A stretch of 64,000 nt of DNA from Acholoe squamosa (lineage: Eukaryota; Annelida; Polychaeta; Phyllodocida; Polynoidae). The notes beneath the pieces were generated by a model. It did not search any database. It saw nothing but the letters and a program-made list of their open reading frames with translations, and was not told the origin of the DNA. The stretch is from the NCBI GenBank assembly GCA_949317995.1, contig OX439044.1, positions 23,384,733 through 23,448,732 of the forward strand, written 5' to 3'. The position numbers and the translations under genes were made by a program. Below are positions 1 through 64,000 of the stretch, piece by piece. How positions within the stretch are numbered: the first letter of the stretch is position 1; every line of letters begins with the position of its first letter.

Positions 1-2
1 AA

Positions 3-3000
3 CACGATACTCTCAAATCGGGAGGAAGTGCTCAAACGGCCGATGGCAGTACTATGCAGACATATGGAAGAACTTGTGTAAAGTTGCAATTGGATGGAAT
101 GCATGACTACGTCATGAGCATCACCGTTGCGGATATAGCGGATGAGGGGATACTCGGGTTGGATTTCGCATCCCTGTATGGGGTGGTTTTAGAACCACAG
201 TCAGGAGAGTTAAGTGTGAAATACCCGTATCCTGTAAAGGTTAGGTGTGTACTGAGACAAGTAAGCAGTATGGCTAGTGTAGCACACACTGTGCGAATTC
301 CCGCAGATGTAGCCTGTGTTGTGCTCGTAAGAAGTGATCCTGCAATGCGCAATAAGCCTGCAGTGATAGAACCGGATGTAATTGCTTTGTCAAGTATCCG
401 ATTAACGTCTGTAGACACTATAGTAGCAAATGCATCCTGGTCGGTAGTACCTGTCTCCAATACTGGAAACACTACTATCTACCTGAAAAAGGGACAAGTT
501 TTTGGAAACGTGACTCTTTCGGAAACTGTAACGGATAGTAAGTTAAACTTACAGAAGGTAACAGAAGATGATGAAATTTCGGATGACTTACTCAAGTTGT
601 ATGAAGAAACTTCATTAGAAGATCCGGAACACCGGAAAGAGTTTTATGATATGCTCTGTCAATATAAGACTGCCTTTGCCAAACCCGGTGAAAAACTAGG
701 TACGACAAATAAGGTAGTACACAAAATAGATACTGGAGATGCAGAACCCTTTAAAATACCGTATAGGCGGTTACCTTTAGCGAAAAAGAGAGTAGCTGAA
801 GAGGAAATGTTGGACCAGAATGTGATAGTCCCATCCAATAGTCCATGGAGTAGTCCTGTATGTATGGTAACAAAAAAAGATGGTACCATACGCTTTTGCA
901 TAGACTACAGGAAGTTGAATGGAATAACGAAAAAGAATTCGTATCCATTACCGAGAATAGATGAAACCATTGACTCCTTAGGAGGTAACAGTTGGTTTTG
1001 TACCCTAGACTTGCAATCAGGATATTGGCAAGTGGGAATGAATCCAGCAGATATGGAAAAGACAGCATTTTCGAGTCATATTGGATTATTCCAATATAAT
1101 GTAATGCCGTTTGGTTTGTGCAATGCACCAGCAACATTTGAAGCAATGATGGAAACCATATTAAATGACCTATTGTGGAAAAGATGTCTTGTATACCTTG
1201 ACGATGTAATAGTCTTCAGAAAAACATTCGAAGAACGTTCTAACAATCTCAAATTGGTATTAGAACGTATTATTTCCAATGGTCTCAAATTGAAACCCAA
1301 GAAATGCCACATGTTTAGAAAGTCCATAAATTATTTGGGCCGCATCATTAGTGATGAAGGAATAAAAGCTAATCCCGATAAAATCGAGTCAGTGACGAAT
1401 TGGAATAGACCTAAAACAGGAACAGAATCCTTTTTAGGATTCTGTTCCTATTATAGGGAATTTATTCCGAATTATTCTAGGGTCAGTTACCCATTACAAG
1501 TAATAGCTAACTGGACTCCAGGAAGTACCAAGGAAAAATTTCCTTGGACGCATGAACAGGAATCTGCTTTTCAAAAGCTAAAAGACCTGTTCACGAGTAC
1601 TCCCATATTGCAATATCCGAATGAAACGGATCATTTCATACTGGATACAGATGCTAGTAATGACAGCATTGGTGCAGCTCTCTCGCAAGTCCAAAATGGG
1701 AGAGAGGTACCTATTGCCTTTGCCAGCAACACACTGAGTAGAACTCAGCGGAATTACTGCACAACCAAAAGAGAATTGTTGGCAGTAGTTGTATATACAA
1801 AGAAGTTTAAACATTTTCTGTGGGGAACGAACTTTACTTTACGTACGGACCATTCCTCCTTAAGATGGTTATTAAACTTCCGAGATGCTGAAGGTATGCT
1901 AGGTCGATGGCTAGCCCACTTATCTGAGTATGGGCTTGAACATCACCAGATTCAGCATAGACCCGGAGTTAAGCATTTAAATGCTGATGCTTTGTCTCGA
2001 ATACCAATTCGGAAATGTGATAATCCGGATTGTACTGATTGTGGAGCTCATAGAGCAGTGCTAGCAGGGATTCGAAGACCATTCGAACCCCTAGTTGCCA
2101 GTATACTGGATTGGTCTATGGATCACATACGACGTTTCCAGGAAGCTGACTCGATAACTGCACAGCTACTGCAATTAGTACCAAAGGGTATACGTCCAGT
2201 TAGACCGGAGGTCTGTCTGGAAAATCGAGAAATGAGAAGGTTTCTTGCTCAATGGACAGAGCTTGAAGTCCGGAAAGGCGTGTTATACCATTGGAAGCCA
2301 TGTAATAATGGTGAGAAAATCATGCAAGTGGTGATACCACATGCAATGAGACATGATATTATGTACTTCTGTCAAGGACACCGGACCAGTGGTCATTTCG
2401 GGAGAAAACGCTCATTAGCACGACTCTCCAAGAAGTACTATTGGCCTGGCATGTCACGAGACTTGCAAAGATGGGTAACCACTTGTCTGGACTGTTGTAA
2501 AAACAAACCCGGACCCGGGATGGGCAAGCTTCCATTATCCCAAGAACTCTTCGGAGTTAGATTCGCAAGAATCAGGGTGGATATCATTAGTGGACTGAAT
2601 ACAACCGCTAATGATAATACCTGTATGATGGTAGTGTGTGATTATTATACGAAATACACCAAAGTATTTCCACTACCAGACCACAAAGCAGTCACTTGTG
2701 CCGAAGCCTTTGTAAAAGGTTGGGTACTGACTTTCGGTGTACCATTACTGCTACACAGTGACCAAGGCAGAGAATTCGAATCAAATCTCTGGCAGGGTAT
2801 GTGCGAATACTTAGCTATCTGCAAGACTAGAACCAACCCGTATAGGCCACAAAGCGACGGATTGGTAGAAAGGTTCAATAGAACTCTTATTCAGGTCCTA
2901 AAGTCACTCGTTAATGAACACATGGACGACTGGGATGAGCAATGTCATTTTGTGACACATGCTTATAACAGTATGGTACATTCAAGTACTAACTGCACTC

Positions 3001-3717
3001 CGAATCTTCTAGTATTTGGAGAGGACCTAATAATGCCTGCAGACTTGGTATTTGGAGTAGTGGGGATGGACCCGGAGCTACCTTGTCATGTAGTTTTTGT
3101 CGAATGTTTAAGAGACAGATTTTAAAAAGCATATGAGTCTGTCCGAATCGATTTAGAGAAAAGTGCCAAATGGCAGAAGGTTGGATATGATACCGATCTA
3201 AAACATCGGAAATTCCAATCCGGAGACAGAGTTCTGAGACTACACGAACCACTTAGACACATAAAATTAGCATCTTATTGGGATGGTCCTTTCACTATAA
3301 CACAAGTTATTAGTGATTGTACTGTAATTATCAAATCAGACCTTGTGGCTATATGTGGCTAGATTAAGGAAATGGTCTGGGAGGGAGACCTCCACAGAAA
3401 TGTATGGTGAAGGTTCCGGAAAGATCCTGAATCAGAATCGTATAATAGACCAGGTAAGGAACACTACAGTGAAGCGAGGACGAGGTAGGCCTAAGAAGTG
3501 TTCCGAATCAGTGCCACCCACGCCAACACCGATTAAGCGTGGGGGAGTTAAAAAGGTCTCGGCAGGTGAAGACAAAAAGAAGAGGAAAGGTGTTTCGAAG
3601 GCCAAGAAACCCCTAGAAAAGGCTCTTCAGACTGTCAGGTCTGAAAAAGAACTATCCAAGAAGGGGATATACGTTCGCCACAGCCCTCGAATTGCCCAGA
3701 GGACTGCAGTGACCTAA
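3..3717 (+). pseudogene. pol: gypsy A Pol: protease C-terminus, RT, RNase H, integrase
   Basis: The frame is open from base 3 and continues upstream of the window. The protease end shows the ILGLDFA motif; its DTG active site is outside. RT has the catalytic YLDD at 1194-1205 and the FGLCNAPATFE block near 1110-1140. RNase H begins with DTDAS at about 1645. Integrase has the HHCC zinc-binding module at about 2377-2510 and the D-D-E core: aspartates near 2580 and 2757, and glutamate in GLVERFN near 2866. A TAA at 3123-3125 interrupts the frame; past it the frame continues to a stop at 3358-3360 and contains the WDGPF signature of the integrase C-terminal GPY/F module. A frameshift near 3340-3350 moves reading into a basic tail to 3717 with an AT-hook-like RGRGRPKK. 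Disrupted at two places. Confidence 0.92.
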
Positions 3718-4227
3718 CCTGTATACACAACGAGTGTAATGTTTACATTTAGAGGAACGGATGACAACTGACCCAAAAGGCTTATTTGTCGCCGCCGTAT
3801 GATGTACCAATGGGTAGTGGACGGATAATCCGGTGGATTTGCTTAAGCTGTCCATAATCTAAACTTAAATCCCCAGACGAGTCGTCGGTGTGAGCGATAA
3901 TTACCTAAAAACAATCAGTTTGTTGATGTTCCGCTTGTAGCACGTGCGTTTCCGCATGACGTCACCGTGTCCAGTCTCGGCTGACCTCTCCTGACCCCGC
4001 GAGCTCACGGGGAAATGACATCACGAAAGCTGGCTTGTCGCCATATTGTTTTTCGGTAGTGTTTGGGACGGTCGGGTCACCCCCTTCCTCTTAAATTCTA
4101 CCGTCTAGCAACCCCCTGGTGCGCCCTCAGAGTCTGTCTCTCAGCAGGCAGGCTCCGCTTGTGTCGGCCCCGGCGCCGTAAAAGCTGGAAAAAGGGGTAC
4201 TTTGACTCCCGAGCCGATTCCCCAGTC
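3718..4227 (+). other. noncoding spacer between pol and downstream ORF
   Basis: About 510 bases with no convincing coding signal. The frame used by the following ORF is open from 4063, but the stretch 4063-4227 reads as low-quality arginine/leucine-rich sequence, so I place the start at the ATG at 4228. The downstream ORF would need a spliced or internally started RNA; I see no clear TATA box here. Confidence 0.4.
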
Positions 4228-7060
4228 ATGGCTGAGGAATCCGTAGCTGCAGCCAAGCTATCCGGCGACCCGGATAAGCTGACTCCGTCCGCAGAAGCTT
4301 TTCCGGAAGCTTTGTCACCTGTAACACAGGCGGAGAGCGAGTTGATGGAAGTGGAGGAACCCACGGATCGCTCATTCGAGGAAAAGCTGGCTTCATTCTC
4401 GCTGAATGAGCCAGAGAAGATGTTGTCACCACTTCCGACCGAAGGATCTGGAGACGCTGCGAATCCTGAAGCAGCAGCAACTGGGTCCGAGACTGCACAA
4501 GTCGACGGCTCGAAGGACCAGTGGAAGCCAGCAGTGGCTGACCCGTTCCCAGCAGAATACGACGGTCGGTACCTGTATGTCCATCCGGAGCTACAGGCAC
4601 AGGTAACAAACCCAGACGGTACACCTATCAAGTTGGAGCCGAAGGTGAGGATGGCTATCGAGGGCGTCATGGTCCCCGATCAGCTGGACAGGACGCCACC
4701 CGAATGGCTCCGAGACTAGCCGTGGTTCCAACGAGGACTCATGGTGGACATTGCCTTTCGCCAGGTAGAGTACGAGGCAAACAGAGCCTTCCTGCTAGGA
4801 GCGTATCCGAAGCCGGACAGGTCTCTGTGGAATGTTACACAGACCAACATAGATTGGGTAGGCTGCGTCTCGGAACCCGAGGGGCAAACTTACCCACGTC
4901 CTTGTGCTACCCGGCCCCAGTACCGGACCATGAAGGAGTTCCGCGAAGCCGCTGCCCTTCGGACGATCCTCGTCCGTCGCATGACGCCAGATCAGGATGC
5001 CCTGGAGAAGGCTAAGAGGGAAGCGGAGATACCCGCACCTCCAATCCCGGACCTGAAACTAGGCACTAGGAGCACAGCCGGTTCTGCAACAGCCAACGGC
5101 AGTACTACCGATCCGAGTCCGGTAGAAGCATCAACCTCCAGTGAGTCCGGAACCAAGGATCCGGAAGACTGGAAGGTCAGCAAGAACAGTAGGTCAGCTG
5201 CTCGGAAGCTCAAGAATCTTCCCGATTCTGTTAGAGCCGACCCGCAAGCCAGCACCTCAGCCACTGGTAGTACTGCCATGCCGTTGACGAGGAATCAGTA
5301 CACGAGTCCTCGGTAGAGTATGATGAGAACTCCATCAACTCAAACCGAGGCAGAACGCCAAATCTGGATTTAAAACCCGGATCCCAACGTGTTTCTCCGA
5401 CTGTGCGTACGGAGTAAAGAAGGATGGTTCTACACTGTACGCCTGCCCGGACGCAGTGAACAAGAACAACAAGTCGGATAATGAGGATTGGATGCATCTC
5501 TCGGACGAAGACCCCAATCCGAGCAAGGCCTATCGAAAGATGTGGCTTATGCTTAATCATACCGAAGGGTACTACACCTATACCCAGAGGCGTAAGCTGC
5601 GTTGGGCACTTGAGAAGTGGTACGGTGACGATCAAAAGTCCTGTCCCTTCTCCATCTGCCAGGATGCTAGTGATGTCTCGGTCTGGACCTGGAGCACTTC
5701 AGCCCGGTTCCAGAGGCATCTCGTAGAGGCCCACTTCCACCATCACCCAGTTTACATTTGTGATCCGAGTTATGGTAAGAAGGGGAAGAAATGTACTACG
5801 AAGGTACAATACAACTGACGTAGCGATCTGGCTAGACACCAGAAGAAGTGCCACGCAGAGGGATTAGATGGAGCTCGTAAGCGCATCATGGAGCTTCATC
5901 AGGAACTCATGAAGGAGTTCGATAGCCTGAGTGAGGATGCTTGGTCAAAGATCCGACCAGGGGACCAAGTCCTCTGCGAAGTTCCGAAGACCAAGGATTC
6001 GAAACTCCGCGCTAAGATCGTCCTGACTCCCGGCAAAGGAAAACTGGACATGCACGAGTCTCTCTGGCAGAAATGTGAGGAATCTGGAAAGGAGGGAAAG
6101 AGAGCTCGGGAGAGAGTCAGGAGGGACCAGAACCGTGGTGGTAACGGCAATGGTCAGACCACTACAGCAACTAAAGCCAGGGTAGAGGATCGTTCCAGAT
6201 CCCCCTTGGCACGTCACCCACATGAGCAGGTTCAGGGTACTCCTGTCTTCAAGAGACCCGAACCTGCAGGATACGCAGGTGCTGTATCGAAGCCGGGGAA
6301 AGTTAACACCCGTAACTTTCCATCCATGACCCAGGGACCTGGACCTGAGAGCCAGACCTTGGTCGTTGGAAAAGGAGGTCGACTTGTTCCCAAGAAGACT
6401 TCAGCACCTGCTGCTGCCAGATCCGCAGCTGCTGCAGCCGCTTTACCAGTGAATTTCACCCTAGAGCAGGTACAACTGTACATGCAGATGGGGCTGAAAC
6501 AGAACCCAGCACCCCCCACCTACTGTCTCCCAACAGCAGGAGTGTCCGGAAGCCCTACATCTGGAAGTGGCCCTCAGGCAGTGTCGACACCCCCCAAGGT
6601 TGTTGCACCACCTGAGAAACCAAAGGATGCGATTACCATCAAGACCGGTAATGCAGAAATTTGGTTCGAGAAGTCTCGCCAGGGGGAAGCAGATGTCCAG
6701 AAGGCCATCTACACCCACTGGGAGAGGTGTGTTTGCGACAGAGCGACTGAATTTCATCAGGGTCTCTTAAACGATACCCTGATATGTATGAAACAGGTGG
6801 GTGACGCTGAAAAGGAGCTCCTCAAGACTGTTATCCGAGACGAGGTTAAAGCTCGGGAGGAGGAAGCCTTGGCTGTCAAAGAACAGGCAGCTATGGACGT
6901 ACACGTTCTGGAGAAACGTGTAAAAGAGGAAATTACCCGGAATACCAATCTAAACACTAAGTTTATGAAGGTATTCGGGGTGGATATAGACGAGTGGGAT
7001 GGCACTCCCGAATCAGCCCTAGATCTTCTTAGGAAGAAGCACGCTAAGAAGTCTACTTAA
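4228..7060 (+). pseudogene. extra 3' ORF of gypsy A with C2H2-like zinc fingers and coiled coil
   Basis: Not a family I recognise. The ORF lies downstream of integrase on the same strand and inside the element, since the LTR follows at 8584. From the ATG at 4228 the product starts with an acidic Ser/Pro/Ala-rich region. A TAG at 4717-4719 breaks the frame, which then runs to 5316. Two frameshifts near 5280-5385 join it to the frame that runs to 7060, which has a single TGA at 5816-5818. The middle (5380-5880) is Cys/His-rich: a CFSDC pair, a CPFSIC...HLVEAH finger, then a C...C...DLARHQKKCH finger split by the TGA. The C-terminal 100 residues are Lys/Glu-rich and predicted coiled coil. Undisrupted length would be about 940 codons. 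Its position matches env of errantivirus-like elements, but I see no signal peptide or membrane segment. A nucleic-acid-binding role is inference. Confidence 0.65.
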
Positions 7061-8573
7061 GCGTGTTCCGGGTTATTTTGCTATATTCTCTCTCCCACAG
7101 GATAACCAGATGTAGCCTTTGCAGAGAACTATATATCTGCGAATGTCTCTAAAAAAAAAGAAGAACACTTATTATTCTATGTGTTCCGGGTTCTTTTCTA
7201 ACCAGCTAACTGTGCAATTCAGGACATATAACTTTTATTAAATTCCTGAATAGTCTATTCAGATTAGAATCTACACTTATAAAAAATCCGATAGTAGATT
7301 TGCTGCTGTTATTCGTATCCGGATGCTGGTTCCTGACTTCTCCTGACTGCTGCTATTACCCGTTGCTGACCACTATATATAGGATGGACTTGTACGATTC
7401 TCTACTAATGTTCCGAATGGATTACGCTACACCACTATATTACTTCCGGATCAACCCATTTTGGACTCACATTTATGTCAACCACATCTAAAAGGATTAC
7501 GTTTCTACCTGTTGACTACCGGACTATTACTCTACACCATTCGGATATACCTATGAACAATAGCACTTCTAGAGGATTGTGGGTAGCTGCCCCTAATTCA
7601 ACTCCCGGGTTTACATATATTACCTAGGATAAAAAGACTTTAGCACGTCCATCCCGTGGTTAGCTGACCACCTTAACTACTACCTGGCATCCGGCAGACT
7701 GCATCGCAAGACTTCAGCAGCATTTATTATTGTCATGTATATAATATCATATAACTATTTTTTTGCTAATATTATTTGTATGTGCATAGTTACACTATGA
7801 TGATAGACTATTGTATATTTTGATACGGGTTCATATTAATACGGATCTCTGGTTACTATTCATATTATTCAACATGATCCGATAATTTCATAGTGTATAT
7901 TCACCAGATTATTTTTAATTGTCCTGCGAGGCATATTCTTGTATAAATATAATCATCTGGTGCTATAATGATTATTTGGTACATGGTGGTGTCACATATG
8001 ATGTCATATGCATTATTCTACTAAATTTTTTTCTTTTCAAGTGTATAATTCATAACGGTTCTATTCCTAAACTCACGAACCTTTAACGGATTGGTTGGTC
8101 ATATCATATAAAATGTCATTAGATAGTATAGTTACTTTAATAGTCTTTCTCAAGACTGGATAATCATTTGTGATATTAATAACTACAAACCTATTAGGAT
8201 GTTATTATGTGATTTATTCAATATTTAACAGTTCCGATACATATAACTGTTATCTTCACACATATGCGAATTATGATACTTATCCTAATACTTATACCGT
8301 TAACATAAATTGCTATTATGTGGTATAAAATGTTAATTAACAGTTCCGTTACACATAACTGTTACTCATTCAACATATTCGCATTGAACTACAACATCCG
8401 GTTTGTTATTCTGTAACTATATACGCTATCAAATATATGAAATTGACATTTGAATGATACTATACACGATGTTAACGTTATATCTATGGTTGTACCTCTA
8501 TTATTAGGGTTTAGACATATCGTAATGTTATCCCTATAATGATACAATAGTTATAACTCCTTCCTAAATGTCT
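7061..8573 (+). other. AT-rich 3' untranslated region of gypsy A
   Basis: About 1.5 kb of AT-rich sequence with many stops in all frames. It lies between the zinc-finger ORF and the purine tract of the 3' LTR. No coding region or structured RNA was recognised. Confidence 0.6.
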
Positions 8574-8583
8574 GGGGGAGTGG
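8574..8583 (+). promoter_or_regulatory. polypurine tract of gypsy A
   Basis: GGGGGAGTGG lies immediately before the TGTAG start of the LTR. A G/A-rich tract at this place primes plus-strand DNA synthesis in LTR elements. Confidence 0.7.
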
Positions 8584-8958
8584 TGTAGAGGTACGTTTTA
8601 TACATAACCATAGCGTTGGGTACCGTCTGACGTGGCGGGTGAGTCGAGTCGTCGGATGTTCCTCAGGTTCCGGATAGGTGGCAGCACCGATCCGGGTCTG
8701 TGGGGACATCTGACAACAAACACCTAGGTTCTTATATAAAGACCAGGGCTCAGCCGCTATGCCAGAGGCCCTTCTGGCCTCCGATCATGTAAGACCATCT
8801 TTTAATAACTAATAGCTGCCCTATCACCAACTACCGGGTGGCCGTGAGTGTGTATTTAATAAACTATCCGTTGGCATACACTTGAATCACCGTCTTACTC
8901 CTTCTTTCCCGAATAGTAAGGCCCGAACCACCAGGTCCGTAAGACTAAAACCATTACA
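8584..8958 (+). repeat. 3' LTR of gypsy A
   Basis: The proposed LTR is 375 bp and begins TGTA and ends TACA, the inverted TG...CA termini of LTRs. It has a TATA-like TTATATAAA at 8732-8740 and an AATAAA at 8858-8863, in the order promoter then polyadenylation signal. The polypurine tract abuts its left end. The 5' LTR is outside the window, so the ends rest on these landmarks and not on an LTR pair. Confidence 0.75.
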
Positions 8959-9239
8959 ATAGAAAAGAAATACCCCTCCCCTACCTTCCTATAGCATCAA
9001 ACAAGTTGTTTAATGGAGGCAGCCTTTGGTTGATCACATGCTTAAACCTTTTAGATCCAAATGCTAGTTACCAGTGCATTATCACTGTTGATAAGCTTTA
9101 CACATCAATACCTGCAAAAGCCCTGTTTGCACTGAATAAATATCTTTTCATCTCTCCATTCTCTGGTGTTTGATTGAAAATGTTGACGTCATTCTGTGTT
9201 TAATTTGTGTTTTAATCTGTGTTTTTATGGTACATGTAT
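8959..9239. other. unique noncoding sequence
   Basis: Flank between the gypsy A LTR and the satellite array. I see no gene or repeat in it. Confidence 0.5.
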
Positions 9240-10333
9240 TGAGTTTAGGGCTATAACAGGTTAGTGTTAGTGCTATGGTATGATAGTAATAACTCACTAT
9301 TTGTCAGCGGTTAATCAATATAATTTTTATGTTAGTAATTACTCACTATTTGTTAGCAATTAGTCAAATATGTCAGTATTTACTCACAATTTGTCGGCAA
9401 TTAGTCAGTATACACCTAGTGACTAAGTAGTGACATTAAAAAGATTAATGGCATTTTAATCATTTGTGCATCATGCCCAGATTGACATGATGCACTCACA
9501 TTTTGTCAGTAATTAGTCAAAATATGTCAGAAATAATGCACGATTTATCAGCAATTAGTCAATATATGTCAGTAATTACTCACTATTTGTCAGCAATTAG
9601 TCAATATATGTCAGTACTTAGTCACTGAATATCAGCAATTATTAATACATGTCATTATTTACTCACAATCTGTCAGCATTTTGATCAATACATAACAGGG
9701 AAATAGTCATTGATTCAATTGTGCATCTTGCCTTGACTGGTATTTGTCAAAATATGTCAGTATCTATGGACTATTTGTCAGCAATTAGTTAATATATGGA
9801 AGTAATTATTCACTATTTGTCAGCAATTAGTCAATACATGGTAGTAGTTACTTACATTCTATCAGTATTTAGTCAATATATGTTAGTAATTGCTCACTAT
9901 TTGTCAGCAATAAGTCTATATGTTAGTAATTGCTCACTATTTGTCAGCATTATTCAATATATAAATTAGTAATTACTCACTATTTGTCAGCAAATAGTCA
10001 ATATATATCAGTATTTACTCACAATTTGTCAGCAATTAGTCAATATATGTCAGTACTTAGTCACTCTATAACAGCAATTATCAGTATTTACTCTCAATCT
10101 GTCAGCAATTAGTCATTATATAACAGAGAAATAGCCACTGATTCAATTGTGCATCCTGCCTTGACTGGTATTTGTCAAAATATGTCAGTATCTATGGACT
10201 ATTTTTAGTTAATATATATGAGTAATTATTCACTATTTGTCAGCAATTAGTCTATATGTTAGAAATTGCTCACTATTTTTCAGCAATCATTCAATATATA
10301 TTAGTAAATACTCACAATTTGTCAGCAATTAGT

Positions 10334-10386
<53 letters not shown>

Positions 10387-10435
10387 TATTTACTCACACT
10401 TTGTCAGCAATTAGTCAATATGTCCCTAAGCAAAT
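9240..10435. repeat. degenerate about 40-bp satellite array
   Basis: Dozens of diverged copies of a unit built from GTCAGCAATTAGTCAATATA and GTCAGTAATTACTCACTATT. The array is interrupted by a pure TA run at about 10336-10382. A short copy of the same unit lies in opposite orientation near 22876-22965. No coding function. Confidence 0.85.
10336..10382. repeat. TA microsatellite
   Basis: Uninterrupted TA dinucleotide run inside the satellite array. Confidence 0.95.
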
Positions 10436-10479
10436 AAAAAAGCTCATGCATGTCGCCATGTCAACTTTAGGGGTCTAGG

Positions 10480-10975
10480 GCCATAAGTATGGATAGTAGG
10501 GAGGATGTATAGGGTGAAGTGTGGATGCTGGATGAGTAGGGTGAAGTATGGATAGGGGGGTGTAAAGGGTAAAGTGTGGATACTGGGTGTGTTGGGTGAA
10601 GTATGGATAGGGGGATGTATAGGGTGAAGTGTGGGTGCTGGGTGTATAGGGTGAAGTGTGGATAGTAGGGTGGATGTATAGGGTGAAGTGTGGGTGTGTA
10701 AGTAGAAGTATTGATAGGGGGGATGTATAGGGTGAAGTGTGGGTGCTGGGTGTGTAGGTTGGATGTATAGGGTGAAGTATGAGTGCTAAGTGTGTAAGGT
10801 GAAGTATGGGCACTAGGGGGGGTGTATAGGGTGAAGTGCAGATGATGGGTGTGTAGGGTGAAGTTAATTGTAGTAAGGTGGATGTATAGGGTGAAGTGCG
10901 GATGCTGGGTGTGTAGGGTGAAGTATATTGTAGTAGGGTGGATGTATAGGGTGAAGTGTGGATGCTGGGCTGGGT
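10480..10975. repeat. GTATAGGGTGAAGTG minisatellite
   Basis: Imperfect tandem copies of a G-rich unit containing GTATAGGGTGAAGTGTGG, in a mixed 30/60-bp register. The strand is strongly G-rich. ORFs here are repeat translations and were not called. Confidence 0.9.
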
Positions 10976-11095
10976 GCTATGTGATTGGGATATGATTTGG
11001 TATTATTGACCTTTGGGATGATTGGCCTTTCGAGATAGTTGGCCTTAGGATGATTGGATATTAGTTCTTTAGGATGATTAGCCATTGTTAGAGTG
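10976..11095. repeat. short GGATGATTGGCCTT-type repeats
   Basis: Four or five diverged copies of a roughly 20-bp unit around GATGATTGGCC/ATT. It directly follows the minisatellite. Confidence 0.6.
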
Positions 11096-11499
11096 TGGTT
11101 TTGCTGTTAGAATTTATAAGCTCTTATGCAACCACACTCTTATGGGTGTGGGGGTCCGTTTCTGGATTTTGTAGAGGTATGGCATTTCCCAGGTCTAGTT
11201 TCATGCAAAAGAGAAATAGAAGAGCCAAAACATGTGTTCTATTGTTCTCTATGATTGATAAGCTTTCCCTAAACTTGTAATTTTCTTTGTTTTCTATCAT
11301 CTCTTTGGTATAGATTCTGCTTAGGAAAAGAAAAATGCCATAAAGATCTTCCTTCTCATAGACCTCAGTGTTAAATCCTGAATAAGTAACACCAGACAAA
11401 TTTATGCCCTTTTCACTAGGTTTTCTTTGAAGGCTCATCTATTCTTATCATGTGCTGGTTAACAACAAAAAACCAAATCCTATGCTTTTTTATTTTCCT
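11096..11499. other. noncoding junction left of gypsy B
   Basis: No gene recognised. A short inverted repeat, AGAGTGTGGTT and AACCACACTCT, lies near 11090-11142. The 3' LTR expected for gypsy B on this side was not found. Confidence 0.45.
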
Positions 11500-11501
11500 T
11501 G

Positions 11502-11800
11502 TCAATACTTGTTTAGCTCCGCTCTGTTTCTTCTCCTGTTTCTTTGTCGGTTTCTCCGATCCCTTCTCTGCGAGTTCCTTCTTCTTTGCCTCCACCTTCG
11601 GAGTGTCTCCTCTCCATGTGGCTTTTCAAGTCCGGTAGATATGACTCCCTGACCTGATGTCCACAGTCTGGCTCCAGGCAAAGGTATCCCATGACTTCGT
11701 CGGCATGGTTTTTCATGTGGCGGTCCCGGTTCCCCTTCTTTGAGAACTACCACTGCCCCTTGTTCCGCTCCCTACAGATGTCGTAGCGATGGAGGGGTAA
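11502..11800 (-). pseudogene. C2H2 zinc-finger ORF fragment downstream of gypsy B integrase
   Basis: On the minus strand a good C2H2 finger is visible, with Cys-x4-Cys in CLEPDC and the His pair in HMERRH. Just upstream in the same frame is a second finger-like unit ending RHMKNH, split by a TAG. A charged Glu/Arg-rich tail follows. It lies beyond integrase, as does the zinc-finger ORF of gypsy A. The start is not defined because the region 11800-13300 is full of frame breaks and insertions. Nucleic-acid binding is inferred from the fingers. Confidence 0.55.
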
Positions 11801-12479
11801 ACTTCCCAGTCTCGCCTCCAAGGGTACGTGTTCCTTCTCTGTTGCTGGCATTTTGCAGCCTTGAACCTCTATTGTAGTTGTCACCTCGTGGCTCCCGACC
11901 CGACGTCTGTTGTTCGGAGTAACTACGTCTCTCCTTATATAGCCAGACCCCAGCAGAGGCGTGGGAGTGCTTGGATTTGGAGCACGAGAACGACGCCCCT
12001 CCCTGTGTTCTTTTCCTCCGAGATGGCCTCCTGACGGTGTTTGTCCAGGTGCGACACTCTGGCTGGACTATTCCCAGGCTCCGGCATTATATCTTCATGC
12101 TGTCTTCCCCCACCCGCAGTCTCTTGTTTCTGGAGTGGTCCCTCACACGGCTCCAAGGATGTGGCTTGCTTCGTCTCCTTTCTGACGATGAGTGGCTCCA
12201 CTTCCTTCTCCCACCCTTACTTGTTGAGTCCGAGCCTACTCTCCTGGTAATCTCCTGCCTGGCTCTCCCTGTCTCTCCACCTCGGCCAGCTTCCTCCGCA
12301 CCATGCACCACCACTCGTCACCGTCACCTGTGCCCATGGTTCTCAGCACTTCCCATAAGATCACCTTTTTTATGCCCCCTGACTTGGGCGTCCCTCCTCC
12401 TCATTGGTCCTCCTGTCGCGAGGGCTCCCGCGGGTGCGGGTGTACCTGCCAGCTTGGCCGTTGCTACAGCATCCTGCCC

Positions 12480-12619
12480 CCCCTGGCTCTTTTGCGGGCA
12501 CTGACACATTCCTCTGTTAAATTATCAACCTGTGAAGCACGGGATAGCCACTTAGTGTCGCTAAAGTGCTGTAAAACACAAATCAATCAATCAATCAATC
12601 AACCCCTGGCTCTTTCGCG
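12480..12619 (+). mobile_element. short SINE-like insertion with 17-bp target duplication
   Basis: A 106-bp insert (12497-12602) ends in an AATC microsatellite. It is bounded by CCCCTGGCTCTTTTGCG at 12480-12496 and CCCCTGGCTCTTTCGCG at 12603-12619, differing by one C/T. This is the signature of LINE-driven retroposition. Its start, GGCACTGACACATTCCTCT, is shared with the insertion at 48273. Confidence 0.85.
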
Positions 12620-12848
12620 TTGCTGCCATTTTGGCTCCTGGCTGCTTGGAGTAAATCCGCCACTCTGGCTTCGTTTGCATCATTGTACTCACACGCTTGT
12701 TTTATCATATCCCCTATCCTCCAAAATGCAGCACACTGCCCCCGCCATCCCTCCTGCCTTCCAGGCATGCATTCAGACGCTCAGTCTCCTTCCCTGCAAC
12801 CGACGGGACCAATCCCTGTTCCTAGATAGGGGTGATTCTGAGTCCCAC

Positions 12849-12923
12849 GAAATAGAGGAATATCTAAGTTCCTCGATTGCCCCCGGACGTAAAACTAAAC
12901 AAACAAACAAATGAAATAGAGGA
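12849..12923 (+). mobile_element. 53-bp retroposed stub with 11-bp target duplication
   Basis: A 53-bp insert (12860-12912) ends in an AAAC run. GAAATAGAGGA flanks it on both sides, at 12849-12859 and 12913-12923. It is probably a severely 5'-truncated SINE or LINE tail. Confidence 0.75.
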
Positions 12924-13306
12924 TTTGTCTTCAATGGGTTTATAAGGGGGGCTCCTCTGGCCATTCCATATTAGTCACCCGGCCCACCATGGGCGTCTCC
13001 GTCTCTGACGCTTCTCCAGCCTCATTCTGGTCCCCCTGTAGTCTCCATCTCCTCAGGGACCACTTTCAGTGCGTCATAATGCACAATTTTTCAGAGCCTT
13101 CCTCTCCTTATCTCATACACCGCCATCCCCAGTATCCTTTCCACCCTTGAGGGCCCAGTCCAATAGCTTTGCAGCTTCAGAGTCCGCCCCACCTTCTTTA
13201 AAGAGTGGAAATAATACATGGATGCCCCCACGGGATCTCCTTTGTTTCTGCCCGGCTGTCGTAATTCCTTCTCTGCCTCTCCACCGCCTTCCCTATAGCC
13301 CTATGG

Positions 13307-14189
13307 CTAACTCAAAGGCTGTTGCCATGTGATATTGCAGGTCAGCCATGTAGCTCCATCCATCTCTTTCTTGGGTGTGGTCCGGATACAGCAGGGCCAG
13401 TGGGGTGGTGGTCTCTCTTCCCAACATGAGTGCCTCTGGTCCTGTCTCACCGTTGTGGCCAGCAGTATTTCTATCGTCCAGTTGGCCCTCTCTACCACTC
13501 CATTGCTTTGGGGGCGAAAGGTGCACATCCTAGTTTGCCGGATTTCCAGAAGGGCAACCACCTCTCTGAAAAAGGTCGCTTGGAAGTTCCGCCCTTGGTC
13601 TGTATGCAGTTCCTCCGGCGGCCCCAGCCGGCACACATACTCCTCTACAAATACCCGGGCCACTGTGCCAGCCTCCTGGTTAGGTAAAGCGTAGGCCTCC
13701 GTCCATTTAGTGGAATAGTCGGCGGCCACCAGGATGTATCTGTTCCCCCTATCCGTGACTGCTAGTGGACCCATGACATCCAATGCTATCCTCTGCAGAG
13801 GTAACCCTGCTCCGACATGGCCCATCTTTGCTCTATGGGGCGGAGGCGCTGCTTTCTTCTGGATACAAGCCTCGCATTTGGCGCACTATCTTGTCATATC
13901 CCTGTGGAACCAATAGAACCCTTGATGAAGTCTCCTGGTGGTCCTGGTGTGTCCCAGATGGCCTGCCAATGGAGCCCCATGAGCTTCGTAGAGCACCTCC
14001 TTTTGGTATGGCTATCTGCCATCTCTCCTGACCAGTTATTTCTCTCCATTTCCTCACCAACACCCCATTCCTTATCTCCAGCCTGTTGAACTGAGTCTGC
14101 CAGGCGTGTTGCTCATAGCTGAAGTCCTTGGCTTCCTCCGGAGATGGAGGGTAGCCCATCAGGACCCAATTAAGCACTTCTCGGAGCAT
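13307..14189 (-). pseudogene. gypsy B integrase
   Basis: The N-terminal zinc-binding region is at about 13833-14189, with a frameshift inside it. The catalytic core reads in one frame over 13307-13825. The D-D-E residues are visible in order: LDVMGPL, HTDQGR, and VVERAN. The spacing fits a retroviral-type integrase, which joins cDNA to chromosomal DNA. The C-terminus decays after 13307. Confidence 0.85.
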
Positions 14190-14754
14190 GGCGTCCTCCC
14201 CCTGGAGGCAGTCCCCCAGTCCTTTGGCTCCTTTTCCGCTTCCATCTCCGCCTCAGCCGTGGGCACAGGTTCCCCCTGCAGTCCCCTCTCTTGGCTGCGA
14301 GTGAGGACTCGGCAGGTAGCCATTTCATCCTCCGGAGGCTCCCTCCACCCATACTGTCTACAAGGGTCGCGAGACAGCCCGTCTGCATTCCAATGTTGTT
14401 TACCCAGCCTATGTTCCATGGTGATATCGTATGTGTCGATTATCTGTATCCTTCCGGCTCTTTAAATCCAAGCTATGATTTTAGGAATGCGTGATCTGTC
14501 CTCACAACCATTGTTCATCCCACCAGATAGTGCCACAATTTTCGTAGCCCAAATACTATTGCCAATAACTCCCTCCTGGTTAAACAGTAGTTCCTCTCAG
14601 CCTTTGACAGGGTGTGGCTAGCATAGGCTAGGACCTTCTCTTCATCCCGCTGCTCCTGGCTAAGGACCGCTCCGAGGCCAGCATCACTTGCATCCATGTC
14701 CAGTGTGATGCGACCCTCCGGCTTCAGGGGAGCCAGGATAGGAGCCTCCGTCAA
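14159..14754 (-). pseudogene. gypsy B RNase H and connection
   Basis: The RNase H start DMDASDAGLGAVLSQ and the ASHTLSKAERNY block are at 14515-14754 (minus). The end of the domain, with HWNADGLSR, is in another frame at 14159-14419. The domain degrades the RNA strand during cDNA synthesis. It is split by at least one frameshift. Confidence 0.85.
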
Positions 14755-14832
14755 CAGCTCCTTAAGCCGTGTGAAGGCCAGCTCACATTCATTAGTCCAT
14801 CAAAATGTCCTTCACTTCTCAGCCAATGTACT

Positions 14833-15591
14833 CTATGTGAATTCCTTGATAAAACCCTGGTAATAGCTGGCCAACCCCAGAAAGCTCCTTACTTCTGTGA
14901 CTGTCTCTGGCTTACCCCAGTTATTCACGGCGGCCACCTTCTTTGGGTTTGTCGCTTCCCAGTCCTTCCTTATGACAAGTCCCGCTCTGATTATTCGCTG
15001 CAATACCTCCTCCAACCTTTCCAGATGCTCCTGGAAGGTAGAAGCGGACACTACCACATCGTCTAAGTAGACCAGGCAGGTGCGCCATTGCAGCCCCCGC
15101 ATTACCACCTCCATCACTCTTTCGAAGGTTCCCGGCGCGTTACACAAGCTAAAGGACATCCTCCTAAATTGATAGAGACCCCTATGGGTGCTAAACTCCG
15201 TTTTCTCTATGTCCTCTGGCTGAATGTCCAGCTGCCAGTATCCACTTGCCAGATCCACCGAGGAGAACCAGGCAGCTCCGGCCTTGGTGTCTAGGCAGTC
15301 CTCTACCCATGATGGGGATAGGCGTCTTTGATAGTCACCGCGTTCAACTTCCTGTAGTCCATACAACATCTGGTGGAGCCATCATTTTTTTTTTACCAGA
15401 ACTACAGGTGAGGCCATTGGGCTTTGAGGCTCCTCAATGACCATGGCTTCCAACATCTTGTCGACCTCTTGGTCTATGAGCTCCCTCCTATGCGGCGCCA
15501 GTCGTCTTGGCGGCTGCTTTATCGGAGCCACGCCTCCAGTATCAATACAATGCTGGGCCACCTGTGTGTGTCCTCTGTCTCCTGGGTTCAA
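14833..15591 (-). pseudogene. gypsy B reverse transcriptase
   Basis: The palm domain is clear: DLASGYWQ, the LCNAPGTFE block and the catalytic YLDD in CLVYLDDVVV, followed by FLGLASYYQGF in the thumb. The fingers segment at 15382-15591 ends in VLVKKK at a ten-base homopolymer (15385-15394), where the frame is lost; another shift follows near 15330. One of these breaks could be a homopolymer length error. Confidence 0.88.
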
Positions 15592-16149
15592 TTGAAACGC
15601 CGCCCTGTACCTTCTCAGGAGGGCTGCCAGCTCCTCCCTCTTCCCATCTCCATTCCTGCTGTTGGCTCCCTAATCCACTCATCTCCTTTGTCTTCCCTCA
15701 TCATCTGGCACAGAGCCTCCACCCTTCCGCCTTCTTCAGCGGCCGACTCCCCATTGAGGGGTTATATTTCTCCCAGCATCATGTCTTTGAAGATGGTGAC
15801 TGCCCCTGTCCCGGATTAAGGACTTCCAACGTCCTAGTACCCTGAGGGCGTACCAAGCTCCTAGCCACCAAGAATTTCGGCTCTCCGTTATGCCCTGCGA
15901 GGCCTTCCACTAATCCATCCTCCCCCTCAATCCAAGGGCCCTGGAGTTGCCCTTCTAGGACGGCTTCCTCTCCCGCCTCCAACACTGCCACCCAGGTGCT
16001 TACCACTCGGCAGGAGCTTTCTCCCTCCGACCATACCAGGTGCTCCCTTCCTAATTCAACTATAAAAGCGTGTCTCCTCAGGAATGTCGCTCCCAGTATC
16101 TCAGACTCTGAACTTTAAGGTCACCTCTCTCCTACCCAGCTTTAGCTGG

Positions 16150-16424
16150 GCGGTACTCTCGCCTTGTATCTGCATGGCTCTCCCATCAGCTGTATATACT
16201 ATTTTTCCTGTATTTCCCAGTACACTTTCCCCTCCGTTTTCCTTCTACCAAGTGATGAACACTAAATTCATCAAAGCTCCCGTATCCACCACTAGTTTTA
16301 TGGGAGGTGCACCTAGGCAGGCCTCCACTAGAAGGCCCCTTCCCCCTCCTCTCTCTTTTCCCTATTACTTTGTTCTCCAGCCTTTCATCTCCGACCTCTG
16401 CGCAGCCACGGGCACAGGCCGGAG
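16150..16424 (-). pseudogene. gypsy B aspartic protease
   Basis: The minus strand encodes a retropepsin active-site signature, LVVDTGA, with DTGA at 16275-16286. It sits between the Gag zinc knuckle and RT, as expected. Boundaries are approximate because the frame changes on both sides. Confidence 0.7.
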
Positions 16425-17550
16425 CTAGTTTCCCGCCTCCCTGGCAGCTTCCGCTCCGCCCTTCTCCGCGCCCTCTCCGGTTCCTGGACAATTTCTCTTA
16501 AAGTGACCTTCCTTCCTGCATTTAAAGCATGTAATGGTATAGGATTTTTTCTTCCTTTCCTCTTTGTCCGCGTCCCCAGTTACCAATTTCCTAATTATCT
16601 CAGTTAGACTAGCCAATTTATTGTCATTCGAAAACATTCGAGATTGTCGCATCTGCAGCCCTAGCTCGGCCCCGGGACTCCTGTACATTATTGAAGTAGG
16701 CCTGCCTCCCCACTTATTGCTGTCATCACCACGGTCTGGAGATCTTTCGGACGCAACTGATAGACCCACTGTCTCAATTGAATTGGCAAGTACAACAGGA
16801 ATCTGTCTAAGACTAAGGTGTCCCTAGTTTTCGCCTTGGCCTCCAGATAAGCCAATCGAGTGAACTTGGCCAGGTCCTCCTGCAGTTCCTGCAGGCCTTC
16901 TCCGGCCTTCCTCTCCCGTGTGCAGAGGAAAGGTTTGTACGTCTCCTCCTGGTTGGCTGGCTCGAATCTGGCGATTAGCGCGTTCCGGAGCTCCTTGTAC
17001 CCATCCTTGGTACCAGGCTCTCTCCCCTCCAATAACCGTCTCGCCTGCCCCGTCAAGCTTAAACCCGGGAAGGTGCCTGCTTCCTCAGGAGTCGGTGGTC
17101 CCATCGAATCTTGTTTGTTTGACCAGCAGTACCTACCATCCCCACTCTTCGACGGTTTATGCCTTCTTCTACCTCTTGATGCCTCTTTGGCTAACTGTGT
17201 GATGGCATCGGCCAAGCGATCTCGCTCCTTAGACCAGTCGTCACCTCCCCTACCACCTTCATTTGCTCCGTTATCTCCGTCCTCTTTCGACGTCCCTCCA
17301 TCCCCGTCGGACCTATCCTCCACCTCTCTTTCGATGCGCGCTGGTTTCCGGCCAACTGGCCTCTCCTGCAAGGTACCTCTGTGGCTCCCGCCCAGTCCGT
17401 CTCTGCTCCGGCCCCTCCGGCCGTTTCCCCACCTTGTTCATTCTCCAACTCCCCTAGGACTCCCTCATCCTTCAAGGGTCCTCCTCCTGGGGTTATCCAT
17501 TCCGGCTTCAAGTTTCTTTCCTTCTCCCATGGCCAATTATAGCTGTCCAC
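16425..17550 (-). pseudogene. gag: gypsy B Gag: capsid and CCHC zinc knuckle
   Basis: Three overlapping minus-strand frames make up a Gag. The N-terminal charged part is at 17191-17550. The capsid-like part (16688-17371) has the Retrotrans_gag pattern with ARFEPANQEETYKPF and LPIQLRQWVYQLRP. The nucleocapsid part (16425-16769) has a CCHC knuckle, CFKCRKEGHFKRNC. Frameshifts lie near 17375 and 16735. Gag forms the particle that packages element RNA. Confidence 0.82.
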
Positions 17551-17735
17551 CTTTCCGAAGCGGTCTCTAGACTCCTACTGTCTTTCCAAACCAACCTCGC
17601 GCCTCACCGGCCTTTTTTTCTGAAAGAAACATCCTCATCTACCAATTCTAGCAGAGATCCCTTCTCTGCTCCCCCTACCCTCAAGTTTGGCATTTTTTTT
17701 GTCTTATCCATGTTTGCTTCAGAGGCAGTTCATCA

Positions 17736-17749
17736 CTAGCTGTCACCAA
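17736..17749 (-). promoter_or_regulatory. primer-binding site of gypsy B
   Basis: Read on the minus strand, TTGGTGACAGCTAG directly follows the LTR. The TGG start matches the complement of a tRNA CCA end. The primer tRNA was not identified. Confidence 0.6.
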
Positions 17750-18008
17750 TGTAGCGAAATACGACTCGAACTCAATAGCAAACACCACAAGACTTGTACT
17801 ACAGTTTAACACTGTTTATTGACCTGGCATCGGGCCACACCATCTACTCGGAGCTCACTGGTCCTCGGAGATAACTTAATACTGGAAATACTCGTGTCTT
17901 CAATAAACTCTGGTGCCAAAAATTGAACTAGCATTGACTCCCAGCTTCATTATATAGAGTGATTGTCTCCGACGCTAAGTCACTCCAGCATCGGAGACTC
18001 GTCTAACA
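17750..18008 (-). repeat. LTR of gypsy B
   Basis: On the minus strand this 259-bp unit starts TGTTAGACGAG and ends TTTCGCTACA. It contains a TATATA at 17951-17956 and an AATAAA at 17815-17820. The primer-binding site abuts one end. A purine-tract-like TGGGGGTAAA abuts the other end, which is unexpected for a 5' LTR. Confidence 0.75.
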
Positions 18009-18105
18009 TTTACCCCCACTTGGCTCAGGCTCAGGGAAGATGAGGCTCCTACGCCACCATCCAGAATGGTTTCAGCTTCACCCCCGCCTCCCTCGGCCAT
18101 ATCAC
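18009..18105 (-). other. stub of an internal 3' end next to the gypsy B LTR
   Basis: On the minus strand this ends CCAAGTGGGGGTAAA directly before the LTR, as a polypurine tract would. It suggests a remnant of a second element copy sharing this LTR. Confidence 0.4.
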
Positions 18106-18851
18106 CACTATATATATATATTATATGTACGTTCTGCGCCATTATAATTTGATCATGGAGAATAATCCTCTTTTTTTTTGTCGGGGAAAGATCTTGGAAT
18201 TTTGTTCCAAGATTCTTGAAAACCATGCATATAAGAACCATGTCAGAACCTCCCCCCACACCCCACCCAAACCCTAATCCCTCATATATTTTGCTAGATC
18301 TGGACTCTTTGAGAGTTAAGCAAGGAGCGTGGATATTGTGTGTGTATGACCCAGGGTACATGGTCCTTGAGTTAGGGGCCTCACAGGTACACCTGCTAGT
18401 ACATCCCTTAACGGCCAGCTGAACCCATGTATTAAACATTGGTGTGGATTCTGACTTTCTCTATTGTGGTTACAGCATGGCATTGTGTGGTTAATGTGTA
18501 AGGTGTACTTTCTGTTTGTAGTTTACACTTTACTACAACATACTTATATACATTGTACCACCAGCTTAAATAGATTTCTTTTTTCATTTTTTCGTTATTC
18601 ACTGCAATGCTGCCTTGCTTTTTATTACAAAAGAAAATAGCGGCACACAATCTGAATACTTTGAAGATCTACATAACTAAACGATACAACTACAGTAACT
18701 CCGAGAGACACCAAAACCTGCCCTGTTTTATTATAGAGTAAGAAAAATTACCTAGAAACTTAACCAGAGATACTCTACTATCAAAGGGATATGCTTAACA
18801 TATCAAACCTAGAAACTAATAATTATTACTGTTGCCTCCACGAGGCATAAT

Positions 18852-18899
<48 letters not shown>

Positions 18900-20676
18900 T
18901 AAGTATTATTAATGTGCTAGACCCTAGATCTGTCTCCATTGACATGTCATTTAGTCACATGAAGTAAACTTATGACATGTCTGACTCTGAAGCTATAGCC
19001 TCTCTTCTCCTTTCTCATTCATTATAAGGTTTGTAAAAGGATTTATCCTTCCATGAGAAAAAAAAATCTACCAGCTTGGCTTTGCGCTCGAAGCTGTGGA
19101 GATCTCACATGTCCCGAGTGTTGTCAGAATTGAGTTAAATATGCTACAATTATTTAGAGTTTATAATTATATAACAACTAGAGTTTAGTTCATTATAGAC
19201 ACATGTAAGATAGACAGGGGCGATCTGTATGGGAAATCGGTGAGAAAATCAGGGAGGGATCTTATGAATTATGAATAAATTACTTTGAAATATGACGTAG
19301 ATTGTGAGTTTGACATGATTTCTGCAACCAGGCTCATGCTCAGGTATTTCTATATCCGCGATAACTAATCCCACGTTGGTGGATGAGTATATATGCCAGG
19401 GAGCAATCTGATGTTCTGAAGGACCCATCCCGCTACACTCCTATATACATATACTGTACACAACTGTACAGTCTACTTTTACCTGTGTGAGTTGCTATGC
19501 GACCGAGCACCTCAGTCCGACCTTGGGAGCTGCTCGTCACATCTGTTACCATGGTTACCAGAATGCTGGCCTCTGATTGGCTGAGAGGTGACCAAATGGA
19601 GCCCTCTGATTGGCTGCAGGTCGAGTGAGTAATAAACAGTACTTAACTACCGTAATCTCCCGTGTAACAGGAATAAGTATTTTTTGATTTTCTGTTACCA
19701 TGGAAACATGTTTTTTAGCAGTTTAGTACTACTCTAAAGTACAAAATCCTCATGTATAAGACACACCCCTCACTTTGGTGGCTTGCAAAAAACACAGCAG
19801 AGCTCTATCATAAAATATCACATTTGCATAATTAGCCCCACCCCATTGTTTACAAATAAGGGACCACGGGGCTAGGTCACGTGTTGTTTACAAACAAGGG
19901 GTCATGTGATCGCACTAATCTCCTAATTAGGTCATGTTATCATGGTAACCAGAATGCCGTCCTCTGATTGGCTGAGAGGTGGTCACTAATCCCCTAATTA
20001 GGTCAAGGGGTGTGGCCTATTATGAAAATGAGGTCAAGGTGAAGGTCACATGACCATATATGGGCATGCACCACGGGGGGGGCAGTGACGTCACAGTACT
20101 AATCCCCTACTTAGGTCCCGTTACCATGGTTACCAAGAATGCTGATGTACTGTAGTTTTAGTACCTTTGTTCACATACCGGGCACATACTTATAATATGA
20201 AAATAGCCCAGAGAACAACAAATGTTTGAAAACGTTCCTATATGGTTTGTACCAATATTAGCAGGTCACTGAGCATATAACTAACATTGGCACAGCCTTA
20301 AAGGAAGACACTACCCTCTTTCCATGTAGATTGAATGTGTGATATACATCACATATGAACTTCCCATGACCGTCCTATGACCGTCCCATGACAGTACCAT
20401 AGTCCCATCCATCCATCCATCCATCCATCCATTATAGGTTAGAGACCAGGCTGACCAGCAAATGACTGGTTAAGGTTAATTGTAGAAAATTTATATGTGT
20501 CTACTGACATCACGATTGACAAAGTGCATCCCCAGCAAACAAAAATATGTTAAATCACCTAAAAAAAAAGTTCTCTGAGGGGTTCAAAAACGTTTTAAAA
20601 AATCGAAAATAAAACGTTTTATTAACGTAAAAACGTGGACTCCAAATAACGTAAAAAAATGTTAGGCCTAAAAAAA
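18106..20676. other. noncoding sequence with microsatellites
   Basis: No gene recognised. It holds TA runs near 18106-18130 and 18860-18897. A diverged repeat of about 45 bp (TTACCATGGTTACCAGAATGC followed by CTCTGATTGGCTGAGAGGTG) occurs near 19545, 19930 and 20108, and a CCAT run at 20405-20432. AAAACGTTTT-rich sequence starts near 20587. Any promoter or 5' untranslated exon of the GT92 gene would be here, but I cannot place it. Confidence 0.5.
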
Positions 20677-20765
20677 AGGATGAGAACAAAGTCCTCTGCC
20701 TGTCGACTCATATTATTTTCATGTTGTTTACAGGCTCTCAGCTTATATCTACACCTGCAACATCC
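20677..20765 (+). repeat. copy 1 of an 89-bp duplicated intron/exon edge
   Basis: It matches 23702-23790 with four differences in 89 bases. It carries a copy of the intron end, the TTTACAG acceptor and the first 32 bases of GT92 exon 3, but lies upstream of GT92 exon 1. Confidence 0.9.
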
Positions 20766-20801
20766 ACAGTGTCTTTCCCCTTTTTTTTCAGAAACATTAA
20801 G

Positions 20802-21116
20802 ATGTTTAGGTTCTTCTTAGTCCACCTAAAGAGTCTGCTCAGGATTCTCATTTTAATGATCATCCTTAATGGAATGTACACACGATGGAAAAAGATCAAT
20901 AAAACTACTCAAAGATCTACTTATTTAAGATCAACAACTTATAACTTTGATCGAGCAAATCAGTCCATTTATACACAACCAGTAAGTCATAGCATCAAAT
21001 GGACAACTAAATCTACAACATCCAGTAACCACTGTCCAGCTCCTGAACCCACTGGTAGATGGCGCAAGGTGTCTAATCTCTGCTACGTCTTTGGCGCATA
21101 TATGGACACAAGACCA
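20802..21116 (+). other. GT92 coding exon 1
   Basis: It holds 105 codons: the signal anchor FFLVHLKSLLRILILMIIL, the stem, and the start of the domain at NLCYVFGAYMDTRP. The acceptor is at 20781-20791, and the GTATGT donor starts at 21117. Confidence 0.85.
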
Positions 21117-23109
21117 GTATGTATAGCATATTAGCGTAAATACAATTTTCCAACAATGCTTTCAGTTTCATCGCCATTTACAGTTCCTTACATTCTCATT
21201 TCACAAGACCAGCGTAGTTTCAGAAGTTATTAAAGATATTTTGTTATCTCTATGTAGGACGGTTTTTGAACGTATTATGAAAATTGCTTATTGAATGTTT
21301 TTGAAAATGCTTCTTCTATGACATCAAAAATGTTTTGTAAAACATATATAAATACATTTTACCCTTGCATTGATGCATAGATAAATATTCAAACGGTAAA
21401 GATACTTCTTTATTGACTAGTTTCATCCACATAGTATGCATCTGTCTGTCTAGCTGTCTCTGTCTGTCTGTCTGTCTCTGTCCTTCTGGTATGTGTGTGA
21501 TCGATAGCTACTTGTACATCCATGTATTGCCTCCTGTTGTAAATGGTTTACAAAACAGTCTGAAGCATGATATACAAATAACAAACTTTTCATTTAATTA
21601 CATCTCTTACACTTTACAGGTAGTTAAAGCTGTCCGCATAATTGGCACCCATGGCACTAATGCTAAAGGACCTGACAAGTGCAATTTATTCTTCCCAGCT
21701 GACAGCAAACCAGAAGTTATAGATTTGCAGTATGCAATGAATCCTGAGCACAATGGCTTTGCGTATGTATTCTTCTTTCCCACATTGTCTAATAAGCAAG
21801 ATACATAATTTGCACTGCTTTATCCCTTCTCATCACTGTGGTGAAGAATGGGGTGCTAATTTCTTTTACAGTAGACCAGTATTCCCCTATATCTGGTTTC
21901 TTCAGCAGTCCCATGAGGAATGTCAGTCCAAGAAAACTTTGTAATGTCCGCGGTAGTGACGGGAACCCACTTGGATTTGTTCTGTCCCGGGAATGCCTCC
22001 CTGACCGCCGCTGCATACTTGTTTGTTTCCCTTGTTATAATTGCGATGAATTCCAGGGTAAAAAATATACGGAAGAAGTCAACTATCTTACTTTCATTTG
22101 TAAGGTTTGTAAAGGGAGCCACTCCAGTGTCCTCGTTGTCAAACACAGGCAAGGAGGGGGACTTCCGCACCCCAGTTGTCATGTGATCCCATTTCAGGAT
22201 ACTTTCACATTCTGGAGCAGGGTCTAGATCTGCCCCCTCTGCTTCCTCTGGATCGTCCTCTTCTGCCTCATTTCCTATTTCCATGTTATTTATGTGAAAT
22301 GTCTGATTGAGTGCTCTGTATGTACTTAGAGGGATATCATCATCCCAATCATCCCCCAAGTCTGACCAGCCCCTATCTCCATCGCTCTCCTCCCCCGCCG
22401 ACATAATTGCCGATAGAGATTAGATAAGGATCAGATGGACGCGCACCTGTGGCAAGCACCTGTGGCTGTGTTTACTTTCTGTTGTCAGGCTCTGATATGG
22501 TTACCATGATAGAATGAAAAAAAAAATCTAGAAAAGTTGTTCAAAACATTTTAGTCAAGCCTCAAACAAAAAATGAGAAAGTTTGCTTTATTATTTTTTA
22601 TTCTAGACCATGTTTTATGAACTCCCGCACTAATGAGACATTAAATGACCAATAAGTCATCCTCGCTGGAGGGCCGCCATGGCCTGCATGACCTATACGT
22701 GATGCTCGCCGGTGAGGGGCGAGACCAATACGTCATGCTCGCTGAAGCCTGGCGTGACCTATACGTCACCCTAGCTGGAAATGGGTTAATGGGTCTTTAA
22801 AGCCTCTCCCATTTTAGAGACAAAAATAAGCAACACAGAATGGGTAATGCCATTTGTAAACAAATAAGATTATATAGTCATTTGCATCACCTGACAAATA
22901 GTGACTAAGTGCTGCCATATACTGAATAATTGCTGACAAATAGTGACTAAGTGCTGTCTGATATTGAAATCACTGAAAAATATGGCCTAATTAGAAAAAA
23001 AAGAAAAAGAATAAAAACAATAGGGTGCAACTGTTACCTATTGTAATGGCTAGTATCAACATTTATCTCACCAGGTAACAATTGTTCAGGGGTGGACTAT
23101 AGCTTGTAG

Positions 23110-23163
<54 letters not shown>

Positions 23164-24671
23164 CCAGTGTGAAGAAACTCCAATTTTTGAGAATACCAAA
23201 ATGGCCAACATGCATTTCATGTATGCATTGATGCATGAATCCATGAAACATAAAATCGCTATCAAAATCTACCCAGAATTCCCGTATCACATATATAAAT
23301 GCACTGATATGAGGCTGTGTACAAATGACATCATGCTTTTTTGGTCTGTTTTTTACCCCCCCCCCTCCCCCTGTTTTTGGCCAATTTTGCAATGCTGGTC
23401 GGACCTAACCCCCCTCCCCCGTCTGCATGACGTAATTTGTAAACAGCCCCTATGCGCATCATATATGCATAATGCATCAAGCATTGCTTTAATATGACAA
23501 GTGGAGGTGTTGCATGATTACAGGCAATGGTTGGTAGCTATCACAAGTGATATTTTGATGTCAGAATATGAAATTTATATTTGATATCCAAGATAGTGCT
23601 ATTCTCCCAGTTGGCACAACTCGTGCATTTTACATCACTTCGACATGAAAACTCGTCATTTTTATGTAAAAAAGGTGCAATATTGATGCTTTGTGCTATG
23701 CAGGATGAGAACAAAGTCTTCTGCCTATCGCCTCATATTATTTTCATGTTCTTTACAGGCTCTCAGCTTATATCTACACCTGCAACATCCCCTCACACAG
23801 AAAAAATGAGCCTTGCGCTGTTAAACTGCTGTTCAAGAATCTAACTGAGATGGACTCTCTTCCAATACACAGACCTAGCTCGACAACAAAAAGAAACTTC
23901 ACTGTCTGTGTACCCACTCTTTATAACTATAAAAACTCACAACAGCTTGTAGACACCATTGAGGCTAATAGATACTTTGGTGCCAACCATTATGTTATCT
24001 ACAACACATCTGCAACAGGTGAAGTCAACAAACACCTGAAATACTACACCAAAAACAATATTGTTTCTGTGATCCCCTGGAACATACCTAAGGCATTATC
24101 AGAAGGCATACACTACTTTGGACAATTAGTGTCTATACAGGACTGCTTTTACAGGAGCAGGGCCATATCTAAATATGTAGTGTTCATGGATATAGATGAA
24201 GTGATAGTCCCTCGTAATACATCAACCTGGGATGAGATGATGAGAGCTGCATCCAAATCTAAAGGTGAGCCACGTCAAGGAGGTTATATCATAAGGAGCA
24301 AGTCTTTCCGGTACTGTGGAAATAAAGGAGGGAGGCAGATGGACATGGATTTGCAGGAAGAGGCTAAGCAACTAGGTATGAAGAGCGTTATTGCTCGGAC
24401 AGCCATAAGTGAACTCTTTCCATTTAAAAAAAGGAGCAAAATGATTGTAGGTTCTGATGCTGGCACCAATGTAGGGATCCATTTCATGTTTGGATATATG
24501 CCTAGTTTTGGGGATATTCTTGTGGACCCTGGCATAGGAATGCTCCACCACTATCGAAACAAGGGGACATGCAGAAAAAATTCTAAACCGGACAATTACA
24601 TGGAGAGATTTTCAAAACAGCTGATAGCCAAAGTAAAGAATATTCATGAGCAGGTGAAACATGAATCCTGA
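20802..24671 (+). CDS. glycosyltransferase family 92 (DUF23) protein, three coding exons
   Basis: Spliced model: 20802-21116, 21620-21762 and 23759-24671, giving 456 residues. Introns begin GTATGT in both cases and end TTTACAG. Phases agree: exon 1 ends on a codon and exon 2 ends two bases into a codon completed by the first base of exon 3. The N-terminus is a type II signal anchor (residues about 5-24, hydrophobic), as in Golgi transferases, followed by a Ser/Thr-rich stem with N-glycosylation sequons. The catalytic domain has FTVCVPTLYNY and a DXD-type FMDIDEVIVPR near residue 296, which in GT-A folds binds metal and the nucleotide sugar. GT92 includes C. elegans GALT-1, a galactosyltransferase; the substrate here is unknown. 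The acceptor TTTTTTTTCAG just before the ATG implies an upstream 5' untranslated exon. AATAAA is at 24969-24974. Confidence 0.85.
21620..21762 (+). other. GT92 coding exon 2
   Basis: A 143-base exon after TTACACTTTACAG, followed by a GTATGT donor at 21763. It encodes VKAVRIIGTHG and KCNLFFP, typical of the N-terminal part of the GT92 domain. Confidence 0.82.
21789..22789 (-). mobile_element. truncated piggyBac-like element in GT92 intron 2
   Basis: On the minus strand the element starts beside a TTAA (22786-22789) with CCCATTTCCAGC, a piggyBac-like terminus. Four diverged copies of a roughly 34-bp subterminal repeat around GACCTATACGTCATGCTCGC follow at about 22655-22785. The transposase N-terminal part is read at 21856-22404: an acidic leader, then the FFRIFFTLEFIAIITRETNK block of DDE_Tnp_1_7. 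A frameshift near 21940 moves reading to the frame with FLGLTFLMGLLKKPD, and reading ends at 21789. The catalytic core and the other terminus are missing, so it cannot move. It lies antisense to the gene, 26 bases from exon 2. Confidence 0.85.
22866..22975. repeat. dispersed inverted copy of the 9240-10435 satellite unit
   Basis: TGACAAATAGTGACTAAGTGCTG occurs here in two partial copies; its complement is the core of the satellite array at 9240-10435. Written as the 20-base core it is CAAATAGTGACTAAGTGCTG. Confidence 0.75.
23114..23158. repeat. TA microsatellite
   Basis: Pure TA run in GT92 intron 2. Confidence 0.95.
23702..23790 (+). repeat. copy 2 of the 89-bp duplicated intron/exon edge
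   Basis: Its last 32 bases are the start of GT92 exon 3 and the rest is the end of intron 2. It pairs with 20677-20765. Confidence 0.9.
23759..24671 (+). other. GT92 coding exon 3, catalytic part
   Basis: It begins after TTCTTTACAG and reads through SAYIYTCNIP into KRNFTVCVP and the DXD motif, ending with a TGA. The earlier start preserves the phase and adds a conserved block missing from the plain ORF at 23850. Confidence 0.85.
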
Positions 24672-24706
24672 TGCTATTTCCTATTTCATATGCATGATAC
24701 TGTCTA

Positions 24707-25706
24707 CAGTAAAACTTGGTTACAACGAACTAGTTGTCACAGCCTTAAAAAATTCGTTATAACCAAATTTCGTTGTAACCAAGTTCAGCACTTCAGGAAG
24801 ATTTAATGATACTTCAGACCCCTTTGACATATAGGTAGAGTAAAATCAAGTTATACAGGCTAACAATGTCTGTTATAATGAAATTCTGGTTATAAAATGC
24901 ATATGGTTTTCTCCCAATTTTCTCCCCTACTGCTGTCTGCTAAATAAGTTCCTTTATAGCAACCATATAATAAAACATGTACAATAATGTTTAGGCTTTC
25001 TCAAATGTGGTGAAGGTGGGGGGGGATTCAGCCTCACTGCCCCATCATACCCCCCCCCCCCCCCCCCCCGGGAAACTTCAGAGGGACAGAGGTCCCCTCA
25101 TACACCTGTCCAAACTTCTCCCACCTCTCCTGCTGCTCAGACTAGCTCTAGAGGCGGGTGACACATTCCCCTCACTCCCCCACCTCTCCTGCCGCTCAGA
25201 CTAACTCTAGGGGTGAGTGACACCTTCCCCTCACTCCCCCACCTCTCCAGCCGCTCAGACTAGCTCTAGGGGCGGGTGACACCTTCCCCTTACTCCCCCA
25301 ACCTCTCCTGCCGCTCAGACTAGCTCTAGGGGTGAGTGACACCTTCCCCTCACTCCCCCGCCTCTCCTGCCGCTCAGACTAACTCTAGGGGTGAGTGACA
25401 CCTTCCCCTCACTCCCCCACCTCTCCTGCTGCTCAGACTAGCTCTAGAGGCGGGTGACACCTTCCCCTCACTCCCCCAACCTCTCCTGCCGCTCAGACTA
25501 GCTCCAGGGGAGCATTTATATTATATTTTCCAACTTTAGAGTTCCAAATAACTTTGTTATAAGCAAGTGTATGCCTAAAGTACTTCGTTGTAACCAAGTT
25601 CCTTTACTATAGGAATGTATGAGACAAATTTGTGATTGGGCAGTTTTGTTTGTTATATCCAAATTTCGTTGTAAGGGAGTTTGTTATAACCAAGTTACAC
25701 TTTTGT
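24707..25706. mobile_element. compound pogo/Tigger-like miniature element
   Basis: The left end is TA followed by CAGTAAAACTTGGTTACAAC. Matching inverted ends occur twice on the right, near 25582-25612 and 25660-25700 (TTATAACCAAGTT). Short hairpins of the same ACTTGGTTACAACGAA motif lie inside. A CAGT start with a TA duplication suggests the pogo branch of Tc1/mariner. No transposase is inside. Confidence 0.55.
25119..25510. repeat. 59-bp minisatellite
   Basis: About seven copies of a 59-60-bp C-rich unit, containing CTCAGACTAGCTCTAGGGG and ACACCTTCCCCTCACTCCCC. It sits inside the 24707-25706 element. Confidence 0.93.
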
Positions 25707-25891
25707 ATTTTTGATATCAAACTGTGTTACAAATTAAAACTGTTTTACAATACAATAGCGCAGTTATTACTGCCCATTCGGCAAAAACGTTTTTTCGACG
25801 TTTGCAAACGTTTTCATTTGGTTTGGATATAAAAACGTTTTAAAAATGTTACTTTTCATTGAAAAACGTTCTTAATCGGTTTTTTTTCAAC

Positions 25892-25968
25892 CAATTTTCA
25901 ACCAAATAAAACGTTTGCTTTTTCAACCAAATAAAACGTTTTTTTATTTACATTTCTTTTACTTGTAT
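25892..25968. repeat. 77-bp direct repeat, copy 1
   Basis: This starts ATTTTCAACCAAATAAAACG and ends TTACTTGTATT. It recurs at about 27001-27077, so the pair brackets a DIRS head fragment. Confidence 0.85.
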
Positions 25969-26995
25969 TATAATCTATGTGTGCATTTATTATAATTAAA
26001 TATATGACAGAGGTTATTAGTACAAGTAACTCCACCTGGGACCTCACTGGTCACTGCATGTGTGAAGGTGTCCCACCTCCTGACCGCTTCGGGGTCAACC
26101 TCTCTCTCACAGTACCACACAGTTTCACACACCCCACAGGTAGCCATATTGGTTCTTGGGTCCCAGGAGGGAAATATCTTGGCTTTTACCATGCCTCCAG
26201 TAGGGTAAAATTGGGTAGTATCGCGCATGCTGTAGTATCGTGCATATGTATTTCATTATGTATATTAACAAAGATATTCGAGATATTTCAAAATTCCTTT
26301 TTCCAATAAGTAGGCATGTTCCTTCTGCTTTTATTTCAGTACAGTTTCTGAACCTGCACTGCATGTGTTTTTTCAGAACCAAACATATACTTATAGGTGT
26401 CTCAGTTGTCATTTCTACTGCATAATTTACAAGTGAATTCTCATAGAGAACAATGTTAATTAGATTAAGGGTTGTATCGCGCATATCTTGATGTAGTATC
26501 GCACACATCTTATAGGATACTAAATTAAAACTTAAAACCAAAGTAAGATGAAGGAAATAAGTGAGTTGGTACCTATGGAAGTGATGCAACACATGTATAA
26601 TTTTGACAACCCAACCCCCAAGCTGAGAGGTGTGACAGCAGTCACCCTGAGCCTTGTTGTTTCATACCTAAATCACAGCTAAAGGTGTGAATGCATGTGC
26701 GCGATATAAGCCCTATGGGAAAACACAGTACATTTGGGTTATATCGTGGATTGCGCGATATAACCTAAAGGGCCACGATATAACCCAAACAATTACATAG
26801 TCTTCAGTACCCCCATCTCTCACCATGCGGCAGACCAAACAGTGCAGTTTCCCATGGGTGGTGAGCGCGACTGAGGTCCATATATGTACACGTCATAACA
26901 TCGATTCCCAGTCTACTGTACCTTATGCAGGGTGGCATATTTTGGTTGTATCGTGTCTTGGTGCGCGATACTACCCAATTTTACCCTACCAGGAG
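25969..26995 (+). mobile_element. fragment of a DIRS-type element head, split by a miniature transposon
   Basis: Bases 25969-26202 match 27955-28182 closely (leader and first codons of DIRS ORF1), and nine more matching bases resume at 26987. The 784 bases between are an inserted miniature element. The fragment stops after CCAGGAG and the 77-bp repeat begins again. Confidence 0.85.
26203..26986. mobile_element. 784-bp TA-flanked miniature inverted-repeat element
   Basis: The terminal inverted repeats are 25 bp and perfect; they start GGGTAAAATTGGGTAGTATC. TA is duplicated at 26201-26202 and 26987-26988. The paralogous empty site at 28176-28190 reads CCAGTACCAGGAG with one TA, which fixes the ends exactly. 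Subterminal copies of GTAGTATCGCGCA-type motifs recur near 26230 and 26470-26510. There is no coding capacity. TA duplication suggests Tc1/mariner/pogo mobilisation. Confidence 0.92.
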
Positions 26996-27000
26996 TACCA

Positions 27001-27077
27001 ATTTTCAACCAAATAAAACGTTTGCTTTTTCAACCAAATAAAACGTTTTTTATTCACATTTCTTTTACTTGTATTGG
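27001..27077. repeat. 77-bp direct repeat, copy 2
   Basis: Near-identical to 25892-25968. Confidence 0.85.
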
Positions 27078-27945
27078 GTCAAGCTCATGAGTTTGCAACA
27101 AATAAAAGTGAAAAAATCGTAAAAAATAAATCTTTCTTTTCTAATAATTTGTCAATTGCAATGGAAAATATAGGTCTTCAAGAACATGCACAAGAAATTT
27201 CATGATATAGGTATGAATATTTCTTGGGAAATTTTTATCATGAAAATACCTTGTAAAATGATAGTTTTGATCACTGTCCCAGAAATTGGAATATTTTCTG
27301 ATAAAAAGGCCTCTTGCTAAGCAACTATTAGGAATAGAACAAAATGGATAGCACCATTGGATTCCTTGGCATCGATTTAGGGGGGGGTAGGTAACCTTAA
27401 AATTTTCATAGGATGATTACTACTGATGCTAGGATCTCCAACATTTTAACTTCTCCTGTATTTCATATGGCTCCATATGACCCCATATGACCCCATATGG
27501 CGTAACGGACGCGTAACGGACACTCTTAACATGGTCGTTTTGTGACATTGAGATGAAAACATTGTAAAAATGCAGAAAATCCATATTTTTGAATTCTGAA
27601 AGAGTCTATTTACATCTACAGAAAATCCCAAATCGTTCCATGGGATTTTCACGCACCTGTCTATCTAATTTGTATTTTTAAATATTTTTCAAAGAAAAAA
27701 AGTAACAGATTATTTTTTTATTTCTTTTTGAATAGGATTTTTCCAGAAAAGACAGAAAGTTGGGAAAATATAGTAAAAACTCTTTAATCACATCATAGGA
27801 ATGGTAATGATATCAACTTTGTCATAGATAGTAATCTGATTTATAATACCATCTCTTTCTCTTTGCATTTTCGAAATGAAATTTTGATAGTGTCTTTGTG
27901 ACATTCTCATATATGGGGTCTGTGGCATCTTCATGAGCTTCACCC
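27078..27945. other. noncoding sequence
   Basis: AT-rich, with no gene recognised. It contains a small tandem of CATATGACCC near 27467-27500. Confidence 0.45.
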
Positions 27946-28171
27946 TATTATAATCTATGTGTGCATTTATTATAATCATATATATGTCAGAGGTTATTAG
28001 TACATGTAACTCCCACCTGGGACCTCACTGGTCACTGCGTGTGTGAAGGTGTCCCACCTCCTGACCGCTTCGAGGTCAACCTCTCTCTCACAGTACCACA
28101 CAGTTTCACACACCCCACAGGTAGCCATATTGGTTCTTGGGTCCCAGGAGGGAAATACCTTGGTTTTTACC

Positions 28172-29473
28172 ATGCCTCCAGTACCAGGAGCACAAAGGAA
28201 CTGCAAAACATGTGGCTACAACACACTCCACCCACTGGAGCCAAATGTACCTTGGATATTATGAACATGTCCATGAGCCATGAGGTCCAAGTTGGTCAAG
28301 GTGGGTGAGGGTGAGGATCATGGTGGGAGAGCTAGTGGTGACTCAGACTGGTCTGAACCAAAGTCTGAAGGTGAGGAACACACTACACCTGAGGATTTTG
28401 AGGGAGTTCAGGCCTGCTTGGAGGCTCAGCAGACCCAACTATCTTCCTTCAGAGGAGAACTCACCACACTTCAGTCTACTTTATCAGAAGTGAGGACAGG
28501 CATGGACTTACTCCTCAAGGCCAACCCCACACCAGGGCCTCTACCTGGAGGGAGTGGGGAGGGGCAGGCACCCACCAACAACAGTGACCTATTTGGTGGT
28601 GATAGACCACCACCAGGCCCTCTCCCTATCTCCTCAGACACAGGGTTCACAAACTCAGATGGGAGTACACACACCAAGAGGAGGATCAAAAAAAAGAAGA
28701 AGGATAGATTCTCACTCAGGAAGCACTCACCTCATGGGGTTACTACCCCCAAGAGGTTTGACCAGTTGATGGGAGCTCTTTCTAGACTGCAAACAGTGCA
28801 TCTACAGAAGGTTCCCCCTACCCCACATGCAGGTAACATACAGTATCATATTCAATACCTGTGTGACAGATCCGCCATGGATATTGATAAACTTGATACA
28901 CTGTTGGAGTATGATGCTGCAGTCAGGGATAGGGCCAACACCTATGGAGCCAGAGCTTTTGTTTATGGTGATGAGCAATTAGTTGCCCAGTACCTGGCTG
29001 GGGGTAGTGGTGGTAGCTCTACCAAAGCCCAGGAGGGTGACTCAGACACTCCATGCATCAGATACAACTTCTTCAAATCTTGTGGTAGTGGCTCTTCATT
29101 TAACAGGAGGCATGTATGTATGCACTGTGAATCTGCAGACCACAAGGCCAAGGAGTGCACCAATGTGAAGAAGCAGCCTGCGGTGTCTACATAACGCCCC
29201 ATCAGCACCTCCTTTGGCCACGGGAAGTGCAGCGATGTCGGGGAGTTCATTACGGACTTATCTACGGCATCTCCCATCAGTACCCCTCGGACGCCACAAG
29301 GCTTAACTACAATGAAATTATTAGCGGGCACCCCCATTGGTGCCTCTCAACTTCTCCACGAAGCCGAAGACAGCGACGGCGGACTTATTTGCACATATGA
29401 TGGTTTTTCTTGTAAAAACAAAGAAATTAATGCAATTCCGGTACACAATTGGTGTTCTTTTGACGAGAAATAA
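28172..29473 (+). pseudogene. DIRS element ORF1, Gag-like with zinc motifs
   Basis: The frame starts at the ATG at 28172 and stays in phase to the TAA at 29471. In-frame stops lie at 28262-28264, 28274-28276 and 29192-29194. Near the N-terminus is a Cys pair in NCKTCGYNTLHPLEP. The middle is acidic, then Pro/Gly-rich, with a basic KRRIKKKKK patch. Near the third stop is a Cys/His cluster, CIRYN...HVCMHCESADHKAKEC, resembling the zinc knuckle of DIRS Gag proteins. The parallel copy at 26195 is hit by the miniature transposon at its fourth codon. Confidence 0.7.
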
Positions 29474-29565
29474 AATTTGAATCAATTTGAATAAAATTTG
29501 AATCACTCATGGTAAAAGCGATTGTATTGAAAAAACAGATCCTCTCTCAGGCCCTCTTCTAGATT

Positions 29566-31595
29566 CAAGATTTTTTTTTCAAGATTCAAGATGGCTTTAT
29601 TGACTAATGTACAGGTACACTTATGTCAGCACCAGGTTTTCATTTACAATGTTGTAGACAGATTTTATATATGAGTATATACAGTTCACAGCCCCTGGCC
29701 TTTTAGATGATTTGCAATATGGGGCCACTGCTAGTATTTGAGAAAGTTTCCTAGTGTCATCGTGTCTTTTATAGTAATCAACGAACTTGAGGTATTTTGT
29801 TTCAAACACTGACCGTGCATTTCTCATCTCGGGCATGTTACAATGTAAGAAGACATGATTGACATCTTGCACAGCATTACAGAATGTGCACTTAGAATTG
29901 ACAGGTTTCTTTCCTCTATATCTTCTTGACAGGCTGTCAAGTGTACGGTTATTGTCAGTCCGGAGTTTAGCAATAATGGTTCTAATTTTAGGTGATTCTG
30001 TATGCGTTAGGTATTCACGCTCTTCATAAATGTCATTGAGATCATCTTTACACATCTTGATAATTCTACACTTGCTAGTATTCTCTGGGTTATCAATGTA
30101 CTGGTTGTATTTCTGAATATGTGCATAATTTAACCTTCTCTTTATATTGTTTTTGAGTGAGGACTTTGACCAAACATAAGGATCGAGCCAGACATTCTTA
30201 CAACCGATTTTAAACAAGAGGTATTTGATGTCTTTAAGCCATTGGTGGTTTTCACTCTTCATAGTAGAGAAGGCCTCATTTAGAATAGGGTTTTTCGATC
30301 CATGCTCAAGCCTCAGCCAATATAGAATGTTCAGTACGATTATTTTGGATTCAATAGGAAATCTCCCTAACTCGCCTAGTGCAAGAGTAGTACTTGCATA
30401 TTTTGATATACCCAGAGCAAACTTGCAACTTGTAGAGTAAAACACTTCTACCGGACAGGCCTTTCTGACGCCTTCAGAGGTTAAGTCCTCAATTATAAGA
30501 GTTACCGGTTGCTTTCTGTACGCAGACAGGATTTTGATTTTGTCACAGATATTGGCTAGAGTCACATAAGCTACCTGTGTTTTCTTATAGAATCTACAAG
30601 ATAATATGTTTATATCCTCGACACCTAACAGTTTAAATAGTGTTAACAGATCTCTTTTTGATTTTACCTCAGATCCACTTATAGATATAGAACAGTTACT
30701 AGATGGCATACCCCATACTGGGCATCCGTATAAAAGGATAGGGTCGATCTGCTTGTCAAACAGGGACATAAACAATTTAGTGGATACATTCTGCGATGTA
30801 CTCAAGGCTTGTCTAATAGAGAATAGTGCACGCTTTGCCTTTAAAATCCTTTCTGATTTCATTTTCTTTAGACTCCCATCCCGAGATAGAAGTAAACCTA
30901 AATATTTATATGAGGACACACATTCTAGTAAATTATCTTGAAAAAAAGATTTGTATTGACATCACCCTTGCTTGAGACAAAACCATAATTTTTGTTTTCT
31001 TCGTATTAACTGAGAGTTTCCACATTTGGCAGTATCTGTCAAGCCTGTTCAGACTCTCCTGAAGACCAGCTTCTGATCTGGAGATCAGGACTAAGTCATC
31101 TGCCCATGAGAGTGAATTCATAGATATATCACCAAGATGAACAGGGTCACAGTTTTTGTCGAATATTTCATGGAGGTCATTCTGAAATAGGTTTGATAGA
31201 GTAGGGCTAAGATTGCATCCTTGTTTTACACCTGTTGTTGATATGAAGCTCTCAGTTATGCCACAGTCAGTTTTTATAGCATACTTGTTCCGGTCATAGG
31301 CTGCTCTAATGACTCGATATGTGTTACCTGATATTCCTGCCTTTAGGAGTTTGTAGAAAAGGCTTGGTCTGTCTATTGAGTCAAAGAATTTAGAAAAATC
31401 AACAAAGGCTATGTAGAGCCTACCCTTTTGATTTTTAACATATTTGTTGAATAGAGTGTTGAGAATCATAATATTATCTTCTGTTCTTCTCTTTTCCTTA
31501 AAGCCATTTTGATTTATACTCCAGAAGTCTTTCCCCTCCAGATAGTCAACAATTCTGTCATTAATGATTCTAGTGATTGGCAAAGAGCCAACATG
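29566..31595 (-). mobile_element. 5'-truncated LINE inserted antisense in the DIRS element
   Basis: A minus-strand LINE with an RT domain and a 3' tail. The 3' end reads GTCAATAAAGCCATC followed by TTGAATC/A-rich repeats at about 29566-29600. No endonuclease remains; the 5' break is at about 31595, where DIRS-type coding sequence resumes. Confidence 0.85.
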
Positions 31596-31643
31596 GCCGA
31601 CGGAGGACACATGTGAGGCATTTTGTGCTGGCGAAATTGTCAA
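29621..31643 (-). pseudogene. LINE reverse transcriptase, C-terminal two thirds of ORF2
   Basis: Two minus-strand frames: 30933-31643 (RT palm) and 29621-30919 (thumb and C-terminus). Motifs are FVDFSKFFDSID, GVKQGCNLSPTLSNLF and WADDLVL, the last a Trp variant of the usual F/YADD. The downstream frame starts in SSYKYLGLLLS, standard after the palm, and has a late Cys cluster, CTFCN...HVFLHC. A frameshift near 30920-30960 separates them. The last codons at the 5' end (31595-31643) are DIRS-derived. Confidence 0.85.
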
Positions 31644-32113
31644 AAATACTTCATATCAGGTCAGTAGTGATCAATCCTGTCCCCTCGGTGTGTCTGGCGA
31701 TGGTACATGTCCTTCTGCTGTTAGTCCAGGCCTTATTTTGGTTGAAAAGGTTAGAAACTCCCCACAGACAGAAAATCAAATTACCTGCTGATATTGTGAC
31801 TCACATTCATACCACTGATGATATTGTGTCTTGCATTCATACCGCTGATGACATTGTGCCTTGTACTGATATTCCTGTTGACATTGTGAGTAGTATTGAT
31901 GCTTCTGTGGATGTTGTCTATGACTGTATTGATGCTGTTGGTGACAAAGGATCTGACACCAACACTTATGTGGGTCTTGGTATTGATCACTGTTACACTG
32001 AAGTGTGCATGGATCAATTTTACATGGATGATGATGGTGATTCTGGCATTGAAGTTGATGATTCGTGTGCTGATGAATCGACATCAACCCCAGTTGGTGA
32101 TACCAATGCATGA
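31596..32113 (+). pseudogene. DIRS element acidic segment with 10-residue repeats
   Basis: After the LINE insertion, one plus frame (to 31791) gives EDTCEAFCAGEIVK-type sequence, then the frame changes. The second frame carries five tandem 30-bp repeats at about 31787-31936, encoding DIVTHIHTTD-type decapeptides. An Asp-rich end follows, to 32113. It lies between Gag-like and RT segments, so I assign it to the DIRS polyprotein; the function is unknown. Confidence 0.5.
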
Positions 32114-32317
32114 GTCGCTGTTATTTCTAAAATGTTACCTCATTATCATACACTGGTGGCTGTTGTCAGTTTAGAGGACAAATTGGGGCATGTTATTGAA
32201 GATGTTTATTTTGACTGTGTTCTCAATTGTTGCTTATGTGCTCACTATGCAGGCCCAGTACAGTCCTAATTAAAACCTTGTAGGGTAGCAGCAGAATACT
32301 ATCACTATCCTGATCAA

Positions 32318-33680
32318 ATGTGTCAAGCAGATGAATTTGTGTTAGCAGGAATATTCCATGGTTTCAAAATTGTAGACGACATATCCATACCTGGTTATGA
32401 TAGGTCCAACTATGAGAGATTCTTGAATGATGAATTCAGGGTTCAAATGTGTGCTAGTGTAGAGTCAGAATTGGCTTCTGGTAGAATAACTCTTGCTGAT
32501 AGGGAACCGGTGTGCATTCATAGTATGGGCGCGGTTCCAAAGAAAGATGGAAGCCTGCATCAGATCACAGATTGTAAGCGCCCACTAGGGGATTCAATTA
32601 ACAATTTTATGTCTACCACTTGTGAAAAGTTTACCTACAAGTCTGTGGACCATATAACTAGCATGCTTCGCCCCAAAGATTACCTCACAGTCATAGACCT
32701 AGCTGCTGCATACTGTTCAGTGAACATTTATCCAGAAGAGACAGTGTATCATGCCTTCAGATTAGATCTAGGTGATGGTCGCAAAGTGTACTTTGATAGA
32801 TCCCTGAGTTTTGGGCTGAAAGTGGCTCAATATATTTTCACCCAGCTCGGGGAATATATAGCCAGATATATGCTTCGCAGGGGTGTGGTTAGGGTCTCCA
32901 ACTACATCGATGACCTTCGATATAAAGTGGAAGAAGGTGACATCTCCCTCACAACAAACAATTTGCTTAGGCCTGTTGATAGACTCTGTGGGAATGTCTG
33001 TCAGCTTGCTCCCAGACAAGCTGAAGAGCCTGCATGATCTCATTCATTCCTTTGATCGAAAGTCTGTGGCAACAAAAAAGGGAACTTTAAAGCCTGGCTG
33101 GTATCCTGGCCCACTGCACGACAGTTGTGTGCGGTGGGCGCACATTCTCACGTCTAGTCATAACCTTAATCAATTCCCTCAAGGAACAACATCATGTAGC
33201 CAAGCTTAATGCCCAGTTCGGTGCCGACTTACTCTGGTGGAAGTCATTTTCTGTAGTCTTTAACAGCAAGGCAAAACTTCTGTGCCCGTCAGAGCCATCT
33301 GTCTATATTTACACGGATTCATCGTCAAAAGGCTTTGGGGCTTATCTGGAAGGTGATTGGCTATATGGGGTGTGGAACTTGAAGGACATCTTGGAACTCC
33401 CTATGTATTCCGACCACCACAGTTTGATGACTTAAGCACCAACTTCAATGGTCAAGAGTTGTGGCCGGTCCTCATGGCTATAGTTAGGTGGGGTCCGGTG
33501 CTACATGATACTACCCTATATGTTAGATTGGACAATACACAAGTGTGTCAGATGATTAGAATGGGTAGATCCAAGAACACCACAGCCATGAGCCTTCTGC
33601 ATGAACTTTTTTGGCTGTGTTTTGTATATATAGTTTACATTCAAGTGATTTATATATTCGTTCCAAAGACAATTCTTTTT
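32318..33680 (+). pseudogene. DIRS reverse transcriptase and RNase H
   Basis: RT at 32318-32960 has GAVPKKDGSLHQITDCKRP, VIDLAAAYCSV and the catalytic YIDD. Reading shifts frame near 32945 and continues through LLPDKLKSLHDLI and VCGGRTFSRL. RNase H shows YIYTDSSSKGFGAYL at about 33308, then shifts again, with NFNGQELWPVLMA and LDNTQVCQMI. YIRSKDN-type sequence ends at about 33677, exactly where the LINE A-tail begins. The style of these blocks matches DIRS/Ngaro rather than gypsy. Confidence 0.82.
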
Positions 33681-34043
33681 TTTAACACATTTAAACTTTA
33701 TTTGGTCTAGAGATATTTCATCATGTTGACATAGGCACGGTGTATACAAATTCTCGTGAGCTGGTTATAATACCATTGATATAAAATAACCTATGCACAT
33801 ACGGTGATATATTATCTAGTTACCCATATTATAAGGTAATTTACGTAATAATAACATGACCAAACAGTTAATGACCAGATCGTCATTTAGAAAATGTTGT
33901 TATGATCTGGCCATATAAACTCCTACCACTCTTCATATAATTATAAATGTATAATAACAATATTTTGAACAATTTGGGACACTCTGGTCTACTTTAACTA
34001 CAATAATAATTGTTTCCCTCCCCTTAGCATTTTACAATAGAAT

Positions 34044-34305
34044 TTTACAACATGCATTGGTACTGTCAGATTCGAATTATACATTGATAGAGTCGATTAA
34101 GACTTTCTTAGATATAGCCTTGAATTTATCTATTTCTCTTACATTTCTAATATCAGTTTCTGGATTGTTCCAGGTTTACAACATGCATTGGTACTATCCA
34201 ATTTGAATTATACATTGATAGAGTCCATTAAGACTTTCTTAGATATAGCCTTGAATTTATCTATTTCTCTTACATTTCTAATATCAATTTCAAGATTGTT
34301 CCAGG
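34044..34305. repeat. 131-bp tandem duplication in LINE 3' end
   Basis: Two head-to-tail copies, 34044-34174 and 34175-34305, cover the last codons of the LINE ORF2 and the adjacent 3' region. They differ at roughly ten positions. Confidence 0.92.
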
Positions 34306-34744
34306 TTTGGGCACATAGACATTCGGGTGACTTTATATATGCTGTACAATTTATTTTTTTATAATTTAATACAGGTGCACTGGAAAATCTAGTGTTTCTT
34401 ACAGTCGGTTTAATATATTCCTCCATTGTAGATCTTTTAAAGGCTAGCATTTTAATATGATAAAGTCTTCTAGCTTCTAACATGGGAGTATCAGTTTCCC
34501 TATGTACAAAATTGGTTGGAGTCAATAAATGAACGTCTAGGCAAGTTTTTAGACACTTATTTTGCAGTCGCTGTAGTTCTAGTAATAGTTCAGCTTTGGC
34601 TCCATTGTAAAGTATATCACAATAGTCAATAATTGGTATAATATGAATTTTGTACATTCTTATTCTAGCAGTGGTTGACAGATATTTTCTAGTTTTGTAC
34701 AAAATTAATGATTTGAAGTGAGCAGTACCACTGCCCTGGTACAC
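34208..34744 (-). pseudogene. LINE ORF2 C-terminal fragment
   Basis: This 178-residue fragment is the post-RT region of a CR1/L2-like ORF2: YLSTTARIRMYKIHIIPIID, then TPTNFVHRE and CAQTWNNLEIDIRN. The same blocks occur in the LINE ORF2 at 42185-45025, so the two belong to related families. Confidence 0.8.
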
Positions 34745-34749
34745 TCAAG

Positions 34750-35001
34750 TCCATGACCTATGAATGGTACTCTAGATGCCTCAAGGATCTTACCGCTAGT
34801 ATTGGTCTACAGGGCAATTTTACCAGCCACTCGTTGCGTCGGGGCGGCACCACCTACCTCATTTCTATGGGGTTTTCTTTGGTGGACATCAAACAAAGAG
34901 GTGACTGCCTTAGTCTCGCTGTCCTCTTATATCTCATGGATACGCTGGAGGCCAAAATAACGAAAGACAATGTTGTTTCAGCTTTCATGCGTTTTGCATA
35001 A
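34750..35001 (+). pseudogene. DIRS tyrosine recombinase, C-terminal fragment
   Basis: This is the end of a tyrosine recombinase: SHSLRRGGTTYLISMGF holds the His-x-x-Arg of the catalytic set, and VLLYLM holds the candidate nucleophilic Tyr. The HxLRRGG style is typical of DIRS/Ngaro recombinases, which insert a circular cDNA. The N-terminal half is missing. It ends in TAA at 34999-35001. Confidence 0.8.
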
Positions 35002-36140
35002 CCTACTTAACCCTACTACTAGACAATTGGTTTTTGGTCATATTTGGGTCTGTTCTACCCCAATTGTCCTCAAATATATATTCTTTTCTCATTACTTGTT
35101 TATCGCATCATATAAATCAAAAAGAATTTTTAACCTAAAATAAAAAACGTTTTGAGAACATCAAAAAATGTTTTTTGAGTACATGTTTTCATGTTATTTT
35201 AACATTGAAAAGAAAAAACGTTTGGCAAACTTAGGAACGAAATAAAATGCTATTTACCCTCTATATAAAAAGGGGTTCCTTTGTCGCTGGTCCCCACACC
35301 ATTGAAATAAGTTTGAGTGCTTGCCAGGAACAGATAAACCAAAAGAGGCTACATGTAAGTATGTACTTTTTCCAAAATTAACTCGATTTTTCTTATCAAA
35401 TTCTATTGAAGTACTATTTTGAAGTTTTTAACTATAATAAAACTCCCCCTTATCCAACCTAATCTCTGATCTTAATTATATTCAAAAGTAAAGTAAATGT
35501 CCATACTCTCGTCAAATTGCCAGGTTTGGGCCATAGCAACATGTTACATGGTGTACATGAAGCAACCGTTGTTTTCATCTTTTAAAAGGCTGTAAAATAA
35601 TATATTGGTGGCAGACTAATGGCAGAGTACGATATTATCCAGTTCTAGGTCCTTAAATTACAACCCATTTTCAGTAGAATATCAAAATACTTCAAAACCG
35701 CTATTAAAAATGAATGCAAACTTTGGAATCGGCAATCCTCGGTTGCTCAAGGCTGTATCTAGGTAAACGGTCATGGTCACAGTCACAGATACAGCCGCAG
35801 ATCGTCAGATGGCACCACAGATTTAGCCGCCCTGTTTTGTGAACAGTGGGCTAGGCTGGGGAGGTGGGGGGGGGAGTCCGTGCTATTAACAGTTTTACCC
35901 TGAATCACAGCTGCCCCCCCCTCTAGTGCCGAAGGCACTAGTTTAATGTTAAAAAACGTTTTTATGTCAAGTGGGTGAATTATGGCTGAAAGATGACTGA
36001 ATCAAGTAGTAGAATTGTTATTTACTTAGCATATAAATTTATTAATATAACATGACGGACAGGGCAAACTAAGAACATACAACTAGTGGTACATGTATAC
36101 ATGTCCTGATAAGGACCATGACCATGGAGTGTATATTGAA
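35002..36140. other. noncoding, includes AACGTTTT-rich repeat
   Basis: No gene recognised. AAAAACGTTT motifs cluster at 35140-35230 and 35950, as also at 20587-20640, 25790-25940 and 27015-27050. This points to a dispersed repeat family, possibly DIRS termini. Confidence 0.45.
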
Positions 36141-36141
36141 C

Positions 36142-36229
36142 AAGTAATCAATGGATAACTCATGATGCGTGTGTGTTAGTGAAGGATAATGACACGAGGT
36201 CATAGTCATGAGTTATCCATTGACTACTT
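36142..36229. repeat. hairpin-forming inverted repeat
   Basis: Arms of 24 bases with one mismatch at 36142-36165 and 36206-36229, beginning AAGTAATCAATGGATAACTC, with a 40-base loop. Confidence 0.85.
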
Positions 36230-36289
36230 ATTTTATACCACGAAACCAATAAATAATCAATATTATACCAATAAATTCAAGTTGAAAAC

Positions 36290-36790
36290 AAAAATTATTC
36301 CCCCTCCCGGGACTCGATGCCAGCCATTGTGTGTACACGATCAGTACATACACCTCGGCCCCCGGCAGTGGACAGCGACAGCCCCGGTCTCGGCTAGGCT
36401 TAGCAGCGGCACAAGGCGAAAAATAGTGTTTGTACTCGATCGGTACATACACCTCGTCGCCCTGCAGCGTTCACGGCGAAAAAAGATGCGCCCGGACCGT
36501 GTTACTAACTGTTAGACTAGATATACACCTCCTTGCCCAGCAGCGGACAGCGACAGCGCACACGGAGAAAAAAAAATGCATCCTGGCCGGGATTCGATAT
36601 GCGGACCTCTCACGGCTGATCGCGACGTGCTAACTGCTAGACCACCGCATCTCCTACTTCTGCGCCCGGCAGCGGACACCGACAGCGAACACGACGAAAA
36701 AATGCTGCGTCTTGGGGTTATGTTTGTGTATAATACACCTCGTTGCCCGGCAGCGGCTTTGTATCATATCCAGATTTGGTTCGGACCGAG
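36290..36790. repeat. tandem array of tRNA-related units
   Basis: About four diverged units of 120-140 bp, each ending in a spacer like GCCCGGCAGCGGACAGCGAC followed by GGCGAAAAAA. On the minus strand the copy at about 36585-36656 looks like a degenerate tRNA, with an A-box-like TGGTCTAGCAGTTAGCACG and a B-box-like ATCGAATCCC. No intact cloverleaf is seen. Confidence 0.55.
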
Positions 36791-36827
36791 CGTTTCTCGT
36801 CAGTCCCTGAGGCACACTGCATAGGGG

Positions 36828-36885
36828 GTTGGACTAGGGATCTTAGGCTGCAGGTTCGAGCCCTGCCCTGGTCAAGTCTATTATG
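36828..36885 (+). other. tRNA-like 3' half
   Basis: GCAGGTTCGAGCCCTGCCC gives a T-arm stem-loop with a B box. The 5' half is not convincing, so this is probably a SINE relic. Confidence 0.4.
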
Positions 36886-36918
36886 GGTTTTAACATGTGA
36901 CATGTGACATGGGAGAGG

Positions 36919-36993
36919 TGTGCTGTTATCCTGGATAACAGCACGCCTTACATGGATAACAGCACGCCTTACATGGATAACAGCACGCCTTAC
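36919..36993. repeat. 21-bp tandem repeat
   Basis: Three to four copies of ATGGATAACAGCACGCCTTA plus C. Confidence 0.9.
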
Positions 36994-36999
36994 AAAATT

Positions 37000-37898
37000 G
37001 ATGTTACAGCCTACAGGGTGTGCAATATCGACAGATATGTGGATGGGGATAGCCACCAAAAAGCACTGTGTACCCCAGAAATCGTGGTATAAAGTAAAGC
37101 TACAGGTGGCTTGTACATATTCTGTCCCTCTTACTGCTCACCCCTTTCAATACATATCACTCCTCTATCGACCCCCTACCCATCCCTCCTCTGCCACCTG
37201 CATATCCCTCTTAATGCCTATATACCTCTCCCTCCTTACCCATTCATCTTATACCTCCATTTGTTTTTCCCTACCTCTACCCCATACTTACCCATTCAGC
37301 TACATATCCTTCTCAAAGTTAATACCTGGAGGTTAATTCAAAACATCCTACAATAGGGCATCCAGCGACAGAAGAAAATTCCAATGCTATTTATTAATCT
37401 GATGGTAGAATGAGACATGCAGTCATTGACACAGCAAATGCTATTTATTTTACCTGTGGTAGGCTGAGCTCTGCATACACGATCACAAGCAAGACAAACT
37501 GTGCAGTGCCTGGCCTATTGCAAGAGGGGCTAAATAAATAGATAGCTGTGCAACACTCCTCTTCACAGAAGGTCATACTGTTTGTTATAATGGAGAGAAT
37601 AGTGGAAAAAAGAGGTGTTCTTAGATGACCAAAAATCCATGTTTTCCATGGAAAAAGGGTGTTTCGTAGCCTGAAAATCCATGGAAAATGGGGTGTATTT
37701 GAAAATGGAGAACGCAGGTGACGTCTCCTTTGCATACTGAGTGTGGGGACTGGGCCTGTGGTAGTCTAGAAAAAGAAATAGTGAATAAGAAATAGCACTT
37801 GCTATTTCATTTTAGGGTACTACAGGGTAAATAAATAGTGCAGTATGACAAGGGGTCTTATTCAATTCACGAGAGTTGCCAACACTCACTGGGTGACC
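37000..37898. other. noncoding sequence
   Basis: No gene recognised. A pyrimidine-rich stretch at 37120-37320 contains loose TACCCATTC repeats. Confidence 0.45.
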
Positions 37899-37900
37899 TA

Positions 37901-38093
37901 CCGTAATGGCCCGTTTAAGCACCAGGGTCTCAAATAAGCGCCGGTCTTGAATAAGCACCGGGGGTAAAGGGGTATTGAAATCAACCTTAAGCATTAAAAC
38001 AGTATTCAAATAAGGGCATGTCCCTAATAAGGGCCAGGGGTAAAGGGGTATTGAAATTAATGAGCGCCCGGGTGCTTAAACGGGCCACTACGG
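37901..38093. mobile_element. 193-bp miniature inverted-repeat element
   Basis: Inverted ends of about 23 bases, CCGTAATGGCCCGTTTAAGC with one mismatch, are flanked by TA on both sides (37899-37900 and 38094-38095). The interior repeats CAAATAAGCGCCGG-like words. A related end occurs at 56038-56105. Confidence 0.88.
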
Positions 38094-38561
38094 TATGGGA
38101 TGATGTTTTGAATTAACCTCCTGATCTATCTAAACTCTCGCCCTTCCCTCCCATACCCACACGCTACCTGGCATAAAAAGGGGAGGTTATATGCAACATG
38201 TAGGTATCCCACATTTTTCTGAAACTTAATATGCGTAGTTCTGACATCATTAGAAAGCTCAATTAGCTTATCCATTACAGTTATATTGGCCAGTTCCCAG
38301 ACTAAACATACAGCATTTACACTAAGCACTGGCAGGACAGCAGGCTCAGTGTGTTCAGTGGACATCTGCTGACACATCAAGACTACTCACAGCTTAAAAA
38401 TGTTCTGGTCACACTATAGATAGTAGTATCCCAGCCAGCACGACCACCTGGGCCCAAGATGGGATTTATCTGGGTTTTGTGGGCTGGCCCAGATGGGTAA
38501 AAGCTGGTAAATGTCACCGCAGCCAGCTGGGGCCCACATGGGCTAGCCTAGTTCACTATAT

Positions 38562-38801
38562 GATCCAAAGGTTGATGGATCTAGTCCAAGCATGTGATGG
38601 GTACTCTTCCCATTCTCTCATAGCATTACCAATATTCCTAAATATCTCATTTGATCCCATTATACTTGAAAATAAAAGAAATCAAATCACCAAAACACAA
38701 AAAAAAAATCATTTTGCTTCATTCTTTATAAAGTGGGCATGGGGCTCCAGCTGAAAAAATGGTGTGGACGTGCTTGGACTAGATCCATCAACCTTCGGAT
38801 C
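38562..38801. mobile_element. 240-bp inverted-repeat element
   Basis: The 34-bp terminal arms (38562-38595 and 38768-38801) match with three differences and contain TTGATGGATCTAGTCCAAGC. No coding. A flanking duplication is not clear. Confidence 0.8.
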
Positions 38802-39156
38802 AATAGTCCAGTTCTATGTGATCCGTAAAGGGTTAATTAAACTGTAGGTGCGCGCAATACGGTGAATGTAGAAACTTAAGCTCAGTATTTACTTCCACGC
38901 ATTTCGCGCACATATATGATGTGCGTGGACGTTTTACACAAGAAATTACCTTTCTAATGATGTGTAGCACTCTATACTTCAACATTCAAGGCGGAAGTGA
39001 GCATGCGCGGCTCTGACTAGACCAACCTAACATCAGCTCTGTACAAAATTTCGAATTTTGGAGAGAATATTTATTTTTTTGGTTCATTATAAGCGACAAA
39101 GTTGTAAAACTTTTTATTGCGATTCTATTGATACCAAATTGATATAATTTCTTGAA

Positions 39157-40527
39157 ATGGGTAAAAATAGAAAACAGGTTAAAGATACTGGACCGTTACA
39201 AGACCAAGGCGACGTTGATATTCAAACCCAACGGGCAGCTGATTCTACACTACAAAACTCAGATCAACCAAAAGGTAAGGGGAAAATGGATTCCACTTTG
39301 TCTAATAATTCTAAAAATGGTGTACAAAATGCAGATAATGAAAACTTAGAAAAATTAGATAGGGATGTGGTCAAGGAAGATCTAATTCTACAGAAATTAG
39401 ACAATATAAAGAACTCCCAAGTTAGTCACGATGATATGAAGAAACTCATGGATAAGTTGCGAGATGATCTTACCGAGCAAATAGCAGATTTAATCCAAGA
39501 CAACGACAAGTTAAGAGAGGAGAATAATTCTCTGAAAGGGAAAATTGTGTCACACAACAAGAAAATGTCTGACTTAGAAAAAAGAATTTCTCAGCTAGAA
39601 GAAGAAAAAAGAAAGAAGAACTTGGTAATTGAAGGCTTGCCTGAAAAAGATAATGTTAGTCTAAAATCAGAGATTGATAATCTCTTCAAGGATATTGGTG
39701 TAAGTTTTACATCAAATGACATTGACTCCTGTTTCAGATTGGGTCTGAAAAAAGAAAATCAAAAGAAACCTAGACCAGTAATGGTTAAGCTAGTTGCAAG
39801 TAGTCAAAAATACGAACTGTACAAAAAAGTTTCCAATCTCAGTGGAAACAAAAAGTGGGATAAAGTGTCCTTAAATGATGATCTGACACAAGAAGAACAA
39901 GAAAAGAGAAGGAATATGATTGCATTGGCAGGATACTGTAAAAGCAAAGGAAGAAATGCTAAAGTATCTGGAAAAGTATTCATCTTCGAAGGTGAAAAAT
40001 ATACTTATGACAAACTACACAAATTGCCCAAAGAATTCAGGCTTGAAAACATCAAAACAGTTGTATTTAATGATAATACAATGTTTGAATCTAAATTCAG
40101 CTTCCTATCGCCTGAATATGATTTGGAAATTGAACACAAAAATGAAAAATACCCAAGTGCAGAGGCACTATTCTACAGAATTCAGGCAGAATTTTGTGAC
40201 GACGATTTGACAGCAGAAGAAATTTCAAGGTGCGGTACAACATCAGAAGCTAAATTTCTGTCCAAACAGATCAAAAGAAGTTCTAAGTGGAGCCAAGAAA
40301 ATAAAATCAAAATAATGAGAATGGTAATGGACATTCAAATCAATCAAAATGAGGATTTAAAGGCAAAATTAGTCAATTTGCCTGGCAAGATTTACTTCTG
40401 CAGTAAGGATCATTTTTGGGGATGTGGGATGTCAATTTCCCAAAAGAAATACATCAAAGAATCAACAATAAAAGGACAAAATCAGCTAGGAATAATATTG
40501 GAATCCATCAGAGATTCTATTGTTTGA
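39157..40527 (+). CDS. LINE ORF1p: coiled coil, RNA-binding domain, C-terminal NADAR-like domain
   Basis: The ORF is intact at 456 codons. Residues 1-60 are polar. Residues about 95-160 form a Lys/Glu-rich coiled coil. The L1-type ORF1 RNA-binding fold follows from KKNLVIEGLPE (about 162) through CFRLGLKKE and PRPVMVKL to the GYCKSKGRNAKVSG region. Residues about 310-455 match the NADAR/YbiA fold: FSFLSPEYD; PSAEALFYRIQAEF with the conserved Glu near 335; TSEAKFLSKQI; a Trp helix; QNEDLKAKL; DHFWGCGMS near 420; and GQNQLGIILESIRDSI at the end. NADAR enzymes cleave N-glycosidic bonds, for example in ADP-ribosylated guanosine. ORF1p normally coats LINE RNA; the NADAR activity here is inferred. 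It begins 'MGKNRK' after an AT-rich leader. Confidence 0.82.
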   Translation: MGKNRKQVKDTGPLQDQGDVDIQTQRAADSTLQNSDQPKGKGKMDSTLSNNSKNGVQNADNENLEKLDRDVVKEDLILQKLDNIKNSQVSHDDMKKLMDKLRDDLTEQIADLIQDNDKLREENNSLKGKIVSHNKKMSDLEKRISQLEEEKRKKNLVIEGLPEKDNVSLKSEIDNLFKDIGVSFTSNDIDSCFRLGLKKENQKKPRPVMVKLVASSQKYELYKKVSNLSGNKKWDKVSLNDDLTQEEQEKRRNMIALAGYCKSKGRNAKVSGKVFIFEGEKYTYDKLHKLPKEFRLENIKTVVFNDNTMFESKFSFLSPEYDLEIEHKNEKYPSAEALFYRIQAEFCDDDLTAEEISRCGTTSEAKFLSKQIKRSSKWSQENKIKIMRMVMDIQINQNEDLKAKLVNLPGKIYFCSKDHFWGCGMSISQKKYIKESTIKGQNQLGIILESIRDSIV

Positions 40528-40822
40528 ATATATCTAGTAACTTTGTCGTTATACATTTCACTCATTGTAATATCTTAGTGTGATATTGCTATAGCGCTAA
40601 CGGCTGAACCGAAGATGCACATGTCAAATCATTCTTTGTTTATCAACAAAGTGGTGTTACTTAGTAACGTCCGAGAGTCCTTAGCGACGAGCATGGATAT
40701 AGGTCAAACCAGCGCTCATGACTGTATAACGTATCTCCTATTGGCTAGCGGTAGCGCTTGACATACTTTCTTCTGTTATGACGTCATAACCTGTAGTCCT
40801 TGTGAATCTGCACGATTTATGA
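40528..40822 (+). other. spacer between LINE ORF1 and the middle ORF
   Basis: About 295 bases, noncoding, with no feature recognised beyond short GC-rich palindromic words (AGCGCTAACG, AGCGGTAGCGCT). Confidence 0.4.
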
Positions 40823-41635
40823 ATGATCCAAGACATTTTCAAGTTTATTATCATCAAGATGCACTTAATTAACGCACTAATTGTGACAGATCAACGGGAA
40901 GGTAAAGATGAACAGCTTCAGTTCTTCGTGGACAAGCTTAATGAAGTATTTAATCTTCAGATTTCGGTTTTAAGTTTCCCTGAGGCTGACATTCTAACTT
41001 TGTGTGACGCTGTAGATAGAGAACTTGAGAGAGATTCGAAGCTCATCTGCATGATATTTGGAGGTATTAACTCTGTTATACAAAGGAATGAATGGGGCCA
41101 GAAATATTTCGAGTTCTACAGTGATAGTGACTTATTTGATACACTGAAAATCAAGCTTTAAGAAGGAATCAGCTATCTAAGAATGAGGTATGTGAATTCG
41201 AATATTCATTTTGCACCCTTGACAAGTGTAAAACTATCCCGGTATTGTGACTGGACAATGGGAGACTTTCCACAAGATGTGCTTAACAGTAGCATATTAG
41301 CAATCAATGATTATATCTGGCAATTAAACAAACTGTATGGATTTGACTCTCCAAGTACTGATAAAGTTATTCATTACAAAGTTGGATATGTACAGCACCA
41401 CAACTTTGAACTGCTCTATGACGATGGATTCACTGGCTCTCTGAGGACTGTGGAGAAGTGGGCCAAAGCGCTTTGTGCATATCTAGGAAAATACTACAGG
41501 AAAAATTACAACAACTTTCAGGTACATCCCACTAGTTATTCATCACTAACATTTCTTTCAATCTGCATTATAAATTTTTTATACCATTTTAGTCTAGACA
41601 ATGGATATATTTTCCCCAGCCTTGGTGTATGCTAA
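40823..41635 (+). pseudogene. middle LINE ORF resembling an SGNH/GDSL hydrolase
   Basis: One frame of about 270 codons with a TAA at 41159-41161. The layout matches SGNH hydrolases, known in ORF1 proteins of some CR1/L2 LINEs: a first strand INALIVTDQRE where GDS would be; a central ICMIFGGINSV like the GxND block; IHFAPLTSVKLSRYC; a helix with NSSILAINDYIWQLN; and a late LYDDGFTGSLRTVEKW like the DGxH block. The catalytic Ser and His are not obvious, so it may be inactive. It lies between ORF1 and ORF2 on the same strand. A possible splice donor, CAG/GTACAT, lies at 41520. A host-derived insertion cannot be excluded. Confidence 0.45.
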
Positions 41636-42140
41636 TATGCATATTCAGGTATTAAATTTAACAAAAATTGTTAATACTTGGAGAATAAACTATACCTTGA
41701 ATATCTGCTCTATATGACAGGAAGAAGGCGAAATGTTGGACTAGAAACTGTGCGGTACATCTAGTATACCTCTCCCATCAAGTCGACAAGGACTCTAAAT
41801 CTACAACATGAAATGTTACACAAAACTGCGTAGACTCTTATTCATTGTTCAATTGTATATTGTATATACTGTATATTATTAATGAATGCAAAAATTTTTA
41901 ATTATAATTTTGTACAGAGCTGTAACTCACTCATTTATGCATTTTTCAATAATCTTTGATAGGCAAATGCGGTTTTTCAAAGGTTATTCCATGAATTTGT
42001 TTACTCTATATGTTATATGTGTTGGAAGGATATCATTTAAGATACAGTTGCAGAAATATGTGAGATTTCGATGTATACATTTTATTCTAAAATCAGTGAG
42101 AATACCATTATCAATTCATAGTTATGTCTATTAATACCTT
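41636..42140 (+). other. AT-rich spacer before LINE ORF2
   Basis: About 500 AT-rich bases with no supported gene. Confidence 0.45.
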
Positions 42141-42184
42141 GAATAGTGTATTAGTGTTACAAAATGAAAAATTCTTGATTTTTA

Positions 42185-45025
42185 ATGCTAGAAGTATTAA
42201 AAAAAAAAGAAAAAATAGATGAATTCAAAGCAAGGTTTTCCAATACATGTGTCAATTTTATTACAATTACAGAAACTTGGTTTACTTCACTAGACAGTTC
42301 CCACTCATACAATATAAATGGATTTAAGCTGTTCAGGTCTGATAGACAATGGTCGGATGATGTTAATTATGATAGGCCAAAAAAAGGTGGTGGCTTGGGT
42401 ATTTATGTTAATAATAATTTTCACTGTTCTACATCGTTATTGATTAAGTATAATTATTCAAACAGTGCCATTGAGACGTTCTGTGTTGTACTAACTGATA
42501 AAAAAGGTAAAAACAAAATTATTTGTATGGTCTACAGACCTCCAAAGGGCAACATGGAAACTTTCTACAATGTACTAGAGACTATTGTTTGTGAATTAAC
42601 AATTAAGGCCAGGAATAATTTCTTTGTTTTGGGTGATTTTAACATAGATCTCCTTGATCCAAACCTTAAAAATTTAAGTTGTAGGCTTACAAATACAATG
42701 CTTCAATATGGACTAATAAATTGGGTCAAAGGGGTCACTAGAGAATCACAAAGGAATGGAGATAAAAACTCCTGTCTCGATTTAATATTCACTAATAATA
42801 CTCATATATTGAATACTATTAATATACCTTTTGACCTAAGTGATCACCATATTGTTGGTGGTATTATGGATGTAAATGATGAGAATCCTATATCAGCAAG
42901 CTTTAAGGGTCGTTCTATGAAAAATTTTAACAAAGATGATTTATTAAACAAATTTCTGGATAATAATTGGGATGAATTTTTTAATTGCCATGATGTCGAA
43001 TTTTTATGGTCATATTATATTAATACAATTGAATGTATTCTTGATGAAATGTGTCCTATAAGAAATTTTAATATTAAAAAACCTAAAGATTGTTGGGTTA
43101 CTGCTGATCTCCTGGATGACATAGCTGAAAAAGACCGGTTGCTAGCTAGATTTTGGAAAACTCATAATCTTTTAGATAAATTAGCTGCCAAAGAGGCAAG
43201 GATTAATATTAGCAAAAAAATTACTTCAACCAGGGAAAATTTTGTTAAGAATATTACAGAAGAATTTAAAAATGACCCTGTCAGATTCTGGAGAGAAATT
43301 TCAAAGATTTTACCTTCAAAGAAAAATGATATTTCAATGATACAATTGTTTAATGAAGAAGGAGAATCTATTTCTAGTCGAAATCTTCCTGATTACATCA
43401 ATGGTTATTTTGCTAATATTGGAAAAAGTCTAGCTAGAAATCTTAATGATGTGTGGTCTTATGATGGTGTATATAATAATGATTGTATTTTGGATAACTT
43501 GAGCACTAGTGAAGAAGAAATTGAATATTTTATTGATGATATTTGTACTACAAAATCATCAGCTATTGAGGGAATAAGTTCTAGCATATTAAAAACGGTC
43601 TTCAAAAACTCATTGAGGCATCTCAAGCACATATTTAATACCTCGTTAAGGACTAGTAAAGTTCCTCTTGAATGGAAAATAGCTAAGGTTATACCTATAC
43701 CTAAAGGAGGTGATGATAAATCTGTCTCTAATCTTAGACCTCTATCACTTCTATCTCTACCAAGTAAAATTTTAGAAAAAATTGTTCATAGGAAAATTAT
43801 TAACTTTCTTGAAGATAATAATTTATTATCATTAAATCAATTTGGCTATAGGAAAAATAAATCCACTATAGACTCGGTAGGTAAATTAACAGATGAAATT
43901 TTAATTAACAAAAATTATGGGCAAAATTCATTGGTTACATTTTTTGATCTCAAAAAGGCATTTGACACAGTTAATCATCAAATTTTGATAGAAACATTGC
44001 AGTATCTAGGTATCAAAGGTGATATACTAAACTGGATCAAAGTTAATTTAAGTGACAGATATCAATACACCTCTATTAATGGTATAAATTCAGATAAAGA
44101 GGCAATAGAATGTGGAGTGCCTCAAGGCTCTATATTAGGACCAATACTTTTTTTGATATACATTAATGATGTACAATTTGTTTGCAAAAATTCAAATATT
44201 TACTTATTTGCTGATGATACAGCAATTACTACAAGTTGTAAAAATGAAGGATTGGCATTATATAACATGCAAAAAGATGTAGATGCTTTTGTAAGTTGGT
44301 GTGACAAAAACAAACTCACTGTTAATATAGAAAAAACTAAATTTATGGGTTTTGGTCATAATAAATGCCTCCCAAATATAAATATAAATATCAGAAATAT
44401 TCCAATAAAGAGAGTACATAGTTATAAATACTTGGGAGTATTATTAGATCCAACTTTGAATTACAATATTTTTCTAAAAAATCAAATGAAAACTATTGCT
44501 TATCGTACATACCAACTTGCAAAAATAGCTAGGTTTTTAAGGACGGAGAATTTAATCAGAATCTACAAGGTCTATATCTTGCCTATCTTTGATTATGGTG
44601 ATATTTTATATGATAAATCAAATGTCGTTAATTTAGACAAACTGCAAAGAATGCAGAATAGAGCTATTAAAATTTGTATGAAAGTCAACTATCTTACAGC
44701 TACAAATTTTATACATCATGAATCTAAAATAAGTTTTTTAAAAGATAGGAGAAATTCTTATTTATGCATTGAAGGATTTAAAAGAGCAGAAAATAATTCT
44801 AATCTAAAAAATATTAATAAAAAATTAAGATTTAATAAAGGTAAGATACTCTCTAATCATATACCTAAATGTGAAATGTATAAAAGAAGTGTTCAATACA
44901 ATGCTTCAGTCATTTGGAACAGCCTGCCATACAAAAAATGTTGTATTGATAGTATTTCAAAGTTTAGGTCTCTTTTAAGAAGAGAGCTAAAAGAATTTCT
45001 ACCTTCAATAGAAGACATAACATAA
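42185..45025 (+). CDS. LINE ORF2p: apurinic-type endonuclease and reverse transcriptase
   Basis: The open frame is 946 codons. The endonuclease shows TETWF, VYRPPKGN, GDFNIDLLD and SDHHIV, the acid and His residues of APE-type nucleases that nick the target. RT has VIPIPKGGDDKSVSNLRPLS, FFDLKKAFDTVNH near residue 585, GVPQGSILGP near 643 and the catalytic FADD near 674; a CR1/L2-like C-terminal region ends at 946. The true start lies upstream: bases about 42141-42198 encode FLIFNARSI, the endonuclease first strand with its Asn, in the -1 frame. The two are separated by a run of ten A (42199-42208). One base difference in that run would restore the frame, so this could be a real frameshift or a consensus error. 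Confidence 0.9.
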   Translation: MLEVLKKKEKIDEFKARFSNTCVNFITITETWFTSLDSSHSYNINGFKLFRSDRQWSDDVNYDRPKKGGGLGIYVNNNFHCSTSLLIKYNYSNSAIETFCVVLTDKKGKNKIICMVYRPPKGNMETFYNVLETIVCELTIKARNNFFVLGDFNIDLLDPNLKNLSCRLTNTMLQYGLINWVKGVTRESQRNGDKNSCLDLIFTNNTHILNTINIPFDLSDHHIVGGIMDVNDENPISASFKGRSMKNFNKDDLLNKFLDNNWDEFFNCHDVEFLWSYYINTIECILDEMCPIRNFNIKKPKDCWVTADLLDDIAEKDRLLARFWKTHNLLDKLAAKEARINISKKITSTRENFVKNITEEFKNDPVRFWREISKILPSKKNDISMIQLFNEEGESISSRNLPDYINGYFANIGKSLARNLNDVWSYDGVYNNDCILDNLSTSEEEIEYFIDDICTTKSSAIEGISSSILKTVFKNSLRHLKHIFNTSLRTSKVPLEWKIAKVIPIPKGGDDKSVSNLRPLSLLSLPSKILEKIVHRKIINFLEDNNLLSLNQFGYRKNKSTIDSVGKLTDEILINKNYGQNSLVTFFDLKKAFDTVNHQILIETLQYLGIKGDILNWIKVNLSDRYQYTSINGINSDKEAIECGVPQGSILGPILFLIYINDVQFVCKNSNIYLFADDTAITTSCKNEGLALYNMQKDVDAFVSWCDKNKLTVNIEKTKFMGFGHNKCLPNININIRNIPIKRVHSYKYLGVLLDPTLNYNIFLKNQMKTIAYRTYQLAKIARFLRTENLIRIYKVYILPIFDYGDILYDKSNVVNLDKLQRMQNRAIKICMKVNYLTATNFIHHESKISFLKDRRNSYLCIEGFKRAENNSNLKNINKKLRFNKGKILSNHIPKCEMYKRSVQYNASVIWNSLPYKKCCIDSISKFRSLLRRELKEFLPSIEDIT

Positions 45026-45356
45026 TTACTATTTCTTAGATACACTTATATTCTAAGTGTCTATTTGGTCATTTATGGGGTTATAATATTGCCAATATTT
45101 CTAAAACCATTTACAACAATTATTGTAACGCTATTCTTTTGACTATGTCATACTTATGTAAATGTATTTCTAATCTCAAACATTTGTCATTGCTTGCAAT
45201 AATCATATCTATTACCTATCCTTCCTTGTATTGTCCTGTATGTCCTTTTATTCAATTTTGTATTTTAGGTATTTATATAACTACTTGTGGAATACATGGT
45301 GGCCAACTAAAACTAATTTATTAAGCGGCAGCCATTTTGTCTCAGTATTATTAAAT
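45026..45356 (+). other. LINE 3' untranslated region, first part
   Basis: AT-rich noncoding sequence up to the TRIM insertion; it resumes at 46064 and ends with the TTTGAA tail. Confidence 0.6.
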
Positions 45357-45576
45357 TGTAGGGGCAGTAATTCCCTGTACTCGGTGGCAGACCCCCAGGG
45401 GCGGGTCTCCGGGTAATCACTGCCCCCTAGTGTGTATCATATCGATCCAGGTGTGGATGGAAGGTGGAAATGTCAGGCCAGGGGAAGTAGCTCAGAGGAA
45501 GAGCAGCCGCTTCGAAGTTGGAGGGCCCCGGGTTCGAGTCCCGGTTTCTCCAAGAACATTTTCACCGACCTCTACA
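45357..45576 (+). repeat. left LTR of the TRIM
   Basis: 220 bp, TGTAG...CTACA termini; contains the tRNA-like sequence at 45481-45552. No TATA box or AATAAA was seen, so transcription from the internal Pol III boxes is possible. Confidence 0.9.
45481..45552 (+). other. 72-nt tRNA-like sequence in left LTR
   Basis: It folds on the tRNA plan: acceptor GGGGAAG with TTTCTCC (G-U pairs allowed), D arm GCTC/GAGC, T arm CCGGG/CCCGG with loop TTCGAGT, discriminator A. The anticodon stem GCCGC/TTGGA pairs at only three of five positions, and the loop would give CGA. The body resembles tRNA-Ala more than tRNA-Ser. A- and B-box promoter words are present. I do not call it a functional tRNA. Confidence 0.7.
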
Positions 45577-45577
45577 G

Positions 45578-45591
45578 TGGTGGAGAAACCG
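45578..45591 (+). promoter_or_regulatory. primer-binding site of the TRIM
   Basis: TGGTGGAGAAACCG is the complement of CGGTTTCTCCA plus CCA. CGGTTTCTCCA is precisely the 3' end of the tRNA-like sequence inside the element's own LTR. Confidence 0.8.
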
Positions 45592-45831
45592 AGCATCCTA
45601 ATACAATCAGATTGAAGATATGTGTGCCTGCTCATGTCTTAACACAATCATGGATTGAGGACTCGGGAACTGGGCCGATATGATACAGATGACGCTTCGA
45701 CCAATCCGGTAATTGTACTGGTACATCCACTGGGAAGTCAGGAGTGCCCTAACACTGCTTGATAAAGCCTCAATTTCCAGGTAACTGGTTTGAGGGGGAA
45801 TGCCTGGTGCTGGTGGATGGTGGTTGAAGCT

Positions 45832-45843
45832 GATGGGGAGGAG
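45832..45843 (+). promoter_or_regulatory. polypurine tract of the TRIM
   Basis: GATGGGGAGGAG directly abuts the right LTR. Confidence 0.8.
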
Positions 45844-46063
45844 TGTAGGGGCAGTAATTCCCTGTACTCGGTGGCAGACCCCCAGGGGCGGGTCTCCGGG
45901 TAATCACTGCCCCCTAGTGTGTATCATATCGATCCAGGTGTGGATGGAAGGTGGAAATGTCAGGCCAGGGGAAGTAGCTCAGAGGAAGAGCAGCCGCTTC
46001 GAAGTTGGAGGGCCCCGGGTTCGAGTCCCGGTTTCTCCAAGAACATTTTCACCGACCTCTACA
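45844..46063 (+). repeat. right LTR of the TRIM
   Basis: 220 bp, no difference seen from the left LTR. Confidence 0.9.
45968..46039 (+). other. 72-nt tRNA-like sequence in right LTR
   Basis: Same sequence and fold as 45481-45552. Confidence 0.7.
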
Positions 46064-46281
46064 AAATCATAGAATATACTATTATAACTCTTTTTTTTAT
46101 ATAACTTGTAATTATTTTCTAACTATTATGTGTATATAATATATTATAAATCATTGTAAATATTACTATAATGGTTAATATTACCTCATTATGAAAATTT
46201 GTTGACAATGATCTATATTGTGCTAATTGTATTATGACTTGAGACAATAAATTACTTTGAATTTGAATTTGAATTTGAATT

Positions 46282-46763
46282 TTTCTCCATATGCAATACT
46301 ACTATATGTCTATATGAAAACTCCAGTTTTGGTGAAATCTGATAAACTTTTAATAGACCAATCATTTGTGTATGGTCAGAAATCTTCATTTCTGGACAGA
46401 TAATATCTAATTGCATCCTTCTAGAGGATTAAATTGACATAAAATATGTCCAGGATAACATGTTCTGTCAGTTTCTCATGGAATTCTCCCTTATCCAGCA
46501 ACTTTATGGCTGTTCAGAAACCGGTCAGAAATCTTCCGGTCAGAAAAATTCACAATTAGAATTGCACCACAGTGGTGAGACATAGCCGTATACATATCCA
46601 CTGCATATGGCTTTATAATTATTCTCTAATAATACACATCTATTTCTGATGGCATATAAAATCGAATTTTTAAGTACATGATCCATGCTTATACATGTAA
46701 TATATGTCAGCATTCTATATAGTTTGTACGAAGTTCTGGTTCTTTCTTCATGATCTCATTGCA
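46282..46763. other. noncoding sequence
   Basis: No gene recognised. It lies between the LINE tail and the pogo-type pseudogene. Confidence 0.45.
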
Positions 46764-48187
46764 TTTACAGTCCAGCCTTTACAAAACTTTCCATGATCAG
46801 GTCCGTCTTCTCCGCAATCACATTGTGGGCATCAATGATCCACTGGGCATGCTTTGGTTTGATCACTGACAAGCGGAGATCAATTCTCATAGATGACACA
46901 TTGGCCATCTCCTGCATGTGATTCATCACTTCACCTGAGTACCACTGATAAAACTCCCCTTCAAGGCGTCCTTAAAGGCTTTGTTTACCAACAGATCCAG
47001 GGGCTGAAGTTTGTCTGTACAGGCTGCTGGTATATACACGAGAACAAAGCCTGCATCTTTCAACTTCTGCTTGACTGTACCAACACGATCAAGGAAAAGA
47101 AGCCCTTTTTGCTCTAGGTTTCCCAGCCTGGGCCTGCCTGATTCTATGTAGGGGTGTAGTACTTTATCCACATATCTCAGCATGGTTTCTTCAGTAGACC
47201 AGTGTGACTCATTAAAAGTCAGGTCCCATCCATCAGGAAACACGACATTCTTGGGCAGGCTGCGTTCTGTTTTCCCTCCATAGATCAGCTGAGGGGGAAG
47301 GGTCTTTCCATCCTTGGTAATCCCTAGAAGAGCCGTTATCTGCCTCTTATCCTTCATTCCAGTAATGTTGACTTGAGAAGCACCAGCCTGCTCTAGAGTC
47401 CAGTCACCACCAGGGACTAGAGAACACCCTGTTTGGTCGATGTTGATAACCAGCTCGTAAGGAACACTGTGGTCCTTCACAGCATCGTTGTACCTCTCCA
47501 GGTGTGCATCCTTGATGGCCTCGTAGTCATAGGCCCCCTCTTGGTACCCTTGGTGCCTTTTCTCTTCACAAAGTTCATGCGCCGGAGGAGGGACTGGGCA
47601 TACCCCTTACTGATATCAATGGAACCGCCATACTGGAGAAGGAGCTTCTTATTCTTCTTGGTGATGATCCCTTCTGCTGCAGCCATTATGATCCTTGCAT
47701 TGATCACACCACCACCCTCACGGACAGTTCTTATCCATGTCTGGATCTGAGAATTAAGGTCACTACCTACGAGTAGAGGTCTCCAACATTTCTGTTTAGA
47801 GAGAGCTGTAGGCAGGACCCCATTCAGGTTTTGTAGGGAGAGGTACTTTGACTCCTATAGCCACACTGTACTCTCGTTGACATTATGGCCCAGCTGAGTG
47901 GTGTATTTTCTAGCTGTCCTCCTGATGCCATTGTCTATAGCATCTTTGGCAATCTTGGCACGAAGTTCATCACTGTAGTGGCCATATGAGTCTCTTTTTC
48001 GTTTTCTTGAAGAGGAGACTGATAGCATATGTTTAACTTGATCATTTGCTGCCTGGAATGACTGGGCCTCTGCCAAAGTGGCAGCAGAACGAGGATCAGA
48101 AAGGCCAGGAACTGTAGAAGCTTTACAGGATTTTAACCACTGTATGAGAGTCATGACTGCAGGTATGATTCTGCCTGAGGGATCCAT
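46764..48187 (-). pseudogene. pogo/Tigger-type DDE transposase (CENP-B-like), disrupted
   Basis: Minus-strand segments in order. 47855-48187: basic SRKRKRD, then a Psq-type HTH with ELRAKIAKDAI and IRRTARKY. 47477-47707: the CENPB-type HTH with GGSIDISKGYAQSLLRRM. 46926-47480: the DDE_1 core with VINIDQTG, LLFLDRVG and LQPLDLLVNKAF, which hold the three acidic residues. The C-terminus, VMNHMQEMANVSS to ESFVKAGL, ends at 46766. Breaks are a TAG at about 47855 in phase with both flanks, a shift in a G run near 47537, and a shift in a G run near 46954. Two of the three breaks lie in G homopolymers. Terminal inverted repeats were not found, so this could be a transposon relic or a decayed domesticated gene. 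Confidence 0.82.
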
Positions 48188-48256
48188 GAAATAAATAGCA
48201 ACAAAAGCCCCCTTCCCCAGTATGCATTAGTGTATAATGCTTACTGTTCAACATGA

Positions 48257-48413
48257 ACCAGAAAGTGCTGACGATGTGTGTGGTGCACATATGTGCGGGC
48301 ACTGACACATTCCTCTACGAATTGTGTAATGTAGTTCTCGCCATGAATATGACCTTAGTTGTCGAAATGGCGTTAAACATCTATTACTCACTCACTCACC
48401 AGAAAGTGCTGAC
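48257..48413 (+). mobile_element. SINE-like insertion with 16-bp target duplication
   Basis: A 125-bp insert (48273-48397) ends in a CTCA run. ACCAGAAAGTGCTGAC flanks it exactly at 48257-48272 and 48398-48413. It shares GCGGGCACTGACACATTCCT with the insertion at 12497, and both end in GTTAAACA/GTAAAACA-type sequence plus a four-base microsatellite, suggesting one SINE family. Confidence 0.88.
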
Positions 48414-48589
48414 AGGTCTGCTCACCTACACTTCACCTGCAACATCATACTAACACCCTGTACTGGCAGTGTACCCGGGATGACGGAACGTGCAGGCAGG
48501 GTGGCGGAGGGGGTGGGGGTGGGAGCAGGTGCGTGAAAGTATGATTGCGCGGAAACGTCCAACTATGCTAGGTGCGCAAAAGTTTAGCT

Positions 48590-48910
48590 GTGTCAAGTTT
48601 TCTACGTTTACAGTATGTGGTCCTCGAAGGAAACTGTAGGTGTAATATGTGATCCTCAAAGGGATAAATCTATAGGTGCAATATGTGGTCCTCAAAGGGT
48701 TAAACTAGGTGCAATTTATGGTCTTCAAGGGATTAAACCTGTGGTTGTTAAAACTAGGTGTAGTATGTAGTCTTCACAAGGTTAAAAATGTCAATATATG
48801 GTCCTCAAAGGGCTAAGACTGTAGGTGTAATATGTGTTCCTCAAAGGGCTAAATCTATAGGTGCGATATATGGTCCTCAAAGGGTTAAAGCTAAAACTAG
48901 GTGCAATATT
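48590..48910. repeat. GGTCCTCAAAGGGTTAAAAC satellite, array 1
   Basis: About eight diverged copies of a 35-45-bp unit with TGTGGTCCTCAAAGGGTTAA and ACTAGGTGCAATAT. The same satellite recurs at 54680-55560. Confidence 0.88.
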
Positions 48911-49139
48911 CATGTCATGGCTGATATGAATGTCACTATAGATTAGTACTAGAAACGCCGTATTCAGTGTGGGGCATTGAATACAATATGTCCATGGCTG
49001 GTGATCACGTCACATGCAGAGTAGATATTCTCATGTTTCCACCCAGCAAATTGTCGTGACTCCTCGTCAACCTGTGTGAAGTGGCTCACACATGTCGCTA
49101 GATGGAACACGACGTCGCTATAGCACAAGATCACCAGGA

Positions 49140-49640
49140 ATAGCAATGGTGGTGATCACAATGGCCTCACCTCAGATGGTGAGGATGGTGATCACTCATC
49201 CTCACCAGGAATGGCGACATGAGTGATCACTCATCCTCACCACAGATGGCGACATGAGTGATCACTCATCCTCACCACGGATGGCGACATGAGTGATCAC
49301 TCACTTCGCTAGATGAGACGCACGCCACGTCATAACGCACGTTCACCACGGATGGCAAGGATTGTGATCACTCACACTCACGGGGGATGGTCACTCAGGT
49401 GATCACTCACCTCGCTAGATGAAACGCGTACCTTGTGATAGCACAGGTTCACCACAGATGGTGAGGATCTTGATCACCCACACTCACCAGGGATGGCGAC
49501 ACGAGTGATCACTCACCTCGCTAGATGAAACGCGCACCACCTCATAGCTCAGGTTCACCATGGATGGTGAGAGTGGTGATCACTCAGACACACCAGTGGT
49601 GGCGACGCTGGTGATCACTCATCTTGTTAGATGAAAAGCT
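49140..49640. repeat. tandem repeats with the TGATCACTCA palindromic core
   Basis: Copies of a unit with ATGGCGACATGAGTGATCACTCA and CTCACC, plus longer variants with CGCTAGATGAAACGCGCACC. The core palindrome GTGATCAC recurs about ten times. Written as the 20-base core: GCGACATGAGTGATCACTCA. Confidence 0.85.
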
Positions 49641-49999
49641 CATGATCATCGACATTGGTAATCATGCAGCCTCACATCTGCCAGATCAAAGTATGTTTTG
49701 CCAGAGAAGGTATTGCCATATGTATCTTCCCTCTAACCACAGACAAGGTGTTCATGTAGATATTTCCCTGTGTATTTTTCCTGTAACCAGAGAAAAGGTG
49801 TTTATGGATAGTTGCTTTCATTTAAGATACCTCTATCTAAATTTAATTGATATTTTCTCTTTATAATCTTGTTTGATTCAACTCTGAAGTATTACATGGA
49901 AATCAGTGTGAAACAAAGCACATTTGATACGTATGGGACTTATACTTCATGCCCACACTTCCTAGATAGGCTACATGTTGAACAGTGGTGCTGTCTCAA

Positions 50000-50745
50000 C
50001 AACTTTGGCAATGGTGGTGATAAGTTGCCATTCTGAGTGAGAGTGAGTGACAGATGATGCAATCCTCAGAGAGCATTGACTTGGAGTGACACAAATTCAC
50101 GCATTGAGTGAGACCAATGTTGGCAATGGTGGTGATAAGTCGCCATTTTGTGTGAGGGTTGATGACAGTGGCACACACTCACACAGCGAGTGACATCCAT
50201 GTCAGTGATGGTGGTGATAAGTCGCCATTTTGAGAGAAGATTAACTAGGAGTGACACAAACTCACACAGTGAGTGAGAGCCATGTGGCAATGCACATGAA
50301 AAGTCGCCATTCTGAGTGAGAGTTGACAGACAGTGGCACATATTGACGGAGTGAGTGAGATCCATGTTGGCAATGGTGGTGATAAGCTGCCATTCTGAGT
50401 GAGAGTTGACTGGGAGTGGCGCATACTCACGCAGGGAGTGAGATTCATATTAGCGATGTAGGTGATAAACCGCCATTCTGAGTGAGAACTGACTGGAAGT
50501 GGCACATAATCACACAGTGAGTCAGATCCATGTTGGCAATGGTTGTGATAAGCCGCCATTCTGAGTGAGAGTTGACAGGCAGTGGCACATGCTCACACGG
50601 TGAGTTAGATCCATGTTGGTGATGGTGGTGATAAGTCACCATGCTTTGTGAGGGGTGACAAGGGGTGGCACATACTCACGCATTGAGTGAGATCATGTTG
50701 GCGACTGTTGTGATAAATCGCCATGCCATGTGAGACTGACACACA
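50000..50745. repeat. about 85-bp tandem array with GTGGTGATAAGTCGCCATT
   Basis: About nine copies of a unit containing GTGGTGATAAGTCGCCATTC, GAGTGAGAGTTGACAGGCAG and TCACACAGTGAGTGAGATCC. ORFs on the minus strand here are repeat translations. Confidence 0.9.
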
Positions 50746-50925
50746 GTGGTGAAAGATGACGCAAAGAGTTATCACTCAAAAAGGAGTCACCATTGATGAC
50801 CAATCATGGTGACAGATAACGACAATTTGCTGGGCATTATCTAAATGCTTCCAAAACCTGTGTAGCCATGACATAAATGCAAATGTCAACTCCCATTACA
50901 TATATTCTTAACAATTTCCCCTCTC

Positions 50926-51160
50926 TGGGGCTGGTCGCATTCCACTCAGCCATATAATGGCTTCGTGGAATTCCGCTGAACAAGATCTCGAGAATGGCTC
51001 AGGAATTTCTCAAGTCCCGACTTGTGAATACAACATGTATTGAGAATGTGATTGTATCCTGGAAATGTGGACACACCATAACATCTTATACTCGAGAAAG
51101 TTCTCCAGACTAGTACTCAAGAATGGCTCAGGAATTTCTCAAGCCCCAACTTGTGAATAC
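50926..51160. repeat. left arm of a long inverted repeat, with 130-bp units
   Basis: The unit GAATGGCTCAGGAATTTCTC...TGTGAATACAACATG occurs at 50990-51119 and again from 51120. A diverged third copy is at 52870-52990. An inverted copy lies at about 53960-54125, so the whole looks like one element with long inverted ends. Confidence 0.7.
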
Positions 51161-52780
51161 CAGGGGCGGATCCAGGATTTTGAAAAGGGGGGGTCCAACT
51201 CTGTTTTATGGGGGTAATGCTGCAAGCGCAGCGCGACGATGTCGCAAGTGCAACGGCGCGACATCGCAAGCGCAGCGCCGCAAGATACCTAGGGGGGTTT
51301 GGGGGCATGCCCCCCCCCAAGAAAATTTTGAAATCTAGACATCAAACAGTGCATTGTGATGCATTTCTAGATCCCAATCCAGTAAAGCATTTTGGTGTGC
51401 CATCAGTAGTAAACCCATGATTATGAGAACAGAGAATGGAAATCTTATTGAATTTTTATTGCACAATGGTGTTTTAGGGAGGCTTGGCATGTCCCCTAGA
51501 AAATTGTAGAAATATGTATATCAAACTCCAAATTTTAAAGCATTTTGGTGTAAACCTAGGGTGGGCAGGTTTCCATGAAGGGGATGCAAATCTTATGTGG
51601 TAATGCTTTGTCTTTGTAAGGTTTTAAGGGCTGGTCCCTCAAAAAGATTTTTGAAATATAGATGTCAAAATCTTGAGTACAAGGGCTTCAACTAGCCTCA
51701 GATGAATGTAGTATTTTTAGGGGGTGTGGGGAATGCCTGCACCCCTGGGAAGTTTTTTTTGAAAAATGATGTTAAACCTTGAAGTTTAAAGCATTTTGGT
51801 GTACCATCAGGAGCATGTTTATGCACTGGTGGACTTTTGGGTCATTCCCAAAGAAAATCTTATAACATATAATCATCAAACCTATATTTAAAACGTTTTG
51901 GTATAGGAAAGGGATGTAAATTTATGTCCTGATACCATACATTGTTCTTTGATAGAGTTTTGACAGCTCGTCCCCCAAGGATTTTTTTGAAATATTGGTT
52001 TTAATCACAGTAGTCTAAGCATCTAAGGAATTTCTGTATCATTAGGTGTGAATCTAGTAGTTTTATTTGAAAGTGATTTGGAGCCTACCATCAAGATAGC
52101 TTTGAAATTTCACAAAAACTCATTACAGCACACAGTATTTTGATGTACCCCAAGTGGTGAATAAAATTTTAATGGGATATAAATCTAAGAGAAAATTACC
52201 TGGGGGACCAAACATAGTATCCCATGCATAAGGCACACCTGATGCCTAGATGCCTATGTGGACTTACTGGTGCACATTGGGTCACGTTAGAAGATTTTGT
52301 GGAAATTTTATAGATTTTAGATACTGTAGTCATAAATATGGGTCTAGACCCCTAAAATCGACAGTGTTACATGGCCTTTTCTTAAAATCGACAAAGGACA
52401 TGGAGCTTTTAGGGACAAGGACATGGGACAAAAAAGATAGTGACAGGGGACATGGACTTTTCTTAAAATCGACATGTGACATGGAGCTTAGTGACAAGGA
52501 CATAGGAAAATACAAATTTAGTGACATTTGACATGGGCTTTTCTTAAAATCGACAAGGGACATGGGGAACCCCCATCTAGACCCCCATAAATTGTAAAAT
52601 TCACAAACAATAAAACCATATCAAAGAGAGATAGGGGCCATGAATGGGGGTATACAAAGTGGACATCTTTGGTGGGCCCAAAGGGGGGGGTCCCTCTTCG
52701 GGGACCCCCATTTGAACATGTTATGGGTGGACCAAAAGGGGGGGTCCGGACCCCCAGGACCCCCCCTGGATCCGCCCCTG
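51161..52780. mobile_element. 1.6-kb hAT-like non-autonomous element
   Basis: Ends are CAGGGGCGGATCCAGG and its inverted match CCTGGATCCGCCCCTG, a hAT-like terminus. It interrupts a repeat unit whose uninterrupted copy is at 50990-51048. The flanks are GAATAC and AAATAC, an imperfect duplication. No transposase was found. The right part has repeated GGACATGG and TTTTCTTAAAATCGACA words that recur at 62408-62530. Confidence 0.75.
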
Positions 52781-53249
52781 AAATACAACATGTAATGAGA
52801 ACGTGATTGTCTCCTGGAAATGTGGACGAGCCATAACAGCTTACACTCAAGAAAGTTCTCTAGTCTAGATCTTGAGAATGGCTCAGGAATTTCCGAGTCC
52901 CGACTTGTGAATAGAACAAGAATTGAGAATACTACAAGAATTGAGAACGTGATTATCTCCTGAAAATGTGAGAGGGTCTCGGGAATTTCTTGAGTTGTAT
53001 CTTGTGATCATCCTGTAAACCCCATTCATCCCATATGTGATATCTGAGTAAATTCCTGTGATTCACATTAGCCATCTCCATCCTCCCAGTTTTACCACTT
53101 TACTTGTACATTTATTTGCATTATGCATTATAAGCCATAGTATTGATGCCCATGAATCGTGGCATGACTGTAAGTCCATCAAGTGGCTAGATTTCCTATC
53201 GGAAGATACATTAATCTAGCCAGAGGGCTCAGATGTGATAACAATGAAC

Positions 53250-53637
53250 TTTGCTTGCTTGCTTTGAATTTTAACCTCACCTATGTGCCCTTTGGACACG
53301 TCAAGGGTGAGAGGTCCCGTGGCGTGAAACCCGGACCCGTACACTAGAGGGAGCTAAGGTAGAAATCACGCCCCTACACATTTACCGAGGCAATGGTTCT
53401 TTAACATCCGTCACTACATAGGCATAGTGAGAGATGGACAGGTCTGTTTCAAGTCATTTGTCTGCCATGACCGCCGAGAGACTTTCCAGCACAGCCTAGC
53501 CAGAGCAGGGAGGAACTCAAACGACACCTTACGGTGACGTTTGGAACCACCACTATGCCCCGGCCGGGCCGGGAACCGAACCCACGACCTTACGGCCTGT
53601 GAACGGACGCGCTACCGACTGCGCCACGCCTCCCGGC
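53250..53637 (-). mobile_element. tRNA-derived SINE
   Basis: On the minus strand it starts with a tRNA-like head: A box TGGCGCAGTCGGTAGCGCG and B box GGTTCGGTTCCC near 53571-53582. A body of about 300 bases follows, and the 3' tail is AAAGCAAGCAAGCAAA at 53250-53266. The length is typical of full SINEs. A target duplication was not found. Confidence 0.85.
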
Positions 53638-53955
53638 AAGTAGTACACTCACTTATATTTAAGCAGCATACACAATTAAGGTGTGCTATATCATCTCCTT
53701 AGATCTCTCCCATCTATTCATCACTTGAAACTAATTTGGGTATACCACATGAAGTTCTGATTTAATGTGACTCTTTTGTAACAGTTACTAAAATCCATAA
53801 TGACTAGGACCTTTGAATTCTTCTTAAATTAGAAGTCAGCTTGACCAGAATGAAAGTACTTTGTCAAAACCTCTGGTGGATTGATTTAGAACTATAATGT
53901 GACTTGTACTTGGGAGAGACTCAAGATATTCCCAGGAACTGGATATGAGTAGACT
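53638..53955. other. noncoding sequence
   Basis: No gene recognised. Confidence 0.4.
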
Positions 53956-53959
53956 AACA

Positions 53960-54125
53960 TGTCTCTTTTTCTTGAGTATAAGATGTTTTGGCGTGTCTAC
54001 ATTTCCAGGAGATAATCATATTCTTGGGACTCATGATTTACTCGAGAGGCATTCTTGTCCCTAGATTTGCCCAAGTTGCGAACGTTCCCAACTTGAATCC
54101 TGTTCAGTGGGATACGCCAGACCCA
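53960..54125. repeat. right arm of the long inverted repeat
   Basis: Reverse complement resembles 50930-51110: CTTGAGTATAAGATGTTTTG matches the complement of the unit at 51085-51105, and the CACTGAACAGGAT-type end matches CGCTGAACAAGAT. Confidence 0.6.
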
Positions 54126-54650
54126 CCTCGGGGAATATGATACAAAATATTTCATGGTCATTGACATTTATCTATGTAGTCCATAAGAGTTTGAGTTTGA
54201 ATAAATCATATTTGCAACAAAAAGGTCTCAGAACAACATTACGCTTTTCATATGTCACAAAGAAAAGAAAGAAAATTGAAATAAACCCACAAAGAATCAA
54301 CAAACATAATACAGAAGTGATAGCACAATACTTTACAAATTATACCATGAAAGACAGGACACTACAAAAGATAAGAACAGGTTGCAAGGTTGTGTGCTTG
54401 ATGTCAGTCTACCTTTTAACCCTTTGACCCTTAAGGTGGGCAACTGAAAATTCATCTATATTCATACAGTAGGGATAACAATTATTACTATCAGTTTGAC
54501 TATTTTCTTGTCAATAGCCGCATTAAGCAAAGGGCACAGCACATGGTTTTGTTATAACTTTGACATGAATTTCTCTTTTGTGTTGGCCTTTTGTATATCC
54601 GAGTCTAGTTGGTTCCAAAAAGACTCGTCTTTATACAGGGGACTTACTCT
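54126..54650. other. noncoding sequence
   Basis: A 106-codon ORF at 54107-54427 has no recognisable domain and was not called. No other feature. Confidence 0.4.
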
Positions 54651-54679
54651 GAACAGTTGACAGGTAAAGGGTTAAAGCT

Positions 54680-55560
54680 TAAAGTGCATTATATGGTCCT
54701 CTAAGGGTTAAAACTCTAGGTGTAATATGTGGTCCTCTAAGGGTTAAAACTCTAGGTGTAATATGTGGTCCTTCAAGGATTATACCTCTAGGTATCATAA
54801 CTGTAGGTGCAATACCTAATCCATAAAACTAGGTGCAATATGATGTCCTCAAAGGGTTAAAACTGCAAATGTAATATATGGTCCTAAAAGGTTGAAAACT
54901 AGGATTAAACCTGTGGGTTTTAAAACTAGGTGCAATATGTAGTCTTCAAAGGGTTAAAACACGAAGTGCAGTATGTGGTACTCGAAGGGTTAAAACTAGG
55001 TGCAATTTATGGTCCTTAAGGGATTAAACCTGTGGTTGTTAAAACTAGGTGTAGTATGTGTAATATGTGGTCCTCCAAGGGTTGTTAATTGGTGGAATAT
55101 GTGGTCCTCATCCCTTGCGTGTGTGATATGAATTGGCACCATTAGTAGTTAATGAGTTAAAACTAGGTGTGGTCCTTAACAGGTTATTTAAAACTGAATA
55201 TGCAATATATGGTCCTCAAAGGGTTAAAACTGTTGGTGTAATATGTGGTACTCAAAGGGTTTTTGGACGCGGATCCCATAGAATAGCGGAAATCAAGGGG
55301 TGAAAGGATTAAATCTATAGGTGTAATATGTGGTTATCAAAAGGTTAAACCTGTAGGTGTTAGAACTAGGTGCAATAGGTAGTGCTCAAAGGGGTAAAAC
55401 TCAGAGTGCAATATGTGGTCCTCAGAGGATTAGAAATGTAGGTGTAATGTGTGGTCCACAAAGGGCAAAACATGTAGGGGTTAAGACTGGATGCAATATG
55501 TGGTCCTCAAAGGGTTAAAATTGTAGATGCAATGTATGGTCCTTAAATGGCTAATGGGCA
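54680..55560. repeat. GGTCCTCAAAGGGTTAAAAC satellite, array 2
   Basis: About twenty diverged copies of the unit described at 48590-48910, in the same orientation. Confidence 0.88.
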
Positions 55561-56109
55561 AGGTTGATACCTCCTTGTTTTTGCCAGTTAGGGACAAGTC
55601 ATTTATTGCGAGATGGGTGGGGGCTCCTTAGATATAGGGGGGGAGGGTCATTTTGAAAAAAAGAAAAAAAGATCCCTTGGTGGGAGGAGGTGGGGGGGCA
55701 AAACCCAATAAAAACTTCATATTGACGATTCAAGTATTCATCGGGACGCGTCATTCCACACGAGGAATAAGTTCTTAGAGGGGGGGGGGTCGTGATAACT
55801 AGCCCCTCAAGCTAGCAACCCCCCGTTGTTAAAAAAGTATGGCTTTATAGTGACCTGGGCACATGCGTGAGCCAGGAAGTAGGCTCAGGTTATAGGGGTG
55901 CATCCACTGCCGACGGATAGACGATCAGTCGGTTTCATCCGTCCCATTTATCACTGATTTCTATGGCAAAATATACGGATGAAGGGAGACGGATGGTCCA
56001 TCCGTCGCAGTGAACTAAGCCCTTATACTACATATATACCGTATTGACCTGTGTAAGCGCCGGGTCTTCGAATATAAGTGCCGGTCTTGAATTAGCGCCG
56101 GAGCAGACT
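55561..56109. other. noncoding, ends with a miniature-element terminus
   Basis: G- and C-rich tracts at 55610-55830. At 56038-56105, TACCGTATTGACCTGTGTAA followed by CGCCGG-type words resembles one end of the element at 37901; its partner end was not found. Confidence 0.5.
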
Positions 56110-56395
56110 GTAATGGCCGTCTATGAGTGAGTCTATCTCGAGAGCGTGTGACTAACTTGCAGGATTTAGGCAGGAAAATAGTGCAGCAACTTCACCAAAC
56201 CTTTAGGGAGGCTTATTGGATGTCTAGTGCCAAGCCTGATAAGGTTTTTTATGTGGAAAACCCTATTTTTAACCCTATTTTAGGTGTTTTTTACTTTGAA
56301 GCTGTCATCGAGTGAACGATATTAGGGGTCGCTACAGCTTGGGCTTACCTGTACTCACCTGGTTCAACAGCGCGACAATCTACTAAACCACCATA

Positions 56396-57364
56396 ATGGC
56401 GGAGAAATACGACCAAGGGAGCGACCGCACACCACTCATGGAGGCTATTAGGGATCTAAAAACATTAAACCTGGGCAAAAAAGATTCTCCAATAATAGCT
56501 CTACAGGAAAAAACAGGTGAGGTGTTGAGTTTGTACAAAGAGGAGGCCATTACAGTAGGCGATAATATCAAATGGAACTACGATGAAATTGTCCAACTTA
56601 AAAACAAGAATGATACATTAGAAAGTGAATTAAAACATCTAAAAATTGAAATGGCTGAAGTACAACGTGCTACTAGGGTAAATAGAACTACCATTGAGGA
56701 CAATAAGGAGCAAATCTCAGTGCTAGACTATAACTTGAGAAGGAGAAATATAGTGGTTGTTGGACTGGCCTACAAAGAAGGTGAGCGCACCAAGGATGTT
56801 GCATACCATTTGTTATTGGGTATTGATCCTTCTCTTGACTATTATGATATAGATTATGCTTTCCGCCAGGGCCCACCAAATAAAGCCATTCGAACCATGG
56901 TCATTGTCATGACAAAAGAATGTGTAAGAGACTATATATTGTCAAGAAAAGGGGAGTTGAAACACAAGAAACCATTGGTTTTTCTATCAGATGACTCAAA
57001 CCCAGCTATAAAAAAGCAAAAATCTGATGTTAGATCCATAGCCTATCTGGGGCAGGAGGTGGGAATAGACGTTAAACCAAGAGGAAGAGGCCTGCTGGTC
57101 AATGGAAAATACTATCCACATAAAGCGCTGAAAGACCTACCCCCAGAGCTGCAGCTTGCAAATGCGAAGACGGTGGTCACAGACAGTTATGTGGCATATC
57201 AAGGAGAGTTAGCCCCACTGTCAAACTTCTATGAGTGCAAGATCGAAACAAATGGATTAACATTTAGCAGTGTGGAGCAAGGCTTTGCCTATGCTAAAGC
57301 TAAATTATGGATCAAACCAACCCCAATGCAGTCAATGTACAACAAGTTGCTACAGCTCCAGTGA
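56396..57364 (+). CDS. LINE ORF1p with coiled coil, RNA-binding domain and partial NADAR-like domain
   Basis: 322 codons. Residues about 60-110 form a coiled coil. The RNA-binding domain runs from RRRNIVVVGLAYKEG (about 115) through YAFRQGPPNKAIRTMVIVM and KKPLVFLSDD to KPRGRGLLVNGKYYPHKAL. After PELQLANAKTVVTD a NADAR start is clear: GELAPLSNFYECKI, then SSVEQGFAYAKAKLW near residues 290-304, with the conserved Glu in SVEQ. The domain stops there; the rest (Trp helix, WGxG and the GQN-type end) is absent, and the frame ends at 57364. A deletion or frame change near 57310 probably removed it, because an alternative frame opens at 57307. Confidence 0.75.
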   Translation: MAEKYDQGSDRTPLMEAIRDLKTLNLGKKDSPIIALQEKTGEVLSLYKEEAITVGDNIKWNYDEIVQLKNKNDTLESELKHLKIEMAEVQRATRVNRTTIEDNKEQISVLDYNLRRRNIVVVGLAYKEGERTKDVAYHLLLGIDPSLDYYDIDYAFRQGPPNKAIRTMVIVMTKECVRDYILSRKGELKHKKPLVFLSDDSNPAIKKQKSDVRSIAYLGQEVGIDVKPRGRGLLVNGKYYPHKALKDLPPELQLANAKTVVTDSYVAYQGELAPLSNFYECKIETNGLTFSSVEQGFAYAKAKLWIKPTPMQSMYNKLLQLQ

Positions 57365-57927
57365 CCACAGCTCCTGCTATGCTAATCCCCACCTCAGCGA
57401 CAACCTCAATCTCTCCAGGGCAAATAACACAGGAGACAGCACATACTACGACTGCTGCCCATACTACAGCTGCCCACACAACGGCTGCCCTGACTACTGA
57501 TGCAAAGATGACAAATGCCCATCCTCCTACGGTACAGGCAACTACGATCATTCCTCCACCAGCAGTCACTACAGCACCTACAGCGACCATAAGCGACAGA
57601 ACCATTCCAGCCACCACCAAACAGATTATAACTATGGATGAACTACAGGCTGCTCATGGCTCTCCCCCCCCCCAAGAGCAACTACTACAACCACATACTC
57701 AGCCACTGTACAGAATCCCATCATGTCGACCAATAGAAGATCAAGTACCAGACAGCAAGACAAATTCAAGAAACATTCTGATAAAGAGAAAATTGAAAAA
57801 AGTCAGGGATCGAACAAGCTACAACGAATGCTCTCTGCATTTAGCCCTAATAAAAAATAATACTAATAATTCGATTAGACATGACATACCAATTGTTCCC
57901 AAAAGCATTAAGCTGATACAGGACTAA
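57307..57927 (+). CDS. Thr/Ala/Pro-rich frame overlapping the ORF1 end
   Basis: 206 codons overlapping the ORF1 C-terminus in another frame. Residues 15-115 are Thr/Ala/Pro-rich with TTAAHTTAAHTTAAL-type repeats; the end is basic and polar. It has no known domain. It may be the ORF1 tail reached by a frameshift near 57310, or chance in a low-complexity stretch. Confidence 0.35.
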   Translation: MDQTNPNAVNVQQVATAPVTTAPAMLIPTSATTSISPGQITQETAHTTTAAHTTAAHTTAALTTDAKMTNAHPPTVQATTIIPPPAVTTAPTATISDRTIPATTKQIITMDELQAAHGSPPPQEQLLQPHTQPLYRIPSCRPIEDQVPDSKTNSRNILIKRKLKKVRDRTSYNECSLHLALIKNNTNNSIRHDIPIVPKSIKLIQD

Positions 57928-58552
57928 GTGTATGTATCTCTGATTGATCATATGAATATTTTCAAGTAGTGGTGTAGAGGGGACTGTGTTTTTCTACAAG
58001 TAGATAATTGATCTTGAGCTTTGTTAATACCCTGCAAATAAATAAATAACAATATCTATGTAGTCCACTACAAATGTAATTCACTTTGGTCTGGGTCAAA
58101 TAGATGCGCTTGGTCTCCCTAAAAGTTATACAATCACTCAGCTGAACTACTTTCCCTGTGTAGCCGCGTCCAAAAATAACTGTACTCTATACATAACCTA
58201 TAGCGTCTCCGGGTCATTGGACGCGCTTGGTTTAGCATTGAAATATACCAATGTTGAGATTGACCCACTGACCTCCAGCCAAGGGGTTAAGAGACACTCA
58301 GCTGATACACACTAGTCTACCTGTATATTGACATATGATTATAATCTTGTTATTATCTATTAGCCTTTTACGTTCTCATAACCAGTAAAGCAATGCACTT
58401 AATATTGTATATATCTTCTAAACCTGTCCACGCTCCAGACCCCCTTTCAATGACAGTCAAACAGTCTGAATATGCCTCTACTGTGGTCACCTCTCATACT
58501 TATCATTCATATCACTCATATCAAATAGATAATATTGTAAGTCACTATCAAA
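57928..58552 (+). other. spacer between LINE 2 ORF1 and ORF2
   Basis: AT-rich, with no gene recognised; no SGNH-like ORF here, unlike LINE 1. Confidence 0.5.
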
Positions 58553-61379
58553 ATGGTAGTATTAGATAATATTAAGTCGCAAAAGGGTCTAAAGGTATTT
58601 TGCACAAATACTCGCTCTATATATGGAAAAAGAACAGACACTTTCAGGCTAATTTCATATTCAGATATCACTGGTATTGTAGAATCATGGTTAAAACCTT
58701 CTGTACTGGATGCCGACTTACACATTCCTGGATATCAATATGTAAGATTGGACAGGTTTCCAAGCAGAGATAAAAACGCCGGAGGTCTTATGCTGTATCT
58801 AAAGGATCACTATATTGCTATCCCTGATCTTACCTGCTCCTTCATAGAAAATGATTTCGAAATACTATGTGTAGATGTTCAAATAAATGTGATAAAATAT
58901 AAGATTTTTGTATGCTATCAACCACCTGATACTAAAGACAAAGGTGCAATATATAATAAACTAACCTCCCTCTTGAAAAATGTAACTAAAAATAGAAAGC
59001 TTATATTAATGGGAGACTTCAATATTAATTTATTATGTAAAAAGGATGTCGAAGACGCTACTGTGAATGAATTCTGTACCGGTAATAAATTGTTCCAAGT
59101 CATTAATGATATCACCAGGCCTGTATCAGGGACTATATTGGATCATATTTATACAAATGTACATAATATTGCCTTCTCTGGTTTAGTAGACGTGCATATC
59201 TCAGATCACACCCCCATATACATGACTTTAAAATGTGAAAAAGTCAAATTAAAGAAAAAAATTGTATATGCACGGTCTTACAGACGGTATTATTTCCTAA
59301 TGTTTAAAAATATGCTTACACAATATGACTGGACTTATATTGTGAGGTTGAATGATGTCAATGAAATGTGGAATAGGATTATAAATGTTATTTTGGCTAA
59401 ACTTGATAGTATATGCCCAATCAAAAAGATGAATATACCGGATTATACACCGCCATGGCTAACACAACCGATATTGGAACTAATGAGGGTACGAGACAAA
59501 CTCTATAGAAAAGCCAGGTCTACTAAATCTGATGGTGACTGGGCTGCAGCCAAGCATTATAAGCTTATTGTTAAACGTGAACTTTTTTTCAGTCAAAAAC
59601 ATGAAATTGAGATGTTATTAAGGTTTAGAAAAACAGATCCAGCAAAATTCTGGGATGCTATATATAAACTTCTGCCACATAAAACCAGTAGTACACTTAT
59701 TAAGCTAAGGAATCGGACTACTAATTTAATTGTCCCTCCAGATGCATGTGCAGAATATATAAACAGCTTTTTTGTAAATATAGGAGAAGACTTAGCAAAA
59801 GCCTTCCCACCTGGTGAGGGGGAGCCAGTGCCCAATATACCATATGGACAACCAACTTTGAACACTAACCTCACCTATGATATTTCTTACATTGATTTAA
59901 TTAAGATGATAAAAGGGATTAATATCAAGAAACTATCTGCTATAAAGAATTGTAATCATATATAATTAAAGATGCCTTTTTTGCTATTGCAGATGTAATA
60001 TTAGTACTATACAACCAATGCCTACGCGCTTCAGTGTTTCCAACTGTATGGAAAGCTGGAACAGTGATCCCCCTACATAAAAAGGCAAACTCTCTTGATG
60101 TAAATGACCTTAGGCCCATAAGTTTACTACAAATACCAGGGAAAATTTTAGAAAAAATTGTGTGTGGTAGACTCCAATCTTATATGAAAAAATGTAATTT
60201 ACTATGCCCAACGCAACATGGATACAGAGCTGGACACTCAACTCAGACTGCTATAACTGAACATCTATCCACAATAATTAATAACATTATATTAAACAAA
60301 CCTTCATATTGTCTATGTTTAGACTACAAGAAGGCTTTTGATACTGTCTCACACTCTAAATTATTGGAAAAAATGTCTACCTTAGGTCTAGACTTTCCTA
60401 CTTGCAAATTCTTTGAAAATTAACAGAACACAAAAATAACAGAACACAAAATACTATAGCTAATGATGTACTGTCCACCTCTAAACATGTTAAATATGGA
60501 GTCCCACAGGGATCCGTTCTAGGTCCTGTGCTTTTTTCTGTTTATATTAACTCCCTCCCCACTGTTGGACACTTTGAAACCACTTTATATGCCGACGATG
60601 CTGTTATAACTGTAAATACTCCACAGGAGATGGAAAATGCCATAAAAGCCGTGTATAATTGGTGTCTACATAACTCACTTACTGTAAATGAAAAGAAAAC
60701 CAAATGGATGTTATATAATGGTGCCCAAAACAAAAATAGTGTATTTATGTTAAATAATTCTGTATTAGAGAGAGTATATAATTTCACGTATTTGGGTATA
60801 GACCTTGACCCGGAACTTAAATTCATAAATCATAGAACAAAATGTACACAGAACATAAGGCATAAAATCTTCCAACTTGCTAGAGTTAGAAAATTTGGTG
60901 ATAACTCTACTGCTCTGGATATTTTCAAGTCTATGGTGTTACCAACTTTTGACTATTGTGATTTTGTGTGGGATAGAGATTATCGAGGGGAAACAAAAGA
61001 ATTACAATTACTACAAAATTGGGCATTAAGGGTAGTCTATAAAGTTAAATTAGAAGAAAATCCAACCATGACAACCGAACAAATTAAAAATGCAAGTAAA
61101 TGTATGGAGCTTGCTGATAGAAGAGATCAACATCTTTTATTCTATGCCTTCTACCTGTCAAAGTGTGAAAACCTGGTCGACAATAGAAATATTCCCACCC
61201 GCTTTCATCAGGGAAAAAGATTATTGCTACCACATAGCCTTAGACCTATTGTAATCCGAAGCGCTTTATACAGAGCCTGTGCCAGGTGGAATCAGCTTAA
61301 AGCAAAGTATACAACTATAGAGACCCTATCTGAGTTTAAAAATTCTATTAAGAAAGACTACCCGGATTGTTTCATGTGA
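58553..61379 (+). pseudogene. LINE 2 ORF2: apurinic-type endonuclease and RT, two frameshifts
   Basis: 58553-59965 encodes the endonuclease (NTRSIYG, VESWLKP, GDFNINLL, HISDHTPI) and the pre-RT linker. A two-base TA slip in CATATATAATT near 59960 shifts into 60034-60423, with the RT fingers/palm: HKKANSLDVNDLRPIS and LDYKKAFDTVSH. A second break near 60423-60440 coincides with a 15-base tandem duplication of ATAACAGAACACAAA. Reading resumes with GVPQGSVLGPVLF, the catalytic YADD and the C-terminal region to 61379. Undisrupted length would be about 940 codons, as in LINE 1. Confidence 0.88.
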
Positions 61380-61661
61380 TAATTTTGTGTGATTATAAAA
61401 TTCAGATTTCATCCTCATCTCATCTCATCATTATCTGATCGCTGATACATTTATTGAAATTTATGATACGGTATCAATGACATACTGTTGATGTCAATTT
61501 GCAAATACGAGGCCATTACTGATTGATTGTATGCTTAGATTGATAATTTCAGAATTGAAATGTGAAGGGGGCTTGGTATAATTACCACAATGATTGGGCA
61601 CCAGGTTCAATTGCACTTACTCTGTAAATGTAATTATCCCAATAAACAACTTTAAAAAAAA

Positions 61662-64000
61662 GGTATTTCTAACCTATTTGAAATGTATGAACGCCCCGGC
61701 GTTTATATGTACAGGCTGGTATGGCATGCAGAGGAGTAAAGCTCGGGGTACCCGGGTATGGTAGGTGGGAGGTAGGGGAAGGGGAGGTGGGAGGTAGGGG
61801 AATGAGACCGTGACGGACGTGGACTGGCTTGTTCAGGTGGGGCAATGCTTAAAGGTGGCCGTGTCAGACGCCATGTTTACCTGCTGTTAGCACGGACAAA
61901 TACCCCAAAGTCTGCACATAGGCCGGGAGACTAACTTATTAAACTTTAGGCCTATAGGCCGAGGTCTACCTATAACGCCACATCTGAGAGGGAAGGTGTC
62001 GTACCATGGAGCTCTGTAGTTATTTCAGGTAAGGAAGTGAACCCAGGTTGATTTGTACTCTTCATACATAGTTCTGCCAACATGAAAAATCGCCCTATAG
62101 TATCGGCATAAGCCGAAGGCTTTTGAGAGGGATCCATGGAGGCTGCATACTTAGGTTGATTATAGACAGGTAGGGGTCTGCCTCGTGAGCACAGGGCAGA
62201 CAATGGTCATGCGTGTGTACTGTATTAGGACTTATACCCTAGACGTATTGAAAGGTAGATAGCTCAGTTCTCTATCCATCGCTTATCAAAGTGGGCGTGT
62301 CCAATGGAAATTAGGGGGGGGGGGGGGAATCCATCCTAATGTGTCCAATTATTTCAACCTACAATTACCAGGGATTTGGAAGGGTTGGGGGTTGAGGGGT
62401 GTGGACCACTAAAATCGACATGGCGACATGGGCTATTTTAGGCTTAGTGACATGGGACATGAACATTTCTTAAAATTGACAATGGGACATGGCCATTTTT
62501 TAAAATGAACATGTGACATGGGGGACCCCCATCCACACCCCCCACCTGGGTATGGGATCACGGGTAAAGGGTTATACTGTAACAAGTCTAAAATCTTCCT
62601 GAAGTAAACAATGCACAGCTTGCAACCAAAAAATAGAAACTAAGCAACCCCATCGTCTCTTCCATTCAGCCTTTTCTCGTGACATTCGGTGATGATCGTT
62701 GGGGTAAAGGTAAAAACCATGAATCAGGAAAAGAGAAGAGTATTTTTTATACACATTGCAGTGATCATATCCTTCTCATCTTTCCGGGTGTAGACCAAAA
62801 ATCACACAACCTTTAGCCATATCTAGTAGCATTATACTTTTCTAATTCCTAGAGCAAGTGCATTAACTGAATGGCCACTACTGTAGGCTATAGTTTACCC
62901 CGGGGTCCTTTTTGGACACCCCACCTACCCCTTTGTCACACTTTGACTATAGAGCCATGGACACCCCACACCCCCTCCAGTGTGACATACTTTATGGATC
63001 GGCCCTAATTTGAGGAGCGGTGAATGTAATAAAGGGTTGGTGGATCTACAAACAGCCTTGATTGAGCAATGCGATGTGAACCCAACTCCAATGATTTTGT
63101 CATTCCCATTTTAATCATCCCCAATTTAGTCCTATACACACAAAAAAAAATCATGGGCTTTTCCATGATACACATTTGCCAGAAAAATCCTCATATAAAC
63201 CACTTTGCCACCTGGTGTGAAGAAATCTACTAGCCATTAGACAAAACTACTACCCCTTAGACAAAATGACCAATTTTCTCTCTTGGCTGAGTCAAGTCAG
63301 CTTGCCTGAATAGGTTAGTTGATACTACTAACACATTAGGAAGATTTTACGAACATGTTGGGTATTTTGCCTACTCAGTAGTTTTGTCTAGATGAAATTA
63401 GTATTTACTAACTTGGATTTTTTTCTGTGTACCTTGTCCAGCAGAACTTGGAGAGGCAGACAAGATCCCCGCCTAATGAATTCTCAGTGGGAGTCATGTG
63501 GCCTTGGTCAGTGGTTAGATTAAGGCACCAACAAAATGACTTCGCTCAACCGTTGCCACCCTTCTTCCAGGGTTGTTGTTTGGATTTCAAGAAATGTTAA
63601 TGAAACTCCTCACTCCAAGTTTTATGTTTTATTGCCTGTAATGATACTCTCAAAGGGATGAAGTTTGCCTCCTCCTGTATTTCTCAAATGACAGCACTAA
63701 TGATAATAAATGTGCTAATCACCTCCCAGTTTCTGTAGTGATATTACAGGGATGTAAGTCTTCAGGTTTTATCAGGATTTCCAAATTTCTGAAAAATTTG
63801 AATGACATTTATTTTCCTTATATGAGTGGTAGGGAGGGCTGTATGGACAAAAATAGAAGGCCTTTATATCAAGTTAATGTATGGTTTCCAGATTTTTGCC
63901 CATTCCTGACTTACAACCCTGATATTATCATTTTCCTTTCGTGTCTCAACATTTCCTGACATTATGGCTTCTCCTCAAAACTAATAAACTTATCAACATA
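61662..64000. other. noncoding sequence, no gene recognised
   Basis: It holds a GGGAGGTAGGGGA minisatellite at about 61755-61805, a G run at about 62317-62328, and a copy of the GGACATGG/TTCTTAAAAT repeat at 62408-62530 related to the right part of the hAT-like element. A 77-codon minus frame at 61970-62203 has no recognisable domain. Confidence 0.5.

What the first reader, a model, noticed from the sequence alone, without database searches (positions are those of the whole stretch)
45357..46063. TRIM whose LTRs contain a tRNA-like sequence matching its own primer-binding site
The element has two LTRs that look identical, a primer-binding site, a purine tract and a 4-bp AAAT duplication, but no ORF. 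Each LTR carries a 72-nt tRNA-like sequence. Its last 11 bases plus CCA would be exactly complementary to the 14-base primer-binding site one base inside the left LTR. The element may therefore encode, or derive from, its own primer, and may be transcribed by Pol III from the internal A and B boxes. Cassandra TRIMs with 5S rRNA sequence in their LTRs are a known parallel; I know of no described tRNA-like counterpart with a matching primer site, but I could not search.
Basis: partly seen in the sequence, partly recalled or inferred. Interest (0 to 1): 0.9.

Follow-up and report, generated by a model that had tools for sequence, protein, structure and literature searches.

The report
Mini-retrotransposon carrying its own tRNA primer

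Summary
Window 45357-46063 is a 707-bp TRIM: identical 220-bp LTRs, AAAT duplication, PPT, no ORF, and in each LTR a 72-nt tRNA-like gene whose last 11 bases plus CCA complement the 14-nt PBS. The kind is known: tRNA-bearing TRIMs are Helenus (Kojima 2024). But Kojima reports no complementarity between LTR tRNA-like sequence and PBS; here it exists, and genome-wide evidence supports real priming. (1) The tRNA 3' end plus CCA, which the LTR lacks, occurs at 25 exact sites; 17 of 25 were read, and all 17 are junctions with the reverse complement of an LTR end. (2) 12 sites carry a PBS rewritten to the LTR tRNA copy over 18 nt, the usual stop at A58; at least four continue as ordinary elements. 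No site is rewritten to host tRNA-Ala (0 found). (3) All 25 tRNA-like sequences that fit the conserved 16-nt PBS are LTRs of this superfamily. (4) TTTT occurs only behind the tRNA in 44 of 45 parsed copies, as Pol III would need. Against: template switching could also make the junctions, the usual match stops at 14 nt, host tRNA-Ala matches 13-14 of 18 bases (LTR tRNA 15), other host tRNAs were not surveyed, and there are no RNA data.

The parts
45353..45356 (.). left 4-bp target site duplication AAAT
45357..45576 (+). 5' LTR, 220 bp, TGTAG...CTACA
45481..45552 (+). tRNA-like gene in 5' LTR (LTR nt 125-196)
45488..45498 (+). A box, TAGCTCAGAGG (motif recalled)
   Evidence: sequence
45531..45541 (+). 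B box, GGTTCGAGTCC (motif recalled)
   Evidence: sequence
45559..45562 (+). TTTT, Pol III terminator-like; the only TTTT of the element apart from its copy in the 3' LTR
45577..45843 (+). internal region, 267 bp, no ORF
45578..45593 (+). PBS; first 14 nt complementary to own tRNA-like 3' end plus CCA; 16 nt the same in three families
45835..45843 (+). polypurine tract GGGGAGGAG
   Evidence: sequence
45844..46063 (+). 3' LTR, identical to 5' LTR
45968..46039 (+). tRNA-like gene in 3' LTR
46064..46067 (.). right target site duplication AAAT
45433..45450 (+). LTR arm of an 18-nt inverted repeat with the internal region
45670..45687 (+). internal arm of that inverted repeat

Best explanation
A Helenus-type TRIM (non-autonomous LTR retrotransposon) that carries its own primer. 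The LTR tRNA-like sequence is a Pol III gene with A and B boxes and a TTTT stop. Its transcript is cut by RNase Z at the tRNA 3' end and receives CCA, as cellular tRNAs do. The CCA end anneals to the PBS of an element RNA, in cis or from a sister copy, and starts minus-strand DNA. Plus-strand DNA then copies the primer: usually it pairs with the PBS, sometimes rewriting it over 18 nt, and sometimes it pairs with the identical tRNA stretch of an LTR, giving the inverted forms seen. Enzymes come from an unidentified autonomous LTR element making 4-bp duplications. Shown: anatomy, match, junctions, rewritten PBSs, no PBS rewritten to tRNA-Ala, no better host match found in the searches made. Inferred: Pol III use, RNase Z, CCA addition, priming itself, helper in trans.
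For: 14-nt match. Inverted junctions LTR end-N-TGG-reverse complement of tRNA-like: 15 of 15 (one has TAG for TGG), 4 more; genome-wide 25 exact tRNA-CCA sites, 0 in the reversed control, 17 of 25 read, all 17 inverted junctions. PBS rewritten at exactly positions 15, 17 and 18 in L102, a 709-bp element with identical LTRs and CTAG duplication (4e-7 in a simple chance model); the same in L144, L145, L149 among 12 sites found, 0 in the control. PBS rewritten to host tRNA-Ala: 0 sites and 0 of 137 LTR-end-TGG places in fetched loci. Sites with a B box and the full complement of the 16-nt PBS: 25 of 25 are LTRs of this superfamily (judged by eye). Host tRNA-Ala, 11 loci, matches 9 nt in a row. 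TTTT only in the LTR tail in 44 of 45 parsed copies. tRNA-like 61 of 72 identical across three families, upstream part 79 of 124.
Against: The usual PBS fits its own tRNA-like for only 14 nt, and position 15 (A) stays in most copies read although an 18-nt primer copy would overwrite it. Over 18 bases host tRNA-Ala matches 13 or 14, the LTR tRNA 15: the difference is small in total and lies in the core. Inverted junctions could come from template switching, because the PBS itself supplies TGG. Only 2 of 10 inverted loci checked have a perfect 4-bp duplication. In L144 and L149 the unit's own tRNA-like end is mutated, so cis priming does not explain them. Some older copies have a poorer match (runs of 8, 12 and 4 in L112, L117, L129). 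The second family's tRNA-like does not fold as a cloverleaf by minimum energy. Host tRNAs were not enumerated: RF00005 did not complete, and of 248 sites only 100 were listed and only a part read. No RNA data.
Confidence: 0.6

Rival explanations
1. A host tRNA is the true primer, as reported for described Helenus; the LTR tRNA-like is only a Pol III promoter of related tRNA origin and its 3' end resembles the primer by shared ancestry.
For: Kojima assigns host tRNAs to Helenus PBSs and found none complementary to the LTR tRNA. The 16-nt PBS core with A at position 15 is shared by families whose next internal bases differ, as if fixed by a primer with U62. Host tRNA-Ala matches 13-14 of 18 PBS bases against 15 for the LTR tRNA.
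Against: All 25 sites with a B box and the full 16-nt complement are LTRs of this superfamily. PBSs have been rewritten to the LTR tRNA sequence, none to tRNA-Ala.
Confidence: 0.18
2. The tRNA-like never primes. The PBS is homologous to the LTR, and template switching at this homology during reverse transcription makes inverted junctions and converts PBSs.
For: A switch anywhere in the 14 shared bases gives the same junction, TGG included, and G at position 15. Other rearrangements show that switching is frequent, e.g. L073, L097 and an LTR joined to a LINE. Most inverted loci checked lack a perfect duplication.
Against: PBSs rewritten over 18 nt that return to ordinary internal sequence (L102, L144, L145, L149) would need two exact switches, but follow simply from copying a tRNA primer to A58. 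It leaves the 14-nt match unexplained.
Confidence: 0.16
3. A SINE or tRNA pseudogene sits in an LTR by chance and the PBS match is coincidence.
For: tRNA-derived sequences are common in genomes (general knowledge).
Against: Chance about 2e-7; the match is kept in three families with partly different internal regions, and 132 of 136 tRNA ends read keep it.
Confidence: 0.02

Closest known systems
Helenus (Kojima 2024, PMC10886601; text read in parts 1-5 of 6, supplement not seen)
   Different: Kojima states that no complementarity between LTR tRNA-like and PBS was found and that it does not contribute to initiation; here the match, rewritten PBSs and CCA junctions point to priming.
Cassandra (5S rRNA TRIM of plants; as described in PMC10886601, and search listings)
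   Same: Pol III small-RNA gene inside the LTR of a TRIM.
   Different: 5S rRNA, not tRNA; no primer role described in what I read.
Self-priming LTR elements such as Tf1 (one passage of PMC6934838; mechanism recalled)
   Same: Primer comes from the element itself.
   Different: Tf1 uses the 5' end of its own RNA (recalled); here a tRNA-like 3' end with CCA fits an ordinary-looking PBS.
biv-TRIM of bivalves (PMC6934838, passages read)
   Same: Animal TRIM.
   Different: Typical PBS could not be identified there; no tRNA-like LTR in the passages read.

Membership tests
Helenus | short non-autonomous element with two LTRs, no coding capacity | tested here: met
   707 bp, identical LTRs, no ORF of 130 aa or more
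Helenus | tRNA-derived sequence inside each LTR with A and B boxes | tested here: met
   TAGCTCAGAGG and GGTTCGAGTCC
Helenus | PBS and PPT next to the LTRs | tested here: met
Helenus | 4-bp target duplication (animal Helenus) | tested here: met
   AAAT here; 29 of 45 parsed elements have a perfect 4-bp duplication
Helenus | PBS not complementary to the LTR tRNA-like (a reported observation, not the definition) | tested here: not met
   14-nt match; this marks a variant
Helenus | sequence similarity to a published Helenus consensus | not testable with these tools
   Repbase and the paper's supplement are not held
Helenus | transcription by Pol III | not testable with these tools
   no RNA data; boxes and TTTT only
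Cassandra | 5S rRNA sequence in the LTR | tested here: not met
   at gathering threshold Rfam gives only tRNA in the whole window
Tf1-type self-priming | PBS complementary to the 5' end of the element's own RNA | not tested
   the RNA 5' end is unknown; the complement found is the tRNA-like 3' end

The most novel reading that the evidence does not exclude
The primer is not only a free small tRNA: the genomic RNA's own 3' end is matured as a tRNA. RNase Z cuts the 3' LTR transcript after the tRNA-like part, CCA is added, and this end primes on a PBS in cis or trans, so template and primer are one molecule. L071 and L069 have this order (LTR-internal-LTR cut at the tRNA end-CCA-reverse LTR), and an LTR/internal inverted repeat kept in three families could bring the two ends together.
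Probability: 0.22. Interest if true: 0.93.

Novelty: new variant of a known kind. Interest (0 to 1): 0.8.

Why it matters
LTR elements and retroviruses are generally held to borrow a cellular tRNA as primer. An element that supplies its own matching tRNA would remove that dependence, give some TRIMs a reason to keep a tRNA-like LTR beyond its promoter, and leave a DNA record of primer maturation (CCA, A58 stop). It would also qualify the one published statement on this point for Helenus, and mean that some predicted tRNA genes in such genomes are primers.

Tried and rejected
Autonomous partner: L090/L101 (C16) looked like an LTR element with a coding interior, but the frames match endonuclease and reverse transcriptase domains of LINE type. 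The Gypsy-type pol frame at window 54-3125 was checked for LTRs against 5.2 kb of upstream sequence and none was found. The reading that CCA in the inverted junctions by itself proves priming was dropped, because the PBS supplies the same TGG. Host-looking tRNA ends (T-loop GATCCCCGG or alike) were read at 5 sites and 5 of 5 are LTRs of a fourth subfamily. 'tRNA-Ser' from ARAGORN rests on the anticodon; which host tRNA the LTR copy came from is unresolved.

Corrections after re-checking: 9 of 15 (not 10) inverted arms copy the unit's own LTR over all 60 letters compared. The 18-base totals for host tRNA-Ala (13, 14) against the LTR tRNA (15) and the missing duplications were left out before and are now given; odds of the main reading went from 0.62 to 0.60. 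A control for PBSs rewritten to tRNA-Ala was added (none).

Rows dropped or biased: one search merged copies too strongly and is not used. parses only copies with the exact LTR start and the first 12 PBS bases, so it cannot show that the PBS is always present, and it is biased to young copies; one of its 45 rows (L073) is an inverted unit. The 'run' column is wrong by an offset and is not used; the printed letters are. The 11 CCA rows among the 100 listed were counted by eye.

Full report
OBSERVATION. The finding's coordinates are exact. The two 220-bp LTRs (45357-45576, 45844-46063) are identical and flanked by AAAT. ARAGORN and Rfam call a tRNA in each. The PBS starts one base inside the LTR, and 14 nt fit the tRNA-like 3' end plus CCA; positions 15, 17 and 18 do not fit, 16 does. 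TTTT begins after six further bases behind the tRNA-like part.

THE FAMILY. The genome (unnamed, 1.48 Gb, 63 contigs) holds many copies: 2527 first-look candidates for the LTR query, of which 40 were scored; 21 of the 46 matches are 100% identical over 221 nt, the window's own included. For the interior there were 859 candidates, 40 scored. A second family (LTR 252 bp, 83% identical to the first LTR over 185 nt) lies next to one copy and is also abundant. A third (LTR 249 bp, interior as short as 155 bp) was found, and a fourth subfamily was seen at five sites. Across three families 61 of 72 tRNA-like positions are identical, against 79 of 124 upstream and 20 of 24 in the tail. Of 45 complete elements parsed from the fetched loci, 29 have a perfect 4-bp duplication and 41 have identical LTRs; that set is biased to young copies and required the first 12 PBS bases. 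In it the own tRNA-like fits the PBS over 14 nt in 42, 16 in one, 20 in one; one row is an inverted unit. Older copies can be poorer: of 20 T62 loci, five have a PBS beside the LTR, with runs of 16, 16, 12, 8 and 4. The interior behind the PBS differs between family 1 and families 2 and 3 in the 60 bases compared, yet 16 PBS bases are the same.

POL III ANATOMY. A and B boxes are present. Of 136 tRNA-like copies read, 118 have a recognisable LTR end, and in 118 of 118 TTTT follows the tRNA-like part. In 44 of 45 complete elements there is no other TTTT. About 1 to 2.2 would be expected per unit by base composition, so this is suggestive, not proof.

HOST tRNA TEST. Eleven tRNA-Ala loci of the host end CGGCATCTCCA and match the PBS for 9 nt in a row, then fail at positions 10 and 11; over 18 bases they match 13 or 14, the LTR tRNA 15. 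A pattern for a B box followed by the exact complement of the 16-nt PBS core found 25 places and none in the reversed control; all 25 were read and, by eye, all are LTRs, some degenerate, of this superfamily. In L122 and L126 the own tRNA-like fits the adjacent PBS over 16 nt. A looser pattern gave 248 places (control 3), of which 100 were listed and a part read; those read were LTRs or inverted junctions. So the best partner of the PBS that I could find in this genome is the tRNA-like sequence of the superfamily itself, partly in trans. Host tRNAs other than Ala were not listed.

INVERTED JUNCTIONS. In some searches some LTR pairs stood tail to tail, the second cut at the tRNA 3' end. Fifteen such junctions were read first: 15 of 15 read LTR end, one base, TGG (TAG in one), then the reverse complement of the tRNA-like part. 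In 9 of the 15 the arm copies the unit's own LTR over all 60 letters compared; in three for 39, 26 and 14 letters; in three the first 12 letters were not found in the own LTR by exact search. Four more were read, and two damaged ones (L148, L151). The string tRNA 3' end plus CCA occurs exactly 25 times (control 0); I read 17 of 25 and all 17 are inverted junctions; 8 were not read. Of 10 inverted loci checked for a duplication, two have a perfect one: L099, a 480-bp unit of LTR plus reverse LTR (CATT), and L069, a larger compound (GTTG); in several others the unit does not end where it was cut for the test. In L071 and L069 a complete LTR-interior precedes the cut LTR. The simplest course: plus-strand DNA copies LTR and primer, then pairs with the tRNA stretch of an LTR instead of the PBS. 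Because the PBS contains TGG and 11 bases of this sequence, template switching without a tRNA-like primer would give the same junction. So these show that the match has consequences in reverse transcription and are consistent with priming, but do not prove it.

REWRITTEN PBS. In standard reverse transcription (established for retroviruses; recalled) plus-strand DNA copies 18 nt of the primer tRNA up to methylated A58, and this copy can replace the PBS. L102 is an ordinary-looking 709-bp element with CTAG duplication and identical LTRs; its interior differs from the window's at seven sites, three of which are PBS positions 15, 17 and 18, each changed to the LTR tRNA copy (4e-7 in a simple chance model). 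A pattern for such PBSs found 12 places, control 0. All 12 were read: L102, L144, L145 and L149 return to ordinary interior at once (L144 and L149 look like one lineage, and their own tRNA-like end is mutated, so their primer would have come from another copy or before the mutation); L143 and L150 return with a small length change; L146, L148 and L151 are inverted forms; L147, L152 and L153 run into sequence not identified. L103, L104 and L107 carry only the position-15 change. As a control, a PBS rewritten to the host tRNA-Ala copy was sought behind an LTR end: no exact site in the genome, and 0 of 137 LTR-end-TGG places in the fetched loci, which overlap. This is the strongest sign that an RNA with the LTR tRNA's 3' end and CCA acted as primer.

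WHAT REMAINS OPEN. Why position 15 stays A in most copies read: either a variant LTR tRNA with U62 is the common primer, or short primer copies succeed more often, or a longer match is harmful because it favours the inverted dead ends. The autonomous helper was not found. Nothing was measured on RNA.

LITERATURE. Kojima 2024 (PMC10886601; parts 1-5 of 6 of the text read) defines Helenus, lists fungi, plants and six animal phyla, and says no complementarity between LTR tRNA-like and PBS was found. Searches (listings only, apart from that paper and passages of PMC6934838) brought up no paper whose title or shown abstract describes a retrotransposon that encodes its own tRNA primer; that library lacks most subscription journals and holds no preprints.

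VERDICT. A new variant of a known kind: Helenus-type TRIMs whose LTR tRNA probably serves, at least at times, as their own primer.

Noticed in passing
window 45433-45450 and 45670-45687; same in families 2 and 3: An 18-nt inverted repeat between LTR and interior is kept across families; in five arm pairs that I chose from the observed ones, 3 of 18 pairs have compensatory changes and sliding the arms destroys the pairing. Possibly a long-range RNA stem, or an old inverted LTR piece.
   Followed up: partly
L101 (G000:C16:9782950-9790950): An LTR plus a primer-like copy of about 20 nt is followed directly by a LINE with endonuclease and reverse transcriptase domains.
   Followed up: partly
G000:C15:5088323-5140868: 31 tRNA-Ala hits on one strand within 53 kb, many at 859-904 bp spacing: a tandem array.
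   Followed up: no
window 54-3125: Open frame with RT, RNase H and integrase domains of Gypsy type; no LTR pair found around it.
   Followed up: partly
window 42185-45025: 946-aa open frame with endonuclease and reverse transcriptase, LINE-like, just upstream of the TRIM.
   Followed up: no
L092, L098: Inverted junctions whose tRNA arm departs from the unit's own LTR after 26 and 14 bases, as if primer or template came from another copy.
   Followed up: partly
L020, L035, L105, L108, L136: Tandem or nested LTR-interior units, with LTR-like pieces inside the interior of families 2 and 3.
   Followed up: no
window 39157-40527: 456-aa frame with a NADAR domain.
   Followed up: no
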